64,000 nucleotides of DNA from Arenimonas daejeonensis (GTDB lineage Bacteria > Pseudomonadota > Gammaproteobacteria > Xanthomonadales > Xanthomonadaceae): positions 2,852,001 to 2,916,000 of the forward strand of contig NZ_CP042453.1 of assembly GCF_007993735.1 (NCBI RefSeq). The letters are read 5' to 3'. The position numbers and the translations under genes were made by a program. The notes under the pieces are model-generated. The model was not told the origin of the DNA and did no database searches. It saw only the letters and a program-made list of their open reading frames with translations. Below, piece by piece: positions 1-64,000 of the stretch (its first letter is position 1; every line of letters starts with the position of its first letter).

Positions 1-1
1 C

Positions 2-1781
2 AAGGCCGCCGCGGCCGGCACCTGGGACACCGGCACGATGGAACAGAAGGTCGGTGACTTCTTCGCCGCCGGCATGGACGAAGCCAAGATCGAAGCCGCC
101 GGCATCGCGCCGCTGCAGCCCGAACTCGACCGCATCGCCGCGCTCGCCGGCAACGCCGACATCCCCGCCTACCTGGGTGATGCCTACGCCCGTGGCCAGG
201 GCATGCTGTTCGGCTTCTTCGCGATGGCCGACTACAACGACTCCACCACCAACATGGCCTACGCCATGGGGCGGGCTGTCGCTGCCCGAGCGCGCCTACT
301 ACCTGGAAGACCGCGAGGACTACAAGACCGCGCGCGCCGCCTTCCTCGAACACGTCGCCAAGGTGCTGGTGCTGGCCGGCGCCGACACCGAAACCGCGAA
401 GGCCCAGGCGCAGCAGGTGCTGGACTTCGAGACCCGCCTGGCCAAGGCCTCGCTGGGCCGCGTGGACCTGCGCGACCCGGCCAAGCGCTACAACCCGGTC
501 GCCCTGGCCGACGCCGACGCCAGCACGCCGAACTTCAGCTGGACCGCCTTCTTCACCGCGCTCGACGTCGACGCACCCGCCACCTTCTCGCTGGCCACGC
601 CGAATTTCTTCAAGGAATTCGACGCCATGCTGGCCGACGTGCCGCTGGACCAGTGGCAGACCTGGCTGCGCTTCCGCGCCATCGACGGCGCCTCGCCCTA
701 CCTGAGCAGCGCCTTCGAGCAGGCCAATTACGAGTTCTACCGCAAGACCCTGGCCGGCCAGGCGCAGATGCAGGAGCGCTGGAAGCGCGTGCTGGCAGCG
801 CTCAACGGTTCGATGGGCGAAGGTTTCGGCCAGATCTACGTCGCCCAGGCCTTCCCGCCGGAATCCAAGGCCAAGATGGAAGCGCTGGTGCAGAACCTGA
901 TGCAGTCGCTGAAGGGCCGGCTGGAGAACCTGGACTGGATGAGTGCCGAGACCAAGGCCAAGGCGCTGGAAAAGTGGTCCAGCTTCACGCCCAAGATCGG
1001 TTACCCGGACAAGTGGCGCGACTGGAGCGGCCTGCAGGTTTCGCGCGAAAGTTATGCCGACAACCTGATCGCGGCGGCGGCGTTCAACACCCGCTTCAAC
1101 CTCGACAAGATCGGCAAGCCGGTGGACCGTAGCGAGTGGGGCATGAGCCCGCAGACGGTGAATGCGTATTACCGTTCGACCGCGAACGAGATCGTGTTCC
1201 CGGCGGCGATCCTGCAGCCGCCGTTCTTCGACGCCAATGCCGACGACGCGCTCAACTACGGCGGCATCGGCGCGGTGATCGGCCACGAGATGCTGCACGG
1301 TTTCGACGACCAGGGCAGCAAGTTCGACGCCACCGGCAACATGGCCAACTGGTGGACGGACGCCGACCGCGCCAAGTTCGACGCGGCGGCCGGCAAGCTG
1401 GCGGACCAGTACAGCGGTTACGAGGCGCTGCCGGGGCTGTTCGTCAACGGCCGGCTGGGCCTGGGCGAGAACATCGCCGACCTGGGCGGTGTGACGGTGG
1501 CCTACGACGCGCTGAAGCAGGCGCAGGGCGAGGGGTTCACCGACCCGATGATCGACGGCTACACGCAGGACCAGCGTTTCTTCATGAACTGGTCGACGGT
1601 GTGGCGCGTGGCGTTCACCGAGGCGCAGCTCAAGCAGCAGATCACGGTCGGTCCGCATTCGCCGGGCATGTTCCGGGCGATCGGTCCGCACCAGAACCTG
1701 CCGGCCTTCGCCGCGGCGTTCGGCTGCAAGGAAGGCGACAAGATGGTGCGCCCGGAAGCCGACCGCGTCGTCATCTGGTAA
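2..1781 (+). CDS. M13 family zinc metallopeptidase (PepO/neprilysin type), 5' truncated by window edge
   Basis: Cell-envelope endopeptidase of the neprilysin/PepO family, which cleaves small peptides using one zinc ion. The zinc-binding HEMLH lies at 1284-1298, the third-ligand motif ENIADLGG near 1468, and the substrate motif NAYY near 1160. The C-terminus ends in VVIW, as in the next gene. The N-terminus is outside the window. The reading frame breaks at 267-271: frame 2 matches the paralogue up to YAMG, then frame 3 continues with GLSLPERAYY. Removing one G from the run of four restores a continuous protein, so I treat it as one gene with a sequencing error. A strong hairpin terminator follows the stop. 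Confidence 0.88.
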   Translation, partial: RPPRPAPGTPARWNRRSVTSSPPAWTKPRSKPPASRRCSPNSTASPRSPATPTSPPTWVMPTPVARACCSASSRWPTTTTPPPTWPTPWGGLSLPERAYYLEDREDYKTARAAFLEHVAKVLVLAGADTETAKAQAQQVLDFETRLAKASLGRVDLRDPAKRYNPVALADADASTPNFSWTAFFTALDVDAPATFSLATPNFFKEFDAMLADVPLDQWQTWLRFRAIDGASPYLSSAFEQANYEFYRKTLAGQAQMQERWKRVLAALNGSMGEGFGQIYVAQAFPPESKAKMEALVQNLMQSLKGRLENLDWMSAETKAKALEKWSSFTPKIGYPDKWRDWSGLQVSRESYADNLIAAAAFNTRFNLDKIGKPVDRSEWGMSPQTVNAYYRSTANEIVFPAAILQPPFFDANADDALNYGGIGAVIGHEMLHGFDDQGSKFDATGNMANWWTDADRAKFDAAAGKLADQYSGYEALPGLFVNGRLGLGENIADLGGVTVAYDALKQAQGEGFTDPMIDGYTQDQRFFMNWSTVWRVAFTEAQLKQQITVGPHSPGMFRAIGPHQNLPAFAAAFGCKEGDKMVRPEADRVVIW

Positions 1782-1799
1782 TCCACGCGGTTCCGACAA

Positions 1800-1827
1800 C
1801 CCCGGGCAGTCCGCTGCCCGGGGTTTG
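1800..1827 (+). terminator. Rho-independent terminator after the first M13 peptidase
   Basis: A perfect 10-bp GC-rich stem (1800-1809 with 1814-1823), loop TCCG, followed by TTT, lies 18 bases after the stop codon at 1781. The T tract is short. Confidence 0.7.
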
Positions 1828-1881
1828 CTGCTGCGCAAGCAGATCAAGTGCTCGTGGTCGTCTGATCCGGCGTGCGCCGCC

Positions 1882-1988
1882 CGCATCGGTAGTGACCCCT
1901 GCCCGGTCGCACGCGAGCGGCATCCTGCCCAGCTAACGACCGGCCGTTACGGCATCCTGCCTCCACTTCAGGGGTCACTACCGATGCG
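1882..1988. repeat. Inverted repeat with 20-bp perfect arms
   Basis: Arms 1882-1901 and 1969-1988 are exact reverse complements over 20 bases. The 67-base interior holds a smaller hairpin (TAACG/CGTTA around 1934-1950) and a direct repeat CGGCATCCTGCC (about 1918 and 1950). It lies in the 631-base gap between the first two M13 genes, which also holds the terminator at 1800 and the structured element at 2070-2290. I see no gene in this gap. The function is unknown; it looks like a dispersed palindromic repeat. Confidence 0.65.
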
Positions 1989-2069
1989 TGCCGTCGCCAC
2001 GACTCATCTCCGCGGGCCGTTGAAACCCCGCTCGTGCCCTCCGGTCACGAAGAGCCTGCATGTCGCAGG

Positions 2070-2290
2070 TTGCGAGCTTCCCGGATTCGATAACCCGGCC
2101 CGGAAACGTCACAGGCCGTCGTGCGAGGGTCGTTTTCCGGGGTTTCGAAAACATGGACGTTTTCGAAAAGCCCCCATGGATGGGTTCACGGCGTCCCCGG
2201 GAAACGACCCTCGTGCGGCGGCCTATCGCCAGGAACGATCCCGGCATACGCCGAACCATCCACCCGCGAGCAAGACAGCTTTTCGTAGGG
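2070..2290 (+). repeat. Cloverleaf-like structured repeat, copy A (family T)
   Basis: Shares flanks and architecture with the copies at 24893-25112 (reverse) and 25177-25400 (forward). An outer stem pairs 2121-2142 with 2195-2216. It encloses hairpin 1 (2143-2152/2159-2168, loop ATGGAC) and hairpin 2 (CCC/GGG at 2073+100 to 2184, i.e. 2173-2175/2182-2184, loop ATGGAT). A conserved flank reading GGCCTATCGCCAGGAACGA follows, from about 2220. The only three irregular outer-stem pairs are G-T or T-G on this strand. Short reading frames cross the element, but the base changes between copies preserve pairing rather than codons. It could be a mobile repeat, a non-coding RNA, or both. Confidence 0.75.
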
Positions 2291-2412
2291 CAAAGCCCAC
2301 GTCCCGTGACCTTCGACCTATGTCGCGACCCGGCCGAAGGTCCAGAATCAGCGGTCCGCCGCGCTGCCGACGGCCGAAACCCACCAACCGCCCCGCGGGG
2401 CTGGAGCCAAAC

Positions 2413-4509
2413 GTGACCCTTCGCTCGATCAAACCCCTGACCCTGGCCCTCGCGGTCACCGTCGCCCTCGCCGCCTGCCAGAAGACCGAGGCTCCCGCCG
2501 AGACCGCCGCCACCCCCGAACCGGCCAAGCCGCTGGTCGACCTGGCCACCCTCAAGACCCCCGTCATCTCCTTCCAGGCCGCCGACCTGGACAGCAACAT
2601 CGCCGCCTGCACCGACCTCAACGGCTTCGTCAACGGCAAGTGGCTGGCCGCCAACCCGGTGCCGGCCGACCGCACCACCTGGGGCAGCTTCGAACTGCTG
2701 GCCGAACGTTCGCTCGAGATCCAGCAGAAGCTGGTCGAGAACCTGGCCGCGCAGACCGACGCCAGCGGCACCGCCAAGCTGATCGGCGACGTCTGGGCCA
2801 CCGGCATGGACGAGGCCACGATCAACGCCGCCGGCCTGACCCCGATCCAGGCCTACCTCGACGAGATCGCCGCGCTGGACTCCGCCGAGTCCATCGCCGC
2901 CCTGATGCGCGTCAGCTACGCCCGGGGCCAGGGTTTCGTGTTCGGCTTCGGCCCGAGCCCGGACTTCAAGAACTCCACCATCAACATCGCCTACGCCGGC
3001 CAGGCCGGCCTGGGCCTGCCGGACCGGGAGTACTACTTCGACGACAAACACGCCTCGGTGCGCGAGGCCTACGTCGCCCACATCGGCAACATCCTCAAGC
3101 TCGCCGGCGCCGACGAAGCCACCGCAACGGCCCAGGCCAAGGACGTGATGGCCTTCGAAACCCGCCTGGCCAAGGTGTCGATGTCCAGCGAGGAACTCTC
3201 GCGCGACGTGTCCAAGTACTACAACCCGGTGTCGATCGCCGACGCCGATGCGCTGACCCCGAACTTCAAGTGGTCGACCTTCTTCGAATCGCAGGGTCTG
3301 ACGCAGCCGGAGATGTTCTCGCTGGCCCAGCCCGACTTCCACAAGGAAGTGAACGCGATGCTGGCCGACGTGCCGGTCGCCACCTGGCAGGCCTACCTGC
3401 GCTACCAGACCATCGACTCTGCCGCGCCGTTCCTGGCCGACGAGTTCGCGCAGGAGAACTTCAACTTCTACGGCAAGACCCTGCGCGGCCAGCAGGAGAT
3501 GCAGCCGCGCTGGAAGCGCGTGCTCAACACCATCAACGGCCAGATGGGCGAAGCCCTGGGCCAGGAGTACGTGGAAGTCGCGTTCTCGCCGGAAGCCAAG
3601 GCGCGCATGCAGACCCTGGTCGGCAACCTCAGTGAGGCCCTGAAGGCGCGCATCGAGGGCCTGGACTGGATGGGCGAGGACACCAAGGCCAAGGCACTCG
3701 AGAAGTGGGCCGCCTTCACCCCGAAGATCGGCTACCCGGACAAGTGGCGTGACTGGAGCGGCCTGCAGACCGCTCGCGACAGCTATGTCGGCAACCTGAT
3801 CGCCGCCAGCGAGTTCAACTACAAGTTCAACCTCGCCAAGATCGGCCAGCCGGTGGACAAGACCGAGTGGGGCATGAGCCCGCAGACGGTGAATGCGTAC
3901 TACAACCCGCTGGCCAACGAGATCGTGTTCCCGGCCGCGATCCTGCAGCCGCCGTTCTTCGACGCCAACGCCGACGACGCGCTCAACTACGGTGGCATCG
4001 GTGCGGTGATCGGCCACGAGATGATCCATGGCTACGACGACCAGGGCAGCCGCTTCGATGCCAAGGGCAATTTCGAGAACTGGTGGAGCGAGAAGGACAA
4101 GATCGGTTTCGAGGAACGCACCGGCAAGCTGGTGGCGCAGTTCGACGCCTACGAGTCGATCGAGGGCCTGCATGTGAACGGCAAGCTGACCCTGGGCGAG
4201 AACATCGCCGACCTGGGCGGCCTGGCGGTGGCCTACGATGCGCTCCAGCGCGAGCTGCAGACCAAGAAGGTCGCGGAGATCGACGGTTACGGTCAGGACC
4301 AGCGCTTCTTCATGAATTGGGCCACGGTGTGGCGCCGCAACTTCAAGCCCGAGGAGCTGAAGGTGCGCCTGACCACGGATCCGCATGCGCCGGCCAACTT
4401 CCGCGCCATCGGCGCGCCGTCGAACCTGCCGGCCTTCGCGGCCGCCTTCGGCTGCAAGGAAGGCGATGCGATGGTGCGTGCGGGCGACGCCAAGGTCGCC
4501 ATCTGGTAA
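2413..4509 (+). CDS. pepO: M13 family zinc metallopeptidase, lipoprotein
   Basis: Full-length (698 aa) neprilysin/PepO-type endopeptidase. I chose the GTG at 2413 because it directly precedes a lipoprotein signal (hydrophobic stretch, lipobox LAAC near residue 22) and has a GGAG 7 bases upstream; the open frame extends further upstream only through repeat DNA. Family motifs are intact: HEMIH at 4015-4029, ENIADLGG near 4198, NAYY near 3894, terminal VAIW. It is very similar to the gene before it and to the degenerate gene after it, so the three look like tandem duplicates. The lipobox suggests membrane anchoring with the catalytic domain in the periplasm. A terminator lies 30 bases downstream. 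Confidence 0.93.
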   Translation: MTLRSIKPLTLALAVTVALAACQKTEAPAETAATPEPAKPLVDLATLKTPVISFQAADLDSNIAACTDLNGFVNGKWLAANPVPADRTTWGSFELLAERSLEIQQKLVENLAAQTDASGTAKLIGDVWATGMDEATINAAGLTPIQAYLDEIAALDSAESIAALMRVSYARGQGFVFGFGPSPDFKNSTINIAYAGQAGLGLPDREYYFDDKHASVREAYVAHIGNILKLAGADEATATAQAKDVMAFETRLAKVSMSSEELSRDVSKYYNPVSIADADALTPNFKWSTFFESQGLTQPEMFSLAQPDFHKEVNAMLADVPVATWQAYLRYQTIDSAAPFLADEFAQENFNFYGKTLRGQQEMQPRWKRVLNTINGQMGEALGQEYVEVAFSPEAKARMQTLVGNLSEALKARIEGLDWMGEDTKAKALEKWAAFTPKIGYPDKWRDWSGLQTARDSYVGNLIAASEFNYKFNLAKIGQPVDKTEWGMSPQTVNAYYNPLANEIVFPAAILQPPFFDANADDALNYGGIGAVIGHEMIHGYDDQGSRFDAKGNFENWWSEKDKIGFEERTGKLVAQFDAYESIEGLHVNGKLTLGENIADLGGLAVAYDALQRELQTKKVAEIDGYGQDQRFFMNWATVWRRNFKPEELKVRLTTDPHAPANFRAIGAPSNLPAFAAAFGCKEGDAMVRAGDAKVAIW

Positions 4510-4539
4510 ACCCTGCGGGCCCAAAGCCCTGTGGAATCA

Positions 4540-4568
4540 ACGGCCCGGCTTGTCCGGGCCGTTCTTTT
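4540..4568 (+). terminator. Rho-independent terminator after pepO
   Basis: Perfect 9-bp stem ACGGCCCGG/CCGGGCCGT (4540-4548 with 4554-4562), loop CTTGT, followed by TCTTTTGT. Confidence 0.85.
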
Positions 4569-4590
4569 GTCGGGTATCCGGGCCGGCAAC

Positions 4591-4664
4591 ACCGGGGAAG
4601 TGGATGCCTCTTTCTGCGAAATATAAGGCCTCACTGAGCAGAAAGAGGTATCCACTTCCCCGGT
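4591..4664 (+). repeat. Long hairpin repeat with conserved 20-nt loop, copy 1 (family H)
   Basis: Arms of 27 bases (4591-4617, 4638-4664) pair fully except one G-T wobble, around a 20-base loop (4618-4637) beginning GAAATATAAGGC and ending TCACTGA. Inner stem TCTTTCTGC/GCAGAAAGA and loop recur at 20781-20852 and 21389-21460, but the outer arm sequence is different in each copy. A conserved flank CGGCGCCAGATCC follows at about 4670. It lies between the pepO terminator and the next gene. Confidence 0.8.
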
Positions 4665-4779
4665 GATGACGGCGCCAGATCCCCACGCCCCCAGACGACA
4701 CAGGCGACGCCCAAGGCCCCCGGCGTTGGGGCAAGCAGGCAACGGGCGCTAGAATCCCCTCCCCCTCGTGGAGTCCCCG

Positions 4780-6683
4780 ATGTCCTCTCGCCTCCGTCCC
4801 CTGCTCACCCCCTGCTCGGCAGCCTGCTGCTGACCCTGGCCGCCGCCCCTGCCGCCGCCCAGCGCGCACCGGCCGCCCCGCAGGCCTGCACCGACTTCTA
4901 CGGCCACACCAATGCCGCCTGGCTGGCGCAGAACCCGCTGCCGGCGAACCAGGACCACTTCAGCCGCTGGGACCAGCTCAATGCCCTGGGCCTGGTCCAG
5001 CGCAACCAGGTGCTGGACGCCACCACCGCCCCCGCTGGCGCCACCGTGTCCATGCGCCTGGCCGACCTGTTCGCCAGCGCCGAGGACGAGGCCGCCATCG
5101 AGGCCCTGGGCGCCAAGCCGCTCGAGCCGCTGCTGGCCATCGTCAACAAGATCAAGCGCAACCGCGACATCGCCCCCGCGATCGCCGCCCTGCACGCCGC
5201 CGGCCTGCCGGTGCTGGTGGACCTGCAGGTGCTGCGCGACAACCGCGGCAACCCCTACGCCCAGGTCGGCCCGGCCGGCATGGGCCTGCCCGACCCGGGT
5301 TTCTACGGCAGCGCCGACCCGCTGGTGCAGCCGGTCGAGCAGAAATACAGCGCCGCCGTATCCGAATGGCTGCGCCTGACCGGCACCCCGGCCGCCAAGC
5401 TGGCCGAACAGTCCGGCCAGGTGCTGCAGATGGAGCGCACGCTGGCGCAGTCGGTGCTGGCCACCGAATCCTTCACCGTCATGCAGACCCCGGACGCCGC
5501 CAAGGTCGCCGGCGCGCTCGAGCTGGAGAAGCTGCTGGCCGCGCACGGCCTCAAGGCCACCCAGGTGGCGATGTCCGGCCCGGGCTTCTTCCAGGCCCTC
5601 AACCAGCTGATCGCCAAGACCAAACCCGATCAGTGGAAAACCTACCTGCGCGCGCATGTCGCCCGCGAGATGGCCCCGACCCTGGGCAAGGCGTTCCACG
5701 AGCCCTGGGTCCAGCTGTATGAAGTGACGCTCGCCGGCCAGACGGCGCCGACGCCGCGCGCCACCCGTGCCCGCTGGGCGCTGGAGGCCCGCGTACCGGA
5801 ATTCCTGGACGCGGCCTACACCCAGCGTTTCCTGCCGGTACCGCGCCAGCAGCGCGCCAAGGCCATCGCCGATGCCGTGAAGGCCAGCGCGCTGGCCGCG
5901 GTCGAGCGCGCCACCTGGCTCAGCGCCGAGGGCAAGGCCGGCGCCCGCCAGCGCCTGGAAACGATGGTGGTGCAGGTCGGCAGCGAAGTGCCGGACAACG
6001 TCTTCGACGACCTGCGCTTCGAACGCGACAACCTGCCCGGCAACGTGCTGGCCCTGCGCCGCTGGCTGATGAAGTACGCGCTGGTGCGCGCCCGCTTCGC
6101 CTGGCCATCGGAACAGTGGCAGCCGCTGGTGGCCTACCTGCCGCAGGAAAACCGCCTGCTGGTCACCGCCGCCACGCTGCAGCCGCCGCTGCTGGACGAC
6201 GGCGGCAGCGCCGCCGACTTCGGTGGGTTCGGCGCCCTGGTCGCGCAGCAGATGAGCATGGCGCTGCAGGCCTGGAACGGCGCCGATGCCGCCGCCTGGA
6301 GCACCCGCGCCACGCCGTTGATCGCGCAGTACAACGCCTATTCCGCCACCGGCGGCGTCACCAGGGTCAACGGTGGCCGCAGCTTCGTGCAGAACCAGGC
6401 CGACCTGGCGGGCCTTGAGCTGGCCTGGGATGCGCTGAACGCCCGGGGCAAGCCCGACGCCAACGCCGCCAAGGCCTTCTTCACCGGCTGGGCGACGATC
6501 TGGGCACGCCAGGACAAAGCCACCGCGCTCGCCGCGGCGCAGGCCACCAGCGACCATGCGCCGGCCAAGTGGCGGGTGAACGGCCCGCTGGCCAACCTGC
6601 CGGCGTTCGCCGAGGCCTATGGCTGCAAGGGCCGCGTGGCCATGCAGCGCCAGCCCAAGGAGCAGGTCGCCCTGTGGCGCTGA
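4780..6683 (+). CDS. M13 family metallopeptidase homologue lacking the zinc site (pseudoenzyme)
   Basis: Exported M13-like protein of about 630 aa. The ATG at 4780 starts a signal peptide (hydrophobic LLLTLAAAPAAAQ region) that joins the main frame only if the C run at 4808-4812 is one base longer (or two shorter), so a frame error is assumed there. Alignment with the two upstream paralogues is clear along the whole length, including the FYGHTNAAWL region and the end QVALWR. The zinc motif is gone: the HExxH position reads AQQMS (about 6244-6258) and ENIADLGG reads QNQADLAG. It should not be a working protease; a binding, regulatory or scaffold role is possible but unproven. Confidence 0.82.
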
Positions 6684-6684
6684 C

Positions 6685-9528
6685 GTGAACAGTTTCGCGC
6701 CAGGACAGCGCTGGTTCTCCAGCGCGGAGCCCGAGCTGGGCCTGGGGACCGTTTTGCGCCTGGCCGGGCGCCAGGTGCAGATCGTGTTCACCGGCACGGG
6801 CGTCGTGCGCATGTACGCGCTCGGTTCGGCGCCGCTGCTGCGGGCGGTGTTCCGCCCGGGCGAGCGCGTGCGCATCGGTGGTACCGACAAGACGGTGGAA
6901 CGCGCCGAGCTGCGCGAGGCGCTGATCCATTACCTGTGCGACGGCCACCTGCACGCCGAAGGCGAGCTGGATGCCGAACAACCCGTGTCGCAGGCCGACT
7001 CGCGCCTGCTGTCGGGCCGGGTGGACCGCAACGACCAGTTCGAATTCCGGCGCGAATGCCTGCAGCGTCGCGCCGAGGCGCGCGCGCATGCCGGCTGGGG
7101 CGTGCTGGGCGCACGCATCGATTTGATCCCGCACCAGCTGCGTGTCGCCGGCATGGCCGGCGAACGCCGCCCGCCGCGCCTGCTGCTGGCGGATGAAGTA
7201 GGCCTGGGCAAGACCATCGAAGCCTGCCTGATCGCCGCCCAGCAACTCGCCAGCGGCCGCGCCCGCCGCGTGCTGGTGCTGGTGCCGGAAAGCCTGGTCA
7301 ACCAGTGGTTCGTCGAACTGCTGCGCCGGTTCAACCTGCCCTTCGCCATCTACGACGAAGAGCGCTGCGAATCGCTGGAGATGACCGAGCCGCAGGCCAA
7401 TCCCTTCGAGGACGAACAGTGCGTGATCGCGGCGGTGGACTGGTTGTCCAGCCATGAAAAACGCGCGCGCCAGGCATTGGCCGCCGGCTGGGACCTGTTG
7501 CTGGTGGACGAAGCGCACCACCTGGTGTGGACGCCGGAGTTCGCCAGCCCGGGTTATGCGCTGGTGGAAGCGCTGGCCGCGCGCACGCCCGGACTGCTGT
7601 TGCTGACCGCCACCCCGGAACAGTTGGGCCTGGGCGGCCACTTCGCCCGCCTGCGCCTGCTCGACCCCGCGCGTTACACCGATCTGGAAGCCTTCCGCGC
7701 CGAATCGCGCGGTTATCTCGAACTCTCCGCCCTCGCCGAACGGTTGCTCGACGGCCAGGCCCTGACCACCGGCGACATGCAACGGCTGGCTGCGCTGTTC
7801 CCCGACGAAGGCGACGTGCTGGCGCAGCGTCTGGGCCGCATCGCCAGCGGCGACACGACCGAACGCGACGCCCTGCTGGCCGACCTGGTGGACCGCCACG
7901 GCACCGGCCGGGTGATGGTGCGCAACCGGCGTGCGGCGGTGGGCGGTTTTCCGGAACGCCTGCCGAACGTCAGCGTGCTGCCCGAACCCGAAGATCCCAC
8001 CGTACTTGGCCGCCTGCGCGCCGAGTTCGCGCACGACGTCGGCGACACCGACGACGAACCCGCGCACGATTACGCCCGCGATCCGCGCACCGACTGGCTG
8101 CTGGGCATCTTGGACGCTGTGGCGCCGGCCAAGGTGCTGCTGTTGTGCCGCTCGCGCGCCAAGGTGCAGGCGCTGGAGGAAGCCCTGCGCCTGCGCAGCG
8201 GCCTGGCCGTGGCGCGTTTCCACGAAGACATGAACCTGCTGCAGCGCGACCGCAACGCCGCCTATTTCGCCGACCCGGAAGGCGCGCGCCTGCTGATCGC
8301 CAGCGAGATCGGCGCCGAGGGTCGCAACTTCCAGTTCGCCCAGCACCTGGTGATGTGGGACCTGCCGCTGCACCCGGACATGCTGGAACAGCGCATCGGC
8401 CGCCTGGACCGCATCGGCCAGCGCGGCGACGTCAACATCCACGCCGCCGCGGTGGAAGGCAGCGCGCAGGAAGTGCTGCTGCGCTGGGTGCACGAAGGCC
8501 TGGACGCGTTCCGCGGCGTGTTGGCCGATGGCCGCGAACTGCTGCGCGCCTTCGGTGCCGAACTGCTGCAGCTGGCCGAACAGGATGCCGACGCACGCGA
8601 ACCCGCGCTGACCGAGCTGATCACCCGCAGCCGCGACAAACACGCCGAACTGGCGCGCATCATCGCCGACGGCCGCGACCGCCTGCTCGAACTGGGCAGC
8701 CGCGGCGAGGGCGGCGGCGAACTGCTGGCCGCGCTGCAGGAAGACGACCGCCACGCGGCCATGGACGACCACGCGCTGCGCCTGCTGGAAGCCTTCGGCG
8801 TACACAACGAACCGCTGGCGCCCGGCCTGTGGCTGCTCGATCCCGAACACGTCACCGTGGACGGCTTCGAGGAACTCAAGAACGGCCCACGCACCGCCAC
8901 CTTCGACCGCGCCACCGCGCTGGCGCGCGACGACCTGCTCTACCTGCGCGCCGACCACCCGCTGCTGCTCTCGGCCGGCGAACTGCTGGTCTCGGGCGAA
9001 ACCGGCAACGCCGCCTTCCCGGTGGACGACAGCCTGCCGCCGCGCACCGTGGTGATGGAGGCGGTGAACGTGCTCGAGTGCGTCGCGCCGCATGGCCTGG
9101 ACATCGAACGTTACCTGCCGCCGGCGCCGCTCAGCGTCGCGGTGGACACGCGCCTGCAGCTGCGCCCCGACTTCGCGCCCGGCGAACGTGCGCGTCTGCG
9201 CGCGGGCGACCGCGTGTTCGACCTCTCGCCCCAGCGCAAGGTGCTGGCCGCGCTGGTGCCGCCGATGCTCGAACGCGCACGCGAGGAAACCCAGGTCGCC
9301 GCCCAGGCCCGCATCGCCGAGGCCATGGCCCGCGCCGATGCGCTGCTGTCGAACGAGATCCAGCGCCTGCGCGCCCTGGCCCGGGTCAACCCGGCCGTGC
9401 GCCCCGAGGAGATCGCGGCGCTGGAGAAGGAACGCGAAGCCGTGCTGTCCGCCCTGCCCACCGCCCGTCCACGCCTGGACAGCCTGCGCCTGGTGGCCAG
9501 CACCGACTTCCTGCAGCTGCGGCGCTGA
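6685..9528 (+). CDS. rapA: RNA polymerase-associated ATPase RapA
   Basis: SWI2/SNF2-type ATPase that binds RNA polymerase and helps recycle it after transcription. Length 947 aa. GTG at 6685 is chosen because the N-terminus NSFAPGQRWFSSAEPELGLG then matches the family; it begins two bases after the preceding stop. Walker A is in DEVGLGKTIEA (residue about 170), the DExH box in VDEAHH (about 274), and helicase motif VI in QRIGRLDRIGQ (about 568), followed by the RapA C-terminal region. All motifs are intact and no frameshift is seen. The tight spacing to the M13-like gene suggests co-transcription. Confidence 0.95.
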   Translation: MNSFAPGQRWFSSAEPELGLGTVLRLAGRQVQIVFTGTGVVRMYALGSAPLLRAVFRPGERVRIGGTDKTVERAELREALIHYLCDGHLHAEGELDAEQPVSQADSRLLSGRVDRNDQFEFRRECLQRRAEARAHAGWGVLGARIDLIPHQLRVAGMAGERRPPRLLLADEVGLGKTIEACLIAAQQLASGRARRVLVLVPESLVNQWFVELLRRFNLPFAIYDEERCESLEMTEPQANPFEDEQCVIAAVDWLSSHEKRARQALAAGWDLLLVDEAHHLVWTPEFASPGYALVEALAARTPGLLLLTATPEQLGLGGHFARLRLLDPARYTDLEAFRAESRGYLELSALAERLLDGQALTTGDMQRLAALFPDEGDVLAQRLGRIASGDTTERDALLADLVDRHGTGRVMVRNRRAAVGGFPERLPNVSVLPEPEDPTVLGRLRAEFAHDVGDTDDEPAHDYARDPRTDWLLGILDAVAPAKVLLLCRSRAKVQALEEALRLRSGLAVARFHEDMNLLQRDRNAAYFADPEGARLLIASEIGAEGRNFQFAQHLVMWDLPLHPDMLEQRIGRLDRIGQRGDVNIHAAAVEGSAQEVLLRWVHEGLDAFRGVLADGRELLRAFGAELLQLAEQDADAREPALTELITRSRDKHAELARIIADGRDRLLELGSRGEGGGELLAALQEDDRHAAMDDHALRLLEAFGVHNEPLAPGLWLLDPEHVTVDGFEELKNGPRTATFDRATALARDDLLYLRADHPLLLSAGELLVSGETGNAAFPVDDSLPPRTVVMEAVNVLECVAPHGLDIERYLPPAPLSVAVDTRLQLRPDFAPGERARLRAGDRVFDLSPQRKVLAALVPPMLERAREETQVAAQARIAEAMARADALLSNEIQRLRALARVNPAVRPEEIAALEKEREAVLSALPTARPRLDSLRLVASTDFLQLRR

Positions 9529-9540
9529 TTCTTCCGGGCG

Positions 9541-10197
9541 TCAGCGCACCAGCCGCGGCCCGCGCGGCCGGAACGGCGGCTGGCCGCGCCAGTAGCGGAT
9601 CATCAGCCAACCGAACAGCATGCCGCCCAGGTGTGCGAAGTGGGCGATGCCCGACTGCGTGTTGAACACGCCCAGCAGAAGTTCGATCGCGCCGAAGACG
9701 ATGACGAAGGTGCGTGCCTTCATCGGGATCGGCGGGATCAGCAGCATCACCTGCCGGTTCGGGAACAGCATGCCGTAGGCCAGCAGCAGGCCGAACACGC
9801 CGCCGGACGCACCGATGGTCGGGTAGATGCCCTGCCCGGTGATGCCCGACGTGACCACGATCAACTGGATCAGGCCGGCGCCGGCAACACAGGTGAAGTA
9901 ATAGGTGAGGAAGCGGTTGCGGCCCCAGGTCTGCTCCAGTGACGAACCGAACATGAACAAGGCGAGGCCATTGAAGAACAGATGGCCGAAGCTGCCGTGC
10001 AGGAAGCCGTAGCTGACGATCTGCCAGGGCAGGAACCCGACGCTGATCGGCGAGCCGTCGGCGGCGAAGCCGGCCGGGTACTCGCCCAGTGGCCACAGCA
10101 TGAAGTAGTGCATCAGTTCGGGGCTGAGCACCTGTTGGAGCAGGAAGCCGATGCCGATGGCCCAGAGCAGGGCGGTGGTGGCCGGAGTCAGTCGCAT
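9541..10197 (-). CDS. Rhomboid family intramembrane serine protease
   Basis: 218-aa polytopic membrane protein. The serine motif GASGGVFG (residue about 120) and the late-helix histidine in HFAHLGGMLFG fit the rhomboid Ser-His dyad. At least six hydrophobic segments are visible, and the tail is basic (RGQPPFRPRGPRLVR). Rhomboids cleave transmembrane segments of other proteins within the bilayer; the substrate here is unknown. It stands alone, convergent with rapA (12 bases apart) and divergent from the oxygenase gene, whose start is only 40 bases away. Confidence 0.9.
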   Translation of the reverse strand: MRLTPATTALLWAIGIGFLLQQVLSPELMHYFMLWPLGEYPAGFAADGSPISVGFLPWQIVSYGFLHGSFGHLFFNGLALFMFGSSLEQTWGRNRFLTYYFTCVAGAGLIQLIVVTSGITGQGIYPTIGASGGVFGLLLAYGMLFPNRQVMLLIPPIPMKARTFVIVFGAIELLLGVFNTQSGIAHFAHLGGMLFGWLMIRYWRGQPPFRPRGPRLVR

Positions 10198-10237
10198 GCG
10201 GGAAGGCTCGTGCGGGTCGTGGCCGTATCATAGCCGG

Positions 10238-10860
10238 ATGCCTGACGCGCCCCGATTGCCGTACGACTCCCCTGCTCTCGACCGGCTGTCCGGGCAACTG
10301 CGCGAAAACGACTGGGCGGTGCTGGAAGTACCCGCCGACCTGCCCCTGCTGCTCGCCGCACGCGATGAAGCCGTGAACCACGCCACCGGTGGCCGCCTGC
10401 ACCCCGCCGCCACCGGCCGCAACGACGGCCGCCGGTTCGCGGGCCATCGCGGTGACTCGACGCTGTGGCTGGACGATCCGGCCTGCGGTGCGGCCGCGCG
10501 CGAACTGCAGGCGGCGCTCGACGGGCTGCGTGGCGACCTCAACCGGCGCCTGCTGCTGGGGCTGGACGAAGTCGAAGCGCATTTCGCGCACTACCCGCCC
10601 GGCGCGGGTTACGCCCGCCATCGCGACCGGTTCCGCAGCGACGACGCGCGCGTGCTGTCGCTGGTGCTTTATCTCAACCCCGACTGGCCGGACCACGCCG
10701 GGGCGCCCTGCGACTGCACTTGCCGGGCGGTCCGCACGACATCGCGCCGCGGGCGGGCACGGTCGCGCTGTTCCTGAGCGCCGAGGTCGAACACGAAGTG
10801 CTGCCGGCGGACCGGGCGCGTTTCAGCGTCGCCGCGTGGTTCCGGCAACGGCCGCGGTAG
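10238..10860 (+). CDS. 2-oxoglutarate/Fe(II)-dependent dioxygenase, frameshifted
   Basis: About 207 aa after joining two frames. It resembles small prolyl-hydroxylase-like oxygenases of proteobacteria. Iron ligands can be read as HxD in ARHRDRF and the distal H in EVEHEVLPADR, with the 2-oxoglutarate-binding Arg in RFSVAAWF. The frame breaks at 10700-10703 (run of four G): adding one G turns NPDWPDHAG into a seamless continuation with ALRLHLPGGPHD. The missing base is most likely an error. Its 3' end overlaps the convergent alkyltransferase-like gene by 38 bases. The substrate is unknown. Confidence 0.8.
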
Positions 10861-11298
10861 CTTTCGGCTTCGTGGTCACGCGCGGTTTCTTGGCCGGCTT
10901 GCGGGTCGCTTTCTTCTCCGGGCCAGCGCGTTTGACCGGCGTTTCCGGCGGCGCCCACAGCATCTCGTCCAGCGTGGCCGCGGCCCGCTGCCCGCGCACC
11001 CGCCCGGCCTCCACCCGCACGCCCTCGGCGCGCAGCCGCTGGACCTGCTCATCGAATCCTTCCGAACCTTCGGGAAACGCCACCCGGCCGTCGGAGCGCA
11101 GCACGCGATGCCAGGGCAGCCCGGGCACGTCACCGGCCGACAGCAGTCGCGCCACCAGGCGGGCCCGGCCCGGCAGGCCGGCGCGCCTTGCGACTTCCCG
11201 TAACCGGCCACCTGCCCGCGCGGGATCGCCCAAACCGCCGCCAGGATCAGGCGTCGGCCGCGCTCGGAGGCGTTTTCATCCTTGGGCTTTGCCGGCAT
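10823..11298 (-). CDS. Alkyltransferase-like (ATL) DNA-damage-binding protein with basic tail, frameshifted
   Basis: Homologous to the DNA-binding domain of O6-alkylguanine-DNA methyltransferase. The catalytic PCHR motif reads PWHRV, as in ATL proteins (for example E. coli YbaZ), which bind O6-alkylguanine and hand the lesion to nucleotide excision repair. Start at MPAKPKDENASERGR (11298); then AAVWAIPRGQVAGYG. The frame breaks at 11197-11199, where one missing C (plus strand) restores GYGEVARRAGLPGRAR. Length is about 158 aa. The last roughly 45 residues are Lys/Arg/Ala/Pro-rich, like histone H1 tails, and are absent from minimal ATLs. Mutation sensing or repair is inferred from the family. 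Confidence 0.82.
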
Positions 11299-11320
11299 GG
11301 GGTTTAGGATACCCCTCCCG

Positions 11321-11743
11321 ATGAAAAACCGTCCCGCCATGCAGAACTTCGAACAGATCCGCAGCCACCTGGGCAAGTACAAGCTCACCACCAGCGAGCC
11401 CTACCTGGCCTGCGTGCAGCTGTCGCTCGACAAGGGCAAGCGGCACCAGAGCATCTTCCTGTCGGAGATGGTGAGCGAGGACGGCCGGCCCTACCTGCGC
11501 GTGAGCACGGTGATCGCGCCGATGACCGGCATCGATGCCCGTCGCATGCTGTCCTTCAACTGGGCCAGCCGCGTGGGTTACCTGGCGATCGGCGAACTCG
11601 ATTCGGTGCCCTACCTGCAGCTGTGCGAGAACCGTCCCTACGACACCCTCAACGCCGCCGAGCTCGACCGGCTGGTGCTGGAGATCGGCGGGTTGGGCGA
11701 CCAGATGGAACGCATGCTCTCGGCCGGCGGCGACCTCCTCTGA
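11321..11743 (+). CDS. YbjN / type III chaperone-like domain protein
   Basis: 140-aa soluble protein with no signal peptide. It resembles small YbjN-like/T3SS-chaperone-fold proteins of Xanthomonadaceae by length and by the pattern of amphipathic strands (VSTVIAPMTG, VGYLAIGELD). The first ATG is at 11321, with an alternative at 11339 (MQNFEQI). The function is unknown and the family assignment is tentative. It is divergent from the ATL gene, with only 22 bases between the two starts, so the promoters must overlap the coding ends. Confidence 0.7.
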   Translation: MKNRPAMQNFEQIRSHLGKYKLTTSEPYLACVQLSLDKGKRHQSIFLSEMVSEDGRPYLRVSTVIAPMTGIDARRMLSFNWASRVGYLAIGELDSVPYLQLCENRPYDTLNAAELDRLVLEIGGLGDQMERMLSAGGDLL

Positions 11744-11756
11744 TTCAGCCCCTCCC

Positions 11757-11877
11757 CCTGCTTGCAGGGGGAGGCCGGGAGGGGGTGGAACTTGAGCGAA
11801 AAGCTCACCCCTCCCCAACCCTCCCCTGCCAGCAGGGGAGGGAGCAGAGCCGGGGTCCCCTGCTTGCAGGGGAGGGA
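11757..11877. repeat. Cluster of GC-rich stem-loops with CTGCTTGCAG-type tips
   Basis: The gap contains three similar hairpins: CCTCCCCCTGC/GCAGGGGGAGG near 11757, CCCTCCCCTGC/GCAGGGGAGGG near 11820, and CCCCTGC/GCAGGGG near 11858. A smaller TGAGC-GAAA-GCTCA hairpin lies between them. They sit between two convergent genes, could act as terminators or transcript stabilisers, and resemble REP-type repeats. Confidence 0.6.
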
Positions 11878-11884
11878 GAAGAGA

Positions 11885-13015
11885 CTAGGCCCAGCCGAGG
11901 ACGCGCAGCGCCTCGAACAGCAGCCAGGCCAGGCCACCGGCGGCCGGGATCGTCAGGATCCAGGCCCAGACGATGCGCTCGATCACCGACCACTTCAGCG
12001 CGCGCGGATTCTTGGCGAAACCCACGCCCATGATCGCGGTCGAGATGCTGTGCGTGGTCGACACCGGCATGCCGAAATGCGCCGCCAGCGACAGGATCGT
12101 GGCCGAGCTCGTCTCCGCGGCGAAGCCGTGGATCGGATGCAGCTTCACCATCTTGTGGCCCAGCGTCTTGATGATGCGCCAGCCGCCCGCGGCGGTGCCG
12201 GCGGCCATCACGATGGCGCAGGTGAAGATGATCCAGGTGTCGATCGCACCCTCGTCGGCGCTGTCGGGATGCAGGAAGGCGAGCCAGCCGGGCAGGTCGT
12301 CGAGCGTGCCCGCGGCCTGCGCACCGAACAGCGCCAGGGCGATGATGCCCATGGTCTTCTGCGCGTCGTTCATGCCGTGCGCCAGGCCCATGTAGCCGGC
12401 GCTGATGATCTGCGCCTTGCCGAAGAAAGCGTTGACCCAGCGCGGGCGCGAGATGCGCGCGATCCAGCCGCCGGCGCCGTTCATGGCGCTGATGACCGCC
12501 ATCAGCGTGCCCATCATCACCAGACCGAGAAAGAAGCCGGCCACGGGCGAACTGAACATCGGGATCACCACCTTCCAGAGGATGCCCTTGCTCTTGGTCC
12601 AGTCCTCGGCGGCCTCGGACCAGATCAGCACGCCGAGGTTGTTGTCGGCCGCGGCCAGCGCCGCGCCGCACAGGCCACCGATCAGCGCATGGCTGGACGA
12701 GGACGGCAGGCCGAACCACCAGGTGATCAGGTTCCAGATGATGCCGCCCAGCAGCGCGCAGATGATCAGCTGCGAGGAGATCGCCACCACCTCGGCATCG
12801 ATCAGGCCGGAGGAGATGGTCTTGGCCACCGCCGTGCCCAGCAGGGCGCCGATGAGGTTCATGACCGCCGCCAGCGTCACCGCTTGGGTCGGCGTCAACA
12901 CCTTGGTCGCGACCACGGTGGCGATCGAGTTGGCGGTGTCGTGGAATCCGTTGATGTACTCGAACACCAGGGCCGTCAGCACGACGACCAGGACCAGGAT
13001 CAAGGCGGTGGTCAT
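11885..13015 (-). CDS. pit: Pit-family low-affinity inorganic phosphate transporter
   Basis: 376-aa polytopic permease that moves phosphate (probably as a metal-phosphate complex) with protons. Family marks are the N-terminal FEYINGFHDTANSIATV and the repeated GLAHGMNDAQKTMG near the second half; both carry the GFHDxAN/GxNDxxK signatures of the PiT/PHO4 family. About ten hydrophobic segments are visible. Located four bases after the PhoU-like DUF47 gene on the same strand, the standard pairing for this transporter, so the two form one operon with the DUF47 gene first. Confidence 0.93.
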   Translation of the reverse strand: MTTALILVLVVVLTALVFEYINGFHDTANSIATVVATKVLTPTQAVTLAAVMNLIGALLGTAVAKTISSGLIDAEVVAISSQLIICALLGGIIWNLITWWFGLPSSSSHALIGGLCGAALAAADNNLGVLIWSEAAEDWTKSKGILWKVVIPMFSSPVAGFFLGLVMMGTLMAVISAMNGAGGWIARISRPRWVNAFFGKAQIISAGYMGLAHGMNDAQKTMGIIALALFGAQAAGTLDDLPGWLAFLHPDSADEGAIDTWIIFTCAIVMAAGTAAGGWRIIKTLGHKMVKLHPIHGFAAETSSATILSLAAHFGMPVSTTHSISTAIMGVGFAKNPRALKWSVIERIVWAWILTIPAAGGLAWLLFEALRVLGWA

Positions 13016-13019
13016 GGAA

Positions 13020-13649
13020 TCAGGCGTTCTTGAGGACGACGTGGTAGATCACGTTGCCGGCGTCGCGGCAGCGGTCGATGGCCTTCTCCAGGATCTCGAA
13101 CAGGTCCTTGAGGATCAGGTACCGCATCGGATCCTTCTCGTTGGTGTAGGTGTCGCGGTACAGGTCGAGGATCAGGCGGTCGGCTTCGGCCTCGATCGCC
13201 TGCAGCTTGTCGTTGAGCGCCTTGGTGGTTTCCAGTGCCATGCCCTTGCGCAACAGCCCGACCATTTCCTCGAGCACGCCGCAGGCGCGTTCGAGCATGC
13301 CCGAGCGGGCGATGAAGTCGACGTCGCCGATGCGCTCGTAGGCCAGCATGTAGCGCTCGGCGAACTTCTCGACCACCTTCGGGATCTTGTACAGCGCGTT
13401 CGACAGCGCCTCGATGTCCTCGCGCTCGAGCGCGGTGACGAAGGTGTTCACCAGCTCCTGGCTGATCTGCGCGGCCAGGTCCTTCTCGCGCTGCCGGGCC
13501 AGCTTGAACTTCTCCAGCGAACGCTGGGCCGGCGGCGTGGCCAGCAGTTCGGCCAGGGCGCGGGCGCTTTCGCGGCCGGCGGCGGCACTGGCTTCGAGCA
13601 GACCGTAGAACTTGTCGCCCTTGCCGAAGATGGTCTGGAGGGAAAACAT
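13020..13649 (-). CDS. DUF47 / PhoU-like phosphate transport regulator
   Basis: 209-aa helical cytoplasmic protein. Start at 13649 (MFSLQTIFGKGDKFYGLLE), typical of DUF47 proteins that accompany Pit transporters; the open frame upstream is not conserved-looking. PhoU-like proteins control phosphate transporters and metal-linked signalling. Conserved-looking motifs are ADRLILDLYRDTYTNEKDP and a C-terminal DLFEILEKAIDRCRDAGN. It lies directly upstream of pit. A 243-base gap separates it from the divergent CNNM gene; nothing clear is seen there beyond space for two promoters. Confidence 0.9.
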   Translation of the reverse strand: MFSLQTIFGKGDKFYGLLEASAAAGRESARALAELLATPPAQRSLEKFKLARQREKDLAAQISQELVNTFVTALEREDIEALSNALYKIPKVVEKFAERYMLAYERIGDVDFIARSGMLERACGVLEEMVGLLRKGMALETTKALNDKLQAIEAEADRLILDLYRDTYTNEKDPMRYLILKDLFEILEKAIDRCRDAGNVIYHVVLKNA

Positions 13650-13892
13650 GCGGAACCCCGTGGCTGGCCGGGATGCCCGGCGTTTCGTGACGGCAATATT
13701 ACAACGCCGGCCGGGCCCAAGGCTCGCCGGACGCGCGCTCCGGCCTCCCCTCGCCCGCTGAAACCCGCCTGAAACCTGGCGGAAACCCGATCCGGCGACG
13801 CCGGGGGCGGCCAGGCCCGGGGCCGGCCTATGGCATAGTGCCGACACTCCCCACCCCTGAATGGAAGACTTTGCCGGCCCGTCCGGCGGCCC

Positions 13893-15263
13893 ATGACCCT
13901 CGCCCTTTCCATCGTTCTGTTCCTGGTCCTGTGCAACGGCTTCTTCGCTCTGTCGGAGATGTCCGTCGTCGCCTCCCGCAAGCCCAAGCTGCGCCAGATG
14001 GCGCAGGAGAGCCGCCGGTCCAAGGCCGCGCTGGATCTCGCCGAGCACCCGGAACGATTCCTGTCCACGGTCCAGGTCGGCATCACCTCGATCGGCATCC
14101 TCACCGGCATGCTCGGCGGCGACGCCATCGGCGACGGCATCGCCACCTGGATCGAACCACTGGGTCTCGACCAACTGGTCGGTGGCTGGCTCGAGCCGCT
14201 GCTGGCCTGGATGAGCGCCGATCTCGACGTGAACCAGGCCATCGGCACGGCGCTCGCCGTCGCACTGATCACCTATGTCTCGATCATCCTGGGCGAGCTG
14301 GTGCCCAAGCGGATCGCGCTGCTCGCGCCGGAGAAGATCGCCAGCGGCGTGTCGCTGCCGATGTCCTGGGTCTCGAAGATCGCCTCCCCCTTCGTCTGGC
14401 TGCTGTCCCTGAGCACCCGGACCTTCATGCGGCTGCTGCGCCTGGACAAGGGCAGCGACAACCAGGTGACGGAAGAAGAGATCCGCCTGCTGGTGGCCGA
14501 AAGCCACGAACAAGGCGTGATCGACGCCGACGAACGCAACATGATCAACCGCGTCCTGCGCCTGGGCGACCGCAGCAGCGCCGGACTGATGACGCCGCGC
14601 ACGCGCATCATCTGGCTCGACGCGGCGGCCGACGCCGAGGAAAACCTGGCCATCATGCGCGAGACGCCCTACGCCCGTTACCCGGTCTATCGCGGCAGCG
14701 ACACCGAAGTGCTGGGCGTGCTGGAGATCAAGTCGCTCACCGGCCTGATCGGCAGCCCCTGCGAGGGCACGCCCGACCTGTTCCGCGACCTGCGCCCGGC
14801 CCTGTTCGTGTCCGAGTCCACCCATGCCCTGAAACTGCTGGAGATCTTCCGCGAAGAGCAGCAGACCCTGGCCCTGGTGGTGGACGAATATGGCGACATC
14901 CAGGGCATGGTGTCGGCCAACGACCTGCTGGACGCCGTGCTGGGCCGTGTGCAGGCCAGCGAGGCCAGCGAGGACGAGGCCCTGGTGGTGACCCGCGCCG
15001 ATGGCTCCTTCCTGGTGGACGGCCGCCTGTCGAGCGAGGAACTGCGCGAGCTGCTCTCGCTCAATACCCTGCCCGGCGAAGAGGAACACGACTTCCACAC
15101 CGCCGCCGGCCTGGTGATCGCGCGTTTCGGCCGCATCCCGCACGCGGGCGAACACTTCGACTGGCAGGGCTGGCGCATGGAAGTGGTCGACCTCGACGGT
15201 GCCCGCATCGACAAGCTGCTGATCGCCCGCCTGCCCGACCCGCAGATGGACGACGGGGTTTAG
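13893..15263 (+). CDS. CNNM/CorC-type membrane protein (hemolysin family, YtfL-like)
   Basis: 456 aa. The N-terminal DUF21 region has about four transmembrane segments (residues 1-145, starting LFLVLCNGFFALSEMSVV). Next come a CBS pair (about 200-335; MTPRTRIIWLD, VDEYGDIQGMV) and a C-terminal CorC_HlyC domain (about 365-450; FHTAAGLVIARFG). Such proteins are linked to magnesium/cobalt or polyamine efflux and tolerance. The start ATG at 13893 gives a complete first membrane helix. It is followed 36 bases later by exoD on the same strand. Confidence 0.9.
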   Translation: MTLALSIVLFLVLCNGFFALSEMSVVASRKPKLRQMAQESRRSKAALDLAEHPERFLSTVQVGITSIGILTGMLGGDAIGDGIATWIEPLGLDQLVGGWLEPLLAWMSADLDVNQAIGTALAVALITYVSIILGELVPKRIALLAPEKIASGVSLPMSWVSKIASPFVWLLSLSTRTFMRLLRLDKGSDNQVTEEEIRLLVAESHEQGVIDADERNMINRVLRLGDRSSAGLMTPRTRIIWLDAAADAEENLAIMRETPYARYPVYRGSDTEVLGVLEIKSLTGLIGSPCEGTPDLFRDLRPALFVSESTHALKLLEIFREEQQTLALVVDEYGDIQGMVSANDLLDAVLGRVQASEASEDEALVVTRADGSFLVDGRLSSEELRELLSLNTLPGEEEHDFHTAAGLVIARFGRIPHAGEHFDWQGWRMEVVDLDGARIDKLLIARLPDPQMDDGV

Positions 15264-15299
15264 GGCGGATAAAGCCATCGCCTTCCAGACTGCCGGCCA

Positions 15300-15902
15300 A
15301 TGAGCCCAGAAATCAGCACCCGCGCCCTGCTCGACACCCTGGCCGAGGGCGCGGATGGCGAAGCCCTGACGCTGGGCGGCATGCTGGACAGGTTCCGCGA
15401 ACGCGCCTACGGCGTGTTCCTGTTGATCTGCGTGCTTCCGGCTTTCGTGCCGCTGCCGGTGGGTGCCGGCGCGATCAGCGGCCCGCTGGTCAGCCTGATC
15501 GGATTGCAGTTCCTGGCGCAGATGGCGCACCCCTGGGTGCCGGGCTTCCTGTCCCGGCGCCCGCTGTCGCGCGACAGCGTCACGCGTTTCCGCGACCGCA
15601 CCTCGGGCCTGCTGCGGCGCCTGGAGAAACTCAGCCGGCCGCGCACCGAGGTGTTGATCGACCACTTCGCCGCGCGCACCTTCACCGGCCTGCTGCTGGT
15701 GCTGCTCGGCTTCCTGCTGGCGCTGCCGATACCGGGCACCAACTATCCGTTCGGCATCATCCTGCTGGCCTATGCCATCGCCCTGATCGAGCGTGACGGC
15801 CGCCTGATGGCGATCGCCTGGGTACTGGGCGTGGCCGAGATCGTGGCGCTGGTGGTGTTCTCGGGCCAGATCGCCCGCTGGGCGTCCGACGTCTTCAGCT
15901 GA
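15300..15902 (+). CDS. ExoD family membrane protein
   Basis: 200 aa with several hydrophobic segments. It matches the exopolysaccharide-synthesis ExoD family by the N-terminal GGMLDRFRERAYGVFLLI motif, the Pro-rich membrane turn LPAFVPLPVGAGAISGP, and the later LALPIPGTNYPFGIILLAYA. ExoD was named from rhizobia for an effect on exopolysaccharide and alkaline tolerance; the biochemical role is not established. It probably shares a transcript with the CNNM gene. It ends one base before the convergent GGDEF-EAL gene. Confidence 0.87.
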   Translation: MSPEISTRALLDTLAEGADGEALTLGGMLDRFRERAYGVFLLICVLPAFVPLPVGAGAISGPLVSLIGLQFLAQMAHPWVPGFLSRRPLSRDSVTRFRDRTSGLLRRLEKLSRPRTEVLIDHFAARTFTGLLLVLLGFLLALPIPGTNYPFGIILLAYAIALIERDGRLMAIAWVLGVAEIVALVVFSGQIARWASDVFS

Positions 15903-18023
15903 TCATTCGCTGAAATTGCGCTGGATGTCGGCGGCCACCATCGGCCGGCCCAGCCAGAAGCCCTGCCCCTGGTCGCAGCCTCGCTCGCGCAGCACGGCGT
16001 ACTGGCCCTCGGCCTCGATGCCTTCGGCGACCACGGTGATGCCCAGCGAATGCGCCATCGCGATGATGGCGGAGGTGAGCGCCAGGTCGTCGGGATCGCG
16101 CAGCACGTCGGCGACGAAGCTGCGGTCGATCTTCACGCCGTCCACCGGCACGCGGCGCAGGTGGCTAAGGCCCGAGAAACCGGTGCCGAAGTCGTCCAGC
16201 CACACCTTCACGCCGGTGGCGCGCAGGCGCGACAGCAGCGCGCTGGCCTGTACCTCGTCGCCGAGCACGGCGGTTTCGGTCAGTTCCAGGTGCAATTGCT
16301 GTGGCAGTACGCCGGTGGCGGCGAGCGCGCTGGCGACCACGTCCGGCAGGTCGCCGGTGCGCAGCTGGCGCGGCGAGATGTTCACCGACACAAAGGGACG
16401 TTCGCCGCCCGGCGGTGTCCAGGTGGCGGCGTCCTTGCAGGCCTGCACCAGCACGTGCCGGCCCAGCGATTCGATCAGCCCGCTCTGCTCGGCCACTTCG
16501 ATGAAGACCGAAGGCGGCACCACGCCCAGGCGCGGATGCTGCCAGCGGCACAGCGCCTCGGCGCCCATCAGGCGGCGGTCGGCCAGGCGGTAGATCGGCT
16601 GGTAGTGCAGGCTCAGTTCGCCGCGATCCCAGGCACCGCGCAGTTCCTCTTCCAACTGCACGCGACGTTCGACCGCCTGGTCCATGGCCTTGCTGTAGAA
16701 GCGGTAGCAGCCCTTGCCCGCGACCTTGGCCTGGTACATGGCGATGTCGGCGTTCTTGAGCAGCTGGCCGGCGCTGGCGGCGTCGAACGGGAACAGGGTG
16801 ATGCCGACCGACGCGCCCAGGAACACCTGGCGCCCGCGCAGCACCAGCGGCCGCTGGATCTCCTCGATCAGCGACTCGGCCAGGCGGCCGGAACTGGTGC
16901 GGATGTCCTCGGCCATGAACAGCACGATGAATTCATCACCGCCGAAGCGCGCGATCTCGGTGCCCAGGCCGCCCAGGCGTTCGACCGCCATGCGGATGCG
17001 CATCGACAGCTGGCCAAGCACCTCGTCGCCGGCCTCGTGGCCGAGCGTGTCGTTGACACGCTTGAAGTCGTCCAGGTCCACGAACAGCAGGGCCAGCTCG
17101 CCACTGCTGGCCTGCAGCGTCAGCAGGCGTTCGTCCAGCGCCTCGCGGAAGGCCAGGCGGTTGGACAGGCCGGTCAGCGAATCGGTGTAGGCCATGCGGC
17201 GGATGTCGCGGTCGTGCCGCGCCACGCTGTCGCTCATGCGCGAAAAGGCGCGCACCAGTTCGCCGATCTCGTCCTGGCGGTCCGAATGCAGGCGCACGTC
17301 GGCATAGCGGCCCTGCTCGACGCGGGCCGTGGCCACCGCCAATTCGGAGATCGGCTGCACGATGCGTCGCTGCAGCAGCACCATCGCGACGATGGCGATG
17401 CCGACCAGGGCCGCCAACAGGGCCAGCAACCAGCCCAGGTGTTCGTTGCTGGCGGCCTGCAGGCGCTCGCCCAGCGGGCCCAGCATCTCGATCTCGCGGC
17501 GGTTGGCATTCTCGCGCGACAGGCCCACGCGCACGCCGCCGATGCGCTCGTCGCCGATGCGGATCGGGCTGGCGACATCCAGCAGCTTGTCGCTCCACTG
17601 CCCGTGCACGTTCTGGGCGTTGAGGGCCTCGTAGGCCATCGGGTCGGACATCGGCTGGCCGAAGGCCGGGATGTCACCGGAACCGTCGTGCACCACCTGG
17701 CCGTTGGCGTCGTGGATGATCACGTACACCACGTCGGGCTGGCGCAGCGTGGCGCGCGCCAGTTCGCCCAGTTTGGCCAGGTCGAGGTAGTACAGCGGAT
17801 TGGTGGCGGCGTCGGCGAGCTGGCTGGACAGGGTCTGGCCGCGGCTGAGCAGGCCCTCGCGCGCCATTTCGCGCATGGCCCCGGCGCTGAGCTCGCGGGC
17901 GTCGGCATTGCTGCGCTTCTCGTGCCACCACAGGGCGGTGAACAGGGCCACCACGACCACCAGTACGCCGGCCATCAGCAGCAGCAGTTCCCCACGCAGG
18001 CCCACCCGGAATGGCAGCTTCAT
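15903..18023 (-). CDS. Membrane HAMP-GGDEF-EAL cyclic-di-GMP enzyme
   Basis: 706 aa. TM1 is about residues 11-33, a periplasmic sensor region follows to about 195, and TM2 is at 197-217. Then come HAMP (218-270), GGDEF (about 275-440; ARFGGDEFIVLF intact) and EAL (about 455-700; EALCRWQHP, DDFGTGFSGL, EGIEAEG all present). Both the diguanylate cyclase and phosphodiesterase active sites look complete, so net activity cannot be predicted. No RxxD inhibitory site precedes GGDEF. The start overlaps the end of the PhnD-like gene by 4 bases (ATGA), which suggests translational coupling and that the binding protein feeds this sensor. Confidence 0.93.
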   Translation of the reverse strand: MKLPFRVGLRGELLLLMAGVLVVVVALFTALWWHEKRSNADARELSAGAMREMAREGLLSRGQTLSSQLADAATNPLYYLDLAKLGELARATLRQPDVVYVIIHDANGQVVHDGSGDIPAFGQPMSDPMAYEALNAQNVHGQWSDKLLDVASPIRIGDERIGGVRVGLSRENANRREIEMLGPLGERLQAASNEHLGWLLALLAALVGIAIVAMVLLQRRIVQPISELAVATARVEQGRYADVRLHSDRQDEIGELVRAFSRMSDSVARHDRDIRRMAYTDSLTGLSNRLAFREALDERLLTLQASSGELALLFVDLDDFKRVNDTLGHEAGDEVLGQLSMRIRMAVERLGGLGTEIARFGGDEFIVLFMAEDIRTSSGRLAESLIEEIQRPLVLRGRQVFLGASVGITLFPFDAASAGQLLKNADIAMYQAKVAGKGCYRFYSKAMDQAVERRVQLEEELRGAWDRGELSLHYQPIYRLADRRLMGAEALCRWQHPRLGVVPPSVFIEVAEQSGLIESLGRHVLVQACKDAATWTPPGGERPFVSVNISPRQLRTGDLPDVVASALAATGVLPQQLHLELTETAVLGDEVQASALLSRLRATGVKVWLDDFGTGFSGLSHLRRVPVDGVKIDRSFVADVLRDPDDLALTSAIIAMAHSLGITVVAEGIEAEGQYAVLRERGCDQGQGFWLGRPMVAADIQRNFSE

Positions 18024-18952
18024 TCCAGCGCCTCGCGCACGTCGCGGGCGCCGCGCCGCAGTTGCTCCAGGCGCGCCTGGGTGCCGGCATCGGCCTCGTA
18101 GAAGCCGGTGGTGCGGAAGAACTGGCGCAGCGCGTCGCGCGCCTGCGGGTCGGCGCTGGCGCCCAGCAGCACCTGCTTCAGGCGCTCGGCCACCTCGGGC
18201 GACATGCCGGCGCTGACCAGCTCCATCGCCCGCGGCACCGGTTCGGTGGTGTGGATGATGACCAGGTCGCGGCGGAAGGCTTCCGACACCCGCTGCAGGG
18301 AGGCCCAGTCCTGGTCGCTGAAGCCGCCGGCGTCCACGAGGCCCTTGTGCACCCAGGCCGCCAGGTTGGCATCGGTGTTGGCGAACACGTAACCCAGGCT
18401 GCCGGCATCGGCTTCTTCCAGCGGCGACACCATCAGGCTCATCGGCAGGCCCTGCTCGCGCAGCGCCATGGCCGGCACCAGGTAGGCGCTGGTCGAGGAC
18501 GGGGACTGGAAGGCGATGGTCTTGCCCAGCAGTTGCGGCAGGCTGGTGATGCCGCTGTCGCGCCGGGTGAAGACCACGCTGCGGTATTCGCGGGCGCCGC
18601 TGCGCTCGGTCAGCAGCAGCGGCCGGGCGCCGGCGCGGTCGGCCAGCAGCAGGCCGGTGCCGGGCGTCTCGGTGACCCAGTCGACCTTGCCGCGGCGCAG
18701 GTAGCTCATCATCTGCTGCGGGTCACGGGCCATCAGCACGCGGCCTTCGGTGATTCCCACCGACTTCATGCGCGGCACCACGTAGTCCAGCAGCGGCTGC
18801 AGCTGTTCGTAGTGGCGGCGCGGGTCGTCGCTGATGCGGCCGAGCACCAGCACGCCGTCGGCGGCCTGGGTCAGGCTGCAGGCCAAAAGGAAGAGGGTGA
18901 AGGTCAGACGCCGCAAACCGCCGGGAACTGCACTGGGAAACGTTGGCGTCAC
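18020..18952 (-). CDS. PhnD-like periplasmic substrate-binding protein
   Basis: 310 aa. A signal peptide ends near residue 30 ([16 protein letters not shown]). The body matches phosphate/phosphite/phosphonate ABC-binding proteins of the PhnD type, with [14 protein letters not shown] and [21 protein letters not shown]. The start is GTG at 18952; no ATG gives a better signal. No permease or ATPase gene is near. Instead the stop overlaps the start of a membrane GGDEF-EAL gene, so it is more likely a sensory partner that presents a ligand to that protein than a transporter subunit. The ligand is unknown. Confidence 0.87.
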
Positions 18953-19013
18953 AAGAGGCTCGGGGGCGGCTCGGATCGGGCTGGCCTACTGTATGCGCCC
19001 CGCCGCGGCGGCG

Positions 19014-19783
19014 CTAGGCTTGTCCGCCGCGGGCCAGCCGGGCCATGCGCTGGGCCTCGGACAGGATGCCGCGCAGGATCTTGACCTCGCGGGCGTCCAG
19101 CCCGGCCCGCAGGTACAGGCGCCGCAGCCGGGCCATCACCATTTCTGGCGCCCGGCCCTTGTGGAAGTCGATGTCGTCCAGGGCCTGGCCCAGGTGGCCG
19201 AAAAAGCGCTCGAGTTCGTCCACCGTGGCCAGCGGCTCCTCGTCCGGCGCCGGCATCTGCCGCCCGGAGGGCATCTGCCCGGCGGTGGCTTCCAGGCAGG
19301 CCAGGCGCAGTTCATAGGACAACACCTGGACCGCCGCAGCGAGGTTGAGGGAGCTGAATCCGGGGTCGGTCGGGATGCCGACGGAGGCGTGACAGCGCTG
19401 CAGCTCCTCGTTTTCCAGGCCGGTGCGCTCGCGCCCGAACAGCAGGGCCACCGGGCCCCGGGCGCAGGCTTCCACCAGTTGCCGGGCCGCGTCACGGGGC
19501 TGAGTTCGGGCAGGGGCACGTGGCGGCGGCGGGCGCTGGTGCCCAGCACGAAGTGGCAACCGGCCAGGGCCTCGTCGAGGCCGGCGTGCACCGGGGCCGC
19601 GGCCAGCAGGTCGTCGGCGCCGGCGGCCAGGGTATTGGCCTCGGGGTCGGGGAAACGTTCGGGCGCGACCAGGTGCAGGGCCGACAGGCCCATGGTCTTC
19701 ATGGCCCGGGCCGCGGAGCCGATATTGCCCGGGTGCTGGGTGCCGACGAGCACGATCCGGAGGTTCTGGAAGGGGATGGTCAT
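19014..19783 (-). CDS. trmJ: tRNA (cytidine/uridine-32-2'-O)-methyltransferase TrmJ, frameshifted
   Basis: SPOUT-class methyltransferase that 2'-O-methylates position 32 of tRNAs. The N-terminal half (start 19783) reads [20 protein letters not shown]-like family sequence; the second half, in another frame, carries the knot motifs [19 protein letters not shown] and [19 protein letters not shown]. The switch is at 19496-19499 (run of four G on plus): one more base joins PELSP to [11 protein letters not shown]. Joined length is about 256 aa, normal for TrmJ including the C-terminal helical extension. It is divergent from suhB, the same pairing seen in many gammaproteobacteria. Confidence 0.9.
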
Positions 19784-19889
19784 GCCGTTTCTAGAGGCCC
19801 GGCTCGGGCCAACCTGCTATCCTTTGCGCCGCGCCGGCTCGACCGGCCCCTTGTTCTTCACACAATCCAGCGGTCATCGGACGGGATCC

Positions 19890-20695
19890 ATGCAAAAACC
19901 TGTCGTCAACGTCATGGTCAAGGCGGCCCGTTCGGCCGGCAACCTTATCCTTCGCCACATGGGCAAGCTGGACGCCCTGAACGTCTTCGAGAAGTCGAAG
20001 CAGGACTACGCCAGCGAGGTCGATTCCCAGGCCGAGGCGGAGATCATACGCGAGCTGCGCCGCGCCTTCCCCGACTACGCCATCCTCGGCGAGGAATCGG
20101 GCGCGATGGGCACGGGCCGCTACACCTTCGTCATCGATCCGCTGGACGGCACTTCGAACTTCCTCCGGGGGCTGCCGCATTTCTGCGTGTCGATCGCGCT
20201 GTGCGAGGGCGGTGAGCCGATCCACGGGGTGATCTTCGATCCGCTGCGCAACGAGCTGTTCACCGCTTCGCGCGGTGCCGGTGCGGTGCTCAACGACAAG
20301 AAGATCCGGGTGGCGGAGCGCAAGGACCTCAACGGTGCGCTGCTGGTGACGGGTTTCCCGCCGCGTGAGCGGGCGCGCCTGGCGCCGCATCTGGAATGCA
20401 TCGGCAGGCTGTTGGCGGAGGCGGAGGATATCCGCCGCACGGGTTCGGCGGCGCTGGACCTGGCCTATGTGGCCTGTGGGCGGGCGGATGCGTATTTCGA
20501 GGCGGGGTGAAGCCCTGGGACATCGCTGCCGGTCTGTTGCTGGTGCGCGAGGCCGGTGGGCGGGTCTGCGATTTCCGCGGCGGTGGCGACAAGCTGCTGA
20601 TGTCGGGGCAGATCGTCGCGGGCAATCTCAAGATCAGCGATTCGCTGCAGAAGGCGATCGTGTCGTCGAACTACGCGGCGGCCTTCTCGGTCTGA
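19890..20695 (+). CDS. suhB: Inositol-1-monophosphatase family protein SuhB, frameshifted
   Basis: Mg-dependent phosphatase of the IMPase superfamily; in enterobacteria it also acts in rRNA antitermination complexes. About 268 aa after joining frames. Metal-binding motifs are GEESG (near residue 70) and [21 protein letters not shown], and later [17 protein letters not shown]. The first frame ends prematurely at YFEAG because the G run at 20504-20507 is one base short; adding one G gives [14 protein letters not shown]. The ATG at 19890 gives the standard N-terminus ([16 protein letters not shown]). A terminator follows 27 bases after the stop. Confidence 0.93.
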
Positions 20696-20721
20696 CCCTC
20701 GCCGCTCCATGCTGCTTCGAG

Positions 20722-20746
20722 AAAGCCGCCTTGGGGCGGCTTTTTC
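20722..20746 (+). terminator. Rho-independent terminator after suhB
   Basis: Stem AAAGCCGCC/GGCGGCTTT (20722-20730 with 20735-20743), loop TTGG, with the T tract running to 20745. Confidence 0.88.
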
Positions 20747-20780
20747 ATGCTCGCGGCTTTGGGATCTGGCGCCGTCAGCA

Positions 20781-20852
20781 CCGGAGGAGTGACATGCTCT
20801 TTCTGCTCAGTGAAGCCTTTTATTTCGCAGAAAGAGCATGTCACTCCTCCGG
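20781..20852 (-). repeat. Long hairpin repeat with conserved 20-nt loop, copy 2 (family H)
   Basis: Perfect 26-bp arms (20781-20806, 20827-20852) around a 20-base loop (20807-20826). On the minus strand the loop reads GAAATAAAAGGCTTCACTGA, identical to copy 3 and two bases different from copy 1. Inner stem TCTTTCTGC is shared; the outer 17 bases are unlike those of the other copies but are fully complementary to each other. The conserved flank GGATCTGGCGCC precedes it at 20762. Confidence 0.8.
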
Positions 20853-20885
20853 CACTGCCGGTGCGGATCGTCCGGGTTGCTGATT

Positions 20886-21353
20886 GGAGTTCCTGAGCGG
20901 CATCGGTGCCTTGCTTGCGCGTACGGCTGGCGGGCTTCCGCGTGCGGGATCTTTCCTGCGCCATGCGGGTTGTGAAGTGGGAGCACGCTCAAAATCGGGG
21001 CGGCTCGCCTATCGTGGGGCGCGTTCCCCTGAACGCGTCCGGTGCCATTTGGGCTAGGTTGCGACAAGTGCTCGCCGCTGCGCGGCGAACAGCAACAGCG
21101 CCAGCAACGGCGACGGCACAAGCGGACCCGCCCTGGCTCGGCTGCTGGTCAGGGCTCTGCGCCGCGAAGCGGCGGGTACTCCTGACCAGTTTTCGGAAAT
21201 GGCACCAGACGCGTTCAGGGAACGCGCCCGCGGGGGCGCGCTGACGACAAGGGACGCGTGCGTTTTAGCAAACGACAAGGCGCAGGAAAGATCCCGCACG
21301 CGGAAGCCCGCCAGCCGTACGCGCAAGCAAGGCACCGATGCCCCTCAGGAACT
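20886..21353. repeat. Large nested inverted repeat with 64-bp perfect arms
   Basis: Arms 20899-20962 and 21279-21342 are exact reverse complements over 64 bases, and similarity extends outward through GGAGTTCCTGAG on both sides. A second, imperfect inverted repeat lies inside (about 21014-21050 with 21193-21231), and further small hairpins fill the centre (for example CTGGTCAGG/CCTGACCAG). Hairpin copies 2 and 3 flank it in opposite orientation, so the whole 20762-21478 segment is one imperfect palindrome. I see no transposase and no credible gene in this 846-base gap between suhB and secF. Confidence 0.8.
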
Positions 21354-21388
21354 CCCCTCAAGTACCCGCGAGGATGGAACCGGCGGCG

Positions 21389-21460
21389 CCGGAGAGGTGA
21401 GGGTCTCTTTCTGCGAAATAAAAGGCTTCACTGAGCAGAAAGAGACCCTCGCCTCTCCGG
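21389..21460 (+). repeat. Long hairpin repeat with conserved 20-nt loop, copy 3 (family H)
   Basis: 26-base arms (21389-21414, 21435-21460) with one T-G wobble (21398 region against 21451) and loop 21415-21434 reading GAAATAAAAGGCTTCACTGA. The conserved flank CGGCGCCAGATCC follows at 21467. It is oriented opposite to copy 2 and antisense to the neighbouring secF gene. Confidence 0.8.
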
Positions 21461-21489
21461 TGTTGTCGGCGCCAGATCCATCGGGCGCA

Positions 21490-21519
21490 AATAGAAAAGG
21501 CCCGCCGAAGCGGGCCTTT
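21490..21519 (-). terminator. Rho-independent terminator after secF
   Basis: On the minus strand: stem AAAGGCCCGC/GCGGGCCTTT (21510-21519 with 21496-21505), loop TTCG, followed by TTCTAT. It lies 23 bases beyond the secF stop. Confidence 0.85.
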
Positions 21520-21541
21520 CGAGAACAGGCAGAGCGAGCCG

Positions 21542-22513
21542 TTACGGCCGGCGCGCGAGCTCGGCTTCCAGGTCGTCGCGGGCCCTGGGCATCAGGTCCT
21601 GCTTGGTGACGCCCAGCAGCAACAGCAGCGGGCAGGCGACCAGGATCGACGACAGCGTGCCGATCACGATGCCGATCATCTGCGACTCCGCCATGCCCTT
21701 CAGCGACTGGCCACCGTACAGATACAGCGCCAGGATGGTCAGGAACGCGACGAACGAAGTGATGATCGTGCGCGACAGCGTCTGGTTGACCGAACGGTTC
21801 AGCACTTCCCTGGGCTCGAGCTTGCTGAGCAGGCGGAAATTCTCGCGCACGCGATCGAACACCACGATCTTGTCGTTGATCGAGAAACCCATCACCGACA
21901 GGATGCCGGCCAGCACCGTCAGGTCGAACTCATGCTGGTTCAGCGCGAACCAGCCGCACACCAGCAGGATGTCGCCGAGCGTCGCCGTCACCGCGGCGAT
22001 CGCGAACTTGTACTCGAAGCGGATGGCGATGTAGGCCAGGAAACCGATCGCCACGAAGATCGCCGCATAGACGCCGTTGAGCGCCAGCTCGCTGCCGATC
22101 TGCGGGCCGACGAAGTCGCTGCGGATCACCCGGCCCGGGTTGTCGGGCGTCTGGGCGGCCTGCAGGATCGCCGTGCCGGTCTGCTCGCTCGGGGTGGCCT
22201 CGACCGGACCTTCCGCCTCGCCCTCGACCTCGGGCGGCTGCAGGCGGATGACGATGTCGGTACCCGAACCGAAGGTCTGCACCACCGGGCTGTCGTAACC
22301 GGCGGCGCTCAGGCGCGCACGCACGCCCTCGACGTCCATCGGCTTCTGGAACTCGACCTCGACCACGGTGCCGCCGGTGAAGTCGAGCGCGTAGTTGAAG
22401 CCCTTGGTCGCCAGCGCGCCGACCGCGGCCACGGCAAGGGCCGTGAACACGACCAGGGCCGCGACCCGGATCTTCATGAAGTTGATCTTGCTGTTGGACG
22501 GGAAGAGTTCCAC
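21542..22513 (-). CDS. secF: Protein translocase subunit SecF
   Basis: 323-aa inner-membrane partner of SecD, driving late steps of Sec export with the proton gradient. TM1 (about 15-35) is followed by the periplasmic domain beginning NYALDFTGGTVVEVEF, then five membrane helices with the family motifs LGDILLVCGWFAL and SINDKIVVFDRVRENFR. The start is GTG at 22513. Order on the minus strand is yajC, secD, secF, the universal arrangement, and secF is last before a terminator. No defects seen. Confidence 0.97.
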   Translation of the reverse strand: MELFPSNSKINFMKIRVAALVVFTALAVAAVGALATKGFNYALDFTGGTVVEVEFQKPMDVEGVRARLSAAGYDSPVVQTFGSGTDIVIRLQPPEVEGEAEGPVEATPSEQTGTAILQAAQTPDNPGRVIRSDFVGPQIGSELALNGVYAAIFVAIGFLAYIAIRFEYKFAIAAVTATLGDILLVCGWFALNQHEFDLTVLAGILSVMGFSINDKIVVFDRVRENFRLLSKLEPREVLNRSVNQTLSRTIITSFVAFLTILALYLYGGQSLKGMAESQMIGIVIGTLSSILVACPLLLLLGVTKQDLMPRARDDLEAELARRP

Positions 22514-22532
22514 GTCGCCTCCTGGAAAACGG

Positions 22533-24410
22533 TTAGATCGAGACCTTGGCGAGCTTCTTGCGCTTGCCGTAGATCAGGGTGGCAATGCCGCGCGAAACCG
22601 AGACCGCGGTGTACATCGAGGTCAGGATGCCGATGATCAGCGTGATGCCGAAACCACGGATCGGGCCCGAACCGAACACCGCCATCGCGATGCCGGCCAA
22701 CAGCGCCGTCACGTTGGCGTCGGCGATGGTGCCGGAAGCCTTGTCGTAGCCGTTGGCGATGCTCGACAGCGGCGTGTTGCCGTTGCGCAGCTCCTCGCGG
22801 ATTCGTTCGTTGATCAGCACGTTGGCGTCCACCGACATGCCCACGGTCAGGGCGATGCCGGCCAGGCCGGGCAAGGTGAGCGTGGCGCCGATCACCGACA
22901 TCACCGCCACCACCATCAGCAGGTTCAGCAGCAGCGCCAGATTGGTGACGATGCCGAACATCTTGTAATAGACCAGGAAGAACAGCAGCACGAAGGCGAA
23001 CGACCAGAACACCGCGGTCAGGCCGCGTTCGACGTTCTCGGCGCCCAGGCTCGGGCCGATGATGCGTTCCTCGATGATCACCATCGGCGCCGCCAGCGAA
23101 CCGGCGCGCAGCAGGCGGGCCAGGCTGGTGGCCTCGTCCATGCTGTCCAGGCCGGTGGTCTGGAAGTTGCGGCCGAAGACGCCCTGCAGGGTGGCGGCGT
23201 TGATCACCTCCTCACTGACGCGCGAGGTGCGCACTTCCACGCCATCCACCATCTTCACTTCCGGGATGGTCTCGATGTACACCGCGGCCATCAGCTGGCC
23301 GACGTTCTCGCGGGTGTGCGCCAGCATGCGGTCGCCACCGAGGCGGTTGAGCTCGATCGACACCGCCGGGGTACCGGACTGCGGGTCGAGCAGCGAGGTG
23401 GCGTTCACCAGCTGGTCGCCGGAAACGATGATGCGGCGCGACAGCAGGATCGGGCGCGGCTTGCCGTCCGGACCGCGCTCGCGCATGAAGTACAGGCGGG
23501 CGTTGGGCGGCACCACGCCGGTGCGGGCAGCCTCCATGGCCTGGGGGCCCAGGTCGACGACGTGGCGGTATTCCAGGGTGGCGGTGGCACCGATCAGCTT
23601 GCGGGCCTCGGCCGTGTCCTGCACGCCCGGCAGTTGCACCACGATTCGGCTTTCGCCCTGGCGCTGGATGACCTGCTCGCCGACGCCCAGGCTGTTGATG
23701 CGGTTGTCGAGCGTGGTGCGGTTCTGTTCGATCGCACCGTCCATGATCTGCTTGATCACGGTCGGGGTGATGCGGGCCAGCAGGCGGGTCGGCTGCGCCG
23801 GGTCCACGATCAGCTCGAGCTCGGGCGCCTCGCGCGAAATCGCGTTGCGCACGGCGGCCATGTCGGTGGCGTTCTTGATCTCCACCTGCACGCCCTCGGG
23901 CGCACGCGCCACGCTGGTGTAGGCGAACTTGCCTTCCCGCAGCACGGTCGATATCTCGTCGGCGAAGGCGTTGCTGCGCTTCTCGATCGCCGCCTTCTGG
24001 TCCACTTCCAGCAGGAAGTGCACGCCGCCCTGCAGGTCGAGGCCCATGGACATGGGCCGGGCGCCGGTCTTGAGCAGCCAGTCCGGCACGGTCGAGGCCA
24101 GGTTCAGCGCCACGGTGTAGCCGGTGCCGAGCTCGGCGCGCAGGCTGTCGGCGGCGGCCGTCTGCAGGTCGGCGTTGGTGGTGCGCACGACCACGTTGCC
24201 TTTTTCGATCGCCACCGACTTGGCCGGCACCTTGGCGGTATCCAGCACGCCGCGCACGCGCAGCACCAGCGAGTCGTCCACCACGTTGCCGCGGTTGGCC
24301 GCCACCTGCACCGCAGGATCCTGCGGGTAGAGGTTGGGCAGCGAGTAGAACAGGGACAGCGCGATCACCAGGGCGGCGACGACGTATTTCCAGGTGGAGT
24401 ACTGAAGCAT
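22533..24410 (-). CDS. secD: Protein translocase subunit SecD
   Basis: 625-aa inner-membrane protein with a large periplasmic P1 domain. Start ATG at 24410 (MLQYSTWKYVVAAL), preferred over the upstream TTG. Recognisable motifs include GLDLQGGVHFLLEVD (near residue 115), IVVQLPGVQDTAEARKLIG, and the membrane block GMSVDANVLINERIREELR with the catalytic-site Asp implicated in proton movement. It sits between yajC and secF, 19 bases before secF. Confidence 0.97.
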   Translation of the reverse strand: MLQYSTWKYVVAALVIALSLFYSLPNLYPQDPAVQVAANRGNVVDDSLVLRVRGVLDTAKVPAKSVAIEKGNVVVRTTNADLQTAAADSLRAELGTGYTVALNLASTVPDWLLKTGARPMSMGLDLQGGVHFLLEVDQKAAIEKRSNAFADEISTVLREGKFAYTSVARAPEGVQVEIKNATDMAAVRNAISREAPELELIVDPAQPTRLLARITPTVIKQIMDGAIEQNRTTLDNRINSLGVGEQVIQRQGESRIVVQLPGVQDTAEARKLIGATATLEYRHVVDLGPQAMEAARTGVVPPNARLYFMRERGPDGKPRPILLSRRIIVSGDQLVNATSLLDPQSGTPAVSIELNRLGGDRMLAHTRENVGQLMAAVYIETIPEVKMVDGVEVRTSRVSEEVINAATLQGVFGRNFQTTGLDSMDEATSLARLLRAGSLAAPMVIIEERIIGPSLGAENVERGLTAVFWSFAFVLLFFLVYYKMFGIVTNLALLLNLLMVVAVMSVIGATLTLPGLAGIALTVGMSVDANVLINERIREELRNGNTPLSSIANGYDKASGTIADANVTALLAGIAMAVFGSGPIRGFGITLIIGILTSMYTAVSVSRGIATLIYGKRKKLAKVSI

Positions 24411-24466
24411 GGGCGACAACCGGTGGCGGCCCGGTCAGGGCCGTGGGTGATTCGGATGGGGACGGT

Positions 24467-24805
24467 TCAGGCGGACTTCAACGTGCCCTTGGGCAGGACC
24501 GCGGTGACGGCGCCGCGCTGGACCTTGATGCTGACCTTGTCGGCGACTTCGACGCTGACGAAATTCTCGTCCAGGCCGTCGATGCGGCCGGCGATGCCGC
24601 CGCTGGTGATCACTTCGTCGCCTTTCTGCAGTTTGGACACCAGTTCGCGGTGTTCCTTGGCGCGCTTCATCTGGGGACGGATCATCAGGAAGTACATGCC
24701 CAGGAACACGGCGCCCATCAGCAGGAAGCTCGGCAGGGGGCTCGGGGCGGCCTGGCCGGCGGCTTGGGCGGCGGCCGGGGAAATCAGAATATCGAGCAGG
24801 GACAT
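24467..24805 (-). CDS. yajC: Preprotein translocase accessory subunit YajC
   Basis: 112 aa with one transmembrane segment (about 25-45; FLLMGAVFLGMYFLMIRP) and a basic cytoplasmic tail with KLQKGDEVITSGGIAGRI, the YajC signature. It associates with SecDF-YidC. First gene of the yajC-secD-secF operon; the promoter must lie in or beyond the repeat-filled gap upstream (24806-25409). The usual queA-tgt-yajC-secD-secF order is kept, but the gap separates yajC from tgt. Confidence 0.96.
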   Translation of the reverse strand: MSLLDILISPAAAQAAGQAAPSPLPSFLLMGAVFLGMYFLMIRPQMKRAKEHRELVSKLQKGDEVITSGGIAGRIDGLDENFVSVEVADKVSIKVQRGAVTAVLPKGTLKSA

Positions 24806-24892
24806 GGGCTTGGCGTCTCGCTAGTGAATTTAGCGCGCAAGTATGCCACAGGGCGCCACCCCCTGCCCGCCCCGGCTTGCGCTCCCTTCGGG

Positions 24893-25112
24893 GCGCAAGA
24901 AGGACTGTCTTGCTCGCATCCGGGTGGTTGGGGGTGCCGGGATCGTTCGTGGCGATAGGCCGCCGCACGAGGAAACTTTCCCGGACACGCCGCAAGTACG
25001 TCCATGTAGGCTCTTCAGCGACGTCCGTGTCGCTGAAGGTCCGGAAAAGTTCCCTCGCACGACGTCCTGTGGTCGATCTGGGCCGGGCCATCGAATTCGA
25101 AAAGCCTTGCGA
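24893..25112 (-). repeat. Cloverleaf-like structured repeat, copy C (family T)
   Basis: Reverse-strand copy. The outer stem is formed by 25040-25060 and 24965-24985 (21 bp; four irregular pairs, all G-T or T-G on the minus strand). Hairpin 1 is 25013-25022/25029-25038, loop ACGGAC on the minus strand. Hairpin 2 is 24997-24999/25006-25008, loop ATGGAC. The flank GGCGGCCTATCGCCACGAACG is conserved with copies A and B. Stem sequences differ from copies A and B but stay paired. It faces copy B 5' end to 5' end. Confidence 0.78.
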
Positions 25113-25176
25113 GCCCGTCGCTTTGCTGCCCTGTGTGGTTCCAGGTTCCGAATGCCTGCCAGAAGCCGAGGCAAGC

Positions 25177-25400
25177 GAGCTCTTGCCCCAAAACGGAATC
25201 CCGGCCCGGACGGTCCGCAGGTCGTCGTGCGTGAGGTCGCTTTCCGGGGCTTCGAAAACATGGACGTTTTCGAAGAGCCTCCATGGATGGATTCACGGCG
25301 TCCCCGGAAAGCGACCTCACGTACGGCGGCCTATCGCCAGGAACGAGCCCGGCGCACCGAACCCACCGAACACGAGCAAGTCAGGCCTTCTTGCGCGGCA
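25177..25400 (+). repeat. Cloverleaf-like structured repeat, copy B (family T)
   Basis: The outer stem is 25227-25249 with 25302-25324 (23 bp, one G-T wobble). Hairpin 1 is 25250-25259/25266-25275, loop ATGGAC. Hairpin 2 is TCC/GGA at 25280-25282/25289-25291, loop ATGGAT. It shares the GGCGGCCTATCGCCAGGAACG flank and a later GAGCAAG...CTTCTTGCGC hairpin with the other copies. Its right edge reaches within 10 bases of the tgt stop codon. With copy C it fills most of the 604-base gap between tgt and yajC, where I find no gene. Confidence 0.78.
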
Positions 25401-25409
25401 AGCGAGAAC

Positions 25410-27596
<2,187 letters not shown>

Positions 27597-27613
27597 TTAT
27601 CCCAGAAACGGCG

Positions 27614-28216
27614 TCACAACCAGCCTTTCGCCCTTGCCGTGCGATAGGCCTCGATGCGGTTGGCGGCACCCAGCTTGCCGATCGCCTCCGACAGGTAGTT
27701 GCGCACGGTGCCCTGCGACAGGTGCAGGCGTTCGGCGATCTCGGCGCTCTTCACGCCCTCGCCCGCCAGCCGCAGCACCTGGCGCTCGCGTTCGGTCAGC
27801 GGGTCGTCCTCGCCCCAGGCGGCGACGGCCAGCTGCGGGTCGATGGCGCGGCCGCCGGCCTGCACCTGGCGCAGCGCCTGCGCCAGCTGGGCCGAGGGCG
27901 CGTCCTTGAGCAGGTAGCCGCGCACGCCGGCATCCAGCGCACGCCGCAGGTAACCGGCGCGCGCAAAGGTGGTGAGGATGACCACGCGCGTGGCCAGGCC
28001 GGATTCCTGCACCTTCAGCGCCAGGTCCAGCCCGGTGAGGCCGGGCATCTCGATGTCGGTGACCAGCAGGTCGGGCCGGTGTTCGCGCACCGCGTGCCAG
28101 GCTGCCTCGCCGTCGCCGGCTTCGGCCAGCAAGTCGAAATCGGGCTCCAGGCGCAGCAGCGCGGCCAGTGCGCCGCGCACCATGGCCTGGTCCTCGGCCA
28201 GCACCAGCCGGATCAT
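27614..28216 (-). CDS. LuxR/NarL-family response regulator (DesR-like)
   Basis: 200 aa. Receiver domain (residues 1-120) with the phospho-acceptor Asp in LLVTDIEMPG, then a LuxR-type helix-turn-helix (about 140-195; LTERERQVLRLAGEGVKSAEIAE). Start ATG at 28216 gives the normal MIRLVLAEDQAMVR; it overlaps the kinase stop by 4 bases. Partner of the adjacent DesK-like kinase. It probably controls the ABC exporter encoded upstream in the same operon; this is inferred from position. Confidence 0.92.
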   Translation of the reverse strand: MIRLVLAEDQAMVRGALAALLRLEPDFDLLAEAGDGEAAWHAVREHRPDLLVTDIEMPGLTGLDLALKVQESGLATRVVILTTFARAGYLRRALDAGVRGYLLKDAPSAQLAQALRQVQAGGRAIDPQLAVAAWGEDDPLTERERQVLRLAGEGVKSAEIAERLHLSQGTVRNYLSEAIGKLGAANRIEAYRTARAKGWL

Positions 28217-29334
28217 GGCGACGGGCCCTCGAGCGCGGCCGGCGGCAGTTTCAGCAGCAGGCGCGTGCCGCCGCCGGGCGGACTTTCGATCTCCAGCGTG
28301 CCGCCGAGGGTTGCCAGCCGTTCGCGCATGCCCAGCAGGCCGTTGCCGGTCGTACCCGCCCCGCCGCGGCCGTCGTCGCTGATGGCCAGGCACAGGCCGC
28401 CGTCGCGCGCCGACAGCTCGACCTCGACCCGGCCGGCGCCGGCGTGCCGCAGCACATTGGTCACTGCCTCGCGCAGGCCCAGCGCCAGCACCGACTCCGC
28501 CGCAGGCGTCGGCGCCACGGGCGCCAGCCGCTGGTCGAGCCGGACATCTGCCGACAACAGGGCAAGCCGGGCCGCTGCAAGTTCCGCCTGCAGGCCGGTG
28601 GCGCGGATGCCGACCACGGCTTCGCGCACCTGGGCCAGGGCCTGGCGTGCGACGGTTTCGACTTCGCCGATCTGCGCTTTGGCGGCGGTGGGATCACGGT
28701 CCACCAGCCGACCCGCAAGCTCGCTCTTGATCGCCACCAGCGACAAGGTGTGGCCCAACAGGTCGTGCAGGTCGCGGCCGATGCGTTCGCGTTCGGCCAT
28801 CGCGGCCAGGCGGCCGACTTCATCCTGGGTCAGCCGCAGTTCGGCATCGCGGCGCGCCTTGGCGCGGGCGAACAGCGTTCCGGTCAGCACCATGCCGGCG
28901 ATCAGCACCGCCATGCCGCTCCACCCCAGGGCCAGGCGCAGGGTCGGCATGACATGGAAGAACTCGGCGACCATGATCGCCAGCAGCAGCGAAGCCACCA
29001 TCACCGCCCGCTGCGGCGGGAACGCCCAGGCGCACATGGCGCAGGCATAGATCAGGAAGGTCTGGCCGCCGGCATTGATCGGGATCAGCAGGTAACCGAT
29101 GGCCGCCACCGCGAACACCAGCGGCGCCCGGTCGGCCGGCCCGGTGCGGTAATAGCGGAAATGCAGCGGCAGGAACACCGCGATCGCGACCAGGCTGGCC
29201 AGCAGCGGCCAGCCGGCGGCGCGGGGATAGAACACCAGCGGCACGAACACGAAAAACAGGTAGACCAGCGTCACCCACGGGTTGTCGTGGATGTCGTTCC
29301 TGTCCACCTGCGCCGGTCCGGTGATCGTGGCCAT
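28213..29334 (-). CDS. DesK-like sensor histidine kinase
   Basis: 373 aa. About four to five membrane helices occupy residues 20-160, followed by a HisKA_3 dimerisation domain with the phosphorylated His in RIGRDLHDLLGHTLS (about 190). The ATPase end carries ISDDGRGG and GLLGMRERLATLGG. The membrane-embedded sensor without a large periplasmic loop resembles DesK-type detectors of membrane state. It overlaps its response regulator by 4 bases and follows the amidohydrolase gene by 20 bases. Confidence 0.92.
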   Translation of the reverse strand: MATITGPAQVDRNDIHDNPWVTLVYLFFVFVPLVFYPRAAGWPLLASLVAIAVFLPLHFRYYRTGPADRAPLVFAVAAIGYLLIPINAGGQTFLIYACAMCAWAFPPQRAVMVASLLLAIMVAEFFHVMPTLRLALGWSGMAVLIAGMVLTGTLFARAKARRDAELRLTQDEVGRLAAMAERERIGRDLHDLLGHTLSLVAIKSELAGRLVDRDPTAAKAQIGEVETVARQALAQVREAVVGIRATGLQAELAAARLALLSADVRLDQRLAPVAPTPAAESVLALGLREAVTNVLRHAGAGRVEVELSARDGGLCLAISDDGRGGAGTTGNGLLGMRERLATLGGTLEIESPPGGGTRLLLKLPPAALEGPSP

Positions 29335-29354
29335 GAGTCTCCCCGGGCGGAACC

Positions 29355-31166
29355 TTAGCGGATTTCGACCTGGTCGAGGTCGAAGGCGAACTCACCCTCC
29401 GGCGCGCCGGCCGTTATGGCGATGGCGCGCAGGCGGGACGGGTCGGCGCCCTTGAAATCCGCCAGCGCGATGCGGTGCTCGGTCCACCCGGCGGTGGCGG
29501 TCACGCCACGTCGCGCCGGCGGTCCGCCCTGCGCGCCGGAAAACAGCAGCACCGACATCTCGCGGCCGTCACCACGCAGATGGAACACCAGCTCGCGCGC
29601 GGCGCCGGCATCCATCGCCTGCATCATCTGCTCGCCCGGATTGAAGAAGGCGCCGGCCCAGACCTGCGGCCCGCCAGCGCGCACCACGCCGCTGACGTGC
29701 AGCGCACCGGCACTGCCGGCGGCACCACCCGCGCGGCGTTCGATGACCGCTTCGGACTGGCCGCCCGCCATCTGGTCGCTGGTCGCCATCCAGCCGCTGC
29801 CGACGCGGCTGTCGATGCGTTCGCCGTCGAAATGGCTGAGCAGGCCGGGATCGAGCACCGGCGATTCGCCGGCGACCAGGCGCCGGTCCACACGCCGGCC
29901 GTTTTTCCAGATCATGGCGATGGCGCCGGTGGCGGTGATGTCGGCTCCAGGATTGCCTTCGACCAGCACCAGGTCGGCGCGTTGGCCCGGGGCGATGCGG
30001 CCGCGGTCGTCCAGGCCGAAGGCACGCGCCGGGCCGGACGTGGCGGCGGCCAGCGCGCCGGCATTGCCCAGGCCGGCCGCGGCCAGCCGGGCGATCTCTT
30101 CGTGCAGGGACGCGCCGTGCGCAGTGTTCGGATTCGGCGCATCGGTGCCGGCGAGGATGGCCACGCCCGCCGCATGCAGGCGGCGCACGCTTTCCACCGC
30201 ATTCGCCAGCATGGCGGGATCGCCGGCGCCGTCGTGCATGCGTGCGGACAGCGAATCGCGTTGCTCCTGCGAAAGCCAGGCGCGAAACCGGGGATCGTCG
30301 GCGAGCGGGCTGCGTTCGCCGGAAAAGCCGGCGATCACGGTGAGCGTCGGTACGACGAAGGCCCCACGTTCGCGCGCCAGGGCGACGAAGGCCTCGTCGG
30401 CAGGCGCGTCCTGGAACACGTGCACCAGGCCGTCGGCGCCGTCGCGCAGGGATTCGCGCGCGGCTTCCTGCGCGGAGGCGTGCACAACCGCACGCAGGCC
30501 GTTGGCGTGCGCGGCTTCGATCACCGCCGCCGCGGTCGCGGCATCGAGTGTCGGCAGGCGCCGGTCGTCGGTGTACACGTGCAGGTCTTCGCGCACGATC
30601 TTGATGAAGTCCGAACCCTCGTCGCGGCGCGAGGCCACCCACGCGGCAGCCTCGCCCGGTGCCGCCAGCGTCGGGACCGTCATGCCGAACTGGGTGCCGT
30701 GGCCGCCGGCCGCGGTGGCCAGCGTGCCGGCCGACCAGAGATCGGCCTGGCCGGACTGGCGGATGTCCTCGCGCTCGGCATTCGCCGCCGCCAGCTGCCG
30801 GTGGTCGCTGAACATGTCGATCTGGGTGGTGACGCCGAAGCGCAGCGCATCGCGGCGTGCCTCGCCCCAGGTGTGCACGTGCGCGTCGATCAGACCGGGC
30901 AGCAGGGTGCGGCCCTTGCCTTCCACGACCTCCCAACCGGCGAGCACTCCGGCATCGGCGCCGATGGTTTCGACCAGGCCATCCTTCACCCGCACGGTGG
31001 CGCGTTCGATGAAACGCTCGCCGTCGAACACGCGTACATCGCGGATCACGAATCGCGTCGGATCCGGCCGCGCCGGCGCGGTCGTGGCGGACTCCGGCGC
31101 CACCGTCCACAGCAGGCCGCCGAGCGCCAGCACGCTGGCCGCGGCACCGACTTTCAGGAAATTCAT
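29355..31166 (-). CDS. Exported amidohydrolase with C-terminal extension
   Basis: 603 aa. Signal peptide at the N-terminus (VGAAASVLALGGLLWTVAP), an amidohydrolase barrel with metal motif LIDAHVHTWGE (about 85), then the later metal-site GTDAPNPN. The roughly 170-residue C-terminal part resembles a carbohydrate-binding/CIA30-like beta domain (GEFAFDLDQVEIR at the end). I choose the second ATG (31166): AAGGAG lies 8 bases upstream of it but only 2 from the first ATG (31172). It sits between ABC permease and kinase genes in one operon. The substrate is unknown. Confidence 0.87.
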   Translation of the reverse strand: MNFLKVGAAASVLALGGLLWTVAPESATTAPARPDPTRFVIRDVRVFDGERFIERATVRVKDGLVETIGADAGVLAGWEVVEGKGRTLLPGLIDAHVHTWGEARRDALRFGVTTQIDMFSDHRQLAAANAEREDIRQSGQADLWSAGTLATAAGGHGTQFGMTVPTLAAPGEAAAWVASRRDEGSDFIKIVREDLHVYTDDRRLPTLDAATAAAVIEAAHANGLRAVVHASAQEAARESLRDGADGLVHVFQDAPADEAFVALARERGAFVVPTLTVIAGFSGERSPLADDPRFRAWLSQEQRDSLSARMHDGAGDPAMLANAVESVRRLHAAGVAILAGTDAPNPNTAHGASLHEEIARLAAAGLGNAGALAAATSGPARAFGLDDRGRIAPGQRADLVLVEGNPGADITATGAIAMIWKNGRRVDRRLVAGESPVLDPGLLSHFDGERIDSRVGSGWMATSDQMAGGQSEAVIERRAGGAAGSAGALHVSGVVRAGGPQVWAGAFFNPGEQMMQAMDAGAARELVFHLRGDGREMSVLLFSGAQGGPPARRGVTATAGWTEHRIALADFKGADPSRLRAIAITAGAPEGEFAFDLDQVEIR

Positions 31167-31171
31167 GGCCA

Positions 31172-31954
31172 TCACTCCTTGCGCAGCCGGATCGCAGCCA
31201 GGGACAGGAACAGCACGGTGGTCACCAGAAGCACGCCCGCGTGCAGCCCGTAGCGCACGTCCTGCACCTGGCCGACCACGCCCAGCGCCATCTGGCCCAG
31301 ATGCCAGGACGGCCAGACCACGGCCAGTTTCTGCATCAGCGGCGGGAACACGAACAGCGGCATCCACAGGCCGCTGAGCAACGCCATCGGCAGATAGACC
31401 AGATTGACGATCGCCACCGCAGCCTGGCCCTTCACCAGCGTGCCGATCCACAGGCCGATGGCGCAGAACGGCAACGTGCCCAGCAGCAGCACCGCCACCA
31501 GGCGCAGCCAGTCCAGCGGCGCTATCACCACGCCGCCAAAACCGATCGCCGCGATCGACAGCAGGACCACCACCGCCAGCCCGAAGGCCAGGCTCATGGC
31601 GATCTTGGCCAGGAAATAGGCCGAGGTCGGCATCGGCGACACGCGCTTGAGTTCCAGCCAGCCCTGCTGCCGTTCCAGTGCCAGGCCAACGCCAAAACCG
31701 AACAGCGCCGGGCCGATCACGCCGAAGGCCGAATAGGTCGCGAACAGGTAGGACGCCTTGTGCAGGCTTCCCCACGAACCCGGCACCAGCAAGGCGAACA
31801 CCACGTAGAACGCCAGCGGGAAGCAGAGGGTCGGCAGCGCGAAGGCCGGCGTGCGCAGCACGCGCAGGAATTCGTACCAGGCTTCGAGCGCGTGGATGCG
31901 CAGTGCTGACGGCGTGCCGAGCGCATCGAGCACGGGATGGGCGGTGGCGTTCAT
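31172..31954 (-). CDS. ABC-2 type exporter permease
   Basis: 260 aa with six hydrophobic segments. It fits the ABC-2 permease family: N-terminal cytoplasmic start, then ALPTLCFPLAFYVVF, a long central block, and QKLAVVWPSWHLGQMALG before the last helix. It overlaps the end of the ATPase gene by 4 bases and runs into the amidohydrolase gene. Together with that ATPase it should form an exporter for a lipid, peptide or drug; the cargo is unknown. Confidence 0.92.
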   Translation of the reverse strand: MNATAHPVLDALGTPSALRIHALEAWYEFLRVLRTPAFALPTLCFPLAFYVVFALLVPGSWGSLHKASYLFATYSAFGVIGPALFGFGVGLALERQQGWLELKRVSPMPTSAYFLAKIAMSLAFGLAVVVLLSIAAIGFGGVVIAPLDWLRLVAVLLLGTLPFCAIGLWIGTLVKGQAAVAIVNLVYLPMALLSGLWMPLFVFPPLMQKLAVVWPSWHLGQMALGVVGQVQDVRYGLHAGVLLVTTVLFLSLAAIRLRKE

Positions 31955-32871
31955 GCGGTCACCTCGTCGGCGGCAGTGGCGGTCAGGGACAGGAAGGCTT
32001 CTTCGAGATTGAGCGGCCGCACCTCGAGTTCGGACAGCGCCGGGTCGGCGGCCAGCCAGCGGCGCAGCAGACCCTCGACATCGGGACTGGTGACCTCGAG
32101 GCGGCCGGCCTCCGCGACCACGCGGGCGACTTCCGGCCAGTCCGCGAGTTCGGCGGCGGCCAGGGCGCTGCGGGCGCGCACGCGTTTTCCGGCGGCACGG
32201 GACTTCAGGCCGGCCGGCGTGTCTTCGGCCAGCACGCGGCCGCCGGCCAGCAGCACGATGCGGTCGGCCAGCGCATCGGCCTCTTCCAGGTAATGCGTCG
32301 TCAGCACGATGGCGGTGCCCTCGCCGCGCAGGCGGCGCAGCACGGCCCAGAAGTTGCGGCGCGATTCGACGTCCAGGCCGACCGTGGGTTCGTCCACGAA
32401 CAGCAGCGGCGCCCGGCCGCAGATCGCCAGCGCGAACTGCACGCGGCGCTGCTGGCCGCCGGACAGTGCGGCATAGGGGCGGTGCGCGAGGTCCTCGAGA
32501 CCGGCCAGTGCCAGCGTTTCGGCGACCGGGCGCGGCCGGGCGTAGTAGCTGGAGAACAGTCGCACGTGTTCGGCCACGCGCACCGTGTCGGCCAGGCCAC
32601 CGTCCTGCAGCATCACGCCGATGCCGCGGCGCACGGCCGGGTCACGCGGGTCGGCGCCGAACAGGGTGGCGGCACCGGCATCCGCGCTCAGCCGGCCGGT
32701 CAGCAGGCCCAGCGCGGTGGTCTTGCCGGCGCCGTTGGCGCCGAGCACGGCCAGCACTTCGCCGGCGCGGATGTCCAAGTTCACCTGGTCGAGGGCGGTC
32801 AGCGCGCCGTAACGCTTCACGGCGCCGCGCAACTGCGCCAGCGGACGGTCGGGGGACAAGGATCGATTCAT
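31951..32871 (-). CDS. ABC exporter ATP-binding protein
   Basis: 306 aa. Walker A GANGAGKTT (about residue 45), signature LSGGQQRR (about 140), Walker B LLFVDEPTVGLD, and H-loop TTHYLEEAD. A DUF4162-like C-terminal region (about 215-300) is typical of ABC-2 drug/antibiotic exporters. Start ATG 32871 (NRSLSPDRPLAQL); the open frame runs on upstream without support. First gene of a five-gene reverse-strand operon (ATPase, permease, amidohydrolase, kinase, regulator). The 229-base gap to the divergent aminotransferase gene holds short palindromes but no recognisable site. Confidence 0.93.
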   Translation of the reverse strand: MNRSLSPDRPLAQLRGAVKRYGALTALDQVNLDIRAGEVLAVLGANGAGKTTALGLLTGRLSADAGAATLFGADPRDPAVRRGIGVMLQDGGLADTVRVAEHVRLFSSYYARPRPVAETLALAGLEDLAHRPYAALSGGQQRRVQFALAICGRAPLLFVDEPTVGLDVESRRNFWAVLRRLRGEGTAIVLTTHYLEEADALADRIVLLAGGRVLAEDTPAGLKSRAAGKRVRARSALAAAELADWPEVARVVAEAGRLEVTSPDVEGLLRRWLAADPALSELEVRPLNLEEAFLSLTATAADEVTA

Positions 32872-33100
32872 GGGACACCTCCAGGGTGTCGCCACTCGTT
32901 TCCGCGCCCCGCGGCCGGCAGTGGTGGCCGTCAGCGATCGCGCCTGACAGCTGTCACCCGGTGGCCACCGGAATTCAAACGCGTGGGGGTTACGCGGGTC
33001 TGGGCGCGGTGGTACCATCGCCGCCAAGTATTTGATTTTCAACGCAAGACTCGGCTAGCGAGGGCCCCGCGGCGCTCCATCTCCGGGTCCGGAGACCGCC

Positions 33101-34599
33101 ATGACCCTGATCGACACGCTCGCCCCGCTGCGCAACCACGCCGGCACCGTCCGCACCCGCGGCCTCGATGACGCCACCGTGCTGCGCCTGGCCGGCCAGT
33201 TCCCGGAACTCGCCAACGCCGTGCAGGCCGCGGTCGAGCAGTACGCCGCGATCCGCGCCGAGTTCGCCGACCTGCTGGACCTCGACGAGCAGGCCCAGAT
33301 CGACGCCGTGCAGGCCGGTTTCGTCAACTTCTACTCCGACGACGCCGTGAACCCCTATGTCGCCCTCGCCGCCTGCGGTCCCTGGGTGGTCACGCTCAAG
33401 GGCGCCGTGATCCACGATTCCGGCGGCTACGGCATGCTCGGTTTCGGCCACACGCCGCAGGCCATCCTCGACACGATGGCCAAACCGCAGGTGCTGGCCA
33501 ACGTCATGACGCCGTCGCTGTCGCAGCTGCGCGTCGTGCGCGCGCTGCGCGCCGAAATCGGCCACAGCCGCGGCGGCTGCCCCTACACCCGCTTCATGTG
33601 CCTGAACTCCGGCTCCGAGTCGGTGTCGCTGGCCAGCCGCATCGCCGACGTCAACGCCAAGCTGATGACCGACGCCGGCGGCCGCCATGCCAACCGGGTG
33701 ATCAAGCGCCTGGTGGTGAAGGGTGCCTTCCACGGCCGCACCGAACGCCCGGCGCTGTATTCCGACTCCAGCCGCAAGACCTACATCCAGCACCTGGCCA
33801 GCTTCCGTGGCGAGGACAGCGTGCTGACGGTCGAGCCGTATTCGTCCGAGCAGCTGCGCGCGGCCTTCGCCGCCGCCGAAACCAACGGCTGGTTCATCGA
33901 GGCCGTGTTCCTGGAGCCTGTGATGGGTGAAGGCGACCCGGGCCGGCGCTGCCGCCGGAGTTCTACGCCGTCGCGCGCGAGTTGACCCAGGCGCACGGCA
34001 GCCTGCTGCTGGTGGATTCGATCCAGGCCGGCCTGCGCGCGCACGGCGTGCTGTCCATCGTGGATTACCCGGGCTTCGAAGGCCTGGAAGCGCCGGACAT
34101 GGAAACCTATTCCAAGGCGCTCAACGGCGGCCAGTACCCGCTGAGCGTGCTGGCAGTGAACGAACGTGCCGCCGGCCTGTACCGCAAGGGCGTGTACGGC
34201 AACACCATGACCGCCAACCCGCGCGCGCTCGACATCGCCGCCACCGTGCTGGACCTGCTGACGCCGGCGCTGCGCAGGAACATCCGCGAGCGCGGCCAGG
34301 AGTTCCTGGACAAGCTGGCCAAGCTGCGCGACGAGCTGGGCGGCGGCCTGATCACCAAGATCCAGGGCACCGGCCTGCTGTTCTCCTGCGAGCTCGACCC
34401 GTCGTTCAAGTGCTACGGCGCCGGCTCCACCGAGGAGTACATGCGCGAACACGGCATCGGCGTGATCCACGGCGGCACCAATTCGCTGCGTTTCACCCCG
34501 CACTTCAATGTCACCAGCGAGGAAGCGGACCTGGTGATCGAGCACATCCGCCAGGCCCTGCTCAAGGGCCCGCGCAAGTCGCAGGCCGAAGCGGCCTGA
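33101..34599 (+). CDS. Class III PLP-dependent aminotransferase, frameshifted
   Basis: About 499 aa after joining frames. Fold-type I class III signatures are the cofactor region LNSGSESVSLASRIAD, LLVDSIQAGLRAHG, and the Schiff-base Lys in YSKALNGGQYP. A roughly 120-residue N-terminal extension precedes the usual aminotransferase core. The frame breaks at 33945-33946, where one missing G turns GEGDPGR-A-LPPEFY into a premature end. The substrate (ornithine-, lysine- or putrescine-like) cannot be settled from sequence alone. GGAG lies upstream of the ATG at 33101. A 31-bp palindrome follows the stop. Confidence 0.85.
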
Positions 34600-34610
34600 C
34601 CTGAACAAGC

Positions 34611-34677
34611 CGAACCAGGTTCATTTTCTTTCTCGCTGAGACTCCGTCTCAGCGAGAAAGAAAATGAACCTGGTTCG
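34611..34677. repeat. Perfect 31-bp palindrome between convergent genes
   Basis: Arms 34611-34641 and 34647-34677 are exact reverse complements around a 5-base loop (CTCCG). It lies 12 bases after the aminotransferase stop and encodes the last codons and stop (34621-34623) of the opposing hydroxylase gene. The lower half is A/T-rich, so it may serve as a two-way terminator. The long perfect arms are unusual for a plain terminator. Confidence 0.8.
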
Positions 34678-35856
34678 CGTCAAACCGGCGGCGCGTTTCC
34701 AGAGCAGTCGGGTCAGCGGCGGCAGCTTTCCCGCCAGCCCCAGCACCTGGCCGCGCAGCAGCGTCGGCCACATCGCGTCGTTGCTGAAGGCGCGGTTGAT
34801 CGCCTCGAAACTGTGCGCGGCGATCGCGTTCTCACTGCGCCGTCCGCGCGCCCAGCGCGCCAGCCGGTGCGGCGTGGCGAAATCCGATCCCCGTTCACCG
34901 GCCTGGCGCCAGGCCAGGCGCAGCGCAGCGATGTCGCGCAGCCCCAGGTTCACGCCCTGCCCCGCCAGCGGATGCACGACATGGGCGGCGTCGCCGGCCA
35001 GCACCACGCGGCCCGCCACGTAGTCCCTGGCCAGTTGCCGGCGCAGCGGGAACGCGACCCGTTCCGACACCGAGGTGAGCTCGCCCAGGCGGGCATCGAA
35101 GGCGCGCGTGAGCTCGCGCAGGAATGTCGTGTCGTCGACGGCGAGCAGGCGCGTGGCTTCGTCGTCGGGCAGCGTCCACACGATCGAACAGCGGCCGTCG
35201 GCGCAGGGCAGGAAAGCCAGCGGCCCGGTCGGCAGGAAACGTTGCCAGGCGGTGTCTTCGTGCGGGAACGCGGTACCGACGTAGGCGACCAGGCCGCGTT
35301 GGCCATAGTCGTGGCGTTCGCTCGGCAGGTCCGCCAGTCCGCGCACCCGCGATGCGGCGCCGTCGGCACCCAGCAGCAGACGCGCGCGCAGGCGCTGGCC
35401 GTCCTGCAGCACCGCGGTCACCGTGTCCTCGTCCTGTTCAAGGGTGTCCAGCCGGCCGGTGAAACGCTGCAGGCCCGGTTCGCGGCCGCAGGCGGCCCAC
35501 AGGCGGTCCACCAGCAGGCCGTGTTCGACGATGTGGCCCAGCGAATCGCGACCCAGCGCATCGGCGTCGAAGGCCAGTTCACCGCCACCCGCCGCGTCCC
35601 ATACGCGCATGCGGCGATAGGGCTGTGCACGCGCGGCCAGCACCGAAGGCCAGACGCCGAGATCGGCCAGCAGCGCCGCGTTGTCCGGCGCGAATGCATA
35701 GACGCGAAGATCGGGCGCGTCGGCGTGCCAGGCCGGCGGTTCGTGCGCCTCGACCAGGGCCACGCGCTGGCCGTCGCGCGCGGCCGCGAGCGCCGCGGCG
35801 CTGCCGACCACGCCGGCGCCGATCACCACCAGGTCGAATCCGGCGCGGCGGTTCAT
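34621..35856 (-). CDS. UbiH/UbiI-type FAD-dependent hydroxylase
   Basis: 411 aa. A flavin monooxygenase of ubiquinone biosynthesis type: the N-terminal FAD motif VIGAGVVGSAAALAAARDG, the middle ARLLLGADGAASRVRG, and the second FAD motif GDAAHVVHPLAGQGVNLG. Such enzymes hydroxylate the benzoquinone ring. It overlaps the preceding paralogue by 4 bases, so the two hydroxylases are coupled. The exact ring position (C1, C5 or C6) is not clear. The last nine residues (ETESQRERK) are encoded inside a palindrome and may be a recent extension. Confidence 0.9.
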   Translation of the reverse strand: MNRRAGFDLVVIGAGVVGSAAALAAARDGQRVALVEAHEPPAWHADAPDLRVYAFAPDNAALLADLGVWPSVLAARAQPYRRMRVWDAAGGGELAFDADALGRDSLGHIVEHGLLVDRLWAACGREPGLQRFTGRLDTLEQDEDTVTAVLQDGQRLRARLLLGADGAASRVRGLADLPSERHDYGQRGLVAYVGTAFPHEDTAWQRFLPTGPLAFLPCADGRCSIVWTLPDDEATRLLAVDDTTFLRELTRAFDARLGELTSVSERVAFPLRRQLARDYVAGRVVLAGDAAHVVHPLAGQGVNLGLRDIAALRLAWRQAGERGSDFATPHRLARWARGRRSENAIAAHSFEAINRAFSNDAMWPTLLRGQVLGLAGKLPPLTRLLWKRAAGLTRTRFIFFLAETESQRERK

Positions 35857-37064
35857 GCGCCACCCCGCGACAGCACCGGCACACGCCCGCGGAACCCCAT
35901 CGCGCCGGCCACCAGCGGGTCTGCGAGGCCCGGCACATGGCCAAGCGCGAGCAGTCCGAGCGAACGCAGCAAGTGCATCGGGAAACTTCCATTGGCGGTG
36001 GCGCGCGCCAGGCCGTCGCTGAAAGCCAGGGTGCGTTCGCGGTCTTCGCGGCGCGCTTCGACGTAGGCGGCGAGCACCGGTGCGGCGCCCGGATCTTCGC
36101 CCACCAGCCCTTCCGCCAGCGACAGTGCATCGCGCAGTCCAAGGTTGAACCCCTGGGCGCCGATCGGATGCAGGGTCTGCGCCGCATTGCCCATCACCAC
36201 CAGGCGTGGCGCGGTGAGCCGTTCGGCCACCACCCGCACGATCGGATAGCCGCCCCGCGCGCCGACCCGCAACACGCGGCCGGCACGCCAGCCGAAACGC
36301 TGCTGGAAATACGACGCATAACCGGCGTCGTCGAGCGCCAGCACCCGCGCCGCGTCTTCGCGCGCGACGCCGCAGATGGCGCCGTAGTGGCCGCCTGCCA
36401 TCGGCAGCAGCGCCACCGGCCCCTCGTCACTGAACCGTTCGTAGGCGGTGCCGTCGGGCGCACGGTCGGTGGCGACGCTGCAGACCACCAGGGTCTGGCC
36501 GTAGTCGTGTTCTTCGGCGCCGATGCCGTGGGCGGCGCGCGCCAGCGACCGGCTGCCGTCGGCGGCGACCAGCAGGCGCGTGCGCAACCGGCGCTCGCTT
36601 CCGTCCTGTTCGATCCACACCACCGGCCCGTCGGCATCCGGCTGAACACGGATCACCTGCGCGGGACGATGCCGGACCAGATCGCCGCAGGCCGACAGCC
36701 TGGCCTCGAGCGCCTGGCCCAGTTCGCGCGCCAGCACCACGGCGCCGAAAGCCTCGCGGCCATGTTCGGCAGCCTCCAGGCGCACGCTGCCGAAATCCCC
36801 GGCGCGGCTGACGTGGATGCGCCGGATCGGAGCGGGCGGCGTGGCCAGGCGCGGCAGCACGTCCAGTGCCTGCAGCGCATTCAGGCTGGCCTGGGCCAGG
36901 GCGAGCTTGCGCTCGTCGAAACCCGGCGCGCCCGCCTGCGGGGCACTGGCCTCGACCTGGCCCACGCGCCAGCCGCTGCGGTCGAGCGCGCAGGCCAGCG
37001 CGCTGCCCACCAGGCCACCGCCGAGGATCAGGATGTCGTGGTCGTAAGCGTCATCGCGCACCAT
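35853..37064 (-). CDS. ubiH: 2-polyprenyl-6-methoxyphenol hydroxylase-like protein (UbiH)
   Basis: 403 aa. FAD motif ILILGGGLVGSALACALDRSG at the start (counted from residue 10), GADGSR-type middle motif VAADGSRSLARAAHG, and NAAQTLHPIGAQGFNLGLRD. The His-Pro-x-Gly-Ala-Gln signature fits UbiH. Start ATG 37064 (VRDDAYDHD) is chosen over an in-frame start 36 bases upstream because the family begins close to the FAD strand. It pairs with the second hydroxylase in an operon for aerobic ubiquinone synthesis. Confidence 0.9.
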   Translation of the reverse strand: MVRDDAYDHDILILGGGLVGSALACALDRSGWRVGQVEASAPQAGAPGFDERKLALAQASLNALQALDVLPRLATPPAPIRRIHVSRAGDFGSVRLEAAEHGREAFGAVVLARELGQALEARLSACGDLVRHRPAQVIRVQPDADGPVVWIEQDGSERRLRTRLLVAADGSRSLARAAHGIGAEEHDYGQTLVVCSVATDRAPDGTAYERFSDEGPVALLPMAGGHYGAICGVAREDAARVLALDDAGYASYFQQRFGWRAGRVLRVGARGGYPIVRVVAERLTAPRLVVMGNAAQTLHPIGAQGFNLGLRDALSLAEGLVGEDPGAAPVLAAYVEARREDRERTLAFSDGLARATANGSFPMHLLRSLGLLALGHVPGLADPLVAGAMGFRGRVPVLSRGGA

Positions 37065-37162
37065 GCGGCGATGATACGCGCCCGCCCCGGGCCCGCCCAC
37101 GCCTGGCCCGCTGGCGCTCCACTTCCGCTAAAATGCCGGCCTGACCCAAGGAAGCCGGACCC

Positions 37163-37752
37163 ATGACCCTGACCACCCGCTCGCGCCTGACCATCTTCCC
37201 TGGTGCTGGCCGCCGTGATGGCCGCGACCCGCCTGAACCACTTCGGCGTGGTGCCGGACGCGTCCTGGGCGGTGTTCTTCATCGCCGGTTTCTACCTGCG
37301 CGGCAGCGCCCGCTGGGCCTTCCCGGCACTGATGGTGCTGGCGGTGGCGGTGGACTACCTGGTGATCACCCAGGCCGGCCTGAGCTTCTGGAACCACTAC
37401 TGCGTGTCCCCGGGCTACTGGTTCCTGCTGCCGGCGCACTTCAGCCTGTGGGCCGCGGGCAGCCTGCTGCGCCGCCATTACCACGGCCTGCAGCCCAACA
37501 CCCCTGGGCCTGCTGGTGCTGATGGTGTTCGGCGGCGTGGCGCTGTGCCACTTCTTCGCCCAGGGCGGCTTCTACTGGCTCAGCAGCCAGGTCGCCGAAC
37601 CGACCGTGGCCGGCTGGGCCAAGAACTACGCCGACTGGTTCCTGCCCTACCTGCGCACCACCGGCATCTACGTCGCCATCGCCACCGTCGCGCATGTCGC
37701 CATCACCCTGATGGCGCGCCACGCCCCGTCCGCGGGCCGCACGGCGCACTGA
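37163..37752 (+). CDS. Polytopic membrane protein (DUF6580-like putative transporter), two frameshifts
   Basis: About 195 aa once joined, with five or six hydrophobic segments (AVFFIAGFYLRGSARWAFP, VDYLVITQAGLSFW, LGLLVLMVFGGVALCHFF). It resembles small putative transport proteins seen next to cobalamin adenosyltransferases. The frame is broken twice by an apparent extra C: 37198-37200 and 37501-37504. AAGGA precedes the ATG at 37163. It ends 7 bases before the adenosyltransferase start. A role in cobalamin or cobamide-precursor uptake is inferred from this neighbour only. Confidence 0.78.
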
Positions 37753-37759
37753 CCGGGCG

Positions 37760-38313
37760 ATGGGCAACCGCCTGTCGAAGATCTACACCCGCACCGGCGA
37801 CGACGGCAGCACCGGCCTGGGCGACGGTTCGCGCGTGGCCAAGGATTCGGCCCGCGTCACCGGCTATGGCACCGTGGACGAAGCGAACTCGGCGATCGGC
37901 CTGGTGCTGGCCTGCGATATCCCCGACGACGTGCGCGCGGTGCTGGTGTCGGTGCAGCACCAGATGTTCGACCTCGGCGGCGAGCTGTGCATCCGGGCCA
38001 TGCCGCCATCTTCGATGCCGACATCCAGCGCCTTGAAGACCAGCTCGATGGCTTCAACGCCGACCTGCCGCCGCTGAAGGACTTCATCCTGCCCGGCGGC
38101 GGCCTGGCGGCCGCGCACTGCCACCTCGCCCGCACCATATGCCGTCGCGCCGAGCGCGAAGTGGTGACGCTGTCGCACCATGACGCCGTGCGGCCCGAGG
38201 CGATCCGCTACCTCAACCGCCTGTCCGACCTGCTGTTCGTGCTGTCGCGGGTGCTGGCACGCGCCAGCGGCCACGGCGAGGTGCTCTGGAACCACGAGCG
38301 CCGCAAGGGCTAG
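37760..38313 (+). CDS. ATP:cob(I)alamin adenosyltransferase (PduO/MmaB type), frameshifted
   Basis: Converts cob(I)alamin to adenosylcobalamin. About 184 aa when joined. Start motif SKIYTRTGDDGSTGLGDG (ATP-binding signature), then GTVDEANSAIGL, and after the break FILPGGGLAAAHCHLART and RYLNRLSDLLFVLSR. The break at 37993-37994 is one C short: restoring it gives ELCIPGHAAIFDADIQ. It follows a small membrane protein gene, likely in the same operon, and is followed within 1 base by the deacetylase-like gene. Confidence 0.92.
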
Positions 38314-38314
38314 C

Positions 38315-39228
38315 GTGCTGCTCTACACGCACCCGGCCTGCCTTTCGCACGATCCCGGCGCCGGACACCCGGAATGCCCCGCCCGGCTCGAAGCCGTGCT
38401 GCACGCGCTGCGCGCCACCTTCCCGGCGCTGCCCTGGCGCGAGGCACCACGGGCATCGCGCGACGCCGTGCTGCGTGTCCACGCGCGCGCACTGGTGGCC
38501 GACGTGCTCGACACGCCCTTCGAAGGGCACCGGCGCCTGGATGAGGACACGGCCATGTCCGTCGATTCACCGGAAGCCGCGCTGCGCGCCGCCGGCGCCG
38601 GCATCGCCGCGGTGGACGCGGTGATGGCGGGCGAATCCAGCCATGCCTTCTGCGCCGTGCGCCCGCCCGGCCACCACGCCACCGGTGACACCGCGATGGG
38701 CTTCTGCCTGTTCAACGCGGTCGCGGTCGCGGCCGCGCATGCCGTGCACGCGCATGGCCTCGAGCGCGTGGCGATCGCCGACTTCGACGTGCACCACGGC
38801 AACGGCAGCCAGGACATCTTCGCGAACGAGCCGCGGGTGATGTACGCCAGCTCGCACCAGATGCCGCTGTATCCCGACAGCGGCCGTCCGGAGGAGCGCG
38901 GCGTCGGCAACATCGCCAATGCGCCGCTGGCGCCGGGCGCGGGCAGCGAAGCCTTCCGCGCCGCCTGGTCGCGCACACTGCTGCCGGCGCTGGAGGCCTT
39001 CTCCGGCCGCAGCTGCTGCTGGTGTCCGCCGGTTTCGATGGCCACCGGCTGGATCCGCTGGCCGACCTGGAGCTCGAGGCCGAAGACTACCGCTGGCTCA
39101 GCGCCGAACTGGCGGCGCTGGCCGGGCGCCACGCCGGCGGCCGCGTGGTGTCGCTGCTCGAGGGCGGTTACAGCCTGGCGGCGCTGCGCGCCTGCAGCGT
39201 GGCGCATCTGCGGGGTCTTGGCGCCTGA
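38315..39228 (+). CDS. Histone deacetylase superfamily (AcuC-like) protein, frameshifted
   Basis: About 304 aa. Zinc-dependent deacetylase family: SHDPGAGHPECPARLEAV at the start, RPPGHHATGDTAMGFCLFN (catalytic His pair), DFDVHHGNGSQDIF (zinc Asp/His), and after the break VSAGFDGHRLDPLAD and SLLEGGYSL. The break at 39007-39008 lacks one C; adding it gives SGPQLLLVSAGFDGH. Start GTG at 38315, one base after the preceding stop. Bacterial members act on acetyl-polyamines, acetyl-lysine or acetoin-pathway proteins; which applies is not visible. Confidence 0.9.
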
Positions 39229-39299
39229 ACGCAAGGCATCGCGTGTTGCCCCGATAGGCGCCTTGCGCCAAGCTAGCGCGTCTTTTTCCGGGAACCCCC

Positions 39300-41515
39300 G
39301 TGCGCCGTCCAGCCCTTCGACTGCTCCCCGTCTGCCTGGCCATGGCCTGCACCGCCCGCGCCCATAACCCGAAGCACCCACCTGGGAGCTGTGCCCCGTC
39401 ACCGACGCGCTGCCGCTGTTCCAGCCGCTGCCGGAGGCGGGAACCAAGGCCGTGCGCGAAGGCCTCGCCACCGACATCAGTGCCGAACGCCTGGACGTGA
39501 GCCGGGAGAAGGTCACCGTGCTCACGGGCAAGGTGGAGCTGCAGCGCGGCGAGCAGTGGCTGGGCACCGACCAGCTGACCTACGAACACGAAGCGGAAAC
39601 CTTCGTCACCGAAGGTCCCGTGAAATACCAGGATCGCGGCCTGCGCTTCCTGGCCGAAAAAGCCGAGGGCGACCAGAAGGCCGACGTGGTGCGCCTGGAC
39701 AAGGTGCAGTACCAGTTCAATGAAAACGTCGGCAATGGCGCCGCCGAATCCATCACGCTGCAGGGCGACCTGGGCCGGATGGAACAGGGCACCTATTCGA
39801 CCTGCCCACCGGGCCAGCGCCAGTGGGAGTTTTCCGCCAGCCGCATCGACGTGGACCAGGAAGAGGCGATGGGCACCGCGCGCAATGCCACCCTCCGCCT
39901 GGGCGGCGTGCCCGTGCTGTGGCTGCCGTACATCCGGTTCCCGACCGACGACCGTCGCCGCACCGGCCTGCTGGCGCCCAAGCTCGGCTACGACGACCGC
40001 AACGGCATCGAATACGAACAGCCGATCTACCTGAACCTGGCACCGAACTACGACGCCACGCTGACCCCGCACGTGCTGGGCCAGCGTGGCCTGATGCTGG
40101 GCAGCGAATTCCGGTACCTCAGCCAACGCCACCGGGGCGTGATCGACGGCACCTGGCTTCCAGACGACGACATCACGGGCTACGACCGTGGCCTGGGATC
40201 ATGGCGCCACCTCACGAAGCTGGGGCCGCACTGGAATGCCACGGCCAACCTCAACCATGTCAGCGACGTGGATTATTTCGAGGATTTCGGCGAGTCGCTC
40301 GACTCGACCACCATCACGACCATCACCAGCCGCGCCGGGCTGTATGGCCGTGGCCTGGGCTGGAACGCCGGACTCTGGGCACAGAGCTGGCAGATCGCCA
40401 GCCCGAGCCTGCGCCCGGGTGAAGAACCCTACCGGCGCCTGCCCACCGCCGAAGTCACCTGGAACCGCCCGTTCGCCAACTGGTTCGAACTGGGGCTGCG
40501 CGCAGAGGCCACCCGCTTCCAGCACGAAACCCTCGCCGGCGGCGAACGGATGGACGTCAAACCCTACCTGCGCCTGCCGTTCGGTGGTGCATCGTGGTTC
40601 CTGACGCCGGAATTCGCGTGGCGCTACACCACCTACCAGCTCGACGACAGCCTGGTGCCCGCGAACGGGGACGACACCCCCAGCCGCAGCGTGCCGATCA
40701 TGAGCCTGGACGCAGGCGCGGTGTTTGAACGCGACTTCGAATGGCAGGGAGGCGACTACCTGCAGACGCTGGAGCCGCGCCTGTTCTACCTGCACGTTCC
40801 CTATCGCGACCAGGACGACCTGCCGCTGTTCGACACCCAGCCGCTGACCTTCAGCTGGCCTGCCTTGTTCCGCGACAACCGCTTCGGCGGCGCCGACCGG
40901 CAGGGCGATGCGGACCAGGTCACCATGGCGCTCACCAGCCGCATCCTGAGTTCCCAGGATGGCCGCGAACTGATCAGCGCGAGCGTCGGCCGCATCCATT
41001 ATTTCGAGCCGCCACGGGTCACCGTGCCCCGTGCGCCGCCGTTGTCCGAGGACGGCTCGGCCTGGGTCTTCGAAGCCAGCATCTCGCCCTCCGAAAACTG
41101 GAGCCTGGGCGTGGCCCAGCAGTGGGACCCCGATACGGAACTCACCGCCCTGTCGGCCGTGCGCGGCCAATGGCTTTTCGGCGACGGCGGGCTGGTGAAC
41201 GCCGCATACCGTTATCGAAACGACCTGGTCGAACAGACCGACATTTCCTTCGTCGTGCCGATCGACCTGCGCTGGCGCCTGATCGGCCGCTGGAACTATT
41301 CGCTGCGCGACCAGGCCACCCTCGAAGCCCTCGGCGGCATCGAGTGGAAGAGCTGCTGCATCGCCGTGCGGGTCATGGGCCGTCGTTACCTCGCCGAAGT
41401 CGACGGCGAGGCGAATACCGGCATTTACCTTGAGCTGGAGCTGAACGGCGTCGGCAGCATCGGCCGCGACACGGACCGTCTGCTCCATGATGCTATCCTT
41501 GACTACTCCCGTTGA
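39300..41515 (+). CDS. lptD: LPS-assembly outer membrane protein LptD, frameshifted near N-terminus
   Basis: Inserts lipopolysaccharide into the outer leaflet together with LptE. GTG at 39300 begins a signal peptide (LRLLPVCLAMACTARA). The frame then shifts in 39355-39379; the main frame resumes as APTWELCPVTDALPLFQP and continues to 41515. An N-terminal OstA/jellyroll region (about 50-190) carries a Cys (TYSTCPPGQR); the barrel carries the late Cys pair in EWKSCCIAVRV, consistent with LptD disulphides. Length is about 738 aa. Followed by surA, as in most proteobacteria. Confidence 0.94.
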
Positions 41516-41554
41516 CCCCATGGCGCCGGCCCCGGCGCCGGAGCCCGCCCCCGC

Positions 41555-42873
41555 ATGAAGAACGCCCTTTCCACCGTCCTGGCTGCCCTGCTGGCCCTGT
41601 GTTCCACCGCGGCGCCGTCACTGGCCCAGGCCCAAGCCCAGGAACCACCGCCATCGACGGCATCGTCGCCGTCGTGGACGAGGATGTGATCCTGCGCAGT
41701 GAACTCGACCGCGCGGTCAACAACATCATGGCCCAGTACGCCTCCCAGCCTGGCCAGCTTCCGCCCCGCGACGTGCTGGAACGGCAGGTCCTCGACCGCC
41801 TCGTGCTGATGCGCCTGCAGCTGGTCCAGGCCCAGGACACCGGCATCCGCGTAAGCGACAGCGAACTGAGCCAGGCCATCCAGAGCGTGGCCACGCGCAA
41901 CCGCATGACCCAGGACCAGCTGCGCCAACGCCTTGCCGCCGACGGCATCAGCTACGAGGAATTCCGCAACAGCCTGCGCGAGGAGATGCTGGTCGAGCGC
42001 CTGCGCCAGCGTTACATCCAGAGCCGCGTCCAGGTCAGCGAGACCGAGATCGACCAATTGCTGGCGCTGCGTGAAATCGGCGGCCCGGAAGTGCGCCTGG
42101 CGAACATCGTGGTCGCGCTGCCCGACGGCGCCACGCCCGAGCAGGTGGCCACCGCCCAGCGCAAGATCGAAGGCATCCGCAACGTGATCCTGAGCGGCGA
42201 ACTGGACTTCCGCGCGGCCGCCATCCGCTATTCCGACTCGCAGAACGCGCTCGATGGTGGCGAGATCGGCTGGCGCGGACTCGACGCGATACCGCCCGCT
42301 TTCTCCAACATCATCCGCGGCATGAAGGCCGGCGACATCACCCAGCCGCTGCGCGGGCCGAACGGCTACCAGCTGATCCACGTCTCCGAGACCCGCGAGG
42401 CCAGCCAACAGACGGTCACCGAATACAACGCCCAGGGCCTGATGGTCCGCGTCACCCCGACGGTGCCGGTCGAGGTCGCCCGCCAGAAGATCGAGGCCCT
42501 GCACGGCCGCATCGCCGCCGGCGAGGATTTCGCGGCCATCGCGCGCGCCGAATCCGACGACACCCTCACCCGCTCCGATGGTGGCGACATGGGCTGGTTC
42601 GTCATCAACGCCTGGGGCACCGCGATCGGCAACCAGATCCAGAGCCTGGCCGACGGCCAGCTGTCACAGCCGTTCCAGAGCGCGGTCGGCTGGCATGTGG
42701 TGAGGCGCCTGGGCACCCGCGAACAGGACGTGACCGAAACGAACCGCCGCAACCAGGCGCGCGAGATCATCGCGCAGCGCAAGGCGGAAGAGGAATTCGA
42801 GCGCTTCCTGCGCCAGATCCGCTCCGAAGCCTACGTCGAGAGCCGCCTGGCGGCGCCCGAAGCGGCCACCTGA
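41555..42873 (+). CDS. surA: Periplasmic peptidyl-prolyl isomerase/chaperone SurA, frameshifted
   Basis: Chaperone for outer membrane proteins, including LptD. ATG 41555 opens a clear signal peptide (LAALLALCSTAAPSLAQAQ). One G is missing at 41641-41642; restoring it joins the signal region to TTAIDGIVAVVDEDVILRSE. The SurA N-domain is followed by two parvulin domains (GEIGWRGLDAIPPAF near residue 240, GGDMGWFVINAW near 350). Joined length is about 440 aa. It lies between lptD (40-base gap) and pdxA (5-base gap). Confidence 0.94.
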
Positions 42874-42878
42874 CGCCG

Positions 42879-43851
42879 ATGCGGCCCCGGCTGGCCCTGG
42901 TTGCTGGCGAGCCGGGCGGCATCGGGCCCGAACTGTGCGTGCGGCTGGCCCAGCGGCCGGTCGCCGCCGACCTGATCGCCTACGCCGCCCCGGAAACCCT
43001 GCTGGCCGCTGCCGCGGCCCTGGGCCTGCCCTTGCGGCTGCGTGAACCGGGCCAGGCCACCGCCACCGGCGAGCTGGCGCTGCACCCCATTCTCCAAGCC
43101 CACGCCCCGCATTTCGGCCATGCCGATCCGGCCAATGCGCCGGCGGTGATCGCCGCGCTGGAACAGGCCGGCGCCGCCTGCCTGTCCGGCGAACTGCAGG
43201 GACTGGTCACTGGTCCGGTGCACAAGGCCAGCATCAACGCCGGCGGCATCGCCTACTCCGGCACCACCGAGCTGCTGGCGCGCCAGGCGGGCACCGAAGT
43301 CGTGATGATGCTGGCCAACCCCTCGCTGCGGGTCGCCCTGGCCACCACCCATCTACCGCTGCGCGCCGTGCCCGATGCGATCACCGGTGATGGACTCAAG
43401 CGCACGCTGCGCATCGTGCACGCCGCACTGCGACGCGACTTCGGCCTGGTGGCGCCACGTATCGCCGTGCTGGGCCTGAACCCGCACGCCGGCGAAGACG
43501 GCCACCTGGGCCGCGAAGAACTCGACGTCATCCTCCCGGCACTGCAGGCGCTGCGCGCCGAAGGCCTGGACCTGGTCGGCCCACTGCCGGCCGACACCGC
43601 CTTCCTGCCGAAGAAGCTGGCCGGTTTCGACGCTGTGCTGGCCATGTACCACGACCAGGGCCTGCCGGTGCTCAAGCACAGCGGCTTCGAGCAGGCGGTC
43701 AACATCACCCCTGGGCCTGCCCTACCCGCGCGTGGCGGTGGACCACGGCACCGCGCTGGAACTGGCGGGACACGGCAGCGCCGACCCGTCCAGCCTGTTC
43801 GCGGCCGCCGACTTGTGCGCCCGGCTCGCGGCCCGCAGGATGCCGGCATGA
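42879..43851 (+). CDS. pdxA: 4-hydroxythreonine-4-phosphate dehydrogenase PdxA, frameshifted
   Basis: NAD-dependent oxidation step in pyridoxal phosphate synthesis. Family signatures are AGEPGGIGPEL, TGPVHKASINAGG, LGLNPHAGEDGHLG and AMYHDQGLPVLK. An extra C in the run 43708-43711 shifts the frame after EQAVNIT. Without it the protein continues LGLPYPRVAVDHGTALELAG and stops at 43849-43851, overlapping the rsmA start (ATGA). As sequenced, the shifted frame runs straight into rsmA and mimics a fusion protein. Confidence 0.93.
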
Positions 43852-44657
43852 GTTCCTTCAAGGCCCCCGAAAAAAGCCTCGGCCAGCACTTCCTCACCGA
43901 CCGCAGCTATATCGACCGGATCGTGATGGCGGTGAACCCGAAGCCGGGCGACCGCCTGGTCGAGATCGGCCCGGGCCAGGGCGCGATCACCTTCCCGCTG
44001 CTGAAGAAACACGGCGAACTGACCGTCATCGAGTTCGACCGCGACCTGATCACGCCGCTGATGGAAGGTTCGGAGGGCGTGGGCCGCCTGACCATCATCC
44101 ACAAGGACGTGCTGCAGGTGGACTTCAGCCGGCTGGCCGGCGACGAGGGCCCGCTGCGCCTGGTCGGCAACCTGCCCTACAACATCTCCTCGCCGATCCT
44201 GTTCCATGCGCTGGAACACGCCGGCGCAGTGCGCGACATGCACTTCATGCTGCAGAAGGAAGTGGTGGACCGCATGGCCTGCGGCCCCGGCACCAAGGTG
44301 TACGGCAGGCTGAGCGTCATGTTGCAGGCGTACTGCACGGTCACGGCGCTGTTCGACGTGCCGCCCGGCGCGTTCCGGCCGCCGCCGAAGGTCGACTCCG
44401 CGGTGGTGCGGCTGGTGCCGCGCGATCCCGCCACGATCGGCATCACCGATCCGGTGCTGTTCGAGAACGTGGTGCGCGACGCTTTCGGGCAACGTCGCAA
44501 GACGCTGCGCAACGCGCTTTCGCAGGTCTGCTCCGGCGCGCAGATCGAAGCCGCCGGCCTGCGCCCGGACGCACGCGCGGAGCAGCTGGAAGTGGCTGAT
44601 TTCGTGAGGCTGACGGCCCATCTCGCCAAACTGCCCCCGGCCGAGCGGACTGCGTAG
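43848..44657 (+). CDS. rsmA: 16S rRNA (adenine1518/1519-N6)-dimethyltransferase RsmA (KsgA)
   Basis: 269 aa. Dimethylates two adjacent adenines in helix 45 of 16S rRNA. Start ATG 43848 (SSFKAPEKSLGQHFLTD) is set by the GQHFL family start and the 4-base overlap with pdxA. SAM-binding motif VEIGPGQGAITFPL, catalytic NLPYNISSPILFH, and PPPKVDSAVVRL are present. The order surA-pdxA-rsmA-apaG-apaH is the conserved gammaproteobacterial arrangement. Confidence 0.97.
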   Translation: MSSFKAPEKSLGQHFLTDRSYIDRIVMAVNPKPGDRLVEIGPGQGAITFPLLKKHGELTVIEFDRDLITPLMEGSEGVGRLTIIHKDVLQVDFSRLAGDEGPLRLVGNLPYNISSPILFHALEHAGAVRDMHFMLQKEVVDRMACGPGTKVYGRLSVMLQAYCTVTALFDVPPGAFRPPPKVDSAVVRLVPRDPATIGITDPVLFENVVRDAFGQRRKTLRNALSQVCSGAQIEAAGLRPDARAEQLEVADFVRLTAHLAKLPPAERTA

Positions 44658-44666
44658 AATGGCGGC

Positions 44667-45047
44667 ATGGATTCGCCCCTGCACGCCATCGAAGTGATCG
44701 TCAGCACCCGCTACCTCGACGACCAGTCGATCCCGGAGGACGACCGCTACGTCTTCGCCTACAGCATCCGCATCCACAACGTCGGCCAGGTCCCGGCCCG
44801 GCTGATCAGCCGCCACTGGCTGATCACCGACGCCAACGGCAAGGTGCAGGAGGTGCGCGGCGAGGGCGTGGTCGGCGAGCAGCCCTGGCTGCGGCCCGGC
44901 GAACATTTCGAGTACACCTCCGGCGCCGTGCTCGAAACCCCGCTGGGCACCATGCACGGCAGCTACCAGATGCTGGCCGACGACGGCACCGCTTTCGACG
45001 CCATGATCGACCCCTTCACCCTGTCCATCCCGCGGACGCTGCACTGA
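44667..45047 (+). CDS. apaG: ApaG (Co2+/Mg2+ efflux-associated, FN3-like domain)
   Basis: 126 aa, full length for the family. Single beta-sandwich domain with [37 protein letters not shown] and the final [12 protein letters not shown]. The role is unclear; it has been linked to metal efflux in Salmonella, and the fold resembles F-box-associated domains. Start nine bases after the rsmA stop; its stop overlaps the apaH start by one base. Confidence 0.96.
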
Positions 45048-45889
45048 TGGCCACCTACGCCATCGGCGACGTCCAGGGCTGTTATGACGCGCTGCAGCGG
45101 CTGCTGGAGGGCATCCGCTTCGACCCGGCCCTGGATCGCCTGTGGTTCTGTGGCGACCTGGTCAACCGCGGCGGCCAGTCGCTGGAAACGCTGCGCCTGG
45201 TGCACTCGCTGGCCATCCACAGCACCATCGTGCTGGGCAACCACGACCTGTCGCTGCTGGCCATCTCCACCCGGCGCGAAGCCGACCAGCGCAAGGTCAA
45301 CCCCGACCTGCAGCGCGTGCTGTTCGCCGACGACCACGAAGTGCTGATCGGTTGGCTGCGCCGCCAGAAGCTGATGCACGTGGACCGCACGCTCGGTTTC
45401 GCCATGGTGCACGCCGGCCTGGCGCCGAAATGGACGATCAGCCTGGCCGAGGCGCGCGCGCGCGAGGTCGAGGAAAAACTGCAGGGCGACGGCTTCTTCA
45501 AGCTGGTGAAGAACATGTATGGCGACAAGCCGGCCTGGTCGCCCAAGCTCACCGGCGTGGACCGCCACCGCGCCATCATCAACGTCTTCACCCGGCTGCG
45601 TTACTGCACGCCCAGCGGCCGCATCGGTTTCGACGACAAGGGGCGCCCCGGCACCCAGAAACCCGGCATGTATCCGTGGTTCGAAGTGCCCGGCCATGCC
45701 CCGCGCGAGTTGCCGGTGGTCTGCGGCCACTGGTCCACGCTCGGCCTGTTCATGGGCCTGGGCGTTTACGCCATCGACACCGGCGCGGTCTGGGGCGGCA
45801 AGCTCACCGCGATGGAACTGGGCCAGGAACTGCGCCTCTACCAGGTCCCGGGCCGCGAAGTGCCGGCCGGCACCCGCGTCGAAGACTGA
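45047..45889 (+). CDS. apaH: Symmetrical diadenosine tetraphosphatase ApaH
   Basis: 280 aa. Hydrolyses Ap4A to two ADP and acts as a decapping enzyme on NpnN-capped RNAs. Metallophosphatase motifs GDVQGCYD (residue 7), GDLVNRGGQS (about 38), GNHDLSLLA (about 63), and HAGLAP (about 121) are intact. Last gene of the lptD-surA-pdxA-rsmA-apaG-apaH run. Confidence 0.97.
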   Translation: MATYAIGDVQGCYDALQRLLEGIRFDPALDRLWFCGDLVNRGGQSLETLRLVHSLAIHSTIVLGNHDLSLLAISTRREADQRKVNPDLQRVLFADDHEVLIGWLRRQKLMHVDRTLGFAMVHAGLAPKWTISLAEARAREVEEKLQGDGFFKLVKNMYGDKPAWSPKLTGVDRHRAIINVFTRLRYCTPSGRIGFDDKGRPGTQKPGMYPWFEVPGHAPRELPVVCGHWSTLGLFMGLGVYAIDTGAVWGGKLTAMELGQELRLYQVPGREVPAGTRVED

Positions 45890-45993
45890 GAAATCCATCA
45901 CATTTCTGGTCGCCTGCCGCGGCCGATTAGTGCCGCACCTCGGTTCAGGCGGGGTATGGTCACCCTGCCTGTCCCGCTTCAAGGAGTCGTTCC

Positions 45994-46455
45994 ATGCACC
46001 GTTCCCTCGCCATCCTGACCCTGGCCCTGCTGCTGGCCTCCCCGGTCCTGGCGCAGACCGCCGCCGATCCCGCCATGCACATGGCGACGCTGAAATCCCA
46101 GCTCGCGCCCGGCAAGCAGATCTTCATTTCCCGCCAGATGGACCTCACGCCGGCCGAGGAAGCCGACTTCTGGCCGGTCTACGATGCCCACCAGAGCGAG
46201 CTGGCCGACCTCGTGCTGCGCCGCCGCGCCGCGGCCACGGCGTACGCCCGGCTGGCCAGCCTGGACGAGGACCAGGCCACCGAGCTGGCCGAGGAAATGG
46301 CGGAAATCGACATGGAAGAGGCCCGCCTCAACGAGCAGACCTATTCGCGCATGAGCCGCGTGCTGCCGGCGACCAAGGCCCTGAAGTACCTGCAGCTCGA
46401 GCGCCAGCTGTCCACCCTGCTGCGTTACGAGCTGGCGGCCAACACGCCGCTCTGA
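45994..46455 (+). CDS. Small periplasmic protein, Spy/CpxP-like pattern
   Basis: 153 aa. Signal peptide ends at about residue 20 (LALLLASPVLAQT). The mature part is helical with MDLTPAEEADFWPVYDAHQ, a pattern common in small Spy/CpxP-like periplasmic proteins, and a charged Leu/Glu-rich middle. AAGGAG lies 10 bases before the ATG. Possible chaperone or envelope-stress role, inferred only. Its last 31 bases overlap the convergent folA gene. Confidence 0.8.
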   Translation: MHRSLAILTLALLLASPVLAQTAADPAMHMATLKSQLAPGKQIFISRQMDLTPAEEADFWPVYDAHQSELADLVLRRRAAATAYARLASLDEDQATELAEEMAEIDMEEARLNEQTYSRMSRVLPATKALKYLQLERQLSTLLRYELAANTPL

Positions 46456-46955
46456 GGCATCCCGGCGCCCCGGCGCCGGTAGTCCACGAAGTCGAAGGCG
46501 AAAGCATGCCGCGCATCCGCGGCATGCGCTTCGCGCGCCACCGGCTCCCAGTCGTCCGCGGCCCACTGCGGGAAAAACGCATCCGCACCCTCGACCCGGG
46601 TGTGCACATGGGTCAGGTGCAGGCGGCTGGCCAGCGGCAAGGCCAGCGCGTAGACCTCGCCACCGCCGATCACCACCAATTCCCCATCCGGGCAGCCCGC
46701 ACGGGCCGCGTCAAGCGAAGCCACGGCCTCCATGCCCGCGAACGGCACCTGGCCGGAACGCGTCAGCACCAGGTTGCGGCGGTCGGGCAGCGCGCGACCC
46801 AGCGATTCGGCGGTCCTGCGCCCCATCAGCACGGTCTTGCCCAGGGTCAGGGCCTTGAATCGTTTCAGGTCGTCGGGCAGCCGCCAGGGCAGTTCATTGC
46901 CGCGGCCGATCGCCAGCTGGCGATCAATCGCCGCGACCAGGACCAGCCCGCTCAC
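46425..46955 (-). CDS. folA: Dihydrofolate reductase
   Basis: 176 aa. Reduces dihydrofolate, regenerating the cofactor used up by ThyA. Starts with GTG at 46955, overlapping the thyA stop (GTGTGA). Motifs [19 protein letters not shown] (substrate/NADPH loop), [12 protein letters not shown] and [13 protein letters not shown] are present. The C-terminal tail after VDYRRRG is a little longer than in E. coli and overlaps the opposing gene. The lgt-thyA-folA order means thymidylate synthesis and folate recycling share a transcript. Confidence 0.96.
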
Positions 46956-47746
46956 ACCGCCACCGGCGCCTTGATGGCGGGCAGTGGGTCGTAAGCCTCG
47001 ATGGTGATGTCTTCGTAGCGCATCGCGAACAGGTCGGTCGCCTCCGGCGCCAGAACCAGCTTGGGCAGCGGCCGCGGCGTGCGAGCCAACTGCTCGCGCG
47101 CCTGCTCGAAATGGTTGCTGTAAACGTGGGCGTCGCCGAGCGTGTGCACGAAGTCGCCGACGCCCAGGCCGCAGTGCCGCGCGATCATGTGGGTCAGCAG
47201 TGCATAGCTGGCGATGTTGAACGGCACGCCCGGGAAGATGTCGGCCGAACGCTGGTAGAGCTGGCAGCTGAGCTTCCCGTCCGCCACGTAGAACTGGAAC
47301 ATGGTGTGGCAGGGCATCAGCGCCATCTGCGGCAGTTCGGCCACGTTCCAGGCGCTGACGATCAGCCGGCGCGAATCGGGGTTGCGCCCGATCTCGTCCA
47401 CTACCCAGCGCAACTGGTCTATCTCGCGGCCATCCAGGCCGGTCCAGCGCCGCCACTGCTTGCCGTAAACCGGGCCAAGGTCGCCGTTTTCATCGGCCCA
47501 CTCGTCCCAGATCGTGACCTTGTTGTCGCGCAGGTAGCCCACGTTGGTGTCGCCGCGGATGAACCACAGCAGCTCGTGGATGATCGAACGCAGGTGCAGC
47601 TTCTTGGTGGTGACGAGCGGAAAACCTTCGTTGAGGTCGTACCGCATCTGCCAGCCGAACACCGAACGGGTGCCGGTGCCGGTACGGTCGGCTTTTTCCG
47701 CACCGTGTTCCATCACGTGGCGCAACAGTTCGAGGTATTGGCGCAT
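46952..47746 (-). CDS. thyA: Thymidylate synthase
   Basis: 264 aa, the standard length. Makes dTMP from dUMP with methylene-tetrahydrofolate. Catalytic Cys in [14 protein letters not shown] (about residue 146), preceded by [10 protein letters not shown] and followed by [16 protein letters not shown] and [14 protein letters not shown]. The start ATG overlaps the lgt stop by one base (TGATG). No frame problem. Confidence 0.98.
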
Positions 47747-48633
47747 CAGGCGGCTCCGGGCGCCGAAGAAGGCGCAAGCGTGGGTGAATGGCGCGACAGC
47801 CAGAGCAGGAACAGCCCCAGCGCCACCAGCGGCAAGGACAGCACCTGGCCCATCGTCACCCAGCCCCAGGCGAGGTAGCTGATATGCGCGTCCGGCTCGC
47901 GGATGAACTCCACCGCGAAACGGAACACGCCGTAGAGCAGCGCGAACAGGCCCGACACCGCATAACGCGGCCGCGGCTTGCGCGAGTACCAGACCAGCAC
48001 GACCAGCATCACCAGACCCTCGAGCGCGGCCTGGTAGAGCTGCGACGGGTAACGTGCGAAAGCGTCGAGCGCGCCGGAGGCGTGCAGCTCGCGCAGCTGT
48101 TCGGCCGGCAGGCGGGCGTATTCGGCCGGCAGGCTGGCGGGAAACACCACGCCGCCGTCACCCCCGGTCAACTTGCCCCAGAGCTCGCCGCCGATGTAGT
48201 TGCCGAGACGGCCGAAACCGAGGCCGGCCGGCACCAGCGGCGCGACAAAATCCATCGTGTCGAAGAAGTGCAGCTGCTGCCGGCGCGTCCACCAGGCGGC
48301 GGCCAGCATCACGCCGATCAGGCCACCGTGGAAGCTCATGCCGCCTTCGTTGATCTTCAGCAGCATCAGCGGGTTGGCCAGGAAGGCCTCGAAACCGTAG
48401 AACAGCACGTAACCCAGGCGACCGCCCAGCACGACGCCCAGCATGCCGTAGAAAAGCAGGTCGCCAAAACCTTCCTCGTTCACGCCCGGCAGCCGGCCGG
48501 CCCGCACCCGGCGACGCCCCAGCCACCAGGCGACGCCAAAGCCCAGCAGGTACATCACGCCGTACCAGTGGATGCCGTGCGGCCAGAACGGCAGGGTAAC
48601 GGCCAGCGGGTCGATATCGTGCAACAGGGTCAT
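47746..48633 (-). CDS. lgt: Prolipoprotein diacylglyceryl transferase
   Basis: 295-aa polytopic inner-membrane enzyme that attaches diacylglycerol to the lipobox Cys of prelipoproteins. Family motifs are [15 protein letters not shown] and the signature [19 protein letters not shown] with its essential Arg, plus [14 protein letters not shown] near the N-terminus. It matches the lipoproteins seen in this window (pepO and the protein at 51846-52367). Order lgt-thyA-folA, all coupled by overlaps. Confidence 0.97.
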
Positions 48634-48690
48634 GCGGGCTCCGGGCGGCGAAGGGACACGGCTTGGTTCGGTTGCCGGCTGACGTCCGCG

Positions 48691-49413
48691 TCAGCCGTGC
48701 CGTTTCTGTTTTCGCTTCGCCAGGATGTTCAGGGTCTCGACGCCGGCCGAGAAGGCCATGGCGAAGTACAGGAACTTGCGGTCGATGTGGTATTCGAAGC
48801 CGTCGGCGATCAGGGCCACGCCGACCAGGATGATGAAGGCCAGGGCCAGCATCTTCACGGTCGGGTGCCGGTCGATGAAGTCGCCGATCGGGTTGGCGGC
48901 GAACAGCATCACCGCCACCGCGATCAGGATCGCGGCGACCATCACCCAACGGTTGTTGACCATTCCCACCGCGGTGATGACCGAGTCGAACGAGAACACG
49001 ATGTCGATGACGGCGATCTGGGCGATGACATAACCGAACACCGCCGAAGGCCGGGTGCCGATGTCCTCTTCCTCGCCGCGGCCCTCGACCGAGTCGTGGA
49101 TCTCCATCGTGCCCTTGACCAGCAGGAACAGGCCGCCGGCGATCAGCACCAGGTCGCGCACCGAGAAGTCCTGGCCGAACAGGTGGAAGAGGCTGTTCTG
49201 CATGGTGGCCAGGTAGGCCAGCGACAGCAGCAGCAGGATGCGGGAGATGCAGGCCAGGGCCAGGCCGAACTTGCGGGCCTTGGGCCGCTGTTCCGGCGGA
49301 AGCTTGCTCACCGCGATGGAGATGAACACCAGATTGTCGATGCCCAGCACGATCTCGAGCGTGGTCAGGGTCGCCAGGGCGATCCAGATTTCGGTGCTGT
49401 ACATCCATTCCAT
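48691..49413 (-). CDS. TerC family integral membrane protein
   Basis: 240 aa, about seven membrane segments. TerC signatures are TTLEIVLGIDNLVFISI at the start and VFGYVIAQIAVIDIVFSFDS in the middle, each with the conserved acidic residues in the membrane. Members are linked to tellurite resistance and to manganese handling or protein metalation at the membrane. The tail is basic (LAKRKQKRHG). Separate from lgt by 57 bases; no partner genes nearby. Confidence 0.93.
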   Translation of the reverse strand: MEWMYSTEIWIALATLTTLEIVLGIDNLVFISIAVSKLPPEQRPKARKFGLALACISRILLLLSLAYLATMQNSLFHLFGQDFSVRDLVLIAGGLFLLVKGTMEIHDSVEGRGEEEDIGTRPSAVFGYVIAQIAVIDIVFSFDSVITAVGMVNNRWVMVAAILIAVAVMLFAANPIGDFIDRHPTVKMLALAFIILVGVALIADGFEYHIDRKFLYFAMAFSAGVETLNILAKRKQKRHG

Positions 49414-49430
49414 CGTGGCGAAGCCTCAGT

Positions 49431-49817
49431 TCAATTCAGGTAACGGGGACCGAGGATCAGGCCCCAGCAGATCAGTACGTTCATGTCGGCCAGGAACACC
49501 GCGGCCGAACCCATGTCCTTGGCGCGCCCGGCCAGTTCGTGGTGCTCCGGGCCCCAGCGGTCCACGACCGCCTCGACCGCCGAATTGAGCACTTCGATCA
49601 CCAGCACCAGCATCATCGAGCCGACCAGGATCGAACGTTCGACCCCGTCGCCGCCCAGCCACAGCGCCAGCGGCGCCAGCAGCACGAACAGATAGACCTC
49701 GAGCCGGAACGAAGATTCCACGTCCCAGGTCGCACGCAGGCCCTTCATGGACCACAGGAACGCCTGCCAGGCCCGGAACGGGCTGCGCGGAGCGTGGCTG
49801 CCGGTGCTGTCCGCCAT
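49431..49817 (-). CDS. dgkA: Diacylglycerol kinase DgkA
   Basis: 128 aa, three membrane helices. Phosphorylates diacylglycerol released by membrane-derived glucan or LPS synthesis. Catalytic motif IEVLNSAVEAVVDR (about 75-88) and GRAKDMGSAAVFLA match the prokaryotic family. Start ATG 49817 (ADSTGSHAPRSPFRAW) is normal; a longer upstream frame is not supported. It lies 17 bases before the TerC gene on the same strand and may be co-transcribed. The 180 bases to the next gene upstream show nothing clear. Confidence 0.94.
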   Translation of the reverse strand: MADSTGSHAPRSPFRAWQAFLWSMKGLRATWDVESSFRLEVYLFVLLAPLALWLGGDGVERSILVGSMMLVLVIEVLNSAVEAVVDRWGPEHHELAGRAKDMGSAAVFLADMNVLICWGLILGPRYLN

Positions 49818-50009
49818 GGCCGGGCTCAGTCCTGGGAGGCGGGGCGCAGGCCGGGGATCGGCATGGAGGTCGGGCTCGGTGACGGAACGCAGGTCCGGCA
49901 TTTTGCCACAGTCCGTCCTCCCGGCCCCGTGCCGGGCCGGCCCTGACCTTGTGCACTGGGGGAGCCCACCCCAGATCGGGATCATCCCCGACCCCCGATG
50001 GAGCCTTAC

Positions 50010-50687
50010 ATGTTCAATCCCGAACGCCTGCTCGGCCAGTTGATGGGCGATGCCCTCTCCGGCCAGCTCGGCGGCAAGAAGCGCAAGCGCTCGGCGTCGT
50101 ATTCGTCCTCCTCGGGCCTGGGCGGCCTGATGGGCGGGATGTCCGGCGGCACCAAGGCCAAGCTGGGCCTGGGCCTGCTGGGCATCGCGGTCGCGGCCTA
50201 CCAGCACTACCAGCAACAGCCCGGGGGCGGGTCGGCACCGAACCCCTTGGCCGGCACGGGCGCCGCCATGCCGCCGCCTCCGCCGGGCGCCACGGCGAGC
50301 CCACCGCCGCCTCCGCCGCCGGCCGCCTCCACGCCGGCGCGCACCGAACAGGCCATGCACCTGCTGCGCGCCATGATCACCGCCGCGCACGCCGACGGCC
50401 TGATCGACGCCGGAGAGCGTGAATCGATCCTCGGCCGCGCCCGCGAGGCCGGCCTGGACGCCGACAGCCTGCAGGCGCTCGACGCCGAGATCCGCGCGCC
50501 GTTCACGGTCGAACAACTGGTCGCGCGCACGCCCGACAACCTGCGCGCCGAGGTCTACGCCGCCGCACTCATCGCCATCACCACCGACACCGAGGCCGAA
50601 CGTGCATTCCTGGACCGGCTTGCCGGCCAGTTGTCGCTCGACGAGGCGGCGCGCCGCGACATCCACGGCCAGCTCGGTCTGGACTGA
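50010..50687 (+). CDS. DUF533 / TerB-like domain protein (YebE-like)
   Basis: About 225 aa. I prefer ATG 50010 (FNPERLLGQLMGDAL), which has TGGAG 6 bases upstream; an ATG at 49998 adds four residues. The N-terminus is basic (GGKKRKRS), followed by a Gly-rich stretch, one short hydrophobic helix (LGLGLLGIAVAAYQHY), a Pro-rich linker, and a C-terminal TerB-like helical domain (MITAAHADGLIDAGERE, about 125-225) typical of YebE-type inner-membrane proteins. The function is unknown. Confidence 0.87.
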   Translation: MFNPERLLGQLMGDALSGQLGGKKRKRSASYSSSSGLGGLMGGMSGGTKAKLGLGLLGIAVAAYQHYQQQPGGGSAPNPLAGTGAAMPPPPPGATASPPPPPPPAASTPARTEQAMHLLRAMITAAHADGLIDAGERESILGRAREAGLDADSLQALDAEIRAPFTVEQLVARTPDNLRAEVYAAALIAITTDTEAERAFLDRLAGQLSLDEAARRDIHGQLGLD

Positions 50688-50693
50688 ACGTTT

Positions 50694-50748
50694 CGGGACT
50701 GAAGTCCCTCCCACAGTAATCCCTTCTGTGGGAGGGACTTCAGTCCCG
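50694..50748. repeat. Palindromic repeat with 23-bp perfect arms
   Basis: Arms 50694-50716 and 50726-50748 pair without mismatch around TAATCCCTT. The arm core (GTGGGAGGGACTTCAGTCCC on the right side) is, from general knowledge, a common intergenic repeat in Xanthomonadaceae and pseudomonads. It lies 7 bases after the DUF533 stop and 30 bases before the next start, so it may separate the two transcripts. Confidence 0.75.
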
Positions 50749-50778
50749 ACCTCCCCACACCCCCGCAAGGAGTTCGCC

Positions 50779-51795
50779 ATGCACCAGTGGTTCCTCAGCT
50801 ACAACGGCCAGCAGATGGGTCCGCTCGACCACGCCGCCGCGATCGCGCAGGCGGCGAAGAATCCGGACGGCCACTGCTGGCGCCAGGGATTCGCCGAATG
50901 GATGCCGATCAGCGCCTGCACCGAGCTGCGCGCCGAATCGGCCGCGGGCGCGATGGCCGTGCCGACGCCGCCGCCGGCGGCTTCCAGCCAGCGCAGCGAC
51001 GTCATCGACTACAGGATCTACGGCGAGGACATGCAGTTCGTCGAGATCGAACTCGACCCGGGTGAAAGCGCGGTCGCCGAGGCCGGTTCGCTGATGTACA
51101 AGGAATCGGTGGTCAGCATGGACACCGTGTTCGGCGACGGCACCGCCAGTTCGGCCGGCGGCGGTTTCATGGACAAGCTGGTCGGCGCCGGCAAGCGCCT
51201 GATCACCGGCGAGAGTCTGTTCACCACGGTGTTCTCGCACGCGGGTGCCAGCGGCAAGGCCAAGGTCGCGTTCGCGGCGCCCTACCCCGGCACCATCGTG
51301 CCGATGACGCTGAGCAACTACGGCGGCACCATCATCGCGCAGAAGGACAGCTTCCTGTGCGCGGCGCGTGGCGTTCAGATCGGCATCTTCTTCCAGAAGA
51401 AGATCATGACGGCGCTGTTCGGCGGCGAAGGTTTCATCATGCAGAAGCTCACCGGCGACGGCCTGGTGTTCATCCACGCCGGCGGCACCATCATGGAACG
51501 CGAGCTCAAGCCGGGTGAACGCCTGGACGTGGACACCGGCTGCGTCGTGGCGATGACCAGCACGGTGAACTTCGACGTGCAGCCGGTCGGCGGCGTGAAG
51601 TCGATGCTGTTCGGTGGCGAAGGCGTGTTCCTGGCCACGCTGACCGGCCCCGGCAAGGTCTGGCTGCAGTCGCTGCCGTTCTCGCGCATGGCCGGCCGCA
51701 TGTACGCCGCCGCCTACCAGAAGGGCGGCAGCCAGGGCGAAGGTTCGGTACTGGGCGGCCTCGGCGGCATCCTGTCCGGCGACCGCGGGTTCTGA
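50779..51795 (+). CDS. AIM24/TIGR00266 family protein with N-terminal GYF_2 domain
   Basis: 338 aa. Residues 1-50 form a GYF_2-like domain (WFLSYNGQQMGPLDHA, CWRQGFAEWMP). From about 75 on comes a tryptophan-RNA-attenuator-like beta-rich AIM24 domain (MQFVEIELDPGESAVAEAG, GGEGFIMQKLTGDGLVFIHAGG, VDTGCVVAMT). Start ATG 50779 has AAGGAG 8 bases upstream. AIM24 proteins are widespread with unclear function; the GYF_2 fusion suggests protein-protein binding. A hairpin follows the stop. Confidence 0.9.
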   Translation: MHQWFLSYNGQQMGPLDHAAAIAQAAKNPDGHCWRQGFAEWMPISACTELRAESAAGAMAVPTPPPAASSQRSDVIDYRIYGEDMQFVEIELDPGESAVAEAGSLMYKESVVSMDTVFGDGTASSAGGGFMDKLVGAGKRLITGESLFTTVFSHAGASGKAKVAFAAPYPGTIVPMTLSNYGGTIIAQKDSFLCAARGVQIGIFFQKKIMTALFGGEGFIMQKLTGDGLVFIHAGGTIMERELKPGERLDVDTGCVVAMTSTVNFDVQPVGGVKSMLFGGEGVFLATLTGPGKVWLQSLPFSRMAGRMYAAAYQKGGSQGEGSVLGGLGGILSGDRGF

Positions 51796-51804
51796 TCCAG
51801 GCGA

Positions 51805-51845
51805 CGCCGGTCCCGCTTCCCGGAGGGAATCGGGACCGGCGCGTT
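51805..51845 (+). terminator. Hairpin terminator after the AIM24-like gene
   Basis: Perfect 11-bp stem CGCCGGTCCCG/CGGGACCGGCG (51805-51815 with 51831-51841), loop of 15 bases, followed by CGTTTC. The T tract is weak. Because it lies between convergent genes it may work both ways. Confidence 0.6.
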
Positions 51846-52367
51846 TCAGTCCGACGTCCGTCGCGCCACGGTGCGGCCGAAGACTTTCCACACGCCATCC
51901 TTGCCGAGCACTTCATCGGTGATCCGGAGTTGATTCCCGGTCAGTGCATACGTGGTGCGCCCGCGTTCCGTGTCCGCATCCCCCCAGTCCACCACCACGC
52001 GGTCCGGCGTGGCGGTGGCTGCCAGCGGCAGCACCATGCCGCGCGAGTCGTACCAATGGCCGCGGCAGGCGCCGGCGGGATCGCAGAGGTACAGTGCTTC
52101 GGCGCGGAACGGCCAGGCCTGGCTGTCTTCGCCGCGCATCAGGTTCTCGAAGCGCAGGTGGCGGCCGCGGCCACCGAGACTTTCGCGGAATTCCAGCGTC
52201 ACTTCGGCGGCCATGCCCCTGACTTCACCACTGCCGCGCCAGGTGCCCGCAAGTGCAGCCCAGGCCGTGGCCGGCGGCGCATCCGCGGCAACCGCCTGTT
52301 CCGACGGACGCGCGGCGGTCGGGCCTGACAGGCAGGCCGTCAACATGAGCAGCAGCAACGCACGCAT
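51846..52367 (-). CDS. Small lipoprotein of unknown function
   Basis: 173 aa. ATG at 52367 is preferred over GTG at 52370 because AGGAGG lies 5 bases before the ATG. A short lipoprotein signal ends in LMLTAC. The mature part begins with a Pro/Ala linker and then a beta-rich domain (WAALAGTWRGSGEVRGMAAEVTLEF cut at residue 60 or so), reminiscent of lipocalin-like DUF1579 proteins. It overlaps the stop of the VOC gene by one base, so they are coupled. No specific function can be given. Confidence 0.82.
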   Translation of the reverse strand: MRALLLLMLTACLSGPTAARPSEQAVAADAPPATAWAALAGTWRGSGEVRGMAAEVTLEFRESLGGRGRHLRFENLMRGEDSQAWPFRAEALYLCDPAGACRGHWYDSRGMVLPLAATATPDRVVVDWGDADTERGRTTYALTGNQLRITDEVLGKDGVWKVFGRTVARRTSD

Positions 52368-52743
52368 CACTTCCTCCTCGGCGCGCCGGCCGGCTGGTAC
52401 AAGCTGAGCGCATTGCGGTCGGGATCGACGAAGTCCAGCGTCAGGCCACCGTCAGGTGCTTCGCTGACCGGCACTACGATCTCGACGCCTTTCGCGGCCA
52501 GGGCCTCGGCGTAGTCATCGATGCCGCCATCGAGATTGAATACCACCACCGGGCTGTCGCCGGCGGTGGCCGGCCGGGCGATGAAGACCAGGGTCAGGTC
52601 GCCCAGCTGGCCCAGCCCGAACGGCCCGTCGTGGCCATCCACGGCCTGCACCGGCAGGCCGGGGTGTCGCGGTAGAAGGCCAGCGCGCGGTCGAGCACGC
52701 TTACGAAAAAGACGATGGCGCCGATCCTGCAATCCGTGAGCAT
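52367..52743 (-). CDS. VOC (glyoxalase/bleomycin-resistance) superfamily protein, frameshifted
   Basis: About 125 aa. One vicinal-oxygen-chelate module pair: start GAIVFFVSVLDRALAFYRDT, then after the break LVFIARPATAG and the end LDFVDPDRNALSLYQPAG. The G run 52661-52664 (C run on the coding strand) is one base short; adding it gives DTPGLPVQAVDGHDGPFG. Located directly behind the sigma-factor gene (25 bases) and coupled to the lipoprotein gene. The ligand is unknown. Confidence 0.84.
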
Positions 52744-52768
52744 GGGAGGTCCCCTCTGTGGTTCCCGC

Positions 52769-53383
52769 TTATCCGTTGCCGCCGGGTGGCGTTCTGTGAG
52801 CACCGCGGATCACGATCAGGTGGCCGTCGGCGTCATGGGTGCCCAGGCCGGCACGGCCCGCCAGCGCGGCCTTCAGCGCCCGCCGCACCAGGCCGAACTG
52901 CAGCTCCACCGCGCGCGCCGGATCGCGCAGGTAGGCAAGGGCCTGGGCTTCGGCGCGCTGCGCCGGCGGCAGCTCGCCCAGGGCCTTGCGGATGCGGGTC
53001 AGACGCTGGCGGAAGGCAGTGTCGGGTATGCCCAGGATCCAGCGGATCTCGTCGGCATCCAGGCCGTGCAGGGCGAGCACCGCGACGCGACGCGCGGCCG
53101 GCGGCAGCTGGCGCAGCAGCGGGTTCGGGACGATGGGACGCGGTTCGGCGAGCCCAGCAGCGTCGGCTTCGGCCACCGCCGCTTCGCGCCGGCGGCGGCG
53201 CACCGCCGTGCGTGCGGTCATCGCCGCCTGGTGGCGCAATACGCCGTCCAGCCAGGCCGGATCCTCGCGTCCGGCCTCCAGCGCGGCCAGCAGCGTGTCC
53301 TGCACCAGGTCGTCGGCGTCTTCGGGCCGGCGCGACAGGCGCCGCGCGCGGGCGCGCAGTTTCCGGTAGCTGGCCAGGTCCAT
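52769..53383 (-). CDS. ECF-type RNA polymerase sigma factor
   Basis: 204 aa. Region 2 is at about 10-60 (RPEDADDLVQDTLLAALEAG) and region 4 at about 105-160 (LPPAARRVAVLALHGLDADE, then FRQRLTRIRKALGEL). Start ATG 53383 (DLASYRKLRARARRLS). The C-terminal 40 residues continue beyond region 4. No anti-sigma gene is adjacent; the next genes are VOC and lipoprotein genes, which may be its targets. A region-4 helix diverged from typical recognition helices makes assignment to a specific ECF group impossible here. Confidence 0.85.
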   Translation of the reverse strand: MDLASYRKLRARARRLSRRPEDADDLVQDTLLAALEAGREDPAWLDGVLRHQAAMTARTAVRRRRREAAVAEADAAGLAEPRPIVPNPLLRQLPPAARRVAVLALHGLDADEIRWILGIPDTAFRQRLTRIRKALGELPPAQRAEAQALAYLRDPARAVELQFGLVRRALKAALAGRAGLGTHDADGHLIVIRGAHRTPPGGNG

Positions 53384-53417
53384 CGGGCGATTCTGCCCGA
53401 TCCGGCCCGGACGGCGC

Positions 53418-54406
53418 CTAGTCCTCGCGGAACACCGCGGTGCCACGGCTGCCGTCGGGCTTGATCCAGCCGCGGTACATGCCGCTGGTATTGAAGGGCA
53501 TGGCGATGTTGCCCTCGCGGTCGAGCGCGATCGCGCCGCCGTCGCCACCCAGGCGCGGGATCTCGCCGTTGATGACTTCCTCGGCCGCGGCGGCCAGCGT
53601 GTCGCCGCGCAAGGCCACGCGCGCGCAGATCGAGGACGCGGCGGCGGTGCGGAGGTAGAACTCGCCCCAGCCGGTGCCGGATACGCCGCAGCGGTCATCG
53701 GCCCAGGTTCCCGCGCCGATGACCGGCGCGTCGCCGATGCGGCTCCAGCGCTTGTTGGTCATTCCGCCGGTGGAGGTGGCGGCGGCGATGCGGCCCTGTG
53801 CATCCAGCGCCACCGCGCCGACGGTCCCGAAATAGGTGCCGGGCGCCTGGGCCTGGCCGGCGCGTTCGCGTTTTTGCGCCTCCTCCAGCTGCTGGCGGCG
53901 GCGATCGGTGTCGAACCAACGGTTGAAAACGCGAACGATCTCCGGCCGAGTATCGGCAAACGCCTCAGCGCCCAACCCGGCCAACATGACGTGAGGCGAA
54001 TGCTCCATCACCGCCCGCGCCAACCGGATGGGATTGCGCACGGTGGTCACACCGGCGACCGCACCCGCACGCCGCGTATGGCCTTCCATGATCGCCGCAT
54101 CCAGCTCGTGCCCGCCCTCGGCGTTGAACACGGCGCCCTTTCCTGCGTTGAACCAAGGAGACTCCTCGAGGCTGACCACCGCCGCACTCACCGCATCGAT
54201 CGCGCTGCCCCCCGCTTTCAAGACATCATTCCCGGCATCCAACGCCGCATCCAGCGCCTTCCGCACCTCCCGCTCATCCTTCGGACTGAGCGCCTTGCGC
54301 TCGATCACCCCGCGCCGGCATGGATGACCAGGGCGGTGCGGGGCGCTTCGGCATGGACGTTCATGGCGGTCAATCCCAGGATCGAGGCGAGGACGATACG
54401 GATCAT
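53418..54406 (-). CDS. Isoaspartyl peptidase/L-asparaginase (Ntn-hydrolase), frameshifted
   Basis: About 329 aa with a signal peptide (IRIVLASILGLTAMNVHAEA), so periplasmic. Cleaves isoaspartyl dipeptides and asparagine after self-cleavage. The nucleophile Thr is the first residue of TVGAVALDAQGRIAAATSTGG (about residue 195); GGSAIDAVSAAVVSLEESPWFNAGKG lies upstream, cut here for length. The C run at 54308-54311 is one base short: adding it joins VIHAGAG to VIERKALSPKDE. Start ATG 54406. Not clearly linked to its neighbours. Confidence 0.91.
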
Positions 54407-54508
54407 GCGGGCTCCAGCGTGTCTGTGTTTGCTGAGCTTACCCCCCACTGCGCCCAGCAGCAGCGACATTGTCGTCCTCGGCGCGGCCGGGTGAAACCCG
54501 GCCAGGGT

Positions 54509-55816
54509 TCAGCCCGGCGTCACCTGCTGCGGGAACCGGATGCTGGCCGTGGTGCCACGGCCGGGCTCGCTTTCCAGGCGCACCGGCCAGCCGTAGCGAT
54601 GCGACAGGCGCTGCACGATGGACAGGCCGATGCCCTGCCCGTCCTTCTTGCGGTCGCCGGCGCGGTAGAAGGGCTCGAACACGCGCGTGAGTTCATCCGA
54701 ACTCATGCCCACGCCGGTATCGGCGACGGTGATCGCGCCGTGGCGCACCGTCACGGTGATGCTGCCTTCGTCGGTGTAGTGGCAGGCATTGCGCAGCAGG
54801 TTGCCCAACAGCACCGACAGCACCCGGGCGGGCGCATGCAGGCTGAAGTCCGATTCCAGCACCAGGCGAATGCGGACGGGCTTTCCGGCCAGTTGCAGCC
54901 GCGCCTTCTCGACTTCCTCGGCCACCACCTCGCTGACGGCGAAGTCGTCGTCGGGCAAGCCGGTGTCGCCCTCGCGCGCCAGGATCAGAAAAGCCTCGAT
55001 CAATGCCTCCATGTCGCGGCCGGCACCACGGATGCGGGTCAGCGCGCGGCGCGACATCGGCGACAGGCCCTCGTCGCCGTCCATCATGTCGCCGGCGATG
55101 CGGATCACGGTGAGCGGCGTGCGCAGCTCGTGCGAAGCGTCGCGGGTGAAGTCGCGCTCGCGCTCGACGAAACTCTCGATGCGGCTGGCGAAGTCGTGCA
55201 ACGAGGACGCCAGCACCAGCGTCTCGCCCTCGACGTCCACCGGCAGGTTCTCCGGCCTGAGCGCACTGGCTTCTGGTTTTTTCGGGTCCCAGCGCTGCAC
55301 CTGGCCGGCCAGCCAGATCACCGGCGACACCGCGCGCTTCGACGCACGATAAGTGGACCAGGCGATGATGTAGATCACCACCAGCACGATCGCCAGTGGC
55401 GCCATGCCGAACCAGAACGCCAGGCTGTCCACCTGCTCCTGCTTGAACAGCAGGTACAGCAGGTGGCCGTTGCCGTCGCGTTCGACCAGCACCAGCGACC
55501 CACCCTGCGAACGCGGCAGGCTGTGGAAACCGACCGGCAACGTCCTCAACGGCTCGGGCAGCATCGCCTTGCTGCCGCCGGCGGGCACCAGGAAGCCGGT
55601 CATGTTGTAGGTGTCGGGCACCTGTGCGCCGGCATCGACCTTCAGTCGCTGCCAGTAATGCCCGGCTTCTTCCTGCAGCGCTTGCTGGATCAGCACGTGC
55701 TTGAGCACCGCCGACGCGCCGTACACGCCCAGTACCGCCGCGAACGAGATCGCCGCCGCCTGCAGGATGAAGGCGACCCATATCTTGCGGCGCAGGCCGG
55801 TGCGCTGGTTCGGCAT
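54509..55816 (-). CDS. Two-component sensor histidine kinase (HisKA type)
   Basis: 435 aa. TM1 about 14-36, periplasmic sensor about 37-145, TM2 about 147-168. HisKA His in FTRDASHELRTPLTVIR (about 235); HATPase N-box LLRNACHYT, G1 VADTGVGMSSDEL, and G2 GQGIGLSIVQRLSHRYG. The start ATG at 55816 follows the regulator stop by 2 bases. Signal unknown; PhoQ/RstB-like layout. Confidence 0.93.
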   Translation of the reverse strand: MPNQRTGLRRKIWVAFILQAAAISFAAVLGVYGASAVLKHVLIQQALQEEAGHYWQRLKVDAGAQVPDTYNMTGFLVPAGGSKAMLPEPLRTLPVGFHSLPRSQGGSLVLVERDGNGHLLYLLFKQEQVDSLAFWFGMAPLAIVLVVIYIIAWSTYRASKRAVSPVIWLAGQVQRWDPKKPEASALRPENLPVDVEGETLVLASSLHDFASRIESFVERERDFTRDASHELRTPLTVIRIAGDMMDGDEGLSPMSRRALTRIRGAGRDMEALIEAFLILAREGDTGLPDDDFAVSEVVAEEVEKARLQLAGKPVRIRLVLESDFSLHAPARVLSVLLGNLLRNACHYTDEGSITVTVRHGAITVADTGVGMSSDELTRVFEPFYRAGDRKKDGQGIGLSIVQRLSHRYGWPVRLESEPGRGTTASIRFPQQVTPG

Positions 55817-55818
55817 GC

Positions 55819-56527
55819 TCAGGCCGGCGGCGCGTCGAGGTCGGCGATGCGGTAGCCGGCGGTCTGCACCGTGTGCAGCAGGGGTCGGTCGAAGGGTCGG
55901 TCGATGGCCTTGCGCAGGTTGTACAGATGGCTGCGCAGGGTGTCGGAGTCGGGCAGGCCGTCGCCCCATATCTCCCGTTCGATGTCGCGGCGGGTGACCA
56001 CGCGCGGCGATTCGCGCATCAGGATGGTCAACAGGCGCAGGCCGATGGGCGACAGCGCGATCTCCTGGCCGGCGCGGGTGACGCGCAGGCTGGCGGTGTC
56101 GAGCACGAGGTCGGCCACCTTCAGCACCTCGGCGCTGACCTGGCGGCGGTCGCGGCGGATCAGGGCACGCACGCGGGCCTCGAGCTCCTGGATGGCGAAG
56201 GGTTTGACCAGATAGTCGTCGGCGCCGGCTTCCAGGCCGTTGACCTTGTCGCTGAGGGTGTCGCGCGCGGTCAACATCAGCACCGGGGTGGACTTCTTGG
56301 CCTCGTTGCGCAGCTTGCGGCAGACCTCCAAGCCGTCCAGGCGCGGCAGCATGAGGTCCAGCACGATCACGTCATAGCTGTTGTCGGCGGCCAGGCGGAA
56401 GCCGTCCATGCCGTCGCCGGCATAGTCCACGCCGAAGCCCTTGGACCAGGTATTCGCCGACCATCTCGGACAGGTTGCGGTTGTCTTCCACCACCAGGAT
56501 CAATCCGGCCGGGTCATCGCGTCGCAT
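55819..56527 (-). CDS. OmpR/PhoB-family response regulator, frameshifted
   Basis: About 236 aa. ATG 56527 opens RRDDPAGLILVVEDNRNLS, the receiver start with its acidic pair. An apparent extra base at 56446-56447 breaks the frame after EYL; it resumes as SKGFGVDYAGDGMDGF. Phospho-Asp in VIVLDLMLPRLDG, signalling Lys in DDYLVKPFAIQE, then a winged-helix DNA-binding domain (LSPIGLRLLTILMRESPRVV, SHLYNLRKAIDRPF). Regulator first, kinase second, in one operon. The 191 bases upstream show no clear site. Confidence 0.92.
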
Positions 56528-56718
56528 GGGGGTCTCCTCGCTGGCCTGAAGGGGGCGCCTTCATCTTTGTGAAGAGTAAACCCGCGACCAGGTGAGACGG
56601 GCGTGAAGCCGGTGTGCCCGCCGTGTCGAGGGCCTGCGGCGGGGTACTGCCCGGCCGCTGCGCCGCGCTTTAGCATTCGCCATCCCCGGCGCCGCCGGGG
56701 CCCACCAGGACCCCACCC

Positions 56719-57063
56719 ATGCCGAGCTTCGGCGCCTACCTCACCCCGATCCTGCTGCTGCTCGCCTCGAACGTGTTCATGACCTTCGCCTGGTACGGGC
56801 ACCTGAAATACAAGGCCAGCCCGATCTGGATCGTCATCTTCGCCAGCTGGGGCATCGCCTTCTTCGAATACTGCCTGCAGGTGCCGGCCAACCGCATGGG
56901 TCACGCGGTCTATTCGGCGCCGCAGCTCAAGGGCATCCAAATCCTGACCCTGCTGGTCTTCGCCGGCTTCTCGATCTGGTACCTGGGCGAGCAGATCAAG
57001 TGGAACCACATCGCCGGCTTCGCACTGATCGTGGTCGCGGCGTTCCTGATCTTCCTGGAGTGA
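56719..57063 (+). CDS. DUF486 (DMT-like) membrane protein
   Basis: 114 aa, four membrane segments. DUF486 family marks are FMTFAWYGHLKYK, SWGIAFFEYCLQVPANRMG and GEQIKWNHIAGFALIV. Related to small drug/metabolite transporters; the substrate is not known. AGGA lies 11 bases before the ATG. Convergent with the Mpo1-like gene, 9 bases apart. Confidence 0.93.
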   Translation: MPSFGAYLTPILLLLASNVFMTFAWYGHLKYKASPIWIVIFASWGIAFFEYCLQVPANRMGHAVYSAPQLKGIQILTLLVFAGFSIWYLGEQIKWNHIAGFALIVVAAFLIFLE

Positions 57064-57072
57064 GTGCCCGGA

Positions 57073-57376
57073 TCAGAAGCTGATCTTGCCGGTCAGCATG
57101 TCCTTGAACATCACCCAGTCGCCCGCGAACGAATAGAAGGGGTGTTTGAAGGTGGCCGGCTTGTTGTGCTCGAAGAAGAAGTGCCCGACCCAGGCGAAGG
57201 CGTAGCCGCTGACCAGGGCGCCCAGCAGCCACCACGGGTTGAGCGTCACCAGGGCCGCGGCGAAAAACCCAGCGCCATGCAGCTGCCGACGAAATGCAGG
57301 CGGCGGCAGGTGCGGTTGCTGTGCTCGCCCAGGTAGAAGGGATAGAACTCGCTGAAGCTCGCGAAAGCCTGGCTCA
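57073..57376 (-). CDS. Mpo1-like (DUF962) membrane protein, frameshifted
   Basis: About 101 aa. Start AFASFSEFYPFYLGEHSNRT and RRLHFVGSCMAL, then after the break FFAAALVTLNPWWLLG and GHFFFEHNKPATFKHP. His-rich motifs fit the Mpo1/YGL010w family of Fe-dependent 2-hydroxy-fatty-acid dioxygenases. The C run 57268-57270 (plus strand) is one base short; adding it joins MALG to FFAAAL. Short bacterial homologues are common, but the substrate is unproven. Confidence 0.88.
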
Positions 57377-57433
57377 TGGGGCAACTCCGGGACGCCTGCG
57401 CCGATTGTTCGCCAAGCCCGGGACCGGGGCAAG

Positions 57434-58246
57434 TCAGCCGGCCTTTTCCTCGGCCTTGGCGCGGTTCCAGTAGGCGTCCTGGGCGTCCAGGCCCAGCGAG
57501 GACAGCGTGATGCCGTCGGCGGCGGCCAGCTGTTCCATGCGCCGGAAGCGACGTTCGAACTTGTGGTTGGCGCGACGCAGCGCCGCACCGAAATCCACCT
57601 TGCCATGCCGGGTGAGGTTGGCCACCACGAACAGCACGTCGCCCAGTTCGTCCTCCAGCCGGTCGCGCGCGGTTTGATCGCCCGCGGCCAGGGCGTCGAA
57701 CTCGACCCGCACCTCCTCGATCTCCTCGTGCAGCTTGGCGATCACCGGCGCCGGCCCGGGCCAGTCGAAGCCGACCGTCGCCGCGCGCTTCTGCAGCTTC
57801 ACCGCGCGCTGCCATTCCGGCAGGCCGCGGGCGATGCCGGCCAGTACGCTGGTGTCGGAATCACCGCGTGCCGCACGCTCCTGCCGCTTGAGGTCTTCCC
57901 AGTTCGCCAGCTGCGCCTCGGCGTCAGCCTGGGCGGCGGCGTCGCCGAACACGTGCGGATGCCGGCGGACCATCTTGTCGTTGATCGCCGCGGCGACGTC
58001 CTTGAAGGCGAAATGCCCGGCCTCTTCCGCCATACGGGCATGGAACACCACCTGCAGCAGCAGGTCGCCGAGTTCGTCGCGCAGTTCGGGCATGTCGCCG
58101 CGCTGGATCGCGTCGGCCACTTCGTAGGCTTCCTCGATCGTGTAGGGCGCGATGGTGGCGAAGTCCTGCTTCACGTCCCAGGGGCAGCCGCGTTCGGGAT
58201 CGCGCAGGCGCGCCATGATCGCGATCAGGTCGTCGATCTCAGCCAT
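57434..58246 (-). CDS. mazG: Nucleoside triphosphate pyrophosphohydrolase MazG
   Basis: 270 aa, two tandem MazG domains. Hydrolyses NTPs to NMP and pyrophosphate, limiting abnormal nucleotides and ppGpp. First domain with PWDVKQDFATIAPYTIEEAYE and ELRDELGDLLLQVVFHA (EExxE-ExxD metal motif); second with LEDELGDVLFVVANLTR. Start ATG 58246 lies within the cysQ end (8-base overlap). Last gene of the nudE-cysQ-mazG operon. Confidence 0.96.
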   Translation of the reverse strand: MAEIDDLIAIMARLRDPERGCPWDVKQDFATIAPYTIEEAYEVADAIQRGDMPELRDELGDLLLQVVFHARMAEEAGHFAFKDVAAAINDKMVRRHPHVFGDAAAQADAEAQLANWEDLKRQERAARGDSDTSVLAGIARGLPEWQRAVKLQKRAATVGFDWPGPAPVIAKLHEEIEEVRVEFDALAAGDQTARDRLEDELGDVLFVVANLTRHGKVDFGAALRRANHKFERRFRRMEQLAAADGITLSSLGLDAQDAYWNRAKAEEKAG

Positions 58247-59039
58247 GCGGCGGGCCGTCCAGCCAGTCGCGCCAGGGCAGCGTGGTGTCGCCCAGGGCGA
58301 TGAAGTCGGGGTTGAGGATGTTTTCCTTGCGGTTGTAGTCCAGCGGCGTGCCGTCCAGGCGCAGCACGGCGCCGCCGGCGGCCTCGAGCACGCACTGCGC
58401 GGCCGCGGTATCCCACTCGCTGGTCGGTCCGAAACGCGGATAGACGTCGATGCGGCCCTCGGCGATGCGGCAGAACTTCAGCGACGAACCCAGGCCGTGG
58501 CGTTCGCATTCGCCCATGCGCTGCAGCGCCGCAGCGGTGCGTTCGTCCAGGTGCGAGCGGCTGGCGGCCACGCGCAGCGGCGCGGTCGCCGGCTGGCGGG
58601 TGACGATGGCGATGTCCCGGCCGGCTTCGCGCAGGAAGGCGCCCACACCCTGTTCGGCATGCAGCAGGTAGTCGAACACCGGCGCGTACACCACGCCCAG
58701 CACCGGCCGGCCGTCTTCCACAAGGGCGATGTTGACGGTGAACTCGCCGTTCTTCTTCACGAACTCGCGGGTGCCGTCCAGTGGGTCCACCAGCCAGTGC
58801 CGGGGCCAGGTGCGGCGCACGTCCCAGGGGATGTCGGCATCTTCTTCGCTCAGTACCGGGATGTCCGGCGCCAGCGCACGCAGGCCATCGACGATGATGC
58901 GGTGCGAGGCCAGGTCGGCCTGGGTCAACGGCGACTTGTCATCCTTGTGCTCGACCGAAAAATCCTGGGCATACACCTCCAGGATGGCGGCGCCGGCGGC
59001 GCGTGCGAGTTCGATGCAGGTTTCGCGGTACGGGCTCAA
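58239..59039 (-). CDS. cysQ: 3'(2'),5'-bisphosphate nucleotidase CysQ
   Basis: 266 aa. Removes the 3'-phosphate from PAP/PAPS made in sulfate assimilation. IMPase-fold metal motifs are SPLTQADLASH, SEEDADIPWDVR, DPLDGTREFVKKNGEFTV and WDTAAAQCVLEAAGG. It starts at TTG (59039), overlapping the nudE stop; no ATG fits the family N-terminus, which is unusual but the overlap supports it. The three overlapping genes all degrade nucleotide by-products. Confidence 0.93.
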   Translation of the reverse strand: MSPYRETCIELARAAGAAILEVYAQDFSVEHKDDKSPLTQADLASHRIIVDGLRALAPDIPVLSEEDADIPWDVRRTWPRHWLVDPLDGTREFVKKNGEFTVNIALVEDGRPVLGVVYAPVFDYLLHAEQGVGAFLREAGRDIAIVTRQPATAPLRVAASRSHLDERTAAALQRMGECERHGLGSSLKFCRIAEGRIDVYPRFGPTSEWDTAAAQCVLEAAGGAVLRLDGTPLDYNRKENILNPDFIALGDTTLPWRDWLDGPPHG

Positions 59040-59578
59040 GATCGGGTCCTCAGGATTTCGCGGACGATGAACAGAGCGGCCAGCGAGCGACCCTCGGAAC
59101 AGTCATCCAACAGCATCAGCTCGTTCAGTGCGTCCAGCCGCCAGGGCACGACTTCGAGTTCCTCCGGTTCGTCGCCGGGCAGGCGCTCGGGATAGAGGTC
59201 TTCGGCCATCACCAGGTGGATCTCGTGACTCATGTAGGTCGGCGCCAGCGTGATCGCGCGCAGCCGGGTGAGCTTGCGGGCCCCGAAGCCGACTTCTTCC
59301 TTCAGCTCGCGGTTGGCCGCATCCAGAACGTCCTCGCCCGGGTCCATGCGGCCCTTGGGCAGGCCCAGTTCGTAGCGATGGGTGCCGGCCGCGTATTCGC
59401 GGATCAGCAATACCGTGTCCGGGTCGGGCAAGGCGGCGATGATCACCGAACCGTGGCCACCGCTCTTCAGGCGTTCGTAGCGGCGGCGTTCGCCATTGCT
59501 GAATTCCAGGTCCAGGGTTTCGCGCCGCCCGTCGCTGCCGTGTTCCTCGCGCCGATGGATGATCGGAAGCGGGCGCAT
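59036..59578 (-). CDS. nudE: ADP compounds hydrolase NudE (Nudix)
   Basis: 180 aa. Nudix hydrolase for ADP-ribose, Ap3A and NADH-type substrates. The Nudix box runs from about residue 75: GLPKGRMDPGED, then RELKEEVGF. N-terminal beta region (EHGSDGRRETLDLEFSNG) fits NudE. Start ATG 59578. First gene of the nudE-cysQ-mazG operon; divergent from bioA with 121 bases between starts, where both promoters should lie. Confidence 0.93.
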   Translation of the reverse strand: MRPLPIIHRREEHGSDGRRETLDLEFSNGERRRYERLKSGGHGSVIIAALPDPDTVLLIREYAAGTHRYELGLPKGRMDPGEDVLDAANRELKEEVGFGARKLTRLRAITLAPTYMSHEIHLVMAEDLYPERLPGDEPEELEVVPWRLDALNELMLLDDCSEGRSLAALFIVREILRTRS

Positions 59579-59699
59579 CAGCAGGCGGCCTCGAGGCGCG
59601 GGCGGCGGGAAGGGATGGGCATGGACGGATTCTAGCGGCTGCCCGCCCCGCCGTCGCGCCGGCGTGGACAGGGCCGGCCGTGGCGCGGATCATCCGCGC

Positions 59700-61076
59700 A
59701 TGGAATCCACCGACCCCGCCCGCCTAGCCGAGGCCGAGGCCTGGCGCGCCCGCGACCTGGCCGTGGTCTGGCACCCCTGCACCCAGATGAAGGAGCACCC
59801 GGACACGTTGCCGCTGGTGCCGATCCGCCGCGGCCGCGGCGCCTGGCTGGAGGGCGTGGACGGCCGGCGCTATCTCGACGCGGTCAGCAGCTGGTGGACC
59901 AACCTGTTCGGCCACGCGGAGCCACGCATCGCCGATGCCATCGGCGCCCAGGCGCGCGAACTGGAACACGTGATCTATGCCGGGTTCTCGCACGCGCCCG
60001 GCCTGGCACTGGCCGAGGCCCTGGTGGCGAAGGCGCCCGCCGGGCTGGAGCGCGTGTTCTACGGCGACAACGGTTCGGCGGCGGTCGAGATCGCGCTGAA
60101 GATGAGCTTCCACAGCCATGCCAACCGTGGCGACCACCGCCGCACGCGTTTCATCGCGCTGGGCAACGGTTACCACGGCGAAACCCCTTGGCGCGCTGTC
60201 GATGGGCGACATTCCCCTTTATCGCCGCGTGTATGCGCCGCTGCTGCTGGAGCCGCTGTTCGCGCCCTCGCCCGACGCCTACGAGGCCGAGCCCGGCGAA
60301 AGCGCCGAGGCCTGCGCCCTGCGCCGTGCCGGGCAACTGGAAGCCGTGTTCGCGGCAAACGAGGGCCAGGTCTGCGCCCTGATCCTCGAGCCGCTGGTGC
60401 AGTGCGCCGGCGGCATGCGCATGTTCCATCCTGCCTACCTGCGCCGCGCCCGCGAGATCTGCGACGCGCACGGTGCGCACCTGATCGCAGATGAGATCGC
60501 CGTTGGCTTCGGCCGCACGGGCACCCTGTTCGCCTGCGAGCAGGCCGCCATCTCGCCGGATTTCCTCTGCCTGTCCAAGGGCCTGACCGGCGGCTTCCTG
60601 CCGATGTCGGCGGTGCTGACCACGCGCGCGGTGTACGAGGCCTTCCTGGACGATTCGCGCGAGCGCGCCTTCCTGCACTCGCACAGCTACACCGGCAACC
60701 CGCTCGGTTGCGCCGCGGCGCTGGCGTCGCTGGCCATCTTCGACAGTGACGACGTGCTGGCGCGCAACCGCGGCACGGCGGCGCGCATGGCGACGCTGGC
60801 GACACCGCTGGCCGCACACCCCAACGTGGCCGAAGTACGGCAGACCGGAATGATCCTGGCCTTCGAACTGGTGGCGGACCGGCGCACGCGCCAGCCCTTC
60901 CCCGCCAGCGACCGCCGCGGCCTGCGCGCCTACCGGCATGCACTGACCAGGGCGTGCTGCTGCGCCCGCTGGGCGACGTGCTGTACTGGATGCCGCCCTA
61001 CTGCGTGGGCGAAGCGGAACTCGCGCATCTGGCGGCAGTCACAGCCTCGGCGATCGAGGAGGCCTGCCGCCCATGA
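59700..61076 (+). CDS. bioA: Adenosylmethionine-8-amino-7-oxononanoate aminotransferase BioA, two frameshifts
   Basis: Makes 7,8-diaminopelargonate in biotin synthesis, with SAM as amino donor. About 458 aa when joined. Motifs are VWHPCTQMKEHP, YLDAVSSWWTNLFGHAEP, YGDNGSAAVEIALK, HLIADEIAVGFGRTG and the PLP Lys in CLSKGLTGGFLPMS. Frame 1 breaks at 60184-60187 (one C too many; the join gives GETLGALSMGDIPLY); a second break at 60947-60948 (one C too few) gives ALTQGVLLRPLGDVLYW. The stop overlaps the rsmE start. Confidence 0.93.
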
Positions 61077-61807
61077 GGATCATCCGCTGCTTCGTGGACC
61101 AGCCGCTGGCAACCGGCCAGGTGATCGCCCTGCCCGAGGACGCCAGCACGCACCTGCTGCGCGTGCTGCGGCTGGCGCCGGGCGACGAGGTGGTGCTGTT
61201 CAACGGCGACGGCCACGACTATGGCGCCCGCCTGCTGTCTGCGGCCAAACGCGGCGCCGAGGCCGAAGTGCATTCACGCCAGGACGCCGGCAACGAATCG
61301 CCGCTGCACATCACCCTGGCCCAGGGCATCGCCCGCGGCGAGAAGATGGACCTGGTGCTGCAGAAGGCGACCGAACTGGGCGTGACGGCGTTCGCGCCGG
61401 TGGTGACCGAACGCACCGAAGTGAAGCTGGACGCGGAACGCGCGGGCAAACGCATCGCGCACTGGCGCGGCGTGCTGGCCGCCGCCTGCGGCCAGAGCGG
61501 TCGCGCGCGGCTGCCGACGCTGGCCGAACCGGTGTCCCTGGCCACCTATGCCGCCGGCGAAACCGCCGACCTGCGCCTGGTGCTGGACCCGCAGGGCCAG
61601 CACCGCCTGCCCGACCTTCCATTGAAACAGGGGCAATCCGTGGCTTTGGCGGTGGGACCGGAAGGCGGCCTGTCGGAACGCGACCTCGCCACCCTGCGCG
61701 CCGCCGGTTTCGTCGGCCTGCGCCTGGGCCCCCGCATCCTGCGCACCGAAACCGCCGGCCTCGCCGCCATCGCCGCCCTGCAATCCATCTACGGCGACCT
61801 CGGCTGA
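61073..61807 (+). CDS. rsmE: 16S rRNA (uracil1498-N3)-methyltransferase RsmE
   Basis: 244 aa. SPOUT methyltransferase acting on U1498 of 16S rRNA. N-terminal PUA-like part (HLLRVLRLAPGDEVVLFNG) and the trefoil knot with GIARGEKMDLVLQKATELG, AVGPEGGLSERDLATLRAA and LGPRILRTETAGLAAIAALQ. Start ATG 61073 lies in an ATGA overlap with bioA. The structured repeats from 61822 follow directly, with no obvious simple terminator. Confidence 0.97.
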   Translation: MRIIRCFVDQPLATGQVIALPEDASTHLLRVLRLAPGDEVVLFNGDGHDYGARLLSAAKRGAEAEVHSRQDAGNESPLHITLAQGIARGEKMDLVLQKATELGVTAFAPVVTERTEVKLDAERAGKRIAHWRGVLAAACGQSGRARLPTLAEPVSLATYAAGETADLRLVLDPQGQHRLPDLPLKQGQSVALAVGPEGGLSERDLATLRAAGFVGLRLGPRILRTETAGLAAIAALQSIYGDLG

Positions 61808-61821
61808 CGCACAAGAGGAAG

Positions 61822-62041
61822 CCCCCTTGGTAAGGGCGCGCCGAAGGCGCGGGGATTGGTAGTAATGAGTCGGGGCCCACGATTCGCGTAGCGGATCGTG
61901 GGAGTTCCTGGGCGAATGCCCGGGAACTACTCCCCCTTGGTAAGGGGCGCGCCGAAGGCGCGGGGATTGGTAGTAATGAGTCGGGGCCCGCGATACGCGC
62001 GCAGCGGATCGTGGGGATTTCAATGCGAATGCATTGAGATC
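61822..62041 (+). repeat. Tandem pair of structured repeats (family R)
   Basis: Copy 1 at 61822-61928 and copy 2 at 61932-62041 share CCCCTTGGTAAGG, CGCGCCGAAGGCGCG, GGGATTGGTAGTAATGAGTC and a GCGGATCGTGGG hairpin almost unchanged. Each ends in a hairpin with the same GCGAATGC tip but different arms (61904-61913/61918-61927 and 62016-62026/62031-62041). Each arm carries one T-G wobble on the plus strand. Copy 2 overlaps the stop codon of the opposing CheW-like gene. Confidence 0.82.
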
Positions 62042-62507
62042 ACGCCGCCTGATCCAGCGCTTTTGGATCATCAGCTCGAGGCTGAGCAGATCGGGCACTG
62101 CCGCCGGATCGTCGTTGAGCGTGACGCGCGAATGCACGCCCAGCGGCAGTTCCTTGATCTCGTGCGATTCGACCAGGGTGGTGGTGGACACCGTCACCAG
62201 GCGCGGGAAGCCCTGCGACAGGACCGCGAAGAACGGCAGCTTGCTGTTGCCGCCGAGCGCCTTGAGCACCGCGACCTTGGCGCCCAGGTGGCCGTCTTCC
62301 TGCGACCAGCCCGCCAGGCGCGAGAACGACAGCAGCGGCAGGCGCCAGCCGCGCCAGCGCACGCGTCCGAGCAGCCAGTCGGGAGCGTTCTCGACCGCTT
62401 CGGGTTCGGAGTAGGTGATGACCTCGGCCACGCTGGCGTTGGGCAGCAGCAGGCGGCCGTTGGTGACGGTGATCAGGACGCCGCGGATGTCGCGCTGGGA
62501 ATTCATG
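62040..62507 (-). CDS. CheW-like protein of a type IV pilus chemosensory system (ChpC-like), frameshifted at 3' end
   Basis: About 155 aa. CheW-fold adaptor: DIRGVLITVTNGRLLLPNAS, then ITYSEPEAVENAPDWLLGRV and LPLLSFSRLAGWSQED. A missing C at 62060 makes the frame run on into the repeats; with it the protein ends LMIQKALDQAA and stops at 62040-62042. Start ATG 62507, 22 bases after the CheB-like gene. CheB-like plus CheW-like order matches chpB-chpC, which signal in twitching motility and cAMP control in Pseudomonas; assigned here by context. Confidence 0.84.
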   Translation of the reverse strand, partial: HEFPARHPRRPDHRHQRPPAAAQRQRGRGHHLLRTRSGRERSRLAARTRALARLAPAAAVVLAPGGLVAGRRPPGRQGRGAQGARRQQQAAVLRGPVAGLPAPGDGVHHHPGRIARDQGTAAGRAFARHAQRRSGGSARSAQPRADDPKALDQAA

Positions 62508-62529
62508 ACTCGGTGCACTCCGGAGGGGC

Positions 62530-64000
62530 TCAGGACCAGCGTTCGATGATGAGCCGGGCCAGGTCGGGCGGGTCGGCGGCTTCCGCACCCGCCGCCAGCA
62601 CGGCCTCGGCCGCGGTGGCGTCGAAGCACGAGCCCGGTGTCTGCGCCAGCACGCGTCCGCCGGCCGACTGCAGGGCCAGCACCGCGGGCAGGACCGAGGG
62701 CGCGGCGCCGCTGAGCATCAGGACCACGCTGTCGGACACCGGCAGGGCCGCGACCAGGGACGACAGGTCATCGGCGCGGGTGAAAGTGAAATTCTTGTCG
62801 GCGTACTGGATGCCGACACCCGGCGGCAGCACGGCGACACGACCGGGATAGACGAGCTTGCCTTCGACCGCCAGGTCCAGCGGCAGCTTGCTGGCCTTGG
62901 CCAGCTGGCCGACCAGGCGGTCGTGTTTGCCCGTGTCCAGATGCTGGTACAGCAGCACCGGCACCGGCAGCGTCGGCGGCAGCGCCGACAGCAGCTGGCG
63001 CACGGCATCCGGGCCGCCCAGGCCGGCGAAGACCAGCAGGGCGCCACTGGTGATCACCGCCGCGTGCGCGCTTTCGGCATCCGCGAGACTGAGGCCCGGC
63101 GCACGACCGGAGGCCGGCGCGAGCGGTGGCGGCAACTCGGATTCGGCCGTGCTGCCAGCAGCGATTTCGGCGTCCATCGGCATCAGTTCGAGGGAGCCGA
63201 AGCCGCTGCTGCGGGGCGCCGGCGCGGCCGGCGCGGCTGGCTCGGCCAGGTCGGCCAGGTCGGTTTCCGGCTTCTGGAACGAGGCGGAGAAATCCGGCTC
63301 CTTCGGCGCCTGGCGCTGGTCGTTGGCCTCGAAGGCATCCAACTGCGCGGCCAGGGCGGCGACATCGTCATCCATGCCCTCGGCCAGCGCCACGTCGTCT
63401 TCGCTGAAGGAAGAAAAATTCACCGGGCCGTCCGCCAACTGGACGTCGGCGAGCAACGGTTCCTCGTCATCGAGGCTGAGCAGGTCGGATTCTTCCGCGA
63501 CCGTGAGCGGCGCACCCTCTTCGGGCAGGGCCGAGAGATCGATGTCGAGATTCGTCGGGTCGAATTTCAGGTCTTCGCCGCTGGCGTCGTGGCGCGGCGT
63601 GGTCTGCACCTCGGCATTCACGCGGCCCATGGCCTGCTCCAGGTCGCCCAGGTCGAGATCGAGCTCGGCGTCACCGACATCCAACCCGCTGTCTTCGAGC
63701 GGCGAGTCCGGGGCGACGTCCACGGCGGCCAGCGACGGCGTGCTGGGTACCCATTCGGACAGGTCCAGCGACTCGGCGGCGTAATCCTCGAGTTTTTCGT
63801 TGGCCATTTCCTGCGCAGGCGTCGGCGGCGCGCCGGGTTCGAGCGCCAGTTCGATCTCCGGCAGGTGGTCGGCGCCACCGGGCGGCGGCGGCAGCAGGTC
63901 ACTGCCCACCAGTTTGGCGGCCAGGTGGCGGGCCCAGCGGGCCAGGTCCCAACCATCGAGCTGGCGGGTCACCTCGGCGTCGTCGTACATCACTTCGACG
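62530..64000 (-). CDS. CheB-like protein (ChpB-like) with acidic linker, catalytic residues lost; 5' truncated by window edge
   Basis: At least 487 aa; the 5' end lies beyond 64000 because the frame stays open. The N-terminal visible part (DDAEVTRQLDGWDLARWARH) is followed by a long acidic, low-complexity region (about 30-300), rich in Asp, Glu, Leu and Ser. The C-terminal 190 residues have the CheB methylesterase fold: VFAGLGGPDAVRQLL, VPVLLYQHLDTGKHDRL, VLPPGVGIQYADKNFTF. The Ser of the usual GASTGG motif is Gly here (AGLGGP) and the GNDG region reads GAAPS, so esterase activity is unlikely. Confidence 0.85.
   Translation of the reverse strand, partial: VEVMYDDAEVTRQLDGWDLARWARHLAAKLVGSDLLPPPPGGADHLPEIELALEPGAPPTPAQEMANEKLEDYAAESLDLSEWVPSTPSLAAVDVAPDSPLEDSGLDVGDAELDLDLGDLEQAMGRVNAEVQTTPRHDASGEDLKFDPTNLDIDLSALPEEGAPLTVAEESDLLSLDDEEPLLADVQLADGPVNFSSFSEDDVALAEGMDDDVAALAAQLDAFEANDQRQAPKEPDFSASFQKPETDLADLAEPAAPAAPAPRSSGFGSLELMPMDAEIAAGSTAESELPPPLAPASGRAPGLSLADAESAHAAVITSGALLVFAGLGGPDAVRQLLSALPPTLPVPVLLYQHLDTGKHDRLVGQLAKASKLPLDLAVEGKLVYPGRVAVLPPGVGIQYADKNFTFTRADDLSSLVAALPVSDSVVLMLSGAAPSVLPAVLALQSAGGRVLAQTPGSCFDATAAEAVLAAGAEAADPPDLARLIIERWS

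Follow-up and report, generated by a model that had tools for sequence, protein, structure and literature searches.

A dispersed intergenic element with two GGA-bearing loops, apparently related to TwoAYGGAY RNAs, as a candidate CsrA decoy in Arenimonas daejeonensis and other gamma-proteobacteria

Between tgt and yajC, Arenimonas daejeonensis carries two facing copies of an element that folds into a long stem with two hairpins, and a third copy lies elsewhere in the window (the whole 64,000-nucleotide stretch of DNA that was analyzed). The locus raises the questions of what kind of element this is, whether its strand folds as RNA or as DNA, and why its copies face one another.

Fold and arrangement of the element

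The core of copy C (24961–25062, minus strand) and that of copy B (25227–25326, plus strand) are flanked by yajC on one side (24467–24805, minus; Pfam PF02699, E 1.3e-28) and by tgt on the other (25410–26534, minus; PF01702, E 7.3e-162), while the core of copy A occupies 2119–2220 on the plus strand. A preliminary description of the sequence had placed the three copies at these sites with one shared fold, and this is borne out: A, B, and C all match one covariance model, R1 (106.8, 103.6, and 99.3 bits, respectively, against a model itself built partly from these copies), and all fold, with z-scores of −6.96, −10.49, and −7.59; for each copy, 0 of 200 shuffles were as stable. R1 was derived from copies with intact loops.

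Each copy consists of an outer stem of about 23 pairs around hairpins 1 and 2. In A, B, and C, hairpin 1 has 10 bp and the loop AYGGAC, and hairpin 2 has 3 bp and the loop ATGGAY, with a GCC/GGC clamp around it. Sequence and fold place the loops of copy B at 25260–25265 (ATGGAC) and 25283–25288 (ATGGAT), both on the plus strand. The inner base pairs at hairpin 2 of this copy differ slightly between two fold predictions, and the minimum-energy fold of copy C opens hairpin 2 in favor of an alternative pairing. The earlier term "cloverleaf-like" is a loose one for what is a long rod with two capping hairpins. The pairing details given at that time were reproduced on recounting: four of the ten hairpin 1 pairs differ between B and C, all four being compensated; hairpin 2 reads CCC/GGG, TCC/GGA, and TAC/GTA in A, B, and C; and all eight irregular outer-stem pairs (three in A, one in B, four in C) are G-T on the element strand.

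Alignments of homologs show the same pattern. Among the 37 distinct homologs of alignment A2, standard pairs fill 98.0% of pair cells, versus 68.2% after shuffling and 37–46% when the partners are slid; both sides have changed at 33 of 39 pairs, and the covariation score is 0.775 versus 0.197 for shuffled alignments, none of 500 shuffles reaching the observed value. In A4, which holds 109 further copies from named gamma-proteobacterial records, mostly of other genera, aligned by fitting to the model, 92.4% of cells are paired and the score is 0.826 versus 0.172. On the element strand, G-T pairs outnumber A-C pairs by 52 to 4 in A2, by 52 to 9 in A3 (which contains five self-antisense rows) and, more weakly, by 115 to 46 in A4. 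Given this covariation and the excess of G-T over A-C, it is the element strand that folds, whether in RNA or in single-stranded DNA, and selection on that folded strand is well supported. The preliminary description had taken the polarity to mean selection as RNA; selection on the folded strand agrees with the G-T excess, but the polarity fits single-stranded DNA equally well.

A blastn search of the 3.03-Mb genome gives 31 copies, not counting a short piece and some self-antisense pieces. A model search of the whole genome, the step proposed earlier for looking beyond A, B, and C, likewise returned 31 copies of at least 84 bits, plus five self-antisense matches near 30 bits. The copies are mostly intergenic and comprise 21 that are B-like (87–100% identical to B) and 10 that are C-like (73–78%). 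Every C-like copy (10 of 10) has a B-like partner 40–120 bp away on the opposite strand, with the 5′ ends facing. In the window, this divergent C-B pair unit spans 24936–25353 and has the inverted flush ends GCCGGG...CCCGGC; across the 21 B-like copies compared, the similarity of paired copies mostly stops near these ends, where no target duplication was visible by eye.

Five B-like copies without a C partner (L008, L010, L015, L019, and L020, the last being copy A) have a different element, D, in the same divergent position. The example in the window (1882–1988, minus strand) lies back to back with copy A and forms a long hairpin of another kind, in which the motif GCAGGATGC occurs twice (fold of 1880–2025, z −5.75). 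Element D is unrelated in sequence to the B/C element and has two GCAGGAYGC motifs on the minus strand; its motif CAGGAYG is the repeat described for CsrB (PMC7652899). Between copies, the long stems of D are swapped wholesale with complementarity kept.

Two other features of the surroundings were recorded. A CTTGC..GCAAG hairpin with CTGTCTTGCTCG forms a further repeat at 24873–24916 and 25370–25405 of the window, beyond the pair unit, and this repeat borders many other copies. The genome also has two RAYT-type genes, one (L032, G000:C1:1427871) whose frame passes the NF047646 cut-off and one (L031, G000:C1:567213) that is split across two overlapping frames.

Distribution, locus history, and relation to known families

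Among 25 tgt-yajC loci of the genus with YajC, a model search found the pair only in this genome and a single copy in G015; in 19 of the 24 other loci, the gap measures 60–188 bp. In G003, another species of the genus (L277, compared with window positions 24300–26700), the segment that holds B, tgt, and a portion of queA aligns in the reverse orientation with respect to yajC, so that tgt is still followed by a B-like copy there. For the interval between ompW and an S1/P1 nuclease gene of Stenotrophomonas, a 1.5-kb query was matched over its full length in 12 of 91 genomes, and both elements are present in all 12. Eleven shorter loci belong to other species; five lack the anchors, and in the six that are readable between anchors the gaps of 40–67 bp are too short for the element. 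By eye, each ompW-nuclease position has at least two element kinds in varying combinations, and partial copies resemble deletions at short repeats (L290, L291). Other palindromic repeats were seen, also by eye, inside the hairpin 1 loop (L293, L296) or the hairpin 2 loop (L292, L299) at this Stenotrophomonas locus, as if the loops of the element acted as insertion targets.

By blastn, matches occur in 19 of 100 genomes, this one included. G371 and G508 belong to the same family as this genome, and the G508 locus is 100% identical to Stenotrophomonas maltophilia E301. The covariance model, with at most ten candidates scored per genome, detects the element at E up to 0.001 in 73 of the 369 genomes sampled from the class, and in 66 of 272 genera; carriers among the matches listed include Marinobacter, Rheinheimera, Halopseudomonas, Stenotrophomonas, Microbulbifer, Marinimicrobium, and Zobellella. 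Loci in named records were collected with a pattern in which most of hairpin 2 was prescribed, and 80 of at least 119 stretches were used; on these 80, the model gave 109 matches in 74 loci. Nineteen of the 23 neighbors less than 300 bp apart in these loci are divergent, four are tandem, and none is convergent; therefore, divergent pairing recurs outside this genus. Four tandem copies 79–80 bp apart occur on an AT-rich, Saccharophagus-like contig (L135, 3110–3749), unlike the usual divergent pairs. A search of plasmids with one relative (L067) gave no match.

The preliminary description did not recognize the element among known families. This stands to the extent that no Rfam family reaches its gathering score anywhere in the window, but the element is apparently a distant relative of TwoAYGGAY (RF01731), and its antisense strand resembles Ysr224 (RF02770). 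When E up to 10 is allowed, this genome has a single RF01731 match, a C-like copy with 27.9 bits against a cut-off of 43. In the class sample, 30 of the 369 genomes have an RF01731 match at E up to 0.01, 15 of them over the cut-off; here too a genome has multiple copies, some of which are arranged as divergent pairs. Of 10 RF01731 loci, 8 were long enough to fold, and most of those folded have the anatomy of the window element, an outer stem bearing two hairpins whose loops are of the AYGGAY type. Model R1 recovers five of the 10 RF01731 loci with E below 1e-4 (top score 70.9 bits), and the RF01731 model matches 2 of 18 R1 loci, both below its cut-off. The tandem G-A pairs described in one stem of TwoAYGGAY (PMC4333381) are absent from hairpin 1 of A, B, and C, which is fully paired; by eye, they seem to be present in the relatives L044, L045, and L047 from the same order. 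Because the window element falls below the cut-off yet shares the anatomy and the cross-matches, we regard it, from these comparisons, as a relative beyond the curated TwoAYGGAY family. What is new is a large multi-copy branch near TwoAYGGAY; the kind itself is already known. TwoAYGGAY-like RNAs were described in 2010 with no function assigned (PMC2864571), and Rfam clan CL00106 holds both TwoAYGGAY and Escherichia coli CsrB (RF00018).

Ysr224 matches the antisense strand in 6 of 18 R1 loci (L064, L067, L071, L074, L077, L092), all below its cut-off of 70 bits (best match E 3.4e-5, 38 bits). Copies B and C are also matched weakly, again on their reverse strand. This antisense strand has no GGA loops, a point against a CsrA-binding role. 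Ysr224 appears in one list of the 20 most prevalent small RNAs (sRNAs) (PMC9029176), and in Yersinia ruckeri it is reported as multi-copy, with copies that differ in expression (PMC12112432). In many cases, a Ysr224 annotation may denote a member of this repeat family assigned to the wrong strand. Rfam matches to 24850–25420 at E up to 10 were mainly microRNA precursors of plants and animals (the best, MIR842, with 33.3 bits against a cut-off of 85), which were rejected because they are generic long hairpins.

The loops as candidate CsrA sites, and other explanations

Across the 37 homologs of A2, both loops read C-A-N-G-G-A-N-G, in which only the two N positions vary freely and all other letters are invariant. 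Among the 171 distinct rows of A3 and A4 (five of them self-antisense), 140 have exactly two CANGGANG motifs, 2 have three, 26 have one strict motif, and 3 have none, loop conservation being inflated in such counts by the way copies were collected, since R1 derives from intact copies and the named loci from a pattern that prescribes the greater part of hairpin 2. The two motifs are 23 nt apart in 127 of the 140 two-motif rows, and only 2 of 3420 shuffles contained two or more motifs. Folded as single sequences, only 60 of the 109 A4 rows present two GGA-bearing loops.

CsrA prefers an ANGGAN hexaloop, in which it contacts the A and the GGA, and a CsrA dimer bridges sites 10–63 nt apart, best above 18 (PMC7652899). 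Because each loop of the element is a CsrA-type site and the two are 23 nt apart, one dimer could bridge both. Hairpin 1, with its 10 bp, departs from the short stems of SELEX ligands, most of which have four or fewer contiguous pairs (PMC7652899). CsrA binding has already been suggested for TwoAYGGAY (PMC4333381). Element D, though unrelated in sequence, adds to the case with its own two CAGGAYG motifs on a long variable stem. This genome encodes a single CsrA with an intact csrA frame, in which R44 is present. In cross-tables compiled by hand from the search listings and ignoring phylogeny, CsrA was found in 68 of the 73 element-bearing genomes and in 245 of the other 296 (one-sided p 0.016); for near-complete genomes, the corresponding counts are 59 of 60 and 220 of 253 (p 0.005). 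CsrA was not found in the element-bearing genomes G107, G167, G198, G293, and G440, of which G293 is a 98% complete draft in 270 contigs. We take this co-occurrence as weak evidence for a link to CsrA.

In our judgment, there is an even chance that the copies act as dispersed CsrA decoys, each with two sites and carried on read-through transcripts, and that they have spread in the form of divergent pairs. At the RNA level, each element would let a single CsrA/RsmA dimer dock, with a long stem, almost unconstrained in sequence, presenting two hairpins whose ANGGAN loops are closed by C-G. Scattered intergenic copies would be transcribed mainly by read-through, and a divergent pair would expose one sense site to transcription from either direction. 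The copies could then jointly titrate CsrA, as a dispersed counterpart of the CsrB/RsmB sRNAs, or CsrA could instead be drawn to the carrier mRNA; the divergent pair would be the unit of spreading, in the manner of a MITE. The interval 24800–25450 contained neither a promoter nor a terminator motif, and our literature search found no paper joining CsrA with repetitive extragenic palindromic repeats and GGA, and none on repetitive palindromic intergenic hairpins of the Xanthomonadaceae.

The main rival is a REPIN- or MITE-like mobile DNA hairpin, in which the pair would fold as single-stranded DNA and be moved by a Y1 (RAYT-type) transposase, the loops and fold being kept for recognition. We consider this possible, though on balance doubtful. 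The multi-copy, intergenic, inverted dimers, with divergent neighbors common and convergent ones missing, are what it predicts, as are flush inverted ends with no target duplication seen by eye, and this genome has a RAYT gene over the NF047646 cut-off; the G-T polarity, moreover, suits single-stranded DNA as well as RNA. RAYT was found in 64 of 73 element-bearing genomes versus 188 of 296 others (p 2.4e-5 in the same hand-compiled, phylogeny-ignoring tables), a stronger association than that of CsrA, but was not detected in nine element-bearing genomes (G152, G167, G171, G177, G190, G202, G318, G397, and G402). Neither of the two RAYT loci of this genome coincides with a copy found by blastn, the GTAG or CGTC tag of REPs as described in PMC3733652 is missing, and recognition by a transposase leaves the free N positions within ANGGAN unexplained. 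A hairpin acting at the 3′ ends of neighboring genes, for transcription stop or mRNA protection, is very unlikely. It would suit the mostly intergenic placement, but it does not account for the loop letters, no terminator motif was found at 24800–25450, and the upstream gene lies on the same strand in 26 cases and on the opposite strand in 27 (n = 57 of the 59 non-window A3 rows, 3 of them self-antisense; rough ORF caller). Any role tied to a neighboring gene was set aside for the same lack of orientation bias in these 57 rows.

The strangest feature is that copies in the same genome may be nearly identical in hairpin 1 and have outer arms that are nearly unrelated to each other yet mostly self-complementary. 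In 13 same-genome pairs with hairpin 1 at least 90% identical, outer-arm identity is 0.25–0.75 (mean 0.42), compared with 0.36 (sd 11%) between organisms, in a comparison of 62 pairs from 9 labeled organisms with arms aligned without gaps. The core and the outer stem seem to differ in history, and the outer stems are longer and more perfect than a docking RNA would appear to require. Template switching or palindrome correction at replication forks might keep or remake the arms, so that much of the outer-stem covariation would reflect mutation and not selection; we regard this as rather improbable, and such a process could act beside either a CsrA decoy or a REPIN-like hairpin. It is consistent with these 13 diverged pairs, with B-like copies of this genome that have CGC, CTC, or CTT in one arm and the exact complement opposite, and with paired changes in orthologous copies of sister Stenotrophomonas species. 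However, a G-T to A-C ratio as skewed as that in A2 is unexpected from a strand-symmetric process, and the conservation of the loops is left unexplained. Ten Stenotrophomonas orthologs compared with one reference have 14 double changes, 13 of which preserve the pair and several of which are common by descent, but also 12 single changes, and 5 of the 21 B-like copies (L009, L010, L016, L018, and L019; by eye) have one-base losses unmatched in the other arm or strand.

A broader version of the CsrA decoy reading, which we hold to be improbable as a whole, posits a self-spreading class of elements with a dual-CsrA-site head and a copy-specific palindromic stem, which would re-tune CsrA genome-wide and supply the missing xanthomonad RsmA antagonist; TwoAYGGAY and Ysr224 would be branches of this class, and the outer stem would be renewed at the DNA level, for example by template switching or inverted copying. 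Xanthomonas is reported to be without RsmB-type antagonists (PMC3937308), and this makes the decoy reading testable. If CsrA decoys they are, TwoAYGGAY-like RNAs would gain a broad gamma-proteobacterial base and a testable role, the RsmA antagonists reported missing in Xanthomonas (PMC3937308) would have a candidate, and a regulator binding site would have been spread by a repeat family instead of residing in one sRNA gene. Outer stems that are copy-specific yet paired also pose a clean question of how bacterial palindromes are made and kept.

Comparison with known systems

The element resembles TwoAYGGAY in its long variable outer stem, its two hairpins, the AYGGAY loop of hairpin 1, and its occurrence in multiple copies, some in divergent pairs; it differs in that the window copies score far under the TwoAYGGAY cut-off, hairpin 1 is fully paired, and hairpin 2 is shorter and followed by a conserved ATTCACGGCGT. 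Ysr224 is likewise multi-copy and matches the reverse strand of the element, but it is defined on the opposite strand, and every match seen is under its 70-bit cut-off. With REPs and REPINs, the element shares scattered intergenic palindromes, inverted dimers, and a RAYT in the genome, whereas it is about 100 nt long versus 20–40 for a REP, has two inner hairpins, and lacks the GTAG/CGTC tag. In comparison with MITEs, which have terminal inverted repeats and a target-site duplication, the paired copies show inverted flush ends, and no duplication was visible by eye. Like CsrB/RsmB (RF00018), it places GGA in hairpin loops at a spacing fit for a CsrA dimer; however, CsrB/RsmB gathers many sites in one sRNA gene, whereas here a single pair of putative sites, known from sequence, is carried by each dispersed copy.
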